Origin: Hygrocybe punicea
Lineage: Eukaryota > Basidiomycota > Agaricomycetes > Agaricales > Hygrophoraceae
DNA: 64,000 bases
Assembly (NCBI GenBank): GCA_963556145.1
Contig: OY744464.1
Location: 6,485,508-6,549,507 of the forward strand
Reading direction: 5' to 3'
Made by a program: the position numbers and the translations under genes. Shown here one piece after another: positions 1 to 64,000 of the stretch. A model generated the notes under the pieces. The model did not search any database and was not told the origin of the DNA. It was given only the letters and a program-made list of their open reading frames with translations. Every line of letters starts with the position of its first letter. Within the stretch, counting starts at the first letter, position 1.

Positions 1-518
1 AGTTGGGTATTGGTGTTTGAGAAGATGGTTTCTATGCGCTCCGCTAATTGGGTAGAGATGCTTTCGATGATGGGTTCGATTGCGTGGTCTATGTTCTCTT
101 GGATTGTGTTGGTTTGCCGTTTGAGCTCGTTAGTGACTGTGTCGGCCAGGGTATTGATTTTGGTGCTGAAGTCTAGCGAGTTGAGTAAGATTGCTATGGA
201 TCGTACGATGTTGGCAACGGAAGCGATCGTATTGTTGTTGTCGTCCGTGGTGAATATCTGTGTTAATATGCCGGAGAGGGCAGGGATATCGAGATCTGGG
301 TTGGGGGGTAGGAGGGACTTAGCTATGAGGAATTCTAGCACCTGTTGTGTCAATTCTGGTTCCAATTCTTGTTCTAGGTCAGTTTCTGCCTGTCGACTAG
401 TGGTGAGTCGTGAGGCTCTAGTTTCGGGTGGGGTCGAGGTTGTGGCTTGGGTCTGCCTGGTGTGTTTGCTTTTGGGACCTTCGTTGGTGGTTGCCCATTG
501 CCGCAAGTTCATACTCAT
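1..518 (-). CDS. hypothetical coiled-coil-like protein, partial at left edge
   Basis: A continuous minus-strand frame runs from ATG at 518 (a second in-frame ATG at 512) off the left edge, about 172 codons with no stop. The N-terminus is polar and rich in Thr, Ser and Glu. It is followed by a hydrophobic helical stretch and heptad-like Leu/Ile spacing with many Asn and Gln, typical of a coiled coil. No enzymatic motif is visible. Proteins of this shape are common beside transposons in agaricomycetes, and the antisense gene at 24039 in this window has a similar coiled-coil style, but I cannot show homology. The rest of the gene is outside the window. The plus-strand frame covering the same bases is treated as its shadow. 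Confidence 0.5.
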   Translation of the reverse strand, partial: MSMNLRQWATTNEGPKSKHTRQTQATTSTPPETRASRLTTSRQAETDLEQELEPELTQQVLEFLIAKSLLPPNPDLDIPALSGILTQIFTTDDNNNTIASVANIVRSIAILLNSLDFSTKINTLADTVTNELKRQTNTIQENIDHAIEPIIESISTQLAERIETIFSNTNTQ

Positions 519-736
519 TTTGTGGTATTTGTTTTATGTGTGACTTGGAAAGATTTTTGGGTGATAAGGGGGGTTAGTATGTGTGGAAATAGGCCTATAG
601 CCCAGTCTACAAGGAGCTCCTTTTTTCGGGGTCCCTGTGGGGGTGCCACGCGGTTATGGATCAAGAACCGTCCATTGCTTTGTACTAATATACCATTATT
701 GATTGATGGTCAGCCGTTTACAAATGACTTTCCATG

Positions 737-2389
737 AGCTGATATTCATGAACTCATCGCACCTGACCTTCTCCACCAAGTGATCAAAGGTACATTTAAG
801 GATCACCTGGTTATCTGGGTGGAAGAATACCCGGTTCACACCCATGGCCCAGCGTGCGCCAATGAAATTCTGGATGATATTGATCATCGGTATGTTTGCT
901 AGCTCTTTCGTGTTCATGCATCTCACATATTTGCAAATTAGCATTGCCGCTGTTGCTCCATTTACAGGTTTACGGTGGTTCCCTCAAGGCCGGGGGTTCA
1001 AGCAATGGACCGGGGATGATTCCAAAGCGTTAATCAAGGTTGGTCGGCAATGCTGCAAATCTATTAATTGGCTGATTCGTCTAGGTGTACCTGCCTGCAA
1101 TTGAAGGACATGTTCCCCAAGATATGGTTCGCACTTTCAGTGCCTTTTTGGACTTCTGCTACATTGCTCGACGTAATGTTCACACTCAAGAGACCCTTTG
1201 GCAGTTGGATGATGCCCTTGAACGGTTTCATCAATATCGTTCCGTCTTCCAGGCCACCGGCGTTCGGCCTGCAGAATTTTCCCTGCCCCGACAACATTCT
1301 CTTATCCACTATCGCACTCTTATCCAGATGTTCGGGGCACCAAACAGCCTCTGTTCGTCAATCACGGAATCGAAGCACATCAAGGCTGTCAAAGAGCCAC
1401 GGCGATGGTCAAGTCGTTATGAAGTGCTTGGCCAGATGCTCTTGACGAACCAGCGGCTTGACAAAGTTGCGGCTGCTCGTACTGATTTCACAAGTCGGGG
1501 AATGTTAAATGGTACATGTCTTTCTGTGGCAATCCTTGCAGTTGGTAAGCATACTGTCTTGTTCATGCAATCATTATACTGAACAACCCATCCAGACCAG
1601 GATAACGGTCTCGACCATGGCAATGGTCACCCTGCCAACATTGGCCCCAACAACCACAGCAATGACATCGACGATGATGATGATGACGACGATGATGGGG
1701 CTATTGCTGGGCCGACAGATTTTGCACAGGTAGACCTTGCTAGAACTGTGTACAAACAGTACCATGTGGAAGAACTCGCGACCAAACTCAATCTACCATA
1801 CCTCCACAAACTTATCTGAAAGTTTCTTTACGACCAACTCCATCTCAATGGCCCTCTCACCTCATCGGATGTTCCACTCTCAGCCTGCCCCTCATTTGAG
1901 GGGAAGGTTTCTGTTTACCTCTCAGCTGTCGCAACCTATTACGCACCCAGTGATCCTAGTGGGATTGGCGGTATGCATCATGAACGCATTCGTGCAGCCC
2001 CTTCCTGGCGGCAGGGCCCACCCCGATATGATTGCATGCTTGTCAATTCAAACCCAGAACATCCTGGAATGCGTGGTCTTGATGTCGCCCATGTCTTGCG
2101 ATTTTTTTCTTTCAACTTCCATGGTACTACCTATCCCTGCGCCCTAGTCCATTGGTTCTCACACATTGGCAATGGACCTGATGTAGACACTGGCATGTGG
2201 ATGGTGCAACCTGATGGACCCCTTGCTGTGATTCACCTTGATTGCGTGGTCCGTGCTGCACATCTCATTGGAATATATGGTGATCAATTTTTACCACCCG
2301 GTTTTCACTTCTCTCGCTCTCTGGACAGTTTTCTCGCATTCTACATCAACAAGTATGCCGATCATCACATGTTTGAAACTGTCTTTTAG
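737..2389 (+). pseudogene. Plavaka (KDZ superfamily) transposase, 3' fragment
   Basis: Conceptual exons at about 737-890, 942-1037, 1084-1510 and 1600-2389 give the C-terminal half of a Plavaka-type transposase. Landmarks are the stretch beginning ADIHELIAPDLLHQ, the segment FLDFCYIARRNVHTQETLWQ, FSLPRQHSLIHY, ITESKHIKAVKEPRRWSSR, and a C-terminal domain ending at the TAG of 2387-2389 that contains MRGLDVAHVLRFFSF and WFSHIGNGPDVDTGMW. Introns of about 50 nt have GT..AG ends. The N-terminal half, including the start and upstream zinc-finger region, is missing. An in-frame TGA at 1817-1819 replaces an expected sense codon (CGA is the simplest precursor). An acidic Asp run lies near 1670-1700. 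I infer a truncated, inactive copy; no terminal inverted repeat was identified. Confidence 0.8.
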
Positions 2390-2605
2390 TTTTAGCAGTC
2401 AATGACTAGACCATCCGAGTCGGTAGTTACCTATTGTGCTGTAGCACTCGAACAACACTGGGGCCCAATTAATATTTCAGTATTGCAAACCACTCTCTGT
2501 CATTCAGTTCTCTCCGTCCTCAGGCTCCATCCATCAAAATATACATATATTTCACTCAATATACTAGTACATCTTGATGTCTTCACTCAGGCTGGCACCT
2601 ACAAA

Positions 2606-3961
2606 TTATCCCCTTCTTTTGTTCCTGTCATGGTATTGCCCTTTCTTTGACCTCCAGATTTGCGATGCATCAAAATCCCCGCTGTCATCACCATCAAATG
2701 CTGAATCTTGCTGTCGCTTTCGCTTCCGCCTCATGTTGTGGGCTTGGATGCCTTTCAATGCGTAATGGGGACATTCTGAGAAATCCAGCATCCACGAGAC
2801 ATCATGAAGATCATGTATTTCTACCTGATCATCGGAAAAAAGGTCAGATGCATGCAGAACAAGAGTCAATGGGAGGTTATCCTCCCGAGGTAGAAGCTTC
2901 ATCGGCGTTCCAAGCACCTGCAAGGGCATCTGTGCTAGCGCACTGTCATAGGAGTGGATGCTTGATGTCGGGCTTGCACTTCCATCCTTCTTGTCATCAG
3001 ATGCTTCACCCCTGCAACCATTGATCAAGTCAAGTGGTGAGAGTCATCGAGACCATTGTAACAATATACCGCTGATAGAATTTCATAGTAACTTTCCAGT
3101 CCTCAATTTTGTTCTCATCGGAGGGTTTAAATAACTTGATGACGCCAACCAATACCTACCACATTTGTCTAAACTTGGGGATTGGAGAAATGACCAATGA
3201 CGTACTGTTTGACCTTGGGTTTCATAGAGCCAGTGACGAGCATCGAGATCAAGTTCGGCTTCGGTCTCGGAGAGCCCGATCTCAAAGACAATCAGGGGAA
3301 ACGCCTGCCCATCATCTGGATCGAGTTGGATCTCGAAGGATGCATCGGCCCCTTTTTCATGGGTGCAACGGCCGCTTGCATTTTCAAGATGAGTGATAGC
3401 CGATCCTAGGCAATTTGTTTGGGCCTGGGGGACATAGGCTTTGATGTCATTAACCAATTGCGTGTGAACGGAGGCGATGGGGTAAACCAAAGCTTCATGT
3501 GCAGGGGATGGCAGCGGATACATAACCAGCTTCTCATCAATCCAGCTATAGGCATATCACATGCTGCCATTCGCAGATTCAAGTGCGTCGCATACTTGAT
3601 CAAAGTCATTCTTTCGAACCTTGACATCTAGTCTGTTCTCCTGACTCCCGGTGATAAATTCATAAACTTTGTCAATGCCATCGGATTGGGACCGCTGGTT
3701 GAGTGACGGAGGCTTGATATGTGATGATGTGGATTTGTCATATAAACCAGAATCATGGCTTTGCGCCGTGACTAGCAATTGGTCAAGTGATGGACGATTG
3801 CTTTGCGGCGGCGTGGGTAAATCATGCCAATGCTGTTCAGGATTATGTGCTTTGGCATGAGCAGAAGGTATTGTTTGCGGATTGTGGTAAGTGGCGGCGG
3901 CACGACAGTAGGAAGCCAGATTATGGGCAGAACTGCCAACTTGAAAACTGATGCTGGCCAT
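2606..3961 (-). pseudogene. hypothetical protein with internal stop, agaricomycete-type
   Basis: Reading the minus strand, ATG at 3961 opens a frame of 134 codons that meets TGA at 3557-3559. The same frame then continues through YPLPSPAHEALVYPI into a domain containing PLIVFEIGLSETEAELDLDA and RHWLYET. A further exon from about 3020 to 2606 ends in a basic tail with RRKRKRQQD. Intron boundaries between about 3170 and 3020 are uncertain. The E-x-G-x-SE pattern with a following DA-x-x-WL resembles a family of short fungal proteins found near transposons, with a possible PD-(D/E)XK-like fold; this is only a tentative impression. The internal TGA suggests a broken copy, although it lies where CGA or TGG would keep the frame. 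Confidence 0.4.
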
Positions 3962-6280
3962 GAATCCTGCGGCCAGTGGCAGGCTGCATCATGATAACAC
4001 TGGGAGTTAGCAGATATTCGGTGCTTTATAACATGAGCTTACTCAATCTAAAGCTGTAAGGTAGCTTGAAAACAGTTTCAAGTTGTTTGCCAGAAAATTG
4101 GTGATAAGGCAGCTGCAGCGGCGCCAGTGTGCCAGTGACCAGGCAACTTGAACTTGGTTACTAGTAATAAACTATTACATAATTACATAATATGCTCGAT
4201 AAGTCAAGTTGAACCCGTGAATCATTCCCGATGTCAGCAACCCTTGCCTCATTGGCGTGCCCCCGTCACCGCTTGCACCCCATTCTAACACTGGCTCCCA
4301 GGCCGCCAACGTGAAAGGTCTAAGCATAGGTGCTAAGGACGGACAGGAAATGCCATGCCCACTGGCCTGCCAGGATCTCTTAAACACCCTCCGGCCGTGT
4401 GTCTTTGGGATTTTTGTTGACTCCACATACAACCCAGACATTCGGCGATATGGTCACGGTGAAGAGTCACACGCAGGCCTAGATGGAATACTGGGGCTTG
4501 GGGAGGTCATGAATATACCATTGACGGCTTCCCAGAAGCAGCCAGTACCTCTGCTCAAGGTCCAGGAGAAGGAGAAGGACAGGGATAAGTAGTGGAGTAT
4601 GGGCCGCAGAGGAAGGACTCCAAGGAAAAGGAAACTTGAAGGAAAATGAGAAACAAGAAGAGGAGCCACGAAATGTAGGTTATTCTCTTCTGCCCTTCAT
4701 CTGCTGACAACTTACCTTGTCTCCCACAGCCCCCAAGCCGAATAAGAGTTCTGTGGATGCCCACACGCATTTCAACTTGCTTGGAGATCTTTTTCACATC
4801 TTCACCAGATAATTCCACCTTCCATAATGTCTCACATGATGGCGTTCAGCCTTCTGGTGTACTCCCAATCAGGGACCCACTTGCCGTTCCAGATCGCGAG
4901 CACCCCAAAGGTAACGCAAAGAGGTCGAAGGCAAGAAGGGGAAGGTGGAGAAGGAGAAGAAGACAGAAGCACAAGAGATGGAGGGGTGTGGAAAAGGTGC
5001 AAACACGCATATTGACGAGCAGTTTCGAAGCTGGCGCCCTATGAAAGAAGCAAAGCATTCTCGGTCTGGGGCTTCCCATGTCAATCCGCATGCCCACACT
5101 GCAGGGCGGCTCCACCGTGTCCAGTAATCAGCTGTCAGTTGAGTCAGTTCCCGGTGACGTGCATGCGGGCATGCAGACACGTAGATGTCAAGCAGATCAT
5201 CTCTGCACCCATTGTTGTCCATATGTCATCAGGGTGTTCTGTCCGGTGGGTGTGAAGGCTTCTCCGCCGACACCTGATTTTTTTCCACTCCCGATACCAG
5301 CATCATCGAATATAGCTTCTGCTCCAGCTCCCGCCGCTTTACTTATGTTCTGTGCTCAGTTGATTGACAATGAGCAGAACCTTGGTGAAGTTGATGAGGG
5401 GTGTCATTCATCTTCCGAGGACGATACCAAGAAGTCATTTGATTTCACCAGAGCTCGTTGAATGAATCGGATCCCTCAGGCTGGATCTGACACTGGCAGT
5501 TTGGGTGTCATGGCTCTTAATACTGATATTGGTTGTCTTAATTTGCTTCTGGTTGATTTGCTTCTTATTTCCGTCTTACTTCTGCATTTTTTCTTATTTT
5601 GTCTGGTTTGCTCTTTGGCAAGAAACTACTAAGAACAATTCAAGACCTGACTTGTGTCTTGGCTGTCTTAGTCATCTTAATTTCAAAATCAAGACAGCTA
5701 AGATCGTCTAAGACATATTAAGTAATATTGAGTTTTCCTGATGCAACAAGAGTCGGGATCAATGCCAGTCCGTCAGTTGTTGGATGGCTCACACCCAGGG
5801 ACTTGGCATTCAACACGGGAGGGCCAGAAGGGCAGTCGGTGGAGGATGATGCTATGGAAGGAGGGTTAAACAAGGTGGAACCTGATGCAACCAAACCGGA
5901 AGGGACACTTAGCGTTGAAAACAGTGCGAGGCGAAAGTTTGATGCACTGATACCTTGAGATCTTGAGATCTTGATGCCAGGAGTTGCCATTTTGTGCACA
6001 GTTGTGCACCGGTTGTGCACAGTTGTGCATCGGTCTGACAAGTTTTTGACTATTTGGCCGTCTTTCACGACCTGTTCTGACTTGGACCTGACTTATGTTG
6101 ACTTATTTTGACTAATTGTGACTAATTGTGACTTTCCGTTTTTACAGAGAGTGACTAGTCAAGGGTCTGTGAGAAACTACCAAGAGAGGCAGACTCATAC
6201 ACGGTTGCTAGCACACTTGCATGTAGCACACTTGCATGCGGTGTACTTCACTACGCACGTACGTAGAGATGTGTAGTACA
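3962..6280. other. gene-poor stretch with short repeat arrays
   Basis: I see no convincing gene. Short frames (for example 4257-4592 plus, 5718-6068 minus) lack recognisable domains. Three short arrays stand out: GTCTTA/TAAGAC words at about 5505-5735, a run of GTTGTGCAC words at 5993-6032, and TGACTTA/TGACTAA words at 6040-6150. The last matches TGACT words at 14700-14800, on the far side of the hAT transposase, and may be its left subterminal region. Confidence 0.45.
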
Positions 6281-6793
6281 AAAAAATCAGGCTAATGCAC
6301 TGCTAGTACTCACCATTGGGACATCTGTAGTACCCACCTCAGCATTCTCCTGACTGCCACTTGACTCGGAGCACAAGAGCTCATAAGCTTCCATTTCCTT
6401 ATCCAAATTCTTGATACCTCCATGCCAGAAACAATCTATACCTGTCGAAGGCGGATTTCGATCACCTGGGAAGATGAAAAGCGATTTCAGGGGAGGGCCA
6501 TCTTCAGAACCACAGCAGTTCATTGTGGTGGGGTGTTGTCAGGCAATGCAGCTTGAATGGCATGCAGTGGGAGCCGGATTGTCAGAGGTGGAGGTGGGGG
6601 GGGAGCAGGGTCATTTTCTGAGTCGCTTTCAAGATCAGCAGCTGCATCTTCAACGAGTTGCTCAGCAAGTTGTTCAAAGTCAAGAACATCTTCAAGTTCG
6701 AAGTGGCCGGTGTCAAAATCGGTTACGCCATTCTCGCGAGCATTGTCATTACTTGTAGTAGGTTCTTCAAAATTCCTGTGCCCTCAAGGGCGG

Positions 6794-6975
6794 TGTAGAG
6801 ACATATATATCTCTGGGTATGTATTCACTCATTTTACCATATTTCCTATTTGTTCTATCATTTGTATGTAGTGGCTGTTGTAAATAGTCACAAACAAGAA
6901 GAGTTTTGGGTTTTCATCCCACTGACAACGGACTTGCACATCAAATCCGCGCCTACCTAGGCCGCGTTCACCACA
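6794..6975 (+). repeat. 5' LTR of LTR-A
   Basis: This 182-bp repeat begins TGTAGAGACA and ends TTCACCACA. It differs from the copy at 8949-9130 at three positions, two of them at CpG sites, so the insertion is young relative to the decayed hAT gene around it. Confidence 0.75.
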
Positions 6976-7504
6976 TCTGGAGCCCACTGCGAGGACTGTC
7001 AAGCTTTTCTTCAACTTTTCCCTCTTTGACGTCACCATTTTTGGCACCTCTCTCCCTTTTGGCAGCAACAGCGCCCCATAGTCAACAGTGCCCCATATTC
7101 GGCAGCATTTCACACACCTCCAGTCTCCCACCAGCTCCTACGCCCATTTCCAATGTTTTCAACACCTTCGTATTGTTTCTTCGTACCAGTTGCACCCCCT
7201 GGGCTGCAGAACTCAGCTTTGTTGCCTTTTTGTCACGCCATCACAGCCACATCACACGGTGCCCAATACGCCCCCCCCCTTCGCATTTCCTTTTTATTTC
7301 ACTAATCCCGCCACCTCCACTCATTTCAACACATCCAACGGACCCGGCATTCAACGCCCCACAGATCCCGCTTGAAAAACCACGCCCGGAAAGCCCCAGA
7401 ATGGCCGCAAGGAGCCCGTCCAACATGGAGCGTGCCTCGCACATCAAACGATTAATGGAGGCCCTGTAGACGATGGAAAATGCCTGCCATGCAACGGCTG
7501 TTGC

Positions 7505-8799
7505 ATGTGCATCTTTAGGTACGCCCCCTGTCATCGTCCCCACGGTTCCCGTGCAGGAAAACGCGTCCGCACACGCCAACGCAACGTTAACACATGGATC
7601 GACGCGTCCCCCCTCATTTCCGGCTCAAATGGCCCCCCGTTTGTGCCTATGCCCTCGCCTTCATCCCCAGCGGTGAACCGTGACACGCCCCCGCTGTTTG
7701 ACCCTGCGCCGTCGCCAGAAAAACGCATCCCCACCCTCCAACATGAGGATGACACGTGTATCGACGCCTCTGCCCCCGTTTCTGTTTCAACTCGCCCGCC
7801 AACCCCCCTTGCACCCTCTCCATCGTCCCTGGCAGCAAGTATCGGCACGCCCCCACCGTTTGAGCCCATGTCGTCCCCAGGAATCTGCACTAGCACAGTG
7901 CAGATGCCGTTTTCAACATCGGCCCCCATTTCTGCCCCCATTCCACTCCCATTTTGCCTGCCGTCTGCGTCTACGCCCTCTCCGTCGTCCCCAGATGCAA
8001 GCCACAATGTACACCTGTCGTTTGAACACGCACCATCCTCAGGAAAACGCGTCCGCGGGCGCCCAAGGCCGATTTCCACACGTCCCGCGTCTGCCTCCGT
8101 TTCACCCCTGTTTCACCCCGCGTTCGCGTCTACGGCCTCAATGTCATCCCTGGAAGCGATCCGTGACACGCCCCTGCTGTCTGAGCCCACGCCGTCACCT
8201 GGAGACCGTGCCAGTGCCCAACAGATGCCATTTTCGATGTATTCCACCATTTCCGCCCCCGTTTTGCCCTTGTTTTGCCCCCCGTCACTGTCTACGCCCA
8301 CACCGTCATCCCTGGGGGTGATCCGTATACCTGTCGAAAAACTGCAACCAGAAAACCACAACGACCCACCCAACAGCACTTGTGTGTCAAACATGACTCG
8401 GAATAGATGGAGCGTCATGCAACGGGTTTAGCCTGTGCACCCCAGCTGCTCGCGTCCACAGACTCGCTCTTGTCCCCAGATACAAGCCCTGACACGCCAT
8501 CACCATCTGCATCCATGCCGTTCCTGAAATTGCCATCTCCATCGCCTCCCTCATCCTCGTTGCCTTCCCATGTGTCTCCCCCTCTTGAAAATATTTACAC
8601 TGGTCTACTCAAGGTCCTGTCCCCTTCAATGCCCAAACTGGAGTCTATTGTCATCGATGACATACCAGCTGCAACCTTGCTTGCTCTCGAGTCTGCGTTG
8701 TTATCCCTTAAGGCCCTCAAGGTTTTGGAGCAAAAGATGGTAAAGTTGGTGGATCGGTTAGAGAAATTGGAAGATTATGTGTTGGAAGATTATTGTTGA
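7505..8799 (+). CDS. Pro/Ser/Thr-rich repeat protein carried by LTR-A
   Basis: Two overlapping frames (7505-8431 and 8407-8799) probably belong to one gene, joined by an unrecognised intron or a frameshift; an upstream exon ending near 7469 is possible. The first part is built of about five degenerate tandem units of roughly 160 bp (53 codons), each with TPPPFEPxxSP-like and SPSSxxA-like words. It is very rich in Pro, Ser and Thr. The second part ends in a Leu-rich helical segment with SLKALKVLEQKMVKLVDRLE, a likely coiled coil. No gag zinc knuckle or pol motif is visible. Because it is the only open frame in the element, it may act as a structural Gag-like protein or be captured sequence; this is inference. 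Confidence 0.45.
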
Positions 8800-8948
8800 T
8801 TTGTTTGGATTTTTTTTTTTCTTTTCTTTTTTTTCTTTTCAGTGTTGTCCTTTCCCTCCCTCCCCATTTTTCTTTTTCTATTTTTCTATTTCTTTCTCCC
8901 TTGCCTTGTGTGAGACTGGGGACGGTCTCTATTTGTGTCCCTACTGGA

Positions 8949-9130
8949 TGTAGAGACATATATATCTCTGGGTATGTATTCACTCATTTTACCATATTTC
9001 CTATTTGTTCTATCATTTGTATGTAGTGGCTGTTGTAAATAGTCACAAACAAGAAGAGTTTTGGGTTTTCATCCCACTGACAACGGACTTGCACATCGAA
9101 TCCACGCCTACCCAGGCCGCGTTCACCACA
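8949..9130 (+). repeat. 3' LTR of LTR-A
   Basis: This is the 182-bp partner of 6794-6975 in the same orientation. The sequence just right of 9130 returns to hAT transposase coding sequence on the minus strand. Confidence 0.75.
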
Positions 9131-9377
9131 GTGGATCAATCCAGCATCAATATGAGACCGTTTGATATCCATCCCAACAATGGTGGTTTTGCGAACTTTA
9201 TCCACGCCTAGTTTACTGCGAACTGCGGTGTGCATGAGTGCTCACAGCCTGCTGAATTAGCAATTACACTAAGGATGTGCAATGCCAACTTGACAAGGCG
9301 GTTGCGACCGTGTTCTTTATGGGTGTCAATGCCCTCCCACACCTCAATTGGATCCACGTCGCAACCCTATTAAACGG
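9131..9377 (-). other. hAT dimerisation-domain exon
   Basis: The minus strand here encodes the GRNRLVKLALHIL and VRKTTIVGMDIKRSHIDAG landmarks of the hAT C-terminal dimerisation region. A short deletion and frameshift lie around 9235. It is part of the transposase pseudogene spanning 6520-14625. Confidence 0.65.
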
Positions 9378-11435
9378 TCAGTGCTGATAGAGTGCATTGT
9401 CGTGGCCCAGGAAACTTGCCTTGTCTTTTGCCATTGTCTTCCATTCTTCTAGAGCCATAAACCCGGTGCTAAACTCCTCACACTCGTTATAGTAATCCAT
9501 GAAGGCAGATTGAAAGCTTGCATCAATGGCTACCTTGAATACTCGAAGGTGCAGATGCTTCAGCACATTACATAGGCCAATCGGTGTAAGAATCGGATTC
9601 ACCCATGACAGGCACCTCCCACGGAGGAATGGGTTGAGAATGATGGCAGCAATAAAAGGGTCTTGATCTGCGGCGGCCCAGCGCTTCTCAAGGCTCCCTA
9701 GAACCTTCTCCTGCACTTCAGCATTGAGATCTGGGTCTGAATAGATATGGTAAAGATTGCCAAGTGTTGTGAGGACATGATCAAGGTGAGTGTTTGATCC
9801 CTGTGTGATATTTGCTGCAATTGCAAGTGGTTGGAGATGACTACAAGTTCTTTAAGATAATTAGCATCAATATAATGTAGCTTTACAGTTACTGTTGACA
9901 TACTTTTTGGCCCATTTCCAAAATTGTGGATCCTCAGCAATGGCCTGGATGTTGTGAGCAGCCTGTTGCACATCTGCTTTTGGGCAAGCACAATCAATCA
10001 TCTGCTGGCCATATTTCATCCAGCTCGCCTTCATGGGTATTTCAACCTCAAGAAGTCAGCAGAGTGACAGGTAGTGCACTGTCCATCAAGTAATAACTGG
10101 GAGGATAAGTGATAAGATCTTGTTAAAAGTTTGCAATTGTTCCCTTCGAAAGATCACCAAAGCATGGCTGTGATTGTTTATCCACTTGATGACCCACAGG
10201 GCTTTTGGTACACATGTGAGAAAATCAACTCGAAGACTCAGATAGTCGCCAATGATCAAATTTATCTGGTGGGCCCAGCAGACAATAATGATAAGCCATG
10301 GCATCAATACAAGCAAGAGTCTTCGCATCTTCCATGCATCGCCACCATTATCTGAACAGAGCGCGATTATAGTGAGAAGAAAGGTGGTTTCACTCCACTG
10401 AATGTCTTTGGTGACCAATTTCAACAGAGCCTCGCCACTTTTAGCATCCGCAGAAACATCATGTGTATGCATCAGATAAGGCTGAAATAGACCGGAATCA
10501 GTGCAAAGGTAATGGTTAGAATGCTTCTCTACCCACCTCAGAGGCAACTGATACCATTGAAGCTACGATAGACTGCTTCGCTTTATTCTTCCATCTGTCA
10601 GTCATGAAAGTGGCTAACCTTCCTCGCAGCTTCAGTTTTAATTTATCTTTGACTTTTATAGCCTCCCAATCAAGGATTGGGCCAGATAAAGTTCGTCGGT
10701 CAGGGACAACTGCCCCTGGTATCCATTTCTCCACAAACATGTGCATCTGTGGGTTATTTGCTGAGTTCCATGAGGCACGAATTGCTATGAATAGCAGGCA
10801 AATGTCTTCCCTGAACTCGGACTGCATGGATGGGGACCATGATGGTCTCCCTGAAAGGGGTGAGTCTTCGTAGATACTTGATGTGCATTTGCGCTTAGAA
10901 AATGGTCCGGCTTCAAGATTTATTGGCGTGGCCAGCAGTAGAGGACTCGGAAGTGGTGAGGGTGAGGCAGAACCATGACCTGGCCATGCAGTCTGAATGA
11001 TTGTGTGAGGCTGTAGGGGGTGGGACCAACTTGCCGAATGTGAAAGACGCCAGGGTTGTTGGTGTTGTGTAGACTCGCCATCTGCGGTGACTTCAGTGGC
11101 TTTTGCAGCCTGTGCGCGAGCTCTGGTTGCTGGATCAACATAAATGCATTTACATAGGTGCAACACCATGTTTTGCTTTAGCCAAAGTCATTAACTTGAA
11201 GGGACTTTTGATAAATTGTGGAATATATAGGGTGTAGCATGGGTGACCCGCAGGTCCCCAAACCCAACACCATACCCATACCCGCAGACACCATACCTGT
11301 CACAGGTACGGGTCTGCATTACCTGCCATTGGACATGGGTATAGCGGTTACCTGTGTCACTGCGCGGGTACCATGGACCCGTGGGCGTGTCTGCGGCAAG
11401 CCGAGGTCCAAACACCTCACTCAGGCCAGACACGC

Positions 11436-11758
11436 TGCAGCAGTAGCTGCTAGCCCCTAGGACCCCAGAGACCCTTAGCCAGTAGATTCCCTTTCCTGTA
11501 GTAGCTTAGTCATCCATCCTTGGGTTTCCTCAGCTTTCCCCTCCCAGCCGCTGGAGTGGTACCGAGGTACCACTCCGGGGGCTCACGCAGGACTCGAGGG
11601 AAAGGTCGACTGGATAGGAAGGATGGACTGACTACTACATCTGGAAGGCTACTGACTAGGTCAAACCGTGGGAACCTGATCACGTGACTGACCAGGCACA
11701 ACTACTACACCGCGGCTCCCCCTGAGCTCTTCCCTGAGGTCCGGAGATTCCCCCTCCA
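11436..11758 (+). repeat. 5' LTR of LTR-B (323 bp)
   Basis: It matches 13579-13739 with two mismatches over the 161 shared bases and has an extra 162-bp internal block. Confidence 0.8.
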
Positions 11759-12063
11759 ATGTGGTGATGAGAGAGATTCGAGCCACGCACCCGTAGGACC
11801 AGATCTCGAAAGGATCAAAAGACAAAATTTCGAATATTGAAGGAATTCAACCAGGAACCCAACAGGACGCGCAAACGAAGCGCGAAAACACATCAGAATT
11901 AACAGCATCCCCTCGCCCATCTCATTTATACTCGGTCTCATCTATTTCTCGTTGTTCCCTCAAGTTCTCATTTTCAAATTTGGTCCAACTTTATTTTCAC
12001 GTGCCCGATTTTTGTTTTTAATTTTACTCCCGTTTATCCATTCGAACATCGGACTTCTACACT

Positions 12064-12873
12064 ATGGCACCCAAAACACGAAACCCCAAGGTTATCAAGA
12101 CGGAAAAAGAACTCCACGCCGAACGCGACGCGCGGATACTCAAACTGCAAAAACGGTTAGCGGATGAATGCGAGGAGAAAGAGAAAAACGCGGGGAAAAT
12201 GACGAAGGAAAAGATGAGACAGAAAGAAAAACAAGCACGACGAGTACTCCGTCGTACAATGGAAGGTACGCACCTCGAGACAACAGCCCAGGACTCACCA
12301 CAGGCAGAGAACACGCGACCAACGACGAACGCGAAGTCGTTCGCGTCCCCCGTGCTACCAACCGCGTCCCAGGTCCCCACAACGTCAACGGCACCCCCGT
12401 CTGCCACGTCTCAAGCACCGTCAATACGCGCCCCAACAATGCCGCCATCGTCAAACGCGTCCGCCACGTCACCAACATACACGACGCCCCATAAAGCATC
12501 ACCAACACCAGAGACGCCATCCCAGCACCCGAATCCGTTTCCGTCGCCCCGGAAACAGCCAACACGAACGGCCGCGTGCCCAAACGAGCCCCAGTCCAGC
12601 CCAACCAATACTGCCACGTCACCAGCCCCCACGCGTCGAGAAACGCCCCACGTCCCAGCAGTGACCCCTGACGCGTCGATAAGGCCCCCACCGCGTCCCC
12701 AACGCCCAGCCCCATCTCTGTCGACCCAGGAACAGCCGACGCGAGCACCCGCATGCCCAAACGAACCCCGGCTGAGCCCAACCGCGACCGACACGTCGAC
12801 CACGCCCCAGAACGCGCCGCGAATGGCCCCAGAAACGCCCCAAGCCCCCTACACGCCCCAAAACGCGCCGTGA
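12064..12873 (+). CDS. coiled-coil plus Pro/Thr-rich protein carried by LTR-B
   Basis: ATG at 12064 opens 269 codons. Residues 1-68 are highly charged and helical, with ILKLQKRLADECEEKEKN-type heptads. The rest is dominated by Pro, Thr, Ser and Ala. Two copies of a block containing ACPNEP, about 183 bp apart, show internal duplication. No zinc knuckle, protease or polymerase motif is visible. A second plus-strand frame (13201-13521, starting MEDEQPTIFPAS) lies before the right LTR and may be a downstream exon. The arrangement (N-terminal coiled coil, long disordered P/T region, small C-terminal domain) resembles that of the gene in LTR-A. A Gag-like role is inference. Confidence 0.5.
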   Translation: MAPKTRNPKVIKTEKELHAERDARILKLQKRLADECEEKEKNAGKMTKEKMRQKEKQARRVLRRTMEGTHLETTAQDSPQAENTRPTTNAKSFASPVLPTASQVPTTSTAPPSATSQAPSIRAPTMPPSSNASATSPTYTTPHKASPTPETPSQHPNPFPSPRKQPTRTAACPNEPQSSPTNTATSPAPTRRETPHVPAVTPDASIRPPPRPQRPAPSLSTQEQPTRAPACPNEPRLSPTATDTSTTPQNAPRMAPETPQAPYTPQNAP

Positions 12874-13200
12874 GTGCCCCCACACACGCCCCGTACCCGA
12901 ACGGAGCCCCAGGACACGCGCCCCGAAAAGCCACAGCGTGATATACCCCCCCCAGTACTGCCGTTAACCCCCATTTCCGTCTCCCAACTTTATAGTGTAT
13001 ATAAACGTGATTTTTCTGACCTACGTACAGGTGCTTGACCGTGGAGCAGCACCCGCTGCCGCAACCGTTGCCTGTTACCCCAACGCCACGCCCGTCACCC
13101 GTTTCCCAACCCAGTACAGCCCCCTCGCCAACCAGTTCCCACCGAAATTATCCCACCAATCGCACCGCCCCCACAACTCGTCAACGCAGGTACTCAGACT

Positions 13201-13521
13201 ATGGAAGATGAACAGCCGACAATCTTCCCTGCATCAACATTGTACGGTCCCGTCCAGTCATCAATAGCGCTTGCCCTTGGTGTGGCCATCCCCTTTGTGA
13301 TTGATCGATCATGGGCTATAGCTGAGCTCGCATGGGGCCCAGGAATTGACTCACGGTACAGTCTCTTAGAGCTTCTCCCCCCAGATGTGAACATTATGCT
13401 ACATGTTCTCATGGAGATTGTACACCCTCAGTGTGGCAACCACGACCCGCTCTTTGGACCCCTCTTAGCACCGGTGATAGCGAGGATAGTAGATGAGTGG
13501 GTGGATTTTCAGGGAGGATGA
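13201..13521 (+). CDS. possible C-terminal exon of the LTR-B gene
   Basis: This 107-codon frame encodes a compact hydrophobic domain with SIALALGVAIPFVIDRSWAI and LLPPDVNIMLHVLMEIVHP. It ends just before the polypurine tract. It may be joined to the P/T-rich frame at 12064-12873 by one or more introns between 12873 and 13201, where plausible GT and AG sites exist. I do not recognise the domain. Confidence 0.4.
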   Translation: MEDEQPTIFPASTLYGPVQSSIALALGVAIPFVIDRSWAIAELAWGPGIDSRYSLLELLPPDVNIMLHVLMEIVHPQCGNHDPLFGPLLAPVIARIVDEWVDFQGG

Positions 13522-13578
13522 GATTTTCAGAGGCAGGAGATGTGTGCGAGGGCGCACACCATTGTGGAGGGGGGTATC

Positions 13579-13739
13579 TGCAGCAGTAGCTGCTAGCCCC
13601 TAGGACCCCAGAGACCCTTAGCCAGTAGATTCTCTTTCCTGTAGTAGCTTAGTCATCCATCCTTGGGTTTCCTCAGCTTTCCCCTCCCAGCCGCGGCTCC
13701 CCCTGAGCTCTTCCCTGAGGTCCAGAGATTCCCCCTCCA
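13579..13739 (+). repeat. 3' LTR of LTR-B (161 bp, internally deleted)
   Basis: It has the same ends as the left LTR. The internal 162 bp are missing at a CCGC junction. It is followed directly by the duplicated ACGC. Confidence 0.8.
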
Positions 13740-13760
13740 ACGCGTCAATTGACGCATCTG
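13740..13760 (-). other. SID hairpin of E0 (5' half; completed at 11414-11435)
   Basis: On the minus strand ATGCGTC-AATT-GACGCGT forms a 7-bp stem with an AATT loop. LTR-B inserted at the 3' foot of the stem. The expected downstream part, GTCTGGCCTGAGTGAGGT, lies at 11414-11431 beyond the element. See the findings for the alignment of all copies. Confidence 0.6.
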
Positions 13761-14105
13761 TCACCCTAGCGAGGTATGGGGTGGGGACTCAGATGAGCCA
13801 GGCGCTGTTCCTGGTGCCCTTGGTGCCGGATACCTCATGAACAACATGTCAGGCCATGTTCGCGAGTTGTGATGGCCTGTGGCGAAAGGAAAAGGGAACA
13901 CGGGCTACACCCATGTTCCCATTGATGTCGTCAGTGCCAGATACTTCACGAATGACATCTACATGTCAGTGCTCGTTCACGAATTGTGATGGCTGTGGTG
14001 AGGAGGAATTGGGACCATTCCCATTTTCGTCGTTGGGGCTTTTGCGTTTGTGAGGGGATGGCAAAGTTAGTGGACACGATGGGTTAGATATGGGGTGCAT
14101 ACCTG

Positions 14106-14137
14106 GGCCGGTAGGCAGGCGCACCACCCTCCCAGCC
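14106..14137 (-). other. hairpin abutting a 5' splice site in E0
   Basis: GGCTGG pairs with CCGGCC (one T-G wobble) around AGG/CCT. The stem ends 3 nt before CAG|GTATGC, a good 5' splice site on the minus strand. Confidence 0.4.
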
Positions 14138-14629
14138 ATTTTCTTTCTGTTGCATCGTTTTTGTTGTGGTGGTCATGGCTGTGAAAATTAGTAGTTAGTA
14201 AGTAGACCAAATAAGAATAAAATCTTACCTTTGGGGCCCCTCTGTGTTTACCTGTGGATACCCGTCTACCGTGGGTATGGGTGTGTGGTAGTGCACAGGT
14301 TGCCAGATCGGGACACCGTACCCGTACCCGAGCAACCTGTGGCCTGAAAACCGCAGGTTTACCTGAACCTGTGCCATTCCCTAGGAATATACCTTGGGCT
14401 TCCACCTCTGCTGGTGTTCGACTTCGAACCGTATCAGTCAAAGCAACCGCAACAGTGTCTGCATTCTGAATTAAGTCACGGTGGTATGCCAAGCATCAAA
14501 TACACCATGCAGTCTTGTTTGAGTTGTTGTTCTTGTAAAATGTTCCATCTGTGATGAGGTGCACCCATGACCAGTGACTTATGGTTGAGAGGAGAAGCAA
14601 AGTGGCAAAAATCAAACTTTGACATTGAA

Positions 14630-16598
14630 AGCGCTGAAGTCGTGTTACAAGTTGTGTGCAAGTTGTGTTATATTGTCATGGTGCATATCTAATCTTATCT
14701 CATCCCAAAAAGGCTTGACTAGTCGAAGTCAGACAGTCAGCCTGATGTGACTGTCGTGACTTGACTACAGTGACCTGGGGTTGGTCTGACTTGTACAACA
14801 CTGTCGGGGTTGGATATCATAAATAAATGTCAATAGCAGACATTGTCCAATCGTTCTGTCTTACATGCTATCAGCATTTCATCATGGGTGACCCGTATAC
14901 TTCAACCTTCAGCCGGCATCCCATCTCGTACACGACTACATACGGCTTCATCAATCATGTGACTTTGAATTATTTTACTTGGAAAGACTACTGATATGTA
15001 AATTGTAAATTCAATGGGAGATATATAAGACATTTGACATTTAATAAAATTAGAATTACATCCATTAAATGTTTCTGTCAACTCAAATTACTATTTTAGT
15101 TCTTTATTCATGGAGGTGTGGTTATCTGCTACAATTTGGAAGCTATAGCTTGCTTTATAACATGACACCACCTGTATAATATTTTGATAAAAAAATAAAT
15201 ATGAAAAGGTTATCTTAAAATTAATCTATTTTATTTCAACACATGGTTAGAAGAAATATTCTGAAAATATATTGTGGCATTTCTACATAATTTCAATCAA
15301 AGTATTGGGTGACTTCCCATAGCATTTAAATAATCTAAAAACATAGATTAGCACCATATGCAGTACTCTGATCAACAAAGCCAAATGGCCACTAAGACCC
15401 CGGAAAAAACTTCAAGCTCCATCATCCTGAAATGGTGGAATATACCCAAAATCTGGAAGGGGGGTACCCTCCCCCTTCTAGATTAAATTTATTTCTGCAT
15501 TAAGTTTGGAGATCCACCCCACTCAGAACAACCTGATTGTGCCTTTGCCAAGTCTCAGCATGTCAAATTCTAACATCTCAACCAGATTCAACTGACACTG
15601 AACAAATTAGGCCAGCAGCAAGAAGCTGACTCAGCTAGGGGTTCCAGCTCCAACTGGCACCCTGTTTATGTTGAAAACATATTTAAATGCTGTGGGAAGT
15701 CACCCATTATTTCAAACATAATGAATGTTATGAAATAAAGAATGAAGCCACTGGGTGACTTCCTGCAGCATTTCTAAATATTTGGTAGAATAAACTTGAC
15801 AAATAAAAAATATAAATGGTAGTCAGCCAAGATGCTGTGCACATTCAGGGTCCAGATTTTTATCAGTCAAGTTTGAACAATTTCTAAACCTTAATCTGTT
15901 CAACACCCCCCCCCTTGAACAGACTTTTCAGCTTAAATTTTGCGAACATAAACCCAAAATAGAAACAAATGTAGGTAACGTGTTTCAAGGTCTCATATTC
16001 TGGCTGACTTCCATCATTCAGCAAGCTCCAGTTGTCCTCTTATAAATTGAGCTTGACAACTCCATCGACATCATCTGGTGCACTGTTTTCACCATTGGTT
16101 GGATGCTGAACTTTTCTGGGCACAGTGTAAGGTCCCTGCTTGTCATGTGGCGGCTTTCATGCACTTTCAGGCTTAACTCCTTTCCAGGCTGAACTATGCT
16201 GGTGACCCTGCCATGTTTCAATATACAGCACTGCTTGCAATGCTTCTAGCTCACCTGTCATTGTCAAGGCCCTGCTAGAACCACCTTACAAATGTAGTTG
16301 CCATCACCCTGAATCCAACTATAAAATGACCTCAACATCACAAAGAAGTCCACCCACTGATGACACTCCTTTTTTGACTTCCTCATTATATTGCTCCTTA
16401 TCATTTTTGAACTACCTGTCTTCCATTTTTCACCACCATCTGTGAAAGTCCCTGAACCATGCTATGATGACAATAACTACCCATATACTTGCAACTTGTG
16501 AGGAAACTGGGTCCCACCCATACCATGGCCCATTACAGGTACAAGTTATAATATGTCAAAACTTGTTAATTTTTGCTTACATTCTTCAGTTTGGCCAG
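14630..16598. other. AT-rich stretch without genes
   Basis: No coding frame of note. TGACT words at 14700-14800 and CAACACTG at about 14797-14804 may mark the right end of the old hAT element. The rest is AT-rich and holds a MITE at 15306-15706 and a further half copy starting at 15752. Confidence 0.5.
15306..15706. mobile_element. short inverted-repeat element (MITE-like)
   Basis: TGGGTGACTTCCCATAGC at 15306, continuing to the AAAT ending at 15331, recurs inverted at 15681-15706, where reading inward gives TGGGTGACTTCCCACAGC. This makes a 401-bp element. A similar single end, TGGGTGACTTCCTGCAGC, lies at 15752. No target duplication was obvious, and no coding sequence lies inside. Confidence 0.5.
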
Positions 16599-16789
16599 TT
16601 TGCTGCTAGTGTATTGCATGGGTATGGGTAAACCTGTGGGTTTTGCCACATGTACAGCCTCAGGTACAGGTACAGGTCACCCTTTTGTGACCTGTGGCTG
16701 TACCCATACCCGCAACAGGTTCCCCATGACTTAAGGTCACACAAGTGATGCGTCACATTCAACATGAACGTGATACATTGAATGATAAG

Positions 16790-16818
16790 GCAGAGACCAG
16801 CACAACGCTGGTCTCTGC
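16790..16818 (+). other. perfect 12-bp hairpin next to a 5' splice site in E1
   Basis: GCAGAGACCAGC-ACAAC-GCTGGTCTCTGC has a perfect 12-bp stem and a 5-nt loop. It is followed by TAAAG|GTATGT, a strong 5' splice site. Confidence 0.6.
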
Positions 16819-16964
16819 TAAAGGTATGTTTTTTCTCATTGAAATCATTACCTACGAACTTTACAGGTACATTTACACATCATAAATGGCCACAATGAAA
16901 ATGAGGAGGAGGAGGACAGTGATGGCAGGGGCAAGGACCACAGTGGCAACACCAAGTGACACAA

Positions 16965-16996
16965 GACTGGGGGAGTGGTGCACCCAACCCCCAGTC
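16965..16996 (+). other. splice-site hairpin of E1 (5 nt before 5'SS)
   Basis: The stem GACTGGGGG/CCCCCAGTC encloses AGTGGTGCACCCAA and is followed by GCCAG|GTGAGT. The equivalent E2 hairpin differs by two compensatory pairs. Confidence 0.65.
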
Positions 16997-17181
16997 GCCA
17001 GGTGAGTTTGCCATTCACTGGCATTCCCCCAGCCCAGGACCACTGTCAACAAGCACGGCCCACATGTCCAACAATGTAATCACCTGGCATGCCTGCTGAC
17101 TACATGCAACCACACAGGGTGCCCACCAACTGGGCAGGCACACCCCACCCACCCCCCATTCCACCTCGCGATCATGCAGCA

Positions 17182-17215
17182 TGCGTCCATTGATGCACGC
17201 CTGGTCCTGCGAGGT
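17182..17215 (+). other. SID hairpin, first copy in E1
   Basis: TGCGTC-CATT-GATGCA (one G-T wobble) is followed by CGCCTGGTCCTGCGAGGT. Confidence 0.6.
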
Positions 17216-17303
17216 CAAAAGGGCAATGTGGGTATGCCCCAGAGCAAGAAACCCATGGGCACCCAAATACAACCACCTCTGTTCACCTCACGTCCACCAG
17301 TGT

Positions 17304-17337
17304 TGTGTCAATTGACACACGTCTAGTGTCACGAGGT
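17304..17337 (+). other. SID hairpin, second copy in E1
   Basis: TGTGTC-AATT-GACACA, a perfect 6-bp stem, is followed by CGTCTAGTGTCACGAGGT. Confidence 0.6.
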
Positions 17338-17948
17338 AAAGGTGTGCATGTCTGTAGGCAGGGAGACCCATGGGTTACCCGCTATGGGTACAGGTACAGG
17401 TTGGGTATGGGTAGAAAAAACAAGACCCAGCACAAAACCCATACCCGTGGTGATGGGTATGGGTATTCACAGGTGTGGGTACAGGTATCCCCAAAAGTAC
17501 ACAGGGGTTACCCATGCAATACACTAGTTGCTGCCACTAATAATGGCATCCACAATGCCTCATGTCATGGACCCAATCTGCCAACAACAAATGCATTTCC
17601 TTTTCATCCTTTTCATTCTTTTTGGTGGGGATTGCCATGCTGATATATATGCTATAGAGTCCTGCCCTTGTGGCACCTTCTATGATGCCCTCATCTTATA
17701 GTGATCACTGTGACATTGCAATCAATCCATCCCTTGTTCCCCTTCCAAATGACGATAACTAGTGTATTGCATGGGTAACCCCTGTGTACTTTTGGGGATA
17801 CCCATACCCACACCTGTGAATACCCATACCCATCACCATGGGTATGGGTTTTGTGCCAGGTCTTGTTTTTTCTACCCGTACCCGACCCATACCCGTACCC
17901 ATAGCGGGTAACCCATGGGTCTCCCTGCCTACAGACATGCGAACCTTT

Positions 17949-17987
17949 ACCTTGTGACACTAGACGTGCATCACTTGATGCAACGCC
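17949..17987 (-). other. SID hairpin, copy b in E2
   Basis: On the minus strand TGCATC-AAGT-GATGCA is followed by CGTCTAGTGTCACAAGGT. Confidence 0.6.
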
Positions 17988-18079
17988 AGTGGACACAAGG
18001 TGAATGGAGGTGGTTGTCTTTGGGTGCCTGTGGGTTTCTCCCACTTGTCGCTCCAGGACATACCCACATCACCCTTTTG

Positions 18080-18117
18080 ACCTTGCAAGACCAGACGTGC
18101 ATCAATGGATGCATGCC
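18080..18117 (-). other. SID hairpin, copy a in E2
   Basis: On the minus strand TGCATC-CATT-GATGCA is followed by CGTCTGGTCTTGCAAGGT. Confidence 0.6.
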
Positions 18118-18153
18118 ACATGATCGTGAGATGGAATGGGGGGCAGGTGGGGT

Positions 18154-18400
18154 GTGCCTGCCCAGTTGGCAGGCACCCTGTGTAGTTGCATGTAGTCAGC
18201 AGCCACGCTGGGTATTGTGTCATTGGACGTGTGGGCCATGCTCGTTGATGCTGGTCCTGGGCTGGGGTAATTGCCAGTGCCTGCCCAGTTGGCAGGCACC
18301 CTATGTGGTTGCATGTAGTTGGCAGCCACACCAGGTGATTATGTCATTGGACATGTGGGCCACGCTTGTTGACAGTCATCCTGGGCTGGGGGAATTGCGA
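18154..18400. repeat. 123-bp tandem duplication with hairpins in E2
   Basis: Two adjacent units each begin with GTGCCTGCC-CAGTT-GGCAGGCAC, a perfect 9-bp hairpin, and continue through a shared block ending in CTGGGCTGGGG plus about ten bases. E1 has only one unit, with a weakened stem. Confidence 0.65.
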
Positions 18401-18441
18401 GTGAGTGGCAAATGAACGGATTATTAGCAAACTCACCTGGT

Positions 18442-18473
18442 GACCAGGGGGTGGGTGCACCACTCCCCTGGTC
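18442..18473 (-). other. splice-site hairpin of E2 (5 nt before 5'SS)
   Basis: On the minus strand GACCAGGGG pairs with CCCCTGGTC and is followed by ACCAG|GTGAGT. Two base pairs covary relative to E1. Confidence 0.65.
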
Positions 18474-18837
18474 TTGCTTCACTTGGTGTTGCCACTGTGG
18501 CCCTTGTCCTTGCCGTCACTGTCCTCCTCCTCGTAGTTTTCATTGTGGCTGTTTATGATGTGTAGTTGTACCTGTAAAGTTCATAAGTAATGATTTAAAA
18601 AAGAGTTAGGGTACGTACCTGGGCCACTAGGTGGGCACACCACCCTCCCAGCCATCCTCTCCATTGCTGTTGTTGTGGTCATTGTGGTTGCATTGTTGCA
18701 TTGCGGTTGTGGTTGTGGGTAAACGTGAAGCATCACTGGGGTGACTGAATGTCACGGGTTACCCATCATGGGTACAGGTAATCGCACAGGTACAAATTAC
18801 TGTACCCGTACCCGCACCTGTGCATCAGGAAAATTAC

Positions 18838-19185
18838 AAGCCCTTTTTTTGCACCTTTTGCACCTTTTACAAGGTGCAAAAGGTGCAAAAGGTCCCAAGA
18901 GGTCCACCTTTTCCAAGAGGTAGTACCTTTTCCAAGAAAGTGATCCAGCTTAGAAAAGGTCAAACTCTTGGAAAAAGAGGTCAAAGGAGAAAAAAAAGGA
19001 AGGGAAAAGGAAGGGAAAAGAAGAGCTTTTGATTCCTTTTTTTCCTCCTTTTGACCTCTTTTTCCAAGAGTTTGACCTTTTCTAAGCCGGGTCACTTTCT
19101 TGGAAAAGGTGCTACCCCTTGGAACCTTGGCCCCTTTTGCTCCTTGTAAAAGATGGCCTTTTTCACGCAACAAATTGTCAAGATT
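18838..19185. repeat. long hairpin of ACCTTTT-type repeats
   Basis: The left arm (about 18848-18998) and right arm (about 19030-19180) are inverted copies with landmarks CTCTTGGAAAAAGAGGTCAA and GATCCAGCTTAGAAAAGG. Minus-strand frames over this region are a consequence of the repeat. Confidence 0.7.
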
Positions 19186-19520
19186 CAAAGACATCAATTA
19201 TTAATAATTAATAGATTAAAAATATATTTAATTGATTATATATTTAATTGATTTTATAGTAACTTTACTACAACTATATTTACTAACAACTTGACATATC
19301 AAGTAAATCAGTATTAACGAAATTGAAGTGAATGATATGCCCCATTCAAGTGAATGGATGCACGACTTATATATGTTTTGAGGTTGCGCACGGACCATTT
19401 GGCGAAGTTTGGCAAAATGAAGCGCCAAACATCATCACGTTTGCCATTTTCGGTACATTTGACTTAGCATTTTCGTGACTGAGGTACTGATCTTTATAGG
19501 ACAATGCCAACGCAACGATG

Positions 19521-20042
19521 ATGACGGCGAGCAAGACCAGGAGTGGTGCGGCCCCGGTACATGCGGTACTCCCTTACACCCACGTACTTTTTTATTTCCT
19601 TTCATTTTATTCATTTTATTTTATTTTATTCGACACTAACAATTAAAATTGCAGGTCTACGGCAACCACCACCATGACAACGACAATGACAACGACGATT
19701 GCCACCATGACGGCCACAACCACGACGTTGACAATCAATGCCACGTCGGACGCGCCGGCAACAGGCCCCATGGCAAACCAGGGCACGCGCACAAGCAAAC
19801 GAACGGAGTGGGCGAGTCAACGAGACGGAACGAGCAGCAGGGGGTGGTGCATCCACCCCCGCTGCTTCATGGTATGTTTTTCATTAAGTTTTTCTGTCAA
19901 TTTTATTCTTCTAACTGAAGAACGTGCCACCGTGCTGCCAGCCATGTCAATTGACGTGCATGGCTCTCTCGCGAGGTGGAAGTTGTCCGGTTCAACGCGG
20001 ACGCATCGGGACACCCAGACGAAGAGGCCCGTATATGGCTGA
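19521..20042 (+). CDS. small His/Asp/Asn-rich protein of E3 (E-family gene)
   Basis: Three exons with consensus splice sites: 19521-19556, 19655-19871 and 19921-20042, with reading phase maintained, giving about 124 residues. Exon 2 encodes a His/Asp/Asn-rich low-complexity region and then QQGVVHPPPLLH. Exon 3 encodes ERATVLPAMSIDVHGSLARW and a basic tail. The GVVHP word recurs in E1, and the SID codons lie inside the conserved hairpin. No transposase motif is present. An in-frame ATG just upstream at 19518 is an alternative start. The function is unknown; the coding potential may be secondary to the conserved RNA structures at 19833-19866 and 19943-19977. Confidence 0.45.
19833..19866 (+). 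other. splice-site hairpin of E3 (5 nt before 5'SS)
   Basis: AGCAGC(A)GGGGGTGG-TGCAT-CCACCCCC-GCTGCT has 14 pairs and one bulged A. It is followed by TCATG|GTATGT, the same 5-nt spacing as in E1 and E2. Confidence 0.65.
19943..19977 (+). other. SID hairpin of E3
   Basis: CATGTC-AATT-GACGTG (one T-G wobble) is followed by CATGGCTCTCTCGCGAGGT. Confidence 0.6.
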
Positions 20043-20941
20043 AGGCCGGTGCAAGGCCCCAGCACCCAAATTCCACCTCGCAGACAGGCTGGCCACACAT
20101 GGTCCATATACTGAAGTATGTTGAATTTATTGGGAGGGTATACTACATATTGTTATCATATTGTTGCACCAGTATTCGAAAAGAATTCAAAATCATAATG
20201 ATCCAATATTTTGAAACAAAGTACATTACCAGTGTTGATTGACAATTTTACAGTACTTCTTCAATAACAAGACATTTACTGACATTATTGAAGTTTCAAA
20301 TGTATACTGTACACAATTTATTTTGAAACTGAAAGTATTCATTCAGAAGTATTTAAATAACCTGTAAAAAAAGGCTAACAAACCACAAAAGATATGGAAA
20401 AGCTTTCAAGAGATTCTTCTTTTCCAAAGACAAAACAACTTTTTCAAGAAATGGACCCGGCTTAAAAAAGCTCTTTGTCTTGGGACAAGAGGTATCCTTT
20501 TTCAAAGTAATTCACTTTTGAAAAAGATGGGAAAAGTAGAAAAAAAGAAGAAAAAGCATCAAAGGTCAAAAGTGATCCAAGGTCATAAGGTCAAAAGTGG
20601 TAAGACAAGTAAAGTGATTAATTGTAAAGGACCAACAAGTAAGCAAAGTGCTAAAGGAGTCAAAGTAATCCAAGTTTGAAAAGGTGGGAAAAAGTTGAAA
20701 AGGGTGAAAAGGTGTGCAAGGGATATTATGTAGTAAATATTTCCAAGTGACTCAAAGTGCCATAAGGTAGCAGAAGTTGTTAAAAAAGATGAAAAAAACC
20801 TCAGAAAAAAGTTCAAGAGGTTTCAAAAAAGGTCAAGAGCCTCCAAGGTGCAAAAAAAGGGCTTGTAAATTTCCTGATGTGGCTGTACCCATGGCAAAAC
20901 CCATGGGTTTACCCATACCCATGCAATACACTAATGATAAC

Positions 20942-23040
20942 CAAGACCTGTCAGACCCTCCTGCCATTGCTAAAGCCTGTGGTTATTCTGCTTTGGCCAA
21001 AATTGCTGGAGTTCAGCGTAAAGCTTCATCAAACAGCAAGAACCTGGCACCTGCTGTGGTAGTGGTGAAGAAGTGCAAGATGTTGAGGATTTAGACATTG
21101 TGCAGGTGAGATGTGGCTGACCACCAGGTGCTGGGAATTACTCAGACAATGACATGGCCATTTCATGGAAGATTGTTACGTTTTTCAACTCCACAACTCC
21201 GATCCCGACTCCGCTACCCATGATGACGATTCCACTTTACCATACCTTCCTTTTTCGTTCTTCTTTACCTTTTGTCTTCTTTTGGACATTGTTGTTGTTA
21301 TCTTTTCATCCTTTCTTCTAGAACAATCCAGACTGACCATGGACACATCCCCATGTTACCTTGCTGTACCCAAATAGTCTCCTTGCCGACGGACATCATC
21401 GCTATTGTCTTTTCCCTCACCCTGACATATTGTTAACTTCATCCCACGACAAACCAATTTACAATGGCTGTACTCCCGACACAGCTAATTACCGTAATCA
21501 TCATTGGCAGCATCACCATCACCTTCCTTATCAGTTTCTACTTTGTTATGATCTATCTTTGGCATCAGCACTGAAACCCTTCCGCCATTGATACTTCTGA
21601 CTTCCACCTCAACAATATCTCACCACATAATTGACAATTGCCATTCCCAGATATATGGTTTCCACTTTCGTATTCCGTGCCTACCATTATCCTCCCTGAC
21701 GATCCAACAACATTCCTCACCTGCACGCATGCCCTGAACAATCCTCGATCACAGGACATTTCACTATTCCCTCCAATCCGACCACCACTGAAGCACATAC
21801 CTTCAGACTTCGACCACAGACCATACGACTTCCCAATACAGTGAACCGACCCCTATTGTTTATTGTTCACATGACATCACTTCAATGCAGTACCTGACAT
21901 CTTATTCCCACAGCCTGTCACTCGTGCCATGACTCGAAACCTGGACCCACATTCATTTATCCTTTTCCATCCATAACCTTGATACCGCCCACACTCATTT
22001 GCAACAATACCCTTTCTTGGACGAATACCGACATCAGGTGGACCGCTGATACGCAGCGCAAGTCCCTAAGCACGGAAACCCTCTATTGGACCTATTCTAG
22101 CCTCAACATGCTGTGATTCACTGTGAAACATCCCGATTTATATATATCTCCATTGCGATGTGACTGCGATATGCACGCGATACGGGCGATAATTTGACAT
22201 TATGGTGATTTTCTTCGGAGCTCTTCGGCCCCTTCGGAAACATATTTCGAGCCTCTCCGACATCATCCACGCTTATACCATTCACCCTATTCCATTCCGA
22301 TTCCATTCCGGTTCCAGGGAAGTCTTTTTGCAACATGTTTCACTTATTTCAAACATTATAGCTCCTATCCTCTAGATATTTTGGAAATTGCTTCGCATGG
22401 TGCTATACCCTTCATTTCAGTCCATTTCATCCCTATTGCACCATAGTTCCGTCGTGCACTGTCTATTTGTCTTGCCTTCTTCACCCTGTATTGTCCTAAC
22501 AACCAACTTCGCATAAATACCCTCTATAATTTACATACTAGAGAGACGTCTTGTATACCCCCGATTCCAGTCTATCATATCACCTCTTTACTGTGCCATC
22601 CATGTGATAGCTCCGCTGTACTCTATTAAACTTTGCGTTCCTTCTATAAAGTGCTACATATACGCCGAAAACATCGCTGACCGTTTCGCACACACTGCGC
22701 ACATCGCACACATCGCACACATCAGAAACATCATCGCCACTATCCAGAGCACCTCTGAGTATTTTTATTAACCTTTTGGATTGAGATTGAACCCCTCAGA
22801 ATTCGTACAGCACTCTGGTAGAGTTGGTATTTGATTCCGTTCACATTACCGCAGTGCACCCTTTCACTGCATTGTTCCACAGACAGGACAAGACATCACC
22901 CCTTGATACATCATCGACACAGACATCATCATCCGGTACAGCTTATACTGTTCACATGTCTGACCTCGACTAGCCCACTGTCTTAGTTGGTTTTTCCTCC
23001 ATACATTCCTTTATTTTTTTCATACCACCAACCTTGCCGC
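20942..23040. other. gene-less, pyrimidine-rich flank
   Basis: No frame longer than about 100 codons and no recognisable domain. Composition is C/T-rich with many CATCAC/CCATT words. The same type of sequence resumes at 40853 after the Gypsy element, up to about 41340, so the retrotransposon landed inside it. Confidence 0.5.
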
Positions 23041-23746
23041 TGTGACGGCGAGTGTGGTTGTAGATCCGAATGGGAATCTACTGTGAAGGGTGATCAGCTA
23101 GTAGAAGTGATCAAAGGAGTGGCAAGTAGAGAATCCGAGGTCACGTAGGTGGGAACCGGAGAGGATTGGACCTTTCCGATTAGTCGGGTTGGTTTCCGAT
23201 TGATCGGGTTGGTGTCCGATTGGTCGGGTTGGTGTCCGGATTGATTTGGGTGTCGGATCCGGTTGGGTCGTGAAGTTTGACGAAGAGTTTTTAGGTATAG
23301 TGAGGGCGGGTTTGTTACAGGATAACGGAAAGTGGTGAGAGACTTCGTACGAAAGGGTTCTGTGCGTTTTGGGGTGAAGAGTCAACTTGTATTATTGGTA
23401 CAACTATCTCTACATTTTATAGTACTTAAACAAGGCGGTGCTCTGCACAGGCCAGTTAGGAGAAGAGGCAGTAAACGTCAAATCTACTGAAACATATCAA
23501 CCCGATCAGTGTCTCTATGAAACGTGATAGGAACTGTAGTATAGGAGTGAACCGGTGTTGATGATCGTCGTGATGAGAACGTATACAATCGGGTTGAGCG
23601 CCGCCCTGTGTTACGGATCGGATCCGGATCTGGGTTTGGTGGATTTTGGAACGTATTTCGATCGGGTTCGTTATAGGTCTTTGTGCGGATTCGGGTTGTG
23701 TCGTATATGTCGGGTTTTCGTGTATAGAGGGACCCTGCCCTCTACA
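23041..23746 (-). repeat. 3' LTR of the Gypsy element
   Basis: On the minus strand it runs TGTAGAGGGC...CACA. It is preceded (at 23747-23758) by the polypurine tract GTGTGGGGGAGA. Confidence 0.9.
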
Positions 23747-24038
23747 TCTCCCCCACACTTCTAATAGAGACCATCCCTGGTCGATCCGTCGGTCAAATAA
23801 GCTCGAGGTCGATCCGGATTGGAATCCAACACGTCGGATTGTCATATGGTCGTACAGGTGTGTGCAAGCCGACGGCAACCCGGGGATAACGATAAGAATC
23901 CGCGAAAACCCAAGAAGGCAACCGGGGCCGAGCATAAACAAAGCCGCCACGTGACTGCGTCAACAACGACACACAAGAAAAATTTCTTACACGACATCAA
24001 CAACAACAACCCCACCAATACTGCTCAGTTATCACAAG

Positions 24039-25523
24039 ATGCAATGCTCCCACGATGAGTTTCTCCAAGCCCTCGATGAAAACACGCGCCAAGACCTTGC
24101 CGACGCGATAGCGGAGGTGCGGGAGGTTGACCAAACAGCCCATGAAGTCATGCAAGAGGGCCGCGAGGCGGAAGCGTCCCAATGGGTCTTCAGACGGAAG
24201 CGGGCACTGGTACGTGGTCGAATAGCACATCATAGGCCAATTCACAACTGAACGTAACGCGGACAACAGCGTGCCTATGTAGGTATTACCGCGGAAATCC
24301 GGGAAAGCGGGATCGAGGTCGTCGAGTCCGCCGGATGGAGGAGCGCCGGGATGCTGATGGTGGAAATCGAACGTTGGATCGTGAACCGCCAGGAACATAT
24401 ACGATGGGAACAGGAGACGGCAACCCGAGAGGCAGCAGAGGAGGCACAACGCCGGGAGGAGGATCGAAGGGAGGCTGAGGCGGCAGCGGAAAGGAAACAG
24501 GCGGCTGAAAAGGAAGCGACCCGACGCCAGAAGGAACGAGATGAAGAGGCAGCAACCGCTAAACAGGACTACGAAGCCAAGCGTAAACGACTGGCGGCCG
24601 AATTCGTCCTGGAGCAGCAAAGGAGAAATGCCGAGTACCGGATGATTCCGGACGGGTTCGAGGGCGTAGGGGAGTTTTCACAAACGCAACATATGGACGG
24701 TCCGGTTGGTGCGGCGGCCGACGACGAGGACGACGCAGTTTCCTCGCCCTCGAATCACGAAATGGAGTGGGAGGCGGCCCAACTCAAGGAAATCAAGCAA
24801 ACGAATCCGGCAGACGACGGTTTGAAAGACTTCTCCGTCCCGAGGGGAGAGTTGGAGGGGCCAGCGGGGGAGGACCAGAATAACGGACCGTCCGTACGTC
24901 GTCCCTCCTTCACATTGTGCCAACTAACGAAGTTCCAGCTAACCGGTCCGTTCCGTATTCGACAGTGCGACGGGTGCGAAATCGCGAAGGAAGCCTGTCG
25001 AGGAGTCAAGGGCTTTGCCTGCGAGCGGTGCAAGCGCTTGAAAAAGAAGTGCATATTGGCGGCAAGGGGCGCGATTGGAGGGGTGAAAAAGACCGCACGA
25101 AAGGGAAAGGAGAAGGCTCGTAACCCGGCCGCGAAGCGCAAGATCATCCCGATGGTCGAAATCCCGGTCAAGCGCAAGGTACTGGTCAAGGGGCCGTCAA
25201 GTAGTAAGCGGACGCTCTCGGAGGTGGAACCCGACTCGGAATCAGAGGCGACGGATCCGAAAGAACTCGAGGTCCCGAGGCACGTACTGAAATGGCCCCG
25301 GATAAGTGAAGACTTCGAGGAAAACCTCAACTATATGTGGCAGGTCGCCAACAAGTCCCAGAACGACATCGCGATGGCCACAGAACAACTCGCCACATAC
25401 ACGGCCGCGGTCAATTCTCGTCTCACAACGATAACCCAACAACTCAACCAGATCCGCGCCAACCACACACTCCTCATTACGCAACTCGAAATTGTGGGCG
25501 TCAAAACCCGGGGAACAAAGTGA
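24039..25523 (+). CDS. antisense Zn2Cys6 protein encoded inside the Gypsy element
   Basis: Two exons, 24039-24209 and 24270-25523, joined across a 60-nt GT..AG intron in phase 0, give 474 residues. The N-terminus is acidic and helical. A long Glu/Arg/Ala-rich coiled coil follows (about residues 100-190, words such as EEAQRREEDRREAEAAAERK). Residues about 290-318 hold C-x2-C-x6-C-x7-C-x2-C-x6-C with basic residues (CDGCEIAKEAC and CERCKRLKKKC), the spacing of a fungal Zn(II)2Cys6 DNA-binding cluster. A Lys-rich NLS-like region and a C-terminal helical segment follow. It lies between pol and the 3' LTR on the opposite strand, starting 292 bp from the LTR and converging on pol (334 bp apart). 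The intact frame contrasts with the broken gag and pol. A regulatory or DNA-binding role is inference. Confidence 0.75.
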
Positions 25524-25856
25524 CGGGTTCCGTGGAGGAGAAGCGTCGGGAGGCCGGCCGGTCTGTACATATAAATGTGTAGTAAAATTTTGACACTTTT
25601 TCGGACTGAGAAACGAATAGACATAAAAAAAGAAAATCGACACTCTATCAGCTAGGTCCCCACTGGCAAGGGTGAAGCCCGAAGACTTTCCAAGCACAGC
25701 GTGATCGGGACTAATCGCATCATTCGAGTTCATGAAATAAAAACGAAAAGGGGAGCGGAAACAGAAGGAGTCCAAAACTGAAACAGATAGTATCCCACCG
25801 GGTAGACCTGATGAGTACCAGCGGGTTGAAACCAGACCAAAACGGGGTACGGGTGG

Positions 25857-28800
25857 CTAATTGTTGTCAACGGGTTCATCAAACACTGGTAATTCGTCAG
25901 CCGGAGAGGCGGATCCGTTAGACGAGACGTCGGGTTCGTGTGTGTTCACCGGAAAGCGCAGAAAGCCGTCAAGGGAGATCGAGAGACACGAGCGGCTATA
26001 GTATGGTATAAGCCGGAATGCCGCGTACCGGGTTCGAGAAACGGTTCCATCTAACTCGGCAAGAATGTAAGACTGACCCTCCGTCTTGCGGACGACAATC
26101 ATTGGACCAAACCAACGCGGCTTTGACTTCCGGTCTAGAGACATCTCGATCCGTGAATTCCGGATGAGTACCAGATCGCCGGGTCGCAAGTCGTAGATTT
26201 TGATCGTATTCGCAAATTTCTCTTCAAACTGTCGAACGGATTCGAACTGTGACTTGAGTACACGATCCCTAATGGCGTCAAGGTCCTCTGGCCGTTTCCG
26301 TAGTTGTCGGGCACGGAGAGCAATAAGTTCCGGCGTCGTCATAGCACTTTGCCGTGGAACCAAATATGTTGCTTCAGCTAAGTCGAACGGAAAGAGGGGC
26401 TCGACACCATGAGCCATATAATACGACGAATACCCGAGGTCCCGGTGGGTTGTAACCCGTTCTGCCCAAAATACCGAGTGTATAACGGTGTGCCAACTCC
26501 GCTCGTCGCCATCGCATGTTTTCATTATTGCTTCGCGAACATCCCGATGACGACGTTCAATGGGTCCGTTAGCCTGTGAGTTGTAGGGGAAATCCGGATG
26601 TGTCGGATACCAAAACGGTCCGCGAGGTAATTGAGTGCGTCGACGAACGGAGGGCTGTTATCCGTGACAATTTCTTCCAAAGCACCCCACCGGCACAGTA
26701 TTTCTTCGAAAATAAAGGCGCCTATGGTAGAACCCGTTTCCCGGCGCAGCATACGGAACTCCGGATACGAAGTAAGGGAGCATCGAGCTTGTACAATGTA
26801 GCGGAAACCGCCGGATCGGGGCATGTGCATGGTATCGATGTATACTTTACGAAATAATGAAGCCGGAGTCGCAACCGTAGGCGGAATATGGTGGTAGCGC
26901 ATTTGCCGGATTTGACACTGGTGACACGACCGGACATACCACTTGACGTCGTGATTCAAGAATGGCCACCAAAACCGATCCAAAAGATGAGTTCGAACAG
27001 AGAACACCCCCTTGTGTCCGAGGGAGTCGTGCACCTCGCGGATAAGTCGAAGCCGTTTACCAACGGGAACCACGACCTTATGTTTTCCGTGAGCGTCCTT
27101 CTTCCACAGTTTATCGTCGATTAGGAAGAACTCGAGCGTGTATCTCATGAATTGGCGGAATTTCTGGTCGGAAAATCCAGGTGGACGCTCTAGTGTTCGA
27201 AGGAATTGTTCGACAACGCGAACCCGATCGTCAGCGGCAACAGCGTTTGCTGTCCGAGGGATATCGGCATCGGTTTGTTCCACAGAGTACACGGCTACCG
27301 GGTTTGTCGCGTAACTTCGGTTCTGGCAGGCCGTACATAAAACACGGGTGGATGAGTCACATCGGGGTGATCTGTAGTTGACCACTTCCATATAAAAACC
27401 ATATGACCGGTCAATCCATTCTTCAAAATCATCGGTGTCGGGTGGATCGGCTTCAGTTCGTGGCCGGCGGGAGAGCCCGTCCACGGCGGAGTGGTCAGAA
27501 GCCGGTACGTGGACTAGTGTGAAATTGAAAAGTAAAATCCCGGCGATCCACCGATTAATTGTGGCGTTTGGCTGAATATCCGGGTTGTTCAACATCCCCT
27601 TGATGTATTTAGCGTCGACCTCGACGGTCAAATTACGGACACCAATGATAAACACCCGGAAGTAGCGTAAGGCGCGGAAAAGGCCAAACAATTCCAGCTT
27701 AGACTGGGAATAGCGTGACTCGTGATCATTCCATGTGATGGACCCAAAGCGGCTCGGGTAGTGCTTTCCGTCATCGCGGATCTGCATGAGGATGAACCCG
27801 ACACCTATAACCGATGAATCCACGGCCAATATAACTTCCCAATCTTTGTCGTAATCGATGGCGCGCAAAGCGGGTGAAGTGACAACGGCATGTTTTAAGA
27901 AGTCGAATGCGGATAGTTCTGCGTCCTGGAAATCAAAGGGTATTCCTTTCCGGGTGAGATAAACCAAGGGTCGAGCGTACAAAGCAAAGCCCTTGATGAA
28001 AATCCTCATAAGTCCGCAAGTACCGAGGAAGGTGCGTATATCGGTCACGTTTCTAGGCAGAGGCCAATCGCAAATCTTCTGAACCTTCCCGGCGTCGGGG
28101 ACACCACCTTCGTAAGTGCACGTATGACCAACAACAACCACAGACGGGCGGCAAAGCTCCAGCTTCTTGCCATTGAATGTTCCGCCAATGTACCGGAAAC
28201 GTTGTAGGACTCGATTAACACCCTGAAAGTATTCCCACACAAATCGTCGTATTCCATCGTTTTCCGGTATAGTCTCGTAGCCGCCATCAGGTAATTCATA
28301 ACGGGTCGTGGGGCCTTTCAGAGGAATATCATCCATAAACGGGATTGTTACGTGCGGAATTTCGTCGCGTAAAATATATGTGGTATCCCCGTGCATGATC
28401 TGGGGTGAATTCGTATATCCCATTGCGATGCGTGTAAGACGGAGTGTACCAAGTGGGGATTGAAAGGTCATGTAGTCGCGCGAATCTGGATGCACAAGCC
28501 GCTGATCGAAAGATACGAAGAGATCTAAGGCCCCGTAACACGAATGTCCGCCAAAGGATTCGGCGAGTTGGTCCGTCATTGGGGGCACCGCGGGGTCCCG
28601 GATAGTGACAGCGTTGAGCGGCTGTAGGTCGTGCACTAAGCGCAAGCTAAGACCGTCCTTCTTAATAACACAAAACCACCGGGAACGGTAAGAAGAATTG
28701 GAGGGCTCGTAGGTACCAGCGGCAATCTTATCTTTTATAATCCGGACGACTTCTGCCAGAATTCCGGGCGGTATAGGGATATTTTTGTGAACCCATGGCG

Positions 28801-29515
28801 TGTGGGGAACGGTCGGGATATGGATTGGCGGAAAGTAATCGGTATTGAATTGACCTTTCTCGGATTCGTTCCAAGCGAACGCGGCTTCTTGTTCTTTGAT
28901 AAGAAAATGGCCAAGTTTTTCCTCTTCCGGCCATAGAAAGTCATCCGGGTTAATGTTGTATTTGTCGTGACGTTCCTGGGTGTAGCGGGTTCCGGGCGTA
29001 AAATCGGGTGGACGTGTCGGAAGCATGGGTAAGTCGGCAAGCGGATCACCAGTGATGTTACGAATAATCCTATACTTGTCCGGAAGAGTGGTGGAAATGG
29101 GACGAACTCTGTTCACGACTTTCTTGTACTTTTTCCGGACAACGACTCCTTTTAAATCGCATTTGGGCGGGTCGGCGTTAACCTGGAATACATTATGTAC
29201 AGGTTTAGTTTCCGAGGATACTTTTACAAGATGAGAATAGAGAGATGACAATATAGATACCGCGTCCGAGGTTGAAGACGGCGGTTTTGAGGAGAAATCG
29301 AGCTCGAAAGAGAAACAAAATTCTTTAGAAGTGGAATCGGTAGATGATGAATCAAAATGAAAATAGAGGGACGGGTCAAAAGGCGGGTCGGAATCCGAAG
29401 ACGGAATAGAATCGGGAAGGGTATCATGAGAACAGATTGGATCGCTTGCGAGTTCCGGCTTATCATTCGTAGGCGCGACATCTCCTCGGAATGTGTCCGA
29501 TTCCTCAATAATCAA
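25857..29515 (-). pseudogene. Gypsy pol: RT, RNase H and integrase, frameshifted
   Basis: The first frame (29515-26525, 996 codons) has no ATG at its start and is probably reached by -1 frameshifting. RT spans about residues 250-450, with LVHDLQPLNA and the catalytic FMDD at 393-396. RNase H has D566 (AVDSS), E608 and DHSAVDGLSRR. Integrase has an HHCC finger (H829, H834, C864, C867), the first Asp in VYIDTMHMP (894) and the second in IVTDNSPPF (952). The frame then fails: one missing base near 26586-26589 moves the third catalytic residue (GPIERRHRDVREA) into another frame, which continues as 26525-25857 with a GPY/F-type region (RPGDLVLIRNS, WFGPMIVV). Both frames would be one polyprotein without the deletion, so this copy cannot make full integrase. 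Confidence 0.88.
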
Positions 29516-29521
29516 AAACCC
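29512..29521 (-). promoter_or_regulatory. candidate -1 ribosomal frameshift site between gag-pro and pol
   Basis: With the foldback element conceptually absent, the gag-pro frame ends in CCG GGT TTT TGA. The heptamer G GGT TTT (29521-29515 on the minus strand) has the X XXY YYZ form and directly precedes the TGA (29514-29512). A -1 slip leads exactly into the pol frame. GGGUUUU is a known slippery heptamer in plant luteoviruses. Pol has no ATG of its own nearby, which supports the reading. I did not fold the downstream RNA. Confidence 0.65.
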
Positions 29522-29579
29522 GGTTTCCGCGTGTCGGATCGGGCACGCCGTTCTTTTTCGTTGTGTTCCCAGTAGACCC

Positions 29580-31560
29580 AGTCGTTTTGGTTAACCCAAT
29601 CGCAGATATAGTTGCAAAAGGTAGGTACACATAGCGCAGTTGCTTGCTGGGGGGGTAGGTTAACCCAAGAGACAGCTCTTGCTGGGGAAATGTGGGGTGG
29701 TAGGTTGACCCAGGTACAGCTCTTGCTGGTCAAGGGTGGCAGGGTGGGTCAACCCAGTGTCAGCTCTGCCATGGGGTAGGTTAACCCAGGACAGCTATTC
29801 TGGGAAGGTTGGGTTGACCCAGGTCCAGCTGTGCAAGCAACGTGGGTTGACCTGGGTTGACCGTGGACCAGCTCTTGCTGCAGGCTTGGGTTGACCTGGG
29901 TCCAGCTGTTGCTGCAGCACTGGGTTGACCCAGGCCCAGCACTTCCTGCAGGGTGGGGTGGCTGGGGTCCAGGTATTGCTGCAGCACCGGGTTTACCAGG
30001 GTTCAGCTATTGCTGCAGCACTTGGTTGACCGGGGTCCAGATATTGCTGTGGCACCAGGTTGACCCAGATCCAGCACTTGCTGCAGGGCTTGGGTTGACC
30101 TGGGTCCAGCTATTGCTGCAGCACTGGGTTGATCTGGTTCCAGCACTTGCTTTGGGGCTTGGGTTGACCCGGGTCCAGCTCTCCCTACAGGCTTGGGTTG
30201 ACCGGGGTCCAGCTATTGCTGCAGCACTGGGTTGACCAGGGTTCAGGTATTGCTGCAGCACTGGGTTGACCGGGGTCCAGCTATTGCTGCAGGACCGGGT
30301 TGACCTCGGTCCAGCACTTGCTGCGGGGCTTGGGTTGACCCAGGTCCAGCTCTTCCTGCAGGCTTGGGTTGACCTGAGTCCAGCTATTGCTGCAGCACTG
30401 GGTTGACCGGGGTCCAGATATTGCTGCAGCACTGGGTTGACCCAGATCCAGCACTCGCTGCAGGGCTGGGGTTGACTGGGGTCTAGATATTGCTGCAGCA
30501 CTGGGTTGACTGGGGTCCAGCACTTGCTGCAGCACTGGGTTGACCAGGGTTCAGCTATTGCTGCAGCACTGGGTTGACCAGGGTTCAGCTATTGCTGCAG
30601 CACCAGGTTGACTGGGGTCCAGCACTTGCTGCGGGGGTTGGGTTGACCCAGGTCTGGCTCTTCCTGCAGGCTTGGGTTGACCTGGGTCCAGGTATTGCTG
30701 CAGCACTGGGTTGACCGGGGTCCAGATATTGCTGCAACACCGGGTTGACCTGGATCCAGCACTCGCTGCAGGGCTGGGGTTGACCCAGGTCCAGCTCTTC
30801 CTGCAGGCTTGGGTTGACCTGGGTCCAGCTATTGCTGCAGCACCAGGTTGACTGGGGTCCAGATATTGCTGCAGCACTGGGTTGACCTGGGTCCAGCACT
30901 TGCTGCAGCACTGGGTTGACCAGGGTCCAGCACTTGCTGCAGCACCAGGTTGACCGGGGTCCAGATATTGCTGCAGCACTGGGTTGACCTGGGTCCAGCA
31001 CTTGCTGCAGCACTGGGTTGACCTGGGTCCAGCTATTGCTGCTGCACCGGGTTGACCGGGGTCCAGATATTGCTGCAACACTGGGTTGACCCAGATCCAG
31101 CACTCGCTGCTGGGCTGGGGTTGACCAGGGTCTAGATATTGCTGCAGCACCAGGTTGACCGGGGTCCAGCACTTGCTGCGGGGCTTGGGTTGACCCAGGT
31201 CCCACTCTTCCTGCAGGCTTGGGTTGACCGGGCTCCAGCTATTGCTGCAGCACTGGGTTGACCTGGGTCCAGCACTTGCTGCAGGGCTTGTGTTGACCAG
31301 GGTCCAGCTCTTGCTGCAGCACTTTGTTGACCCACATCCAGCACTCACTGTAGGGTAGGTTGATTGGGGTCCAGCCTGTCCTGTAGCATTGCATTGACCC
31401 CAGACCCACCCATGTCGCAGGTTTGGATTCATGAGGGTCTGGCCATTGCTCCAGCATTGGGTTGACATGGCCCTGCTCTTGCTGCAGAATAAGGTTGACC
31501 CTGGCCCAGCTCTCACTGCAGGATTAGGTTGACCAGGAGCCCGCTTTTGCTTTGACATGG
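29580..31560. repeat. 34-bp minisatellite array, left arm
   Basis: The unit is about GGGTTGACCTGGGTCCAG followed by CACTTGCTGCAGCACT, 34 bp, repeated roughly fifty times with variants (CTATTGC, ATATTGC, TCTTCC). Since 34 is not a multiple of 3, three units cycle through all frames. Stop codons are rare on one strand, so long frames (up to 356 codons at 30551-31621) appear without meaning a protein. Confidence 0.85.
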
Positions 31561-32299
31561 GCCCAGCCACATCCCACTCTGCCTGCATGTATTTAATGTT
31601 GACAACATTGACAGAGCTCACAACAGCTCAAACCAATATTTATTCAGAACCTGCCATATATATAAAGTAATCAAAATGTTTCAATCTGTACTTCACATAA
31701 ATGTACGATGTAATATAATTTGAATGCAATTATTAACAGCACAGGGAATAGCAAAATTACACAATTATTATTTTGACACTGCACAATATCTTACTTTTAC
31801 TATCAGCCATCAGCCATTACAGGAGCTACTTATCCCCAATGCCAATCTATGGCAAAACCAGAAATTACCCCACTTGGAATATTGTGCTTTTCTATTTAAT
31901 ATTGCTCAATTCTCTATTGGAATCAATATATATAACCTTACTATTACTTAAAATAGACACATACATTTAATGATTATTAAAATACATAATTAAATAGTAA
32001 AGGGCAGGAGGCAGGTGAGAGGAAGGTGGGTGTGGACTGGGAGGAAGGGTGTGGGTGTGGGAGGAAGGTGGGTGTGGGTGTGGGAGGAAGGTGGGTGTGG
32101 AGTGGGAGGAAGGTGGGTGTGGAGTGGGAGGAAGGTGGGAGTGGGAGTGGAGGAAGGTGGGAGTGGGAGAAGGGAGTGGGAGTGGGAGAAGTGGGAAGGT
32201 GGGAAGGCAGGAGGCAAGGGCAGCAGGGAGAGGGAGAGGGAGAGGGAGAGGGAGAGGGAGAGGGAGGAGGAGTGGGAGGAGGAGTGGGAGGAGGAGTGG

Positions 32300-33057
32300 G
32301 CGGAGAGTGGGATGTACGTACCCGTTGCGTTCCCCTCGTCCTCGTCGTCTTCGTCTACGTCTCCGTCGTCCCCGTCCCCGCCGTCCCCGTCCCCATCGTC
32401 CCCGTCCCCATCGTCCCCGTCTCCGCGTTCCGGTCCCTGTCGTTCCCGTTCCCGTCGTTCCCCTCGTCGTCGTCATCGTCCTCGTTGTCGTCGTCATCCC
32501 CCGTAGTCCTCGTCGTCCGCTGGATCGTCGTCGTCGTCTCCCTCGTCCTGTCGTCTCCGTCGTCCTGTTGTCCTCTCGCTGGCCGTCTCCGTCCCGTCGT
32601 CGTCCCCTGGCTGGCCGTCTCTGCCCTCGTCGTCTCTGTCCTCGTCGTTGCCGCTGTGGTTGTCTCGGACGTCTGTCTCGGTCGTTGGCGCATCCTCGTA
32701 CCCGGCCTCGCGGCCTCGTTTCCGTGGCCGTTTTCATCGGCATCCGTTCTGTTTGCTGGGGTGGCCGTGGCGTTGTTTTCTGGGCTGGTGTTGGGTTCGC
32801 CTGTGTTTGTCGTGGGTGTAGCTGCAATCATTATAAACATTAGCATACAACTCACAAAAAATTCAAAAAAGACATTACCTTGGGTGCTCTTCTGCACCCG
32901 TTTCCTGTTGTTGACGCGTTCCTGTTGTTGACGCGTTGTTGAAAACGAGTCGTTTGAAGTCGCGTGAAAGCCAACCGGCAGTTGCCGATTTCCCAAACGG
33001 GTTCGAGTTGCCAAACATGGATGTGTGGCTGAAGCTTTTGAATCTTCTGGCATGCAC
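32300..33057 (-). other. spliced gene-like block, left arm of the foldback element
   Basis: On the minus strand an exon with TRTRLGNRQLPVGF ends at 32879 with AAG|GTAATG. The intron is 32822-32878, and exon 2 is a Thr/Arg/Gly/Asp low-complexity region down to about 32300. The 6-bp hairpin GGGTGC-AGAAGA-GCACCC ends just before the splice site. The right arm holds a diverged copy at 33700-34280. No domain is recognised. Confidence 0.4.
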
Positions 33058-33717
33058 AACAATGCATGCATACCCAAAGTCAGATCCTCAAAAGATGTAA
33101 ATATAGTATACCTACCCTCATGTCAAATTTTGTATTTTATTCGGCCCTGCGTAAAGAGCTATTCACCATTTATTCCATTCCTCTGCCAGAATTGGACCCT
33201 TAATGATCTAACTTTGTCTTAAAAATCTGAAATTAATCTAAGGAGTACTTGAAGAAGTACTCATTGTGGTACACATAAGTGCCTGATTGTTGGTGGACCA
33301 GGACCTTTGTTGCAGCCAAGCAAATGCACAGAATTGTGCATTGTGGCTGACCCATCAACCGAGTCCAAACTTCAGCTTTACTCTGAACCTTTCATTTCTT
33401 GGCTACAACAGATTTCTGGGACCACCAAGTGCCAGGCACTGATCATCAATACAATAGATACTTTACATAGTAGTTTCACAATTATTTTCATATTTTTCAG
33501 AGCAATATTGGTAAAGTTGCACTTTAAGGGTCTGAAATTGGCAGGGAGGTATCAATGAATCATAAATATCTCTCTATGTAGGCCATAATAAAATACAAAA
33601 TTTGGGGAGGATGTAGTTATAGGCTACTTCTATCCCCTCATGGTCTTAAATGTGTTACAAAGTTGTTGTGCTCTATGCAATAACATTGAGAAAAGTCAGA
33701 TCATGCTTACATATAAG
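33017..33717. other. unique centre of the palindrome
   Basis: About 700 bp of AT-rich sequence without inverted partner and without a convincing gene. Confidence 0.5.
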
Positions 33718-34280
33718 GCAACTCGCACCCGTTTGGGCAATCGGCAACCTCCGGCGTGCGTTCAATCGTCGGCGATTCGTCGCGTACTCCACGATGCGTC
33801 CACGAAAACAGCAGCAGCAAAATCAAGTAGAAGGTAAGTAGATTTCTCAAATTTATTATCCATTACTATGCTAGCTAATATTGTTGTTTTTATGTAGAAC
33901 TTTCTCATTGCCGTGCCGGGAATGGACCGCAACACGCTTGCCCGCGCCACGTCACGTCAACGCCAAACTGAAGGGCCGAAACAGCGGATGGCAGGCAACG
34001 ACGAGGACAGAGGCGATGAGGGCACAGACGGCCAGCCAGGGAAGACGACGGGGACGGAGACGGCCAGCGAAGAGACGACAGGACGACGGAGACGACGACG
34101 ACGATCCAGCGGACGACGAGGACTACGGGGGATGACGACGACAACGAGGACGATGACGACAACGAGAGGAACGACGGGAACGGGAACGACAGGGACCAGA
34201 ACGGCGGGGACGGGGACGACGGGGACGAGGACGGCGGAGACGTAGACGAAGACGACGAGGGCAACGGGAACGCAACAGGT
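33700..34280 (+). other. spliced gene-like block, right arm of the foldback element
   Basis: The exon with TRTRLGNRQPPACVQ ends at 33833 (AAG|GTAAGT). The intron runs 33834-33897. Exon 2 from 33898 encodes an Arg/Thr/Asp-rich low-complexity stretch ending in CAACAG|GTATGT near 34278. It is an inverted, diverged copy of the left-arm block. No domain is recognised. Confidence 0.4.
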
Positions 34281-34959
34281 ATGTACATCCCACCCCTCCG
34301 CCCTCGTCTCCTCCCTCTTCCTCTGCCTCTCCCACTCCCACTCCCTGCTGCCCCTCCCTCCTCCCTTCCATCCTGCCCTTCACCCTCCCTTCTCCCACTC
34401 CCACTCCCACTCCGTTCTCCCACACCCACACCCATACCCATACCCACACCCACACCCACACCCACTTCCAGTCCCAGTCCCAGTCCCAGTCCCAGTCCCA
34501 CTCACACCTACCTTCCTCCCCCCCAACCCCTTTATTATTTAATTGTGTATTTGGATAAAATAATAATTAATTTGATATGTCCATTCTAAGTAATAGTGAG
34601 TGTTTGTGTACTGATTCCAATTGAGATTTGAGTAATATTAAATAAAAAAGGCACAAAATTCCAAGTGGGGTAATTTCTGGTTGTTATATATATAAATTTT
34701 GTTTGGGAATAAGTAGCTCATGTGAGAGATAAAGCTAAGAGTGAGAGATTGTGCATTTTCAAAATAAGAATGTTGTAATTTTGGTATTATCTGTGCTTTG
34801 AATTATTGCATTTGAAATTATATTACATTTGAAGAAACTGAGACATTTTCTTTACCGGATATTGCATTTTCTGAATAAATATTGGCTTGAGCTGTTGTGA
34901 GCTCTGGCAATGTTGTCAACATTAAATACATGCAGGCAGAGTGGGATGTGGCTGAGCCC

Positions 34960-37440
34960 GTGTCAAAGCAAAAGCGGGATCCTGGTCAACCTAATCCTGC
35001 AGTGAGAGCTGGGCCAGGGTCAACCTTATTCTGCAGCAAGAGCAGGGCCATGTCAACCCAATGCTGGAGCAATGGCCAGACCCTCATGAATCCAAACCTG
35101 CGACATGGGTGGGTCTGGGGTCAATGCAATGCTACAGGACAGGCTGGACCCCAATCAACCTACCCTACAGTGAGTGCTGGATGTGGGTCAACAAAGTGCT
35201 GCAGCAAGAGCTGGACCCTGGTCAACACAAGCCCTGCAGCAAGTGCTGGACCCAGGTCAACCCAGTGCTGCAGCAATAGCTGGAGCCCGGTCAACCCAAG
35301 CCTGCAGGAAGAGTGGGACCTGGGTCAACCCAAGCCCCGCAGCAAGTGCTGGACCCCGGTCAACCTGGTGCTGCAGCAATATCTAGACCCTGGTCAACCC
35401 CAGCCCGGCAGTGAGTGCTGGATCTGGGTCAACCCAGTGCTGCAGCAATATCTGGACCCCGGTCAACCCGGTGCAGCAGCAATAGCTGGACCCAGGTCAA
35501 CCCTGTGCTGCAGCAAGTGCTGGACCCAGGTCAACCCAGTGCTGCAGCAAGTGCTGGACCCCGGTCAACCCAGTGCTGCAGCAATAGCTGGAGCCCGGTC
35601 AACCCAAGCCTGCAGGAAGAGTGGGACCTGGGTCAACCCAAGCCCCACAGCAAGTGCTGGACCCCGGTCAACCTGGTGCTGCAGCAATATCTAGACCCTG
35701 GTCAACCCCAGCCCGGCAGTGAGTGCTGGATCTGGGTCAACCCAGTGCTGCAGCAATATCTGGACCCCGGTCAACCCGGTGCAGCAGCAATAGCTGGACC
35801 CAGGTCAACCCTGTGCTGCAGCAAGTGCTGGACCCTGGTCAACCCAGTGCTGCAGCAAGTGCTGGACCCAGGTCAACCCAGTGCTGCAGCAATATCTGGA
35901 CCCCGGTCAACCTGGTGCTGCAGCAATAGCTGGACCCAGGTCAACCCTGTGCTGCAGCAGGTGCTGGACCCTGGTCAACCCAGTGCTGCAGCAAGTGCTG
36001 GACCCAGGTCAACCCAGTGCTGCAGCAATATCTGGACCCCGGTCAACCTGGTGCTGCAGCAATAGCTGGACCCAGGTCAACCCAAGCCTGCAGGAAGAGC
36101 TGGACCTGGGTCAACCCCAGCCCTGCAGCGAATGCTGGATCCAGGTCAACCCGGTGTTGCAGCAATATCTGGACCCCGGTCAACCCAGTGCTGCAGCAAT
36201 ACCTGGACCCAGGTCAACCCAAGCCTGCAGGAAGAGCCAGACCTGGGTCAACCCAACCCCCGCAGCAAGTGCTGGACCCCAGTCAACCTGGTGCTGCAGC
36301 AATAGCTGAACCCTGGTCAACCCAGTGCTGCAGCAAGTGCTGGACCCTGGTCAACCCAGTGCTGCAGCAATAGCTGAACCCTGGTTAACCCAGTGCTGCA
36401 GCAATAGCTGAACCCTGGTCAACCCAGTGCTGCAGCAAGTGCTGGACCCTGGTCAACCCAGTGCTGCAGCAATAGCTGAACCCTGGTCAACCCAGTGCTG
36501 CAGCAAGTGCTGGACCCTGGTCAACCCAGTGCTGCAGCAAGTGCTGGACCAAGGTCAACCCAGTGCTGCAGCAATATCTAGACCCCAGTCAACCCCAGCC
36601 CTGCAGCGAGTGCTGGATCTGGGTCAACCCAGTGCTGCAGCAATAGCTGGACTCAGGTCAACCCAAGCCTGCAGGAAGAGCTGGACCTGGGTCAACCCAA
36701 GCCCCGCAGCAAGTGCTGGACCGAGGTCAACCCGGTCCTGCAGCAATAGCTGGACCCCGGTCAACCCAGTGCTGCAGCAATACCTGAACCCTGGTCAACC
36801 CAGTGCTGCAGCAATAGCTGGACCCCGGTCAACCCAAGCCTGTAGGGAGAGCTGGACCCGGGTCAACCCAAGCCCCAAAGCAAGTGCTGGAACCAGATCA
36901 ACCCAGTGCTGCAGCAATAGCTGGACCCAGGTCAACCCAAGCCCTGCAGCAAGTGCTGGATCTGGGTCAACCTGGTGCCACAGCAATATCTGGACCCCGG
37001 TCAACCAAGTGCTGCAGCAATAGCTGAACCCTGGTAAACCCGGTGCTGCAGCAATACCTGGACCCCAGCCACCCCACCCTGCAGGAAGTGCTGGGCCTGG
37101 GTCAACCCAGTGCTGCAGCAACAGCTGGACCCAGGTCAACCCAAGCCTGCAGCAAGAGCTGGTCCACGGTCAACCCAGGTCAACCCACGTTGCTTGCACA
37201 GCTGGACCTGGGTCAACCCAACCTTCCCAGAATAGCTGTCCTGGGTTAACCTACCCCATGGCAGAGCTGACACTGGGTTGACCCACCCTGCCACCCTTGA
37301 CCAGCAAGAGCTGTACCTGGGTCAACCTACCACCCCACATTTCCCCAGCAAGAGCTGTCTCTTGGGTTAACCTACCCCCCCAGCAAGCAACTGCGCTATG
37401 TGTACCTACCTTTTGCAACTATATCTGCGATTGGGTTAAC
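34960..37440. repeat. 34-bp minisatellite array, right arm
   Basis: The same 34-bp unit in inverse orientation (GGTCAACCC...GCAGCAA), roughly seventy copies by eye, with higher-order duplications (for example 35277-35517 resembles 35585-35817). Confidence 0.85.
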
Positions 37441-37454
37441 CAAAACGACTGGGT

Positions 37455-39959
37455 CTACTGGTGTTCCACCGTCGGAACAGTAACTATTGCACCGGAATTA
37501 GGATCGGTAAGCGTGATAATCTGATTGCCGTCGCGGAAATCCTTTGTGACGAGATTAGTTAACGTGGCGAACGGACGACCCAACAAAACTTCATATGGGG
37601 TGTCCTCGATGACTTGGACTTGGAGGTAAATATCGAATTCTCCAAATCCGAAACGAAGATTTGCAATCCGTCCGAGCGTATCATTGTCCATCGAATTGGC
37701 GGATTGTAAGACGAGTTTGTGATTTTGCAATCCGAGACCGAGTTTGTTCCATAAGTCGCGCCGCATACCGATGATCATAGATCCCCCATCCACAACACAT
37801 TCAAACCGATATTTTCCATCGATGAGCGGGTAGATGGCACGAAGGGGCACAGCGTTTTCGGCAACAATGAGTGGAATATTCTCGTGGCAATCATCACACG
37901 GGCGGGTCGGGACATTACTCGCCATTGCTTGGTGGAAAACCTGGGCCGGATTTGCTTCGTTAGGAATCTTTTTCGAAGTAGTAATTTCCTTGAAATGTCG
38001 GCGGATATCCGGTGCTATGGCCAATAGTTCGCGTTGTGAAACCCTGATTTCCGTATCGAGAGCCTGACTAGCCACGGATTTCGCCAGACGAGCATCCTCG
38101 ACAGGAGCCTGATAATGATATTGCGGCGGGGTCGGAAAGGGACCGGTTTGTGGAGCGGGTGTTCGTGGAATCGAAGCCGTCACGGCCGAAGGAGGTTGCG
38201 GTTGTGCAGAAGAAGGACCGGCTACCGGCGGGTCCACAGGTGCGGAAGGAATGGGTTTAAGAGACGGATTGGGTGCTCTCCCTTTCCCTTTGGAGTAGCA
38301 AGGCGGAATCTCGACCCCGTTGAACCGGACACGCTTACTTTTCGCCTTCTGAAGTTCCGCTTCCAAAACCTGGATTTCCTCTTTGCAGTCATTGTCGTCA
38401 GGAACACATACGTGGTCGTGAACTGTGGAATGATAGACCTCGTTAACAAAAGGGAGAGGAGCGTCTTCATTGGGAACATCGACAACTTCCACGATGTTGA
38501 CCTTCATATGAGGAGGGGGGTCGCGTTGCGTCATGACTGCTGCTTTCTGTCCGGGGTTCTGGGCATGCCAAAGGTCGAAGCGTTCCCGAAGAGTTCGGCC
38601 GACAATATGACGAGGGATAAAATATCCGTTGGGTAAGACGACACGACCGGCCTCGTTGCGGATACACTTTCCATTGCAGATATATTCGTCGACGTGGGGG
38701 CATTGCGGAATCAAGTGCATCGGGTCGTGACAAAAATAGCAACATTTTTCCGCCGGAGGCGGTACTGATCCGTTGTCTGTAAGGCGGGGAGCCGGGGGAC
38801 GTGGTATAGGATTCGGACACGAATGCTGGGCGGCCATGGTCTGGGTAAGCATTGCTATTTGTTGCGTCATAAGCCGCATAAGATCGGCCATGCCATTATC
38901 GGGTGGTTCCACTTTTGGTACAACGGGTTCGGGAGTGGGTCGAGTACACGTGGATCGGGTAAAGGATCCTTGGTCGGCTGCGGTTCCGGCCAACAGGAAA
39001 TGAGCGCAATTGTGAAATTCCTGAAAATCGTAAGGATCGTCGTGGAAATGGTCGGGTTTGCTATACTGCATCCTCATTTTAACCCGCTGTTTGAGATCAG
39101 GGTCGAATCCGGCCTCGTACGCCAGATTTCGTTCACGTTCTGAGATCCGTCTCTTGTCAAGTAAGAAACCCGCGATACGGAAGAATTCTCTATAATATTC
39201 TCCCAACTCTGCGCGGGTACGGATCCCATGTCGGGCTTGTGTAATAGTAAGTCGATCGAGGTCCGCGACCGAATATTGTCGATCGTCCTCAGCACCGGGA
39301 TATAATTGTATAACCGCTTTTCAAAAATCATCAAAATCGCCACCGGCCGCTGTTGGTAAACGATCCCAAATCTCGAAGTCGGCTATACTGGCATACTGAA
39401 GACTATGTTTAATTTTGCCCCTGTCGTCGAGTTTGGCCTCGTCTGCTAAGAGGTCGACTTCGTCGAAGAAACGTTTAAGATTTAACGGGTTCCCGTCAAA
39501 GGTTGGAGCCATGGCGTGGCCACGTGCAGGCATTTGTTGGGTAGTGGCCATAACGGGTGTAGGAACGGGTATCGAGGATGTAGATGTAGATGGGATGGGA
39601 ACAACGGGAACCGGAATCGATGATGTAAAAACTATAGGAGACGACATCGCAATATTCGACAAATCGGGAAGCGGAACACTAAAATTCGTGGATAACGATG
39701 TCAAGGAGGCAGACGAGACGATACTAGATGTCGAAACGGGATCGGGAGACGAACTCGAAGATGGGATGATAGATGGAACGGTACTAGAAACGGAAGCCGA
39801 TTGTTGTTGAGCGGAAGACGACGAGGTTGGTGTGGAAGGGGGTGAGCTTAATTCGGAAGATTCGTCCGAAGAGATGCGGATGACCGGGATTTCAAGGGGT
39901 AAATCGATAGGTTCTGGACTATTGGACGGAGTAAATAAAGGGGTACCGGATCCGGACAC
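37455..39959 (-). pseudogene. Gypsy gag-protease, with internal stop
   Basis: One frame from ATG 39959 (open further upstream to the primer-binding site without ATG) runs 835 codons to 37455 with a single internal TGA at 39321-39323. The N-terminus is Ser/Pro/Thr-rich. A Gag core starts around FDGNPLNLKRFFDEVDLLAD and continues after the stop as KAVIQLYPGAEDD and GEYYREFFRIAGFLLDKR. A zinc knuckle C-x2-C-x4-H-x4-C (CYFCHDPMHLIPQC) follows. The protease has the active-site-like VVDGGSM and YEVLLGRPF. The final codons CAG TAG come from the foldback element's first bases, so the insertion itself ends the frame. The intact protein would continue at 29562 and read 14 or so more codons to the frameshift site. 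Confidence 0.85.
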
Positions 39960-40146
39960 AAGTGGAAGGGCAGTGTGCGACGCTAGGTGCTCGGGTACGT
40001 CAAATAAAACTTCCTCTTGGTTTGTCGGATCGTTAATGGAAAGCGAAAGTTCTTCTCGAAGGGTTCGTGTATGTGACCGGAGTCGGGAAGCAATGGGGGA
40101 CCTGGGTTGATTTGTACTTGAACCACTCCTCGTGGTGGGCTCCAGT

Positions 40147-40852
40147 TGTGATGGCGAGTGTGGTTGTAGATCCGAATGGGAATCTACTGTGAAGGGTGAT
40201 CAGCTAGTAGAAGTGATCAAAGGAGTGGCAAGTAGAGAATCCGAGGTCACGTAGGTGGGAACCGGAGAGGATTGGACCTTTCCGATTGGTCGGGTTGGTT
40301 TCCGATTGATCGGGTTGGTGTCCGATTGGTCGGGTTGGTGTCCGGATTGATTTGGGTGTTGGATCCGGTTGGGTCGTGAAGTTTGACGAAGAGTTTTTAG
40401 GTATAGTGAGGGCGGGTTTGTTACGGGATAACGGAAAGTGGTGAGAGACTTAGTACGAAAGGGTTCTGTGCGTTTTGGGGTGAAGAGTCAACTTGTATTA
40501 TTGGTACAACTATCTCTACATTTTATAGTACTTAAACAAGGCGGTGCTCTGCACAGGCCAGTTAGGAGAAGAGGCAGTAAACGTCAAATCTACTGAAACA
40601 TATCAACCCAATCAGTGTCTCTACGAAACGTGATAGGAACTGTAGTATAGGAGTGAACCGGTGTTGATGATCGTTGTGATGAGAACGTATACAATCGGGT
40701 TGAGCGCCGCCCTGTGTTACGGATCGGATCCAGATCCGGGTTTGGTGGATTTTGGAACGTATTTCGATCGGGTTCGTTATAGGTCTTTGTGCGGATTCGG
40801 GTTGTGTCGTATATGTCGGGTTTTCGTGTATAGAGGGACCCTGCCCTCTACA
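40147..40852 (-). repeat. 5' LTR of the Gypsy element
   Basis: It is 98.6% identical to 23041-23746 by direct reading (10 differences in 706). The primer-binding site starts two bases beyond its inner end. Confidence 0.9.
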
Positions 40853-42445
40853 CCGCTATATCCCACATTACCTCAAGACACTCCCTTCACCAATCCCACA
40901 CTGGACAATACCCTTCTTTGACCCGACCATGCAATGCACTTGCCAGACTGCACACTTGCCCGTTACAGCAGGTGTAGACCCCAAATTGGCAATTCTGCTT
41001 GTCACATGATCTGATGACAAATCATCCGAGTCATCCGGACCTCCTCTATCCCTCAATGACACCCGGGCCTCCAGTTGGATCGCGAGAACATCAACATGAG
41101 GACACCTCATGTCCGCCTCATGGTGCACACATGGTGTAGTTGGACATGTTGTAGCTTCATGGTTGGATTCCCATTTACCTCCCCTCAAGTCCATTCACTA
41201 TATCTACTGTCCTTGTTGTTGGTTCAGACTTTTTCTTCTTTCTTTTCCTTACGTTTAGTCTGGTTCTTGGGGCAGACCCCCTTGTCTTGGGTAACCCCCA
41301 CGGCTCGCATGACATTAGACCATGAACCCCCCCCCCCTTTGTAGCAGTGTTGTCTTAGCTATAAGCAACAATGAAAACTGCTGCGGTCTCCTCTGGAATC
41401 CAATCCCTAGTTAAGTTGATTGTTGCCGGAGCCCGCTGCAGAAGCAATCCGTAACAAAGATGAACTCCTCATTGAAATGTATGGCTGGGGTATTGTCCAT
41501 GCCAAGTACACAAATTGGGCTCATCAGCATCAGTGCCCTGAGCATGGCCTCAAGTCTCTTAAAATAAAATTCAAACAGGTAAGAATGTCATTTACATTGT
41601 GGTATTTGATCTGACATAGTTTCAGCTCATTAAAACAACTAAACCAACTGGTGATGGTGTGGTTTCACCCACTGTTGAAAGGACATGGAAGATAGATGTG
41701 CTCATCAACAAACGTGCTGGAACTCATGAACTTGCAGATTTGGACTATGATGGTGATGCAAATGATACTATCATTGATACACCAACCCCAGCAGCAGAGT
41801 TGAGCAGCAATGATAGCAAACCTCCTCCCCCAAAGGTCATAGCTCACATTACCTGTCATGACATTTTGTCATGTCCTAATCACAACCAAGCCCATGGACA
41901 TGGGATTGATGTCATGGAGAAACTAACTAGGGCCTTTGAACCATCTGCACAGCAAGCACATGATGAGCAGTGTGCAAGTCATTCTCTCCAAAACTCTCAA
42001 TTCATGGTACTATCTCACCAGCTCTGAGATGCTCAGGCAATGATCAAGTCCCTGTGATTGCAGGTCATGGATCTTCAAACTCGAGTTCACACTTCAGCAA
42101 GCACTCGAGACCAGGCTGAACTGAGAATGGAGATGCTGCAGATGTCCATGACAACTGGAGCTCCATGTCAAGAACTGTCACAATCTGGGTGTCGAGAACT
42201 GTCACCTCCTGATCATTGAGAATCATTCCCATCTGATTATCAAGAGCTGTCACTAGTGTTGCCGAAGTTCAGTTCGGTCCGGTTCCGACCCATTTTGGCG
42301 GAACCGCGAACTGAACTTCGGGTCCGGTTTGGCGCATGGCCAAACCTGGACCCGGACGGCATTGAACCGTTTCTCCGCGTTCGGTCTGGGTTCAGACGCG
42401 GTCTGAACCCCGGACCGAGGTGGGCTCACCCCATGAGCTCCGTTC

Positions 42446-42483
42446 TCCTCGCGAATGGCAGGCACGTATCAATCGATACGGCG
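42446..42483 (-). other. SID hairpin of E4
   Basis: On the minus strand CGTATC-GATT-GATACG is followed by TGCCTGCCATTCGCGAGGA. Confidence 0.6.
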
Positions 42484-42499
42484 CTACACTTCACGAGGT

Positions 42500-42970
42500 A
42501 GTTGGGCTGCGGGGGAGCCGTCCGGCGCTGCTGCTGCCGCCGCTGTCACTGCTGCCGTTGCTGCCGCTGCCGGCGCTGCTGCTGCTGCCGTTGCCGTTGC
42601 TGCTGCCGGCGCTGCTGCTGCTGCCGTCGCCGTTGCTGCTGCCACTGCTGCTGCTGCTGTCGTGGCCGTTGCTGCTGCCGCCGTTGCTGCTGTTGCTGTT
42701 GCTGCTGCTGCCAGCATTGCTGCTGCTGCTGGCCGTCATAGTTGTGGTTGCCATTGTTGTTGCCGCCGCTGGTGGTGATGTTGGATGGCTTTGGCTATTG
42801 CCGCTGCCGCTGCTGCTGCTGCTGCTGCCATTGCTGCCGGCGCTGCTGCTTCCGCTGTTGCTGCTGCTGCTGGCCGTTGCCGTTGTCGTTGCCTGGTTGC
42901 CGTTGCCTTTGCCGTTGCCATTGCCGCCACTGGTGGTGGTGGTGGTGGTGTTGCGGCTGCCCCGTGTCCG
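42500..42970. repeat. imperfect CTG/CAG-type trinucleotide tract
   Basis: A mosaic of CTG, CCG, TTG and GCC triplets on the plus strand. All six frames stay open for long stretches, giving poly-Ala, poly-Leu, poly-Cys, poly-Ser/Gly or Gln-rich translations. None can be preferred. Confidence 0.8.
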
Positions 42971-43088
42971 TTGGCATTGCGTTGGCGTTGGCATTCATCT
43001 TGTGCCAATGTGGTTGCGATGTGGTCGCAGTCGAGTTGCCTGCCGCAAATAACATTAGTAAAGTTAAGAAAAAAATGGAAACTTACCT

Positions 43089-43119
43089 TTGAACACAACA
43101 CAATTTGTGTTGTGTTCAA
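43089..43119 (-). other. 31-bp near-perfect palindrome before a 5' splice site in E4
   Basis: TTGAACACAACACAA, one base, then TTGTGTTGTGTTCAA: 15-bp arms. On the minus strand it ends next to AAAG|GTAAGT. Confidence 0.65.
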
Positions 43120-43589
43120 CCCGCGTTGAAGTTGCTGTGTTGCGTGAAAGGTCACGGCCGGTCACATGATGCCGTTTAACACGAAATAGTAAGTAAAGAA
43201 ATACGAAAAACAAATGAAATCAATACCTTAAAAATATCCGCATTCGCGGTTTGAACGCGGTTTGGAGCCGTTCAGGAAATCCGGCAGGCCTCGAAACCCG
43301 GAACTGAACCCGCGGTCCGGTTCAGCACTTGGCTGAACTTAGACCGAACTTAGGGTTCGGTTCGGGGTTTGAACCAGGTTCGGCTAGGTTCGGAACCGAA
43401 CTATGGCAACACTATCACCACCTGGGTGTCAAGAACCATTGCCATCACCACCTGGTCACCCAGAGCCGATGCTATCTGGTTTGTTCTCAGTGTTGGGTGC
43501 CAGTCCAGTTGGTCTGGATGAAAATAACTCAAGGTTGTGTTCCCCTGGTGACCGAAGCCATTGTTCCTCATCAAACCATTCTTTTTGAT

Positions 43590-46180
43590 ACTGACCTTAC
43601 ACCTTGGCATTCCAAAATCTGCCCCTCCACACCACCATGGCTTGCATCCTGTGTTCCAGGACCATCCTTATACCCTGGCTTCTCATCCACATGTCAGCAC
43701 AACTACTTTGGAGCTAGTCTTTGCCTCGCCAGGAAACAGGAACACAGCAGTACCAGCCAGGCTATCAATAATAACCATTTAATCGGTGGTCTCTGGATAC
43801 TGGTGCAATCATTATCTGTACTAGTAGCTAATAGACAAAACTCAGAGGGTCCACACAGGCGCCCCCGGGCCCGATGTCATGGTGCTCAAGTTGGTACACT
43901 ACCCAATATGTGACTCGGGTAAGTTCCCAGATCGTATCACTGTTCTCCATTGTTCACATCCTGCGTATATAGTACTTCTTGTGCACTGGCAAGACATACT
44001 ATCATCACCCCATAATATGATGTATTATATGTCTAGTGTTGAGTTTGTTGTGGATTGAGCTAAAATTGAAGTTGCCGGCAGGTATTTGTGATGATATTGT
44101 GACAACTAAATACCACTTGTATGTACTGATGTGCTTGACATTGTAAGTGGAATTGATCACAGGCCTGACAGAGTTGCTAAATACCACTTGTATATACTGA
44201 TGTGCTTGACATTGTAAGGGGAATTGATCCCAGGATTGCTGAAGTTGACAATGGCCTGGTTGTGAGTGATTATTCCCTCATATCTACCCTGATAAGCAGA
44301 TTATCACATTCAATCAGGTGGCTATGTTGTGACTAACTTCAACTGGGAAAATCACTGTCTCTCTGATTTTCTGATGGTACCCACAGAGCAGCCGACACTT
44401 TGCATGCACCCATGCCTGGGATGAGTCTCAGGCAACCCAATCCATTTTTGGCATGGTTCCATGCCAAAATCATGGGTGAGAATGTGCCTACAGTTTTGTG
44501 ACTGGCTGGGCCTGGGTTGCTTTCCCATACACAGCATGCAAAATAAGATTTCAGCATCATACAAATACATTGTTAATACATTACAAATTTTGAATTTGGG
44601 AATCTTCAAACCATTTAACCATATGGTGGTTGTTGTGGTTGTGGCCACCATGGTTGCATTCCAGCAGTCCAGGCCTTCATTGTCACTTTTATTGCCACAC
44701 TGCACTCTCCTTGAGAGATGTCATTTGAAGTGCACCCATGTTCTTGAGGTAATGGAAGGAGCATTAGTAGGTGGCTGCTACTTGATGAAAAATTAGGCTG
44801 GAGAGTGGGTGTACTGCACTTGCTATTCTCCACACTGTCCTCATCATCATGATCACTGTTGGGGTAGTGTTCATCCTCATGCCCATTGGTCTCAGTCTTG
44901 GTCATATGGTTATGGCTGCTGCAGCAGTCACAGTCCTTGTCTATTGTTATCTTCATTCATGTAGTTGTCATTGTTGACCACATACCTACTGTAAGCATAT
45001 AGTGTGAGTGTGGGTGGTCAAATGGGGCCTTATCCTCACAGTGGTCCTGACCCTGACCCTCTATGGTAACCAATGGCTCCTTGAAACACTACTACTCCAT
45101 GAAACACCTTTATATCATTGGTTCCACACATTCCCTAAGGCAAAATATAATTCTTTTCACTTCTGCACATCAAATGAATATATTTAGACAGTTGTGTCCA
45201 TGCAAATGCACCAATAAAATTAGAAAATAACTTTTTAAGTAGGAGAGAATATTATGACCACCAGTATTTTGATCAAACAATAATCAAATCTGAATGGTTT
45301 TCTTTGAAAATTGGTACAGTCTTCAATGGGTCAATGAGACACCCAAAAACATTTAAGTCTCGGAATTGAACACTATTAGATTTTGAGAAAATCTGAGTAG
45401 GTACAAAGTTGTATTTACTGTTTGAGAAGCCGTAAACAAAACATCTCAGGAAGCTCCTGCCAAGTGAGTGGACTGCAGCTTGATGTTTGCGAAATAGGTA
45501 TTTTTGGCATTTCCGGGTCAATGAGACAGTCACACTTATTAATATTTATCAAGAGTTAAACCGACAATAACACTCTGGCTAATCAGAGTCGCTATCAATC
45601 TCGGAACCTGGCAACGACTCTGAATCATTGTCTGCTTCCTCCTCCACAACAGCTGGCCTCGGAATTGGTGACAGCAACAATGAAAATAAAAGTTGTGACA
45701 CTTATATTTGACTGCATCTGGACAGCATGACATTCCAGCTGAAAGTGGTCATAAATTTGTTTCTCGAGACATTTACACCTTGAACACAATGAAATGATAC
45801 AGGACAATTGTCAGACCTCTGAAATGTGGCTTAACATTGCTTGATCATGATTCATCAAAGTCCGAGGGGACATTCTACATGCTGCGAAAAATTTAGACTA
45901 AGTGTCTCGTTGACCCAGGCATCTCATTGACCTGTTGAAGACTGTATCTGTAGTCTTTGAATACATCCAGATATTTCTGTCTATTTAGAATGTTGTTCAA
46001 TGGATGCACTTGGCCAGAAATTTGGATTTCAAGTTAAGTGTTTCAAGGAGCCATTGATTACTGTACCTTGTGGTTGAGGGTGATGATGGGGAAAAGGAAA
46101 CTTACCTGCTAGTGGGCCTGAGGGACTTACCACACCTCCAACCCTGCTTGTGGCCACTGATGTGTTTGTCCTTGTGTACT
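43590..46180. other. stretch without clear genes; small repeats
   Basis: No recognised gene. A 73-bp tandem duplication (landmark TAAATACCACTTGTAT at 44106 and 44179) lies at about 44100-44250. A possible inverted-repeat element with ends ACAGTCTTCAA / TTGAAGACTGT spans 45316-45945 and contains repeated GGTCAATGAGAC words. The small minus-strand frames at 44339-44705 and 45273-45807 are not convincing. Confidence 0.45.
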
Positions 46181-46481
46181 CAGAAGGGTGGGAAAAATAA
46201 TTATGGGCCGGAACCCTTCTAGCAAGGATATTAATGCATCCGCTCCGACGGCATGTACAAAGAGAGAAATGAAAATCATACCCGGCGATCCAGCTCGGTT
46301 AAGAAGATTTTTGGGGGTCACTGGAGGGCTCGCCGTGTCGCCGCGAAGATTGGACTACTCGGGCCATGGGCTTCTGTCGAGGCGATGGCCAAATTTGGTA
46401 ACGAGGAACAACGTTGCGTGCGAAAAATCACCCTCCAGTCTCACTCTCCCGTCAACATCCAACATCCAACGTTCTGATCCC

Positions 46482-47037
46482 ATGCAATTAGTTGCTGCCT
46501 TCTCGCTGTTTACTCTTGTTCTCTCCTTGTTACAAGCTCGCGCCCAAGCCCCGCCGAACGAGGATCCCTCCTGTGAATACGTTTGTCCAGGAGCGGATTT
46601 GAACGATCAGCCATTAATCGTCTCGCAGAGCGAGTCTCTTCCCTACAACGGTCTTTACTCCGTGTTTGAATGCTTGTAAGCGTCCTCATCGAGATCCTTG
46701 TCTTTTCCCCCGGCGCTGACGCTTTGTCCTGGCCGTAGTTATGTTAGTCCAGATGACAGAGCAGAAGGGAAGTGCTATTACTACAAGGTGAGATTGAAGT
46801 CATCCTCGGCGATGGTGGTAGAATCTTATTATATGAACCTTTTCATTCCTTTTTCTCCACTAGACCAATGGCGAACACGCCTTGGCTTACCCTGGAAGCC
46901 CATGTCCACCGATTGCGACTAAATCATGCTCCACTCCGGGCACGGCTGTAAACCAAGAACTCAAACCGGAGACTTCACTCCCGACTTGGATACTTCGCGG
47001 AAACTACTTGCTGTACGTCAAATCGCATCCGTCGTGA
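46482..47037 (+). CDS. small secreted cysteine-containing protein
   Basis: Three exons (46482-46675, 46739-46787, 46864-47037) with consensus GT..AG introns give about 138 residues. The N-terminus MQLVAAFSLFTLVLSLLQARA is a classical signal peptide with likely cleavage after RA or AQA. The mature part is hydrophilic with seven Cys residues (CEYVC, FEC, GKCYYYK, SPCPP, KSC), suggesting disulphides. No enzyme motif is present. The ATG at 46482 is preferred over the upstream ATG at 46188 because it begins the signal peptide. Its size and export signal fit the small secreted proteins of basidiomycetes (effector-like or cell-surface proteins), but a specific role cannot be assigned. The MULE-like element begins 364 bp downstream. 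Confidence 0.7.
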
Positions 47038-47400
47038 TGGCAGATTCCAAGTATGGGGTCGTTTCCGCCATGAAGTTTTAAATTTAAAAATTTCCCCCCA
47101 TATTTTACCTCCTGGCTTTCTCGGTTTTGTATCCCTACATGGCATTTTGGGCTCGTCTGCCACACCGATATCTCGACAATGTATAATCTTGTTCAAATTT
47201 GCTTATAGTTGGTCGTTTCTTTTCACTTGGAGTACACCTCATGAAATGGACGTTACACTTACATATTATGGATCCTGCTGTGTTCTGTAGTGCTCATTTA
47301 TTTAATGTATACGAAGAAATTTGAATTCTTGGCCTACCCTGCTTCTTTCCGGATCCGTGACGTTATGATTATTTTCGCTGGAATTTACGCGAGTACACCT
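47038..47400. other. short intergenic stretch
   Basis: A 3' flank of the secreted-protein gene, AT-rich, with nothing recognisable before the MULE-like element starts at 47401. Confidence 0.5.
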
Positions 47401-50400
47401 AACTTTAGTACTATTAGCTATTCCGAATAGCTATCAGTGATTGAATAGCTAGAAATAATGGTGTGGGAGGACATACCGATGAATAGCTTGCTCTGCCACG
47501 AATAGCTACTTTTGAGTGTGAATAGCTAGATAGCGGTGATGTGGTGACGTGGCACTACAGCACCGGTCAGAAATATCATTTAAGAGCACTACACTGAGTA
47601 CTGCAAGTATACTGAGTCACTCGGTAACTGTAAAGGATGCTTAATAGCTCCAGCCTTCCATGCTGTTAAATATGCTTATATCGAAGTCGGGCAAGTTAGC
47701 CAGGTCAATCCCAGAGAATGCGTCGGCTGGTTCAACATTGAATGGTCCTAGACCTGAACATAAGTGAGGTAACAATCCGAGCACGGGCGTTGCATTGGCG
47801 TTTGAGCCCAGAAGAGCTGGTAGGCCGAGGAATGGGTTATCTCCGTCAAGCATCGGCTGTGAGCCTAGGTCTGAGGTGCCAGTGGGGGTCAACTCGGAGA
47901 TGCTTGCACTTGGGTCTTCTACATGTTCTGCGAGGCCTGGGGTAATAGCCAATTCAATTCAGCCAGGAATCGAAATTAAGGAGCAAACAACTCACCCAAG
48001 GAAATCGACTCAAGTCCTGCGATCTTTGGAATCGTGATGTGATCGTACTTCTTTGCCCCCCCTCTGTTGCGTCTCGGAGTGCGACCAGCTTCTTTTTTCT
48101 GGGCAGTTAACTCGGTGAGCTGAGCTTTGAGATCTTTCGTTGCTCCGGTAGTGGTTGCAATACGTTCCCGAACAATTTTGATGCCGTCGTCAAGCACATT
48201 GTGCTGATCACGTTGTTTAGCTTGAGATACATGGCGACTGACGGCTCGGCTCATTCAGGCGGTCTCGTTGTTGTAACGGTTTCGGAGCAGGCAAGATTCT
48301 TCTGCTGCAAGAATTGAAGCAGCAACGCTGGCGTCGAGGAGGCGGGCTCTACAATAATCGCAACCACATAAGTAAGCTAGCAATTTCCGAGACTCAAAAG
48401 CATGCAGATAACTCTTACTTTTGAATTGCCTCGAGTGGCTGGAGCTTGATGTTGGTGAAACTATTTGTTGCGACATGAGCAGTCTCAACTAAGTTTGTAT
48501 GTGTCGGTGTCAACTCCCAGAAGTCAACTCGCATAAGCGACAATGTCTTGTTAAATCCAGGAAGTAACCACGGATACATAATCTTGTGCTTATACGTCTA
48601 ATCGTCAAAAGAGTTGAGTTTAGTTTCTACACGAAAACAAGATACAAGACTGATACACACTTTGCAAATGAACAGACTTGTGGGATTGGCAAAATGAATG
48701 CCATGCTTCGAAATCTGCCTGCAGCACGAGTGCTCGGAAAAGGTTGAGATACGTCACAGTTGCAGCACCGACATGAGGGACAAGTTCGTCAGTCTTCCTG
48801 AAAATTGATTCTGGCATCAGCTGAACCAGACTCGGAGCAACAGAGCTGCGTGAAACACCTTTCGAAGTGGACAGAGCAGAATTTAACAACATGCTGGACC
48901 AGAATGTTTGGATCAAGAGTATGAATGCCACTAATAGACGGATCATTCATGTGCAACAGAACTGCTGCAAAACCTTGAACTTGGGCCGCCTCCATGTCAA
49001 AATGAATTGAAAGAATATTCCCCGTTGGATCGAGTACTTTGAACTTGACTGGACGACCTGTTACCTTCTCGACTGATTTGAAAAATCCTTCGAAAACGAG
49101 GGTGAAGGCTTCATGTGTTGCACGATTACAATAGACCCTCGCCACCGTAACTCCTGTTCCATCTTTGTTAAATGGCTAGACAGATGGACGAATGAAATGC
49201 AATTACTTTCAGTCAAACGGTCACACCATGCTGCAACCTCCCATTCATTGAGATCCCCTCTCACCCGTTTGAATGTAAAATCACAGACGATGTACAGAGC
49301 AGCATGGATGAGATTAGCGAGCACAGCGTTCATTGTTACGGCCACTTTGATATCGCCCTCCATTCGAATATGATGAATGTACTGATGTTCTACAGGCAAA
49401 TCCTTTAGGTCACGGTCATACTGATCAATTATTCCTATCATTCTGTGATTAGAAAACATCTCTAGGATACCACGCGAAGTGTGACTCACCATTCCATCCA
49501 AGACCGGCAGGTACTTTCACTTGCTTGGCTGCCTTAACATGCTCATGAAGTACTTTCTTGTTGCGGAAAGCCGGATGCTTCGTACTGAGGTTGGTGCCGA
49601 GTAAGGTCATTGTGGTGCCAGCTGTGATCACCTTGGTATAAGAATTCCTGCGCAGTCATTGGCATTGCAGAGCATACCTTGATCAAGTTTCCCACCCGTC
49701 GCACCAAAGACTCCAAGTACGTCTAGGCACCTTATTAAATCGTCCTTTGCATCTTGGCTTAACTTTTCTTCGGGCCACGGTGGGTGGGAATGCCACCCAC
49801 GGATGATGACTACAATTTTGCGGATTGCAGGGTCTTTTGATGTGTACACAGTTTTTTGTACCGGACAAGGATATTCAATGATTCTGCCAATCACTAATTT
49901 TCCATCACGGAAATGAGTATGAGCTGAATGAAACATCAGATGCTTCTAAATTCAAAGAGTCGGAATGATTTCAAAGCACTAACTACATGTCTTTTTCTTT
50001 CCGTGACGTGGGTGCACAAAGTGAGCACAGGCATTTTCATATAATGCTGTCTCAAGTGGATCCAAGCCCACTCCCCCCATGTACTTGACAAGTGTGGTTT
50101 CGTCAACTCCATTTGGAAGGGGCGCATATAGATGTTCCCACTTCTCCGACTTCTGCCAATGGCTGCACCCAACAAAGTGGAACTTCCCAGCAGTCGATGG
50201 GGCCTGTGCAGCGGTCCTCCAAGTGAGTAGAGTATCCAATGAGTCGAGATGAAGATACCAAGGACGTACATTGGTGAGTGGTATTAAACATGGTCTGCCC
50301 TTGCATTTGACGTCTTTGCATGACAAGCTGACAATTAACCGATAAAATCTGAAGCCGGAGACCTGTTAGCAAGTCACAATGAGACGGAAAAACACGTACG

Positions 50401-51782
50401 CAGCAGTTTTTGCAATCATAGTAATGCTGTCATTGTGGTTCTGATCCAGCTCCGATGAAAAAATTGCCTGCATCAGCGACATATCATCAGGATCATCACG
50501 CGTGTATCTGCCATCATCGAGAAGGCTCTATCAAAAAATTCACAACAAAGGCCACCATTGCATTTGTGTGTGGACCGCCGTACAGCTAAACCATCTAACA
50601 GGGTGAGATTTATGGCTTGTTGCGAGCTTCCATTTGTTCCTTTTCCCCACGAGTCTTGGTCCTAGGCAATGTCAATGTCTACTAGTACATGCCAGTGCAA
50701 ATAAGGGTAATCGTACCTCAGACTTCAAGATAGCATCAAGGGCCTTCGGACCACCACCCTTTTTCGTGACAGGATTATCGGAGAGATCGTCACTCAAGTC
50801 AATGACAAACGCAGTGTCAACATCTGTGACTGGATAGTGGCTCGGCACATGGTCAAAGTTGATAACAGCGTCCACCTTCATCTTCCTTGTCACAATAATC
50901 TTTGAGTCCTCACCCACTCCTCGCTGACCTTTCTCCTTCTTTGTCTGCTTCACCTGTCTCCCAGCATCTTCCAATTTAACTAAAGCAACTGGTGCCCGGT
51001 TCTCGATTTTGGGTTGGATATCATCATCAGAATCAATCAAAATGACCTCGGTATGTTTTCCTTTCTTTTGAGGCCTCGCATTAACTTGGACCTCTCGGCG
51101 ATCTGTCTCGAGCATTTCAGACACTTCTGCAGTGCGTTTTTTATGGCCAACCACAGCAAACGGTGTTTCTAGACCAGCTCCAATGGGTGACGAATCTGTG
51201 GAGAATCTTTTCGAAGGGTGCATGTAAGTTCCCCATTCATTCAGGTTCAAAAGTACTGACCTTTTCGGAGTCCCTTGGCCACTCTTTTCTAACAGATACT
51301 CACGATACTTGTCGAGTGCCACCCAGTCTTGGTAATTTGCCGCACTGAAGAATGGCAATTTGGCAAGCTCCGCTGGCATACCTTGCACAGAGAATGATCA
51401 GCACAGTGAGTATTTCATGATATTGCTTGTAGAAAACATACACAACCATTCTTTGTAGGCATCCATATCTTTCTCGTCACTGTGCTTCAGGCTTTCCTTT
51501 AGAGAAACCTTGGAGAACATAATGGGACGATCTCTGATGCTGGTCTCCGAAGCTGGTAAAAAAATTATATTTCCTGTAACTGCGTTACTAATTGCGAAGT
51601 CTTCCGGACTGCCGCTGTGTTTACCAAACTGGCTACTAGCACCTTTCTGAATAGCTAGAGTTGGCCTCAAAAGCTCCTGGGAGCGGAATAGCTATTTAGG
51701 AAGCAGATGTAGCTATTCGTGCTGTTCTCTAGCTATTCGTGTATATTTCTAGCTATTCTGAATAGTGAATAGTACTAAAGTT
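47401..51782 (-). mobile_element. MULE-like DNA transposon with GAATAGCTA arrays
   Basis: Inverted ends AACTTTAGTACTATT (47401, and inverse ending at 51782) continue into repeated GAATAGCTA/TAGCTATTC words at both ends (47420-47535 and 51650-51765). The interior carries one long multi-exon transposase gene on the minus strand. Flanks share AGTAC..CT-like bases (GAGTACACCT left, GTAGTACCTC right), but no exact target duplication is evident. The gene is largely open, so this may be the most recently active DNA transposon of the window. Confidence 0.65.
47641..51670 (-). CDS. MULE-like transposase, multi-exon
   Basis: About ten minus-strand exons from around 51670 to 47641. In order: an N-terminal region (51670-51440, then 51380-50715) with LAKLPFFSAANYQDWVALDK, basic and acidic linkers and an IDSDDD SUMO-like motif; a Cys region (KCNGGLCC, KCKGRPC) near 50570-50280; a FLYWCH/WRKY-like FHFVGCSHWQKSEKW segment; GWHSHPPWPEEKLSQDAKDD; a catalytic-core-like IVCDFTFKRVRGDLNEWEVA; VARVYCNRATHEAF and VTGRPVKFKV; QVQGFAAVLLHMNDP; VKFCSVHFERCF; and a C-terminal tail ending NSMEGWSY. 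DFTFKRV...EWE followed by a G-x-x-D-x-E-x-AQ-x-x-GF block is what I associate with agaricomycete MULE-type transposases. Exact exon joints were not all resolved, and catalytic residues other than the first Asp are not assigned. Confidence 0.6.
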
Positions 51783-51807
51783 GTAGTACCTCAATTTACG
51801 CCTGTCA

Positions 51808-52817
51808 ATGTCAAACAACCGACGGGCCACCACAGTCTACGATCTCGCTAGTCTTCGCCTGCACAAAGACGGGACCCGCGTACAGCAGAGTTTGCTACCA
51901 AGGAACACTAGGAATGCCGTACGAGACGCGAGGGGCAATTGGATGGCCACGGACGCGGGTGGTTCTTGGAGGGTGAAGAAGAGGCGAGCTGCCCGTCCAA
52001 AACAGACAACAGAGAATTCAGACGTCGAGGGTGAGGCTTTTGGACTTGATGAAGGGCCGACACGAAAGGATAAAGGGAAGCAACGGCATGTAGAGATAGA
52101 GGAATTTGTGGATGGAAGAGAGAAGGAACAGAAAGCTCGAAGAACAAGAAAGCGGCGCAAGGTCGACGATGATCTTGGTTTTCTCGACGCACAACCCCAC
52201 GTTCCCCAACGGACTTCATGTTCGGAACGGTTCTTCCTAGATGAGCCTGCAATCCCCCTGTTGCCAACGCCTTCCTCAGCAAGTCACCTTTCTCCTGCTT
52301 CTAAGCCAAGCATTGCGCTGATGTTTCGCGTCTCACAAGGACTTCCTGAAATGTATCCACCATTTTGCGAGCTGCTATTACAGCGAACGCGGACAGTTGT
52401 TCAACGCCTCAAAAGAGCATCGTATCGAGAGGCAACGACAGCGATTACGAAGACAGAATGAAATCAACGGCTTAAGTCCAACATCCACTCTGCAGGACGA
52501 ACGCACAACAGGACCCGAAGACTCTGCGAGCGATCGTGAGTGGAGTCCAACCACCTCAACTTCAATGCAAAGTGGTACGGATCACAGCGAAAATGAACTG
52601 AGAAGGGACATGTACAAGGCCATGGACGGTACTGCATTAATTGCAATCGGTCAGTCCCGTTCATTTCTTGCAACTTTTATTGTATCATTCTGACTGGTTG
52701 TATGGCACAGGAATGTTGTTGCAGGAACATATAGCTCAGCTCCTTGCACCTCGGATTCCGGATCCCGATGATTGTGAAGCAGAGATGCTGGAAGGAGAGC
52801 AGGAAGACGAAAGATAG
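51808..52817 (+). CDS. nuclear-type protein of unknown function (295 aa)
   Basis: Three exons: 51808-52278, 52340-52649 and 52711-52817, in consistent phase. Intron 1 is a GC-AG intron: TCA|GCAAGT...CACAAG|GAC. The N-terminus TTVYDLASLRLHKDGTRVQQ is followed by a charged region with a bipartite NLS-like KARRTRKRRK. The second exon encodes DFLKCIHHFASCYYSERGQL and a basic helix (EHRIERQRQRLRRQ), then acidic/Ser-rich sequence. The third ends acidic (EAEMLEGEQEDER). I do not recognise a named family. The design suggests a conserved nuclear protein of basidiomycetes. It starts 26 bp from the end of the MULE-like element, so that insertion lies in its promoter region. Confidence 0.65.
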
Positions 52818-52880
52818 AAATCTACATTATTTAGTCTTTACCACATTTATTATAATCAACTTGAGTAGAAGCGAGTAGCA

Positions 52881-53708
52881 GTGAATTCACGAATGTTCAC
52901 GGAATCACTGGACCTTTTCATATCGTGTGCTTACAGTGCAGTTACTTACGACAGAGTAAGAACGACTTCATTTGGTGCATATATTGACAAGGGGGCGTCG
53001 GTTCGCCAAGTTGGCGGCTTTGGCGTAGCGATGAACAAGAGGTGGACTGTGGTGACAAGTAGCGGAGGTGTGTCAGGGCCCGGGATGGGCATCAGGAGGG
53101 TATGGGTCCATTGGTATGTGTAGTAAGGATGACGAGCCGCTTTGCTGGGAGATAGGCACTGTTCCCCTAGCCGTGCTTGCTCATGGAGATCTGGCTGTGC
53201 ACACGGGCTTGACGTCGGAGGTAATGGGCCAGAACCTAAACACCGTTTAGTTCAATAAACAGGTGGTGGGGCTCTCACTCGTCTCTAACATGACTCAGGC
53301 AGGAATGAGTCCAAGACAACCTTGACGGAACTCATTTGTTATCTGGGAATGATGTTGAAATAGTTATGGCCTTGTACGCCGAAGAGCACGGCATCGAGGA
53401 TCGTTTGTTGCGAATATTCCACAAGCCAGGTGAGTTATGTCAATGCAGCCGCAGAAGGAGCGAAGCGACGGTTGCTCAAAAGGATGTTGTCCCGAGGGAG
53501 ATACACCGCACAGCAAGCTCACAACTGGTACTTGGAGGTCCACGAAGATGATTATAATGCGGTCGCTTTGGGTGGGAAGGAAAGTCACCTAGCAAAAGTG
53601 ATGGATGACGGGTTGTTTGTGATGGGGGCGTGGGACGAACTTCGATATCGGTGGAGGGCTGAAATCGGGAACAGTACCGTGCCAGGAGACAATACCAATA
53701 TCCAATAG
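52881..53708 (+). CDS. hypothetical protein, uncertain exon structure
   Basis: Plus-strand frames at 52881-53123 and 53430-53708 may be exons of one gene. The clearest part is 92 codons from 53430 with RRLLKRMLSRGRYTAQQAHN and DDYNAVALGGKESHLAKVMD, followed by TAG. A possible GT..AG intron (GTGAGTTATG...ATGCAG, 53430-53448) would join VANIPQA-type sequence to the second frame instead. No domain is recognised. It is convergent with the uL13m gene (stop at 53729, 20 bp away), which makes some transcription here plausible. Confidence 0.3.
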
Positions 53709-53728
53709 ATACGAACATTGCAGTTTAG

Positions 53729-54350
53729 CTACCGCAAAGTGCCGTCCTCCCAACTTTTCAAAATATTTGCCTCCAAGATGCCCATGTGAGGTCCCGGGAA
53801 TATGCGCAATCTCTCTAGCCTTCTTTCCCGCAGTTTGTTCTTTGGTAACATGCCTGAAACAGCGTGTCTGATGATCTATTACGGTCAAAATAAGGGCACA
53901 GCTCGGCGGTGTTGGGGATAAGACAATAATAATGCACCTCGTCCGGTTTCTTGATCATCATGTCTTTGTACGGTACTTCTTTCAGACCTCCTGGATACAT
54001 AGTGTGTTTCCGATAGACAAGTTGTTCCTGTTTTCGGCCGGTAACTTTGACCTTTCGTGAATTCGTTACAATAACGTAGTCCCCACAATCCACTGTCATT
54101 TTCGAGTACCCATCAAAGTCCAATATTTGACATGTTCCAGAGCATGCGTACCACTGGGATCGTATATTGGTTTATGCTTCCCCATGAGGACGAGTGCAAT
54201 TCGTTCTGCAAGTTTCCCGAGGATGCGATCCGAGGCATCAACATGGTGCCAGACCCTCGCGTATGCGAGAGCAGTCTGACCAATTCCTTGATTTCAGGGA
54301 GAGCGGCGGATTCTAGGAATAAAACTCACATTCCCGATGGCCTGCGACAT
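53729..54350 (-). CDS. MRPL23: mitochondrial large-subunit ribosomal protein uL13m
   Basis: Four exons on the minus strand: 54350-54330, 54275-54152, 54092-53938 and 53875-53729. All introns are GT..AG and phases agree. The product has [83 protein letters not shown] and [20 protein letters not shown], the diagnostic uL13 sequence (yeast Mrpl23). Length is about 148 residues, close to the family. It functions in the large subunit of the mitochondrial ribosome; the short N-terminus may act as the import signal, but this is not obvious. It is divergent from SMC5 with about 90 bp between start codons, so a shared promoter is likely. Confidence 0.92.
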
Positions 54351-54440
54351 GCTGGAAACTGGTAGAGTTCGTGTGAACTTTTCCGGTATTTTCTCACGTG
54401 TCTCCATAAGCGCGTCTGACTTTTCTCTCCGTGCCGCGAC
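54351..54440. promoter_or_regulatory. short divergent promoter uL13m / SMC5
   Basis: Only 90 bp separate the two start codons (54350 minus, 54441 plus). It contains CT-rich sequence. No TATA box is evident. Confidence 0.45.
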
Positions 54441-59264
<4,824 letters not shown>

Positions 59265-59339
59265 TGTTGCTTCTCGGGCTCAATGCTCCATATGTACAAT
59301 AATTAGAACCCTACATCATCGCATATCGACTTTAACAGC

Positions 59340-60470
59340 TTATGAACCACATATCTGTTTCGCCAGCGTTAAACAACGCAGTTTCGCCGCTGATATGCAT
59401 TCCTGAAGGACGTCCTGTGACCCCAAACTACCTAAGCCAAGCTGGTTGACCGATATGAGTTCATTGTGGTCATCGACCACAATGGAGATAGTGGCATCCA
59501 GCAAAGGTTCTTCGAATGAGGTTGGGTCTGCGAGAACGTAAGACCTCCGTTGCGTTGCGCCGTGAGTTTGGTGAATCCAGAACAATAGGATAAATCTTAC
59601 GAGTCAAATATTCCGAAGGACATCGAAATCGGTGAGCAGGTGATCTGCAAAGGTGTGCTAGATTTGCGAACGCAGGTTGTACAGCCGGATTCTTCGTTGA
59701 ACGTTGCTTTTGGTAGTCGGGCTGCCAAACGGCTATGGTTTCAGAAGAAGGAAAGAGCACAACGGAAGTACTCACTGTTTCTCAAGGCGGCTACCATAGC
59801 TATCAGTGTCGCGTCAAATGCATTCCCGTCATAATTGATGCATGTCGCGTCAACATATAAAACCCAGGCTGCCTTTGCCTGCTGGATGCAGAGTGACGAT
59901 AGCGGAAGCATCCCAGAACTAGGGCGTGTGTGAATGATTTTAAATCTTGTGACAATTACGAAACAAGGCTCACGCCATGAGAACTTCGTAGAGCCTGTCC
60001 GACAGCACTTGAGCTTCCTCCGTTGGGGGACCAGGCTTGAACTTTGGGGAACAGATGGCAGGTAAATCAAGATTAGGGACTATGTCGACACCGGGGACAG
60101 TCCATAAGTTCGTAGGGAAGGGATGGATAGAGATGAAATCACCGAGAAAACCCTCCCCTGGACGATCCAGTTCTGGCTTTGCGATTTCGGCCTTCACTCC
60201 ACAAACAATTGTAGTATCACCCAGGCGGACGAGCGCTGACCCGTTCGCGGTAGATATTGAGTCTGCCATTCGTTAGAGATGCTAGTGAGGAGACATTCGT
60301 GCAACCACCTCACCTGTATTTATGGAGACGTCCCGCCATTGGTCAAAACCTCGACTGTCGGGTCTGACATTCTCCTGGAGGAAGCGTTCGAAATAAACGC
60401 GTGGATGTAGTCGCTGGAAAGTCAAGGCTTTAAGATCGTCTTGCGCTGCGGTGGTTAAAGACGTCGCCAT
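59340..60470 (-). CDS. RRP43: RRP43, exosome core subunit (RNase PH-like)
   Basis: Exons on the minus strand: 60470-60314, 60262-59974, about 59920-59780, about 59725-59600 and about 59555-59340, with short GT..AG introns. The product has LTFQRLHPRVYFERFLQENV and RPDSRGFDQWRDVSINT, NGSALVRLGDTTIVCGVKAE, IVPNLDLPAICSPKFKPGPP, EEAQVLSDRLYEVL, LCIQQAKAAWVLYVDATCIN, YDGNAFDATLIAMVAALRN and ITCSPISMSFGIFD. This is the RNase PH fold of a eukaryotic exosome ring subunit; the pattern and N-terminus fit Rrp43/EXOSC8, catalytically inactive in eukaryotes. It acts in nuclear and cytoplasmic 3'-5' RNA decay. It converges on SMC5 (75 bp between stops) and is divergent from the gene starting at 60691. Confidence 0.88.
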
Positions 60471-60690
60471 TTCGTGTGTAGCGTTCTAAAAAACACGTCA
60501 TCAACCTCCATTATAATGGCAATAAGTCAAGGGCGACCATACAAAAAGGTGGATTTTCGAGAAAGGACTGACGCAGCCCTGCAATCCGAGTTGGATTGGC
60601 TGGAGCGCGCCCCGAAAAACTTGAAGATAGGTCCAAAAAAGGCAGCAGGAGTCGTGTTTGACTCGTTGATTCTCTACCCACTCTAAGTGC

Positions 60691-63600
60691 GATGAGCGCC
60701 CTAGTACCTAGGCCATCTGCAACTTTTTCCGAAGCCTCTGGCGATTCCGTGCCACTAGAACCGCAACTCAGACAGGAAGATGGTTAGATTTCCTAATTGC
60801 ACTCGGGTTTGACTTCAAGTTTGTGCTTATTCCCACAAGACAACTTTAGACCAGTGCCGAATACCCCTTGTGAGTCGCCTTCAACATAAGAGACCGACAC
60901 GATATTCACGTCGCCCACGGGGAGTTCCTGACTCTAAACGTGTTGGCAATGTGGGCATAACCAACGATATCTTCAACACTGTTGGGCGCAACCAGTACAA
61001 CTACTATAATACACCGGCCGCCCGATACGATGAGGCAACTGACCGTGAGTCATCCGTTGTCACTCAACGGTAAACTGTGTTCGTGGCGTGGCTAATTTCG
61101 ATTGCAATGAGATAGAACCGTCTGTGATATTCCAAAGGCAGTCTTACTTTATCCCTGCGTCCAATGATAACGTCTCACCATTCGACTGCAGAAGCATGGA
61201 CAAGCTTGATGAACAGGTAATAAAACCACACACTGCTCCAATCTGGATATCACAATTTATTATCGTGAATGCCCAAGTTGTTGAAATTTTCCAATGAAGT
61301 TCGTCAGATTGGAAGTTCTGCCTCACTCCTTTCATCCTCCTATGAGATGCGCCACCAGCTCACCGTTATTTTGTTTCTGTTTCAACAAACCACACCCTTT
61401 TTCCAAAGGCTGGACGATAAGGACAAGAAAAAGGTTCTGCCTGTTGCAAAATCGGCTATAGGGGAGAGTGTAGATCTAGAAGATTTCCCAGATAAACTCC
61501 GGGATCTAGCCAATCTTATTACGACCTTCCTTGACGACCTCAATTATTTCCCTGAAACCACGCACAACTATGTCACCTCGTCTCTGGGAATGTTGACTTT
61601 GTCAATGCGGGCCTTTCAGGTTGATTTGATCGTAAGCCCTTACTGATCACCGGCCTGGAGGTTTCTGACCATCTTGTAAAGCATTGGGCGAATCACATGA
61701 AGCATTTCACAGGTCGGTTCCAATCTGAACCGGTGCAGGTTGTGTTCGATTCCTATAGTTTATCATCACCTGGTGTTATTAACCTTCGCCTGCAATCTAG
61801 TATCATATTTACGACCTCGTAATAGACTTCTCAAATGACAGCGACAACGTCACACATTCGCTGTCCAAGTTCCTTGACATTGGTGGGCTCATGGTAATTT
61901 CTTGTTGATTGGTCATGAATCCTCCTCGCAGGAATATCGGCTATTCGATTTGAACAGATGAATGATGCTAGCAATCTGCAGACACTCGCCACCATCGCTA
62001 TTTTCCTTTCCGGTGTTATAGCTGCAGCACTACAGTTTTCCTTGCCCCTCCCTAGGATGACACTTGTTGATGTTGTTAATTGCTTCTGGTTTGTGTCAAT
62101 GGTTTTTAGCATCGTGGCTGCTGTGAGCAGCTTATTAGCTTTGGCGTGGAAACAAGCTGTATAGTATGTGTATTTAATGACCGATGATGTTGTGCTCAAT
62201 CGTGGTGATTGTTTGTCCCTAGTCGTCCTCCCAGCCACCGTGTTCCGAAATTGTTCTCAATATTACTCCGGAAGACTCCCTTAGCTTTTCTTATCATCGC
62301 TGTGGTTTGTTTCTTCTTTGGACTTGCATTCTTCGTTTTCGCATCCAAACAAGTGAGTAAACGAACATGATTCAAAGCCAGATCCTTTGCTAACAGTCCC
62401 CATGCAGAGTCTAATAACATCTGTGATCACCATAATTCTCATGTCATCCACTTTGATTGGTCTTGCCACCGCCTCAGCATGGTTCATGCTGGAACGATGG
62501 GCTTATCGCCTATACGATGGCAATAAATCGTTTTTGGATGTTGCTATTGATTTCGTGAAGCATTTGGTGGCAGTGTTCATCGATCAACCGGGCTCTAAGG
62601 ACATCGATATTGCCAGATCCCCTCCAGCACTTACAAAATCTATAGTTGTGCCTGTTTCTTCAGACACAGCTTTGGAGGTAGCGGAACTCCCATCTGATTC
62701 AGTTCCAATTTGTCAGCTCCAGTTCTCTCTGCATGGACAATATTTGGCGACTGCCAGGTACTCATTCCTTTTTATGCATTCGTATGCTCATTCATATTAT
62801 GGATAAGTCTGGAAGGTATTTATGTTATCCTTGTTGCGGTGAGCAGCAGGACAGGGTATATTTACCGGTTTTGGACGAAACATTGCGTTATCAATAGGAT
62901 CCCAGTTCACCAGCAGTGGTCGTGCAGCGCCAGGTCCTTGTGGAACAATTCAACTGGTACGGGACACCATACAACACAATAGCATTATCTTATTAACAAC
63001 AGGTCATCGGAGGAAAATGTCCTGTTGGCAACGCATAATCACAACATCGAGGTTTTCACGAATGTACTAACGGACTACAGCTATCTCACCCGGCGAAATA
63101 GAGCCATTGATTGTGTTGCTTGGTTCCCTGATAGGAGTGGTAAGGTTTTGTTCTAGTTGCTGGCCTTAGCTGTCCACACATTGTCTTTGCTAGGGTTCTT
63201 GTTAGTGGAAGGCGATGTTGGTGTGAAGCTTGTGAGTGGCCTAGCTTGCTACCCAATGAGTTTCTCAATTGAAGTACCTAGAACCTCGATGGCAAGGTCA
63301 GGGTGATCGTCTGGCTAGATAACGGGTGGTGTAACTGATGCCACGTAGACTTTGAAAACCTATCATTTCGGTCCAGTAAAATTGCAAAAGGCCTGCTTTA
63401 CACAAGATTCTGAACATCTTGTTGGTATTGCAATATTGTTAGAGTTCAAACCTGGATCTCGTCAGGACAGGAACAGGATAAGGAAACAACTTGTTGGTAT
63501 GTGCCTCTATGCAAGTTGTTACACTAAATGTGAAATTTTGCCATTAGTCTATAACTTGACAACTTGCAAATTTGAATGGTGAGTCTCACTTACTGTGTGC

Positions 63601-64000
63601 TTCCAGCTTAGGGTTCAGCAGGGCTTCGTGTTCTTACTAGCAAAGTGAACGTCAACAATGTCTGTGACCTCAACATCACAAGAGATGGGACTGCTGTTTT
63701 AACAAGCGATGCGGAACAGGTTCAAGTATTACTTACCAACGGAGTCTTGCCAAATCACTTAACACTTTTTGAAAGCCAGAAGTCGAAGGGTCCTCAATTG
63801 TGGAAATTAAACTTGATTGAAAATTCAACCTTTTCCACGTTCACATGCAGCCATACATATATTCGTCACGACAACACCCCCTTTGCGGGACCAGCCAGCT
63901 TTTGGGGAGATGCTGATGAGATGGTCTTGTGTGCAGAAACAAGTACTGTATTGTTTCTCAAAATGTTCAAGGATTTTATTGACACAATTCTGCAGCTGGG
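60691..64000 (+). CDS. membrane-anchored WD40/beta-propeller-like protein, partial
   Basis: The gene probably starts at ATG 60691 (MSALVPRPSATFSEAS) and continues through many short exons past the right edge. An N-terminal disordered region is followed by VGITNDIFNTVGRNQYNYYN, the short motif that precedes NACHT-type or related modules in many agaricomycete proteins. A helical domain with KKKVLPVAKSAIGESVDLED lies at 61269-61646. Transmembrane helices lie at 61990-62160 (FLSGVIAAALQFSLPLP, FWFVSMVFSIVAAVSSLLAL) and 62270-62490. The propeller-like part shows LQFSLHGQYLATA, DCVAWFPDR, and at 63620-64000 TRDGTAVLTSDAEQVQVLL, PQLWKLNLIE and FAGPASFWGDADEMVLCAE. Some joints are unclear and one or two exons may be broken, so it could be a decaying paralogue. 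The function is unknown; membrane-linked sensing is inference. Confidence 0.6.

Follow-up and report, generated by a model that had tools for sequence, protein, structure and literature searches.

A two-fold symmetric SID dyad of more than 1000 copies is shared by unrelated small transposons of Hygrocybe punicea

Why do small transposons with different ends carry the same short motif? The question is raised by a 64,000-nucleotide stretch of Hygrocybe punicea contig OY744464.1 (the window), in which a preliminary description reported seven copies of a hairpin, SID, in elements E0 to E4. Here we find that this hairpin is half of a larger, two-fold symmetric dyad of 52-56 bp. The SID dyad, with more than 1000 copies, is shared by unrelated small transposons, and its arms have changed in step.

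Architecture and abundance of the dyad

Read along one strand, the dyad consists of ACCTCGCGA, about 8 nt, a pairing stem, the centre TCAATTGA, the second pairing stem, about 8 nt and TCGCGAGGT. The exact full pattern occurs at 1143 sites in the 92.2-Mb genome and the reversed control at none, so the whole dyad is enriched genome-wide. The same pattern was found in 9 stretches of 257 Gb of prokaryotic contigs and in none of the viral contigs searched for the full dyad. Taken alone, TCNATTGA is without enrichment in the window (14 occurrences, 12.2 expected).

All seven copies are present (Table 1). A covariance model of 38 dyads from across the genome, including the E1 site at 17163, matches exactly these seven places in the window at E ≤ 0.05. 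In the 38-sequence set, the search patterns forced TC/GA and the outer five pairs to be constant, so that this constancy is no evidence alone. Among 22 distinct sites found by the core and the right box only (loci L009-L038), 20 carry a mirrored left box, which is exactly ACCTCG in 11 of them (random positions, 1.6%).

The larger dyad alters several features of the hairpin as first described. Its CGAGGT tail is not one-sided; a box resembling ACCTCG faces it at the mirrored distance, except in E3 and E0. Relative to other family members, E3 has lost the left arm through an internal deletion at about 19940/19941, and in E0 the left arm is gone, the surviving CGAGGT lying at 13770-13775 on the plus strand and not, as reported, on the minus strand. 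The strand assignments were largely arbitrary, because the usual core, loop included, is self-complementary or nearly so. The distance of 24-25 nt, thought to be constant, varies, with arms of 22-26 nt over 108 arms from 54 sites (23 nt in 66). Spacing can differ by as much as 4 nt, which speaks against the docking-site reading given below. The loop pattern N-A-[TG]-T was a sampling effect, and AATC, AATG, AATA, AACT and GACT occur elsewhere in the genome. Each element holds one to four dyads.

Table 1 Dyads, carrier transposons and cassette features in the window
Feature	Position	Strand	Remarks
Half SID dyad of E0	13740..13775		Right arm retained; covariance-model match about 13732-13764, E 0.029
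Full SID dyad, E1 copy a	17163..17215		Core TCCATTGA at 17186-17193; E 6.8e-08; itself a model sequence
Full SID dyad, E1 copy b	17285..17337		Core TCAATTGA at 17308-17315; E 1.3e-07
Full SID dyad, E2	17949..18001		Core TCACTTGA / TCAAGTGA; E 0.0011
SID dyad, second E2 copy	18080..18132		One outer box decayed; E 0.026
Damaged SID dyad of E3	19929..19977		Covariance-model match
Full SID dyad of E4	42446..42499		Core TCAATCGA on plus strand; E 0.00016
E1, hAT-like non-autonomous	16607..17526		TIR TAGTGTATTGC; 8-bp target duplication, 7/8
E2, hAT-like, E1 type	17760..20933		Interrupted by E3; 8-bp target duplication, 7/8
E3, PlavakaB-like non-autonomous	18823..20879		CATCAGGAAAATTAC ends; nested in E2; 2-bp target duplication
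E4	42254..43414		TIR TAGTGTTGCC/GGCAACACTA; no clear target duplication
Second hairpin, E1	16965..17002	+	Core TGGTGCACCC; ends at donor-like GTGAGT
Second hairpin, E2	18442..18473	-	Adjoins donor-like GTGAGT
Second hairpin, E3	19832..19872	+	Core TGGTGCATCC; donor-like GTATGT
Putative 49-nt E3 intron	19872..19920	+	GTATGT...CTAAC...AG, before the dyad; by eye
Perfect 15-bp hairpin, E4	43089..43119	-	Shortly before donor-like GTAAGT

Carrier transposons and the dyad cassette

The carriers belong to at least two superfamilies of non-autonomous DNA transposons, one hAT-like and one Plavaka-like. The reported recurrence of the motif in elements with different termini was borne out, both ends and target duplications being different. 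An 8-bp target-site duplication is typical of hAT elements, and those of E1, E2 and the element at L088 match at 7 of 8 bases each (compared by eye); the hAT transposase PF05699 has at least 152 matches in the genome. The terminal inverted repeat (TIR) of E4 starts with TAGTG like those of these three elements, although only 2 of 8 bases match in its target duplication, and E4 was not filed as hAT. Members of the E3 family end in CATCAGGAAAATTAC..CCTGATG. These ends match the CATCA..TGATG termini that define PlavakaB (PMC12730594). A target duplication of 2-3 bp is expected of PlavakaB, and a 2-bp duplication flanks 10 of 14 two-ended copies, which comprise 13 loci plus the copy in the window (binomial P 7e-10 versus 1/16). 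The genome holds at least 161 matches to the Plavaka transposase PF18759; the matches listed are all more than 5 kb from the 30 located E3 copies, the nearest at about 8 kb (by eye). With respect to SINEs, ARAGORN, which detects whole tRNAs only, found no tRNA gene in 13000-21000 that could be a tRNA-like head, and the elements have TIRs.

The motif had been considered the sole common feature of its carriers. This no longer holds: dyads sit after a second covarying, strand-oriented hairpin at a splice-donor-like site, and short intron-like stretches recur as well. The second hairpin looks like an RNA structure, and the dyad cassette is apparently short, spliced and non-coding; among 16 hairpin exons, neither donor phase nor open frames are conserved.

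Matching arms and the level at which the dyad acts

The covariation of the stems between families, as first described, stands for part of the stem. Pairs beside the fixed letters covary among 38 cluster representatives (0.276 compared with 0.162, s.d. 0.012, after shuffling; 0 of 500 shuffles reached this score), and the arms match in excess at position 3 (0.82 observed, 0.54 expected), position 4 (0.61 and 0.34) and position 5 (0.55 and 0.36). Matching is absent at position 6 of the 38 clusters and reaches weakly past position 5. At positions 1-2, CpG-type transitions are seen, the arm-to-arm excess is not significant, and the inner two pairs are explained by CpG decay. When the sequences are grouped into 11 coarse clusters, the excess is clear at position 4 only (p < 0.001), weak at 8 and 10 and lost at position 3 (p = 0.24), which weakens a strong claim for position 3. 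Lenient clusterings, in which 110 sequences collapse to 5 clusters or 54 sites to 4, were set aside. The mean folding energy (MFE) is -27.0 for intact dyads, -23.1 with the outer part swapped and -21.3 with the whole arm swapped. Matching past position 5 is more than a plain binding site needs.

The SID dyad is probably a protein docking site. Judging from these sequence patterns, we give a probability of about 0.5 to the reading that it is a cis-acting, DNA-level site of non-autonomous transposons, bound by a putative symmetric dimeric protein. The dimer would contact the outer boxes ACCTCGCGA and TCGCGAGGT together with the centre TCAATTGA and its inner CG. The variable positions flanking the centre differ between families and match between arms, and dimers that differ in specificity, or the copying of one arm from the other, may keep the site symmetric. 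The benefit that we infer, as we do splicing, protein binding and the dimer, would be expression or escape from silencing.

The lack of clear loop polarity, where the dyad could be oriented, and of a G.U preference leans towards a dyad at the DNA level rather than an RNA hairpin. In oriented families the loop has changed on either side of the symmetry axis, at position 1 in E1, E4 and L093 and at position 4 in L085, L086 and L091, in a set where 5 of the 10 fetched loci (L087, L089, L090, L092 and L094) were not orientable. No oriented changes occur at the second loop position. At the third, the few oriented changes (E2, E3 and L088) lean one way, which a symmetric site does not predict. Of 804 pairs read on the presumed sense strand, 59 are A.C and 42 are G.U mismatches, although the test is weak at the family level because E3-family copies make up 53 of the 67 oriented dyads. 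A role of the dyad as a hairpin in the element's RNA, serving stability, nuclear retention or small-RNA processing, is possible, if doubtful. Compensatory changes, a folding energy below that of swapped arms and the location downstream of recurring donor-like sites behind another covarying, strand-oriented hairpin all speak for it, and since this neighbouring hairpin is oriented and RNA-like, the whole cassette may function as RNA. However, besides the missing loop polarity and G.U preference, core and loop are self-complementary, which is not required of an RNA tetraloop, and the dyads of 13000-21000 have no Rfam match: at E ≤ 1, Rfam 15 gave 30 matches in this interval, which leaves E4 outside, with none on dyads and none at the gathering score. 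The microRNA matches at 18910-19125 were rejected, being below gathering scores and on the long E3 fold-back. The earlier preference for a nucleic-acid structure over a peptide stands; the loop polarity and G.U preference to be expected from an RNA hairpin were not seen.

Template switching, which perfects quasi-palindromes, could have matched the arms by mutation, the dyads being relics of one ancestor that were gene-converted between elements. We consider this unlikely. It would suit the weak matching beyond position 5 and a perfect 56-bp palindrome at C1:2374776 that is one arm twice, an arm that has a different partner in the related sites C1:1052497 and C3:4193354 (by eye), but it leaves unexplained why boxes and spacing are alike in carriers with different termini and target duplications, and the matching is strongest at positions 3-5 with none at 6. 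It is improbable that the dyad is a site at which a transposase or recombinase must act for movement. Transposons do contain multiple dyads, and the L073 family has one dyad in each long terminal-repeat arm, but the differing termini and target duplications speak against it, a single-transposase site being unlikely because the cassette is carried by at least two superfamilies. On the first 2.98 Mb of C1, a listed dyad lies within 5 kb of 1 of 6 hAT transposase matches and of none of the 5 Plavaka matches, compared with 18% of random points. The near hAT match, at L095, was rejected as an autonomous carrier: the dyad lies about 2.9 kb from it and has a second hairpin to itself, and by eye the hAT element seems to begin after the dyad. 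That the motif codes for a conserved Ser-Ile-Asp peptide is highly improbable. By eye, the E3 dyad can be read in the frame of an upstream exon, but arm lengths are spread over all three frames, neither donor phase nor open frames are constant among the hairpin exons, and a 125-aa spliced reading has no homologue; the peptide had already been disfavoured in the preliminary description.

The docking site might also belong to a trans-acting anti-silencing system. A protein of the host or of an autonomous element would bind it and open or demethylate the element, possibly with TET/JBP; the site would be shared across superfamilies as a pass, and its variable positions would record an arms race of paralogous binders against free riders. 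We regard this more specific proposal as rather unlikely. The genome has 122 TET/JBP matches, and dyads were present in two of the four TET loci read, L096 (chosen for its nearby dyad) and L097, where they seem to lie in small elements separate from the TET gene, each of which has a second hairpin too. Among TET matches on the first 2.98 Mb of C1, 1 of 8 lies within 5 kb of a listed dyad, which is no enrichment over the 18% of random points. On this basis, a TET/JBP link of the dyads was rejected.

Related systems and biological meaning

No published description of the dyad motif was found in the titles and abstract openings of one literature collection, and the comparisons below refer to the parts of the sources available to us. 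Highly conserved SINE domains, including a V domain inside a MER6 DNA transposon (PMC6887750), are similar in that a short conserved central domain is found in different non-autonomous elements and crosses transposon classes. However, these domains are metazoan, with palindromes not described in that part of the source, whereas the dyad has the form of an inverted repeat and belongs to DNA transposons of a fungus. The target motifs of Arabidopsis VANDAL transposons, bound by the element-encoded anti-silencing protein VANC (PMC5735166), are likewise short non-coding transposon motifs, often repeats, that vary between related elements. Their binder, which removes methylation, is known and element-encoded, and the part available does not speak of motifs shared between superfamilies, whereas the binder of the dyad is putative. 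TET/JBP cargo passes between fungal DNA transposon superfamilies, with hAT and Plavaka among the carriers (PMC12730594), as the dyad does; the cargo is a gene, whereas the dyad looks non-coding. Bacterial REP/REPIN sequences are also abundant dispersed palindromes, but a REPIN is described as a mobile unit in its own right (PMC3116915, PMC3733652), whereas SID dyads lie inside transposons.

The exact motif makes the putative binding protein directly searchable, and with the second hairpin coupled to a splice-donor-like site, one can also test whether the cassette is transcribed and spliced. If the dyad is bound, shared conserved domains, known from SINEs, would extend to fungal DNA transposons. 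More than 1000 copies over at least two superfamilies would then form a genome-wide regulatory network and give a readout of cooperation and cheating of non-autonomous elements across superfamily borders.

Two-fold symmetry of the SID dyad

The preliminary description had presented the SID motif as a hairpin with a one-sided tail, in seven copies carried by small transposons (E0-E4). Direct reading and a pattern scan of these seven places found, in all five undamaged copies, a mirrored left arm, whose ACCTCG-like box lies about as far out as the CGAGGT-like box of the right arm. This makes the unit a two-fold symmetric dyad of 52-56 bp (left box, stem, centre, stem, right box), with no one-sided tail. 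Since matches to the core TCNATTGA alone number about what chance predicts for the window (14 against 12.2 expected), the evidence must rest on the larger arrangement. The list of copies itself held: a covariance model built from 38 genome-wide dyads, only one of the seven window places being among them, matched the window at E<=0.05 at those seven places only.

The genome holding the window (92.2 Mb, 42 contigs) contains 1764 forward and 1755 reverse matches to the half pattern TCAATTGA-N15-20-CGAGGT, and 1143 matches per strand to the full dyad ACCTCG-N13-20-TCAATTGA-N13-20-CGAGGT, the latter counts being equal because this pattern is its own reverse complement; reversed-pattern controls gave 0/0 in both cases. 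With one arm decayed to TGAGGT, the pattern matched 197 times forward and 201 times reverse; with a different fourth loop base, 105 and 95 times. The full pattern was found in 9 stretches in 257 Gb of prokaryotic contigs and had no match in viral contigs. Symmetry was also tested without presupposing it, on 22 distinct sites (loci L009-L038) fetched through the core and right box only: the left box [AT]CCT[CT][GA] stood at the mirrored distance in 20 of them, against 1.6% of random positions, and was exactly ACCTCG in 11.

Arm length ranges from 22 to 26 nt, with 23 the commonest value (66 of 108 arms, 54 sites). No variation is seen across 38 cluster representatives in the TC/GA pairs or the five outermost pairs, the letters of both being demanded by the search patterns. 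Changes at the sixth outer base and at the inner CG pair are mostly CpG-type transitions; those in the four central bases are single. Clusters of four cores, spaced 70-132 bp apart and with a first core lacking the right box, occur at L016-L022, L028-L033, and L037-L038. Long, trinucleotide-like low-complexity stretches adjoin dyads at L025, L026, L035, L036, and in E4 (42520-43000), with some frames open for hundreds of codons.

Covariation between the arms and its possible causes

The expectation that the stems covary in a larger alignment was borne out in part. Numbering outward from the TC/GA beside the centre, arms matched in excess at positions 3, 4, and 5 of 38 clusters (0.82 vs 0.54, 0.61 vs 0.34, and 0.55 vs 0.36; p ~0.003 or less), whereas the excess at positions 1 and 2, the CpG, was not significant (0.71 vs 0.64 and 0.68 vs 0.58). 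The same three positions stood out with 23 clusters, and a clear excess was left only at position 4 with 11. Across 38 sequences, cells changed on both sides numbered 61 against 26.8 (sd 4.2) after shuffling and the covariation score was 0.276 against 0.162 (sd 0.012), neither reached in 500 shuffles, and pairs with any double change showed no excess (9 vs 8.6); such pair counts are biased towards structure, as alignment and structure were drawn from the same related sequences. A double change at the first pair, C..G replacing G..C, is directly visible in two sites.

The main rival explanation is that the dyad is an RNA hairpin. Its arms do fold lower than swapped ones: RNA folding energies of the 23 representatives average -27.0 kcal/mol. 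Exchanging right arms among them raised the mean to -21.3 (sd 0.75), with none of 60 swaps reaching the original value, and exchanging only the part beyond position 5 raised it to -23.1 (sd 0.72). However, mismatches in an RNA hairpin are expected to prefer G.U, and the presumed sense strands of 67 oriented dyads have 59 A.C, 42 G.U, and 3 other mismatches in 804 stem pairs, a weak test given that 53 of the 67 are E3-family copies. Nor do loop changes show polarity at the outer positions (first in E1, E4, and L093; fourth in L085, L086, and L091); the inner positions lean one way in few cases (third in E2 and E3; first and third in L088). Orientation failed for five of the ten fetched loci, and that of L091 came from a triplet-rich stretch only. 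Recognition of double-stranded DNA by a protein would fit the recurrence of fixed sequence in the paired arms, as well as the self-complementarity of the centre. Taken together, the mismatch types, the loop changes, and this arrangement favour, though not decisively, a dyad that would act at the DNA rather than the RNA level. Another rival holds that the arms agree through mutation, by quasi-palindrome correction. A perfect 56-bp palindrome at C1:2374776-2374831 consists, by eye, of two copies of an arm that is paired differently in related sites, which suggests arm-to-arm copying there.

Carrier elements and the cassette

From their ends and 8-bp target duplications, E1, E2, and the L088 element are predicted to be hAT-like. 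E3 shares its ends and a 2-bp target duplication, found in 10 of the 14 family copies with both ends, with PlavakaB as characterized in extracts of PMC12730594, and is nested in the hAT-like E2; its insertion site is in E2's right terminal array and shows a TG duplication of 2 bp. A long fold-back (18913-19124) in the left subterminal part of this PlavakaB-like element is the source of sub-threshold Rfam microRNA matches. Elements of the L073-L075 family have terminal repeats of ~350 bp with one dyad per arm; in L075 the middle part is inverted.

Carrier elements and second hairpins (window coordinates, or loci elsewhere in the genome)
Feature	Position	Description
E1	16607-17526	ends TAGTGTATTGC; 8-bp target duplication, 7/8 matching
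E2	17760-20933	ends TAGTGTATTGC; 8-bp target duplication, 7/8 matching
L088 element		ends TAGTGAATGGC; 8-bp target duplication, 7/8 matching
E3	18823-20879	nested in E2; ends CATCAGGAAAATTAC
E4		ends TAGTGTTGCC; without target duplication (2/8 matching)
Second hairpin, window	16965-17002, 18442-18473, 19832-19872	strand-oriented, covarying, core TGGTGCRYCC, before splice-donor-like site
Second hairpin, elsewhere	L005, L008-L011, L013, L027, L072, L085, L086, L088, L093, L096, L097	

The genome has at least 152 hAT, 161 Plavaka, and 122 TET/JBP matches. Within the first 2.98 Mb of contig C1, a listed half-pattern dyad (diverged dyads being left out) occurs no more than 5 kb from 1/6 hAT, 0/5 Plavaka, and 1/8 TET matches; for random points the share is 18%. 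In this small sample, the dyad looks like a module of non-autonomous elements, separate from autonomous ones.

The motif had been thought the sole feature uniting the elements; many families also share a second inverted repeat (core TGGTGC[AG][CT]CC and variants) shortly 5' of a donor-like GTAYGT/GTGAGT. Its arms folded at -19.5, against -16.7 (sd 0.79) when swapped (17 sequences, 0/200). Downstream, inspection by eye showed short stretches resembling introns, with branch points of fungal type, in several families; no reading-frame conservation was found around the hairpin in 16 exons. Each element carries one to four dyads a few hundred bases 3' of the second hairpin. Judging from these signals, the cassette of dyads, second hairpin, and donor-like site may be spliced.

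Proposed function and known systems

The best and most likely reading is that the dyad is a cis-acting DNA site bound by a symmetric protein, which would help the element to be expressed or to escape silencing; we infer the binding, the protein, and the benefit. Readings of the dyad as a transposase site or as a peptide are disfavoured. The closest working system is VANC anti-silencing, whose targets, according to extracts of PMC5735166, are repeated short motifs in non-coding transposon parts. As an analogue of the dyad itself, the highly conserved domains known from SINEs come closest; one of them, the V domain, also occurs inside a DNA transposon (PMC6887750, in part). No published description of the dyad motif was found in literature judged by titles and the starts of abstracts. 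Transfer of a TET/JBP gene between superfamilies of fungal transposons has been reported (PMC12730594, in part), and the non-coding-looking cassette seems to have made a comparable crossing.
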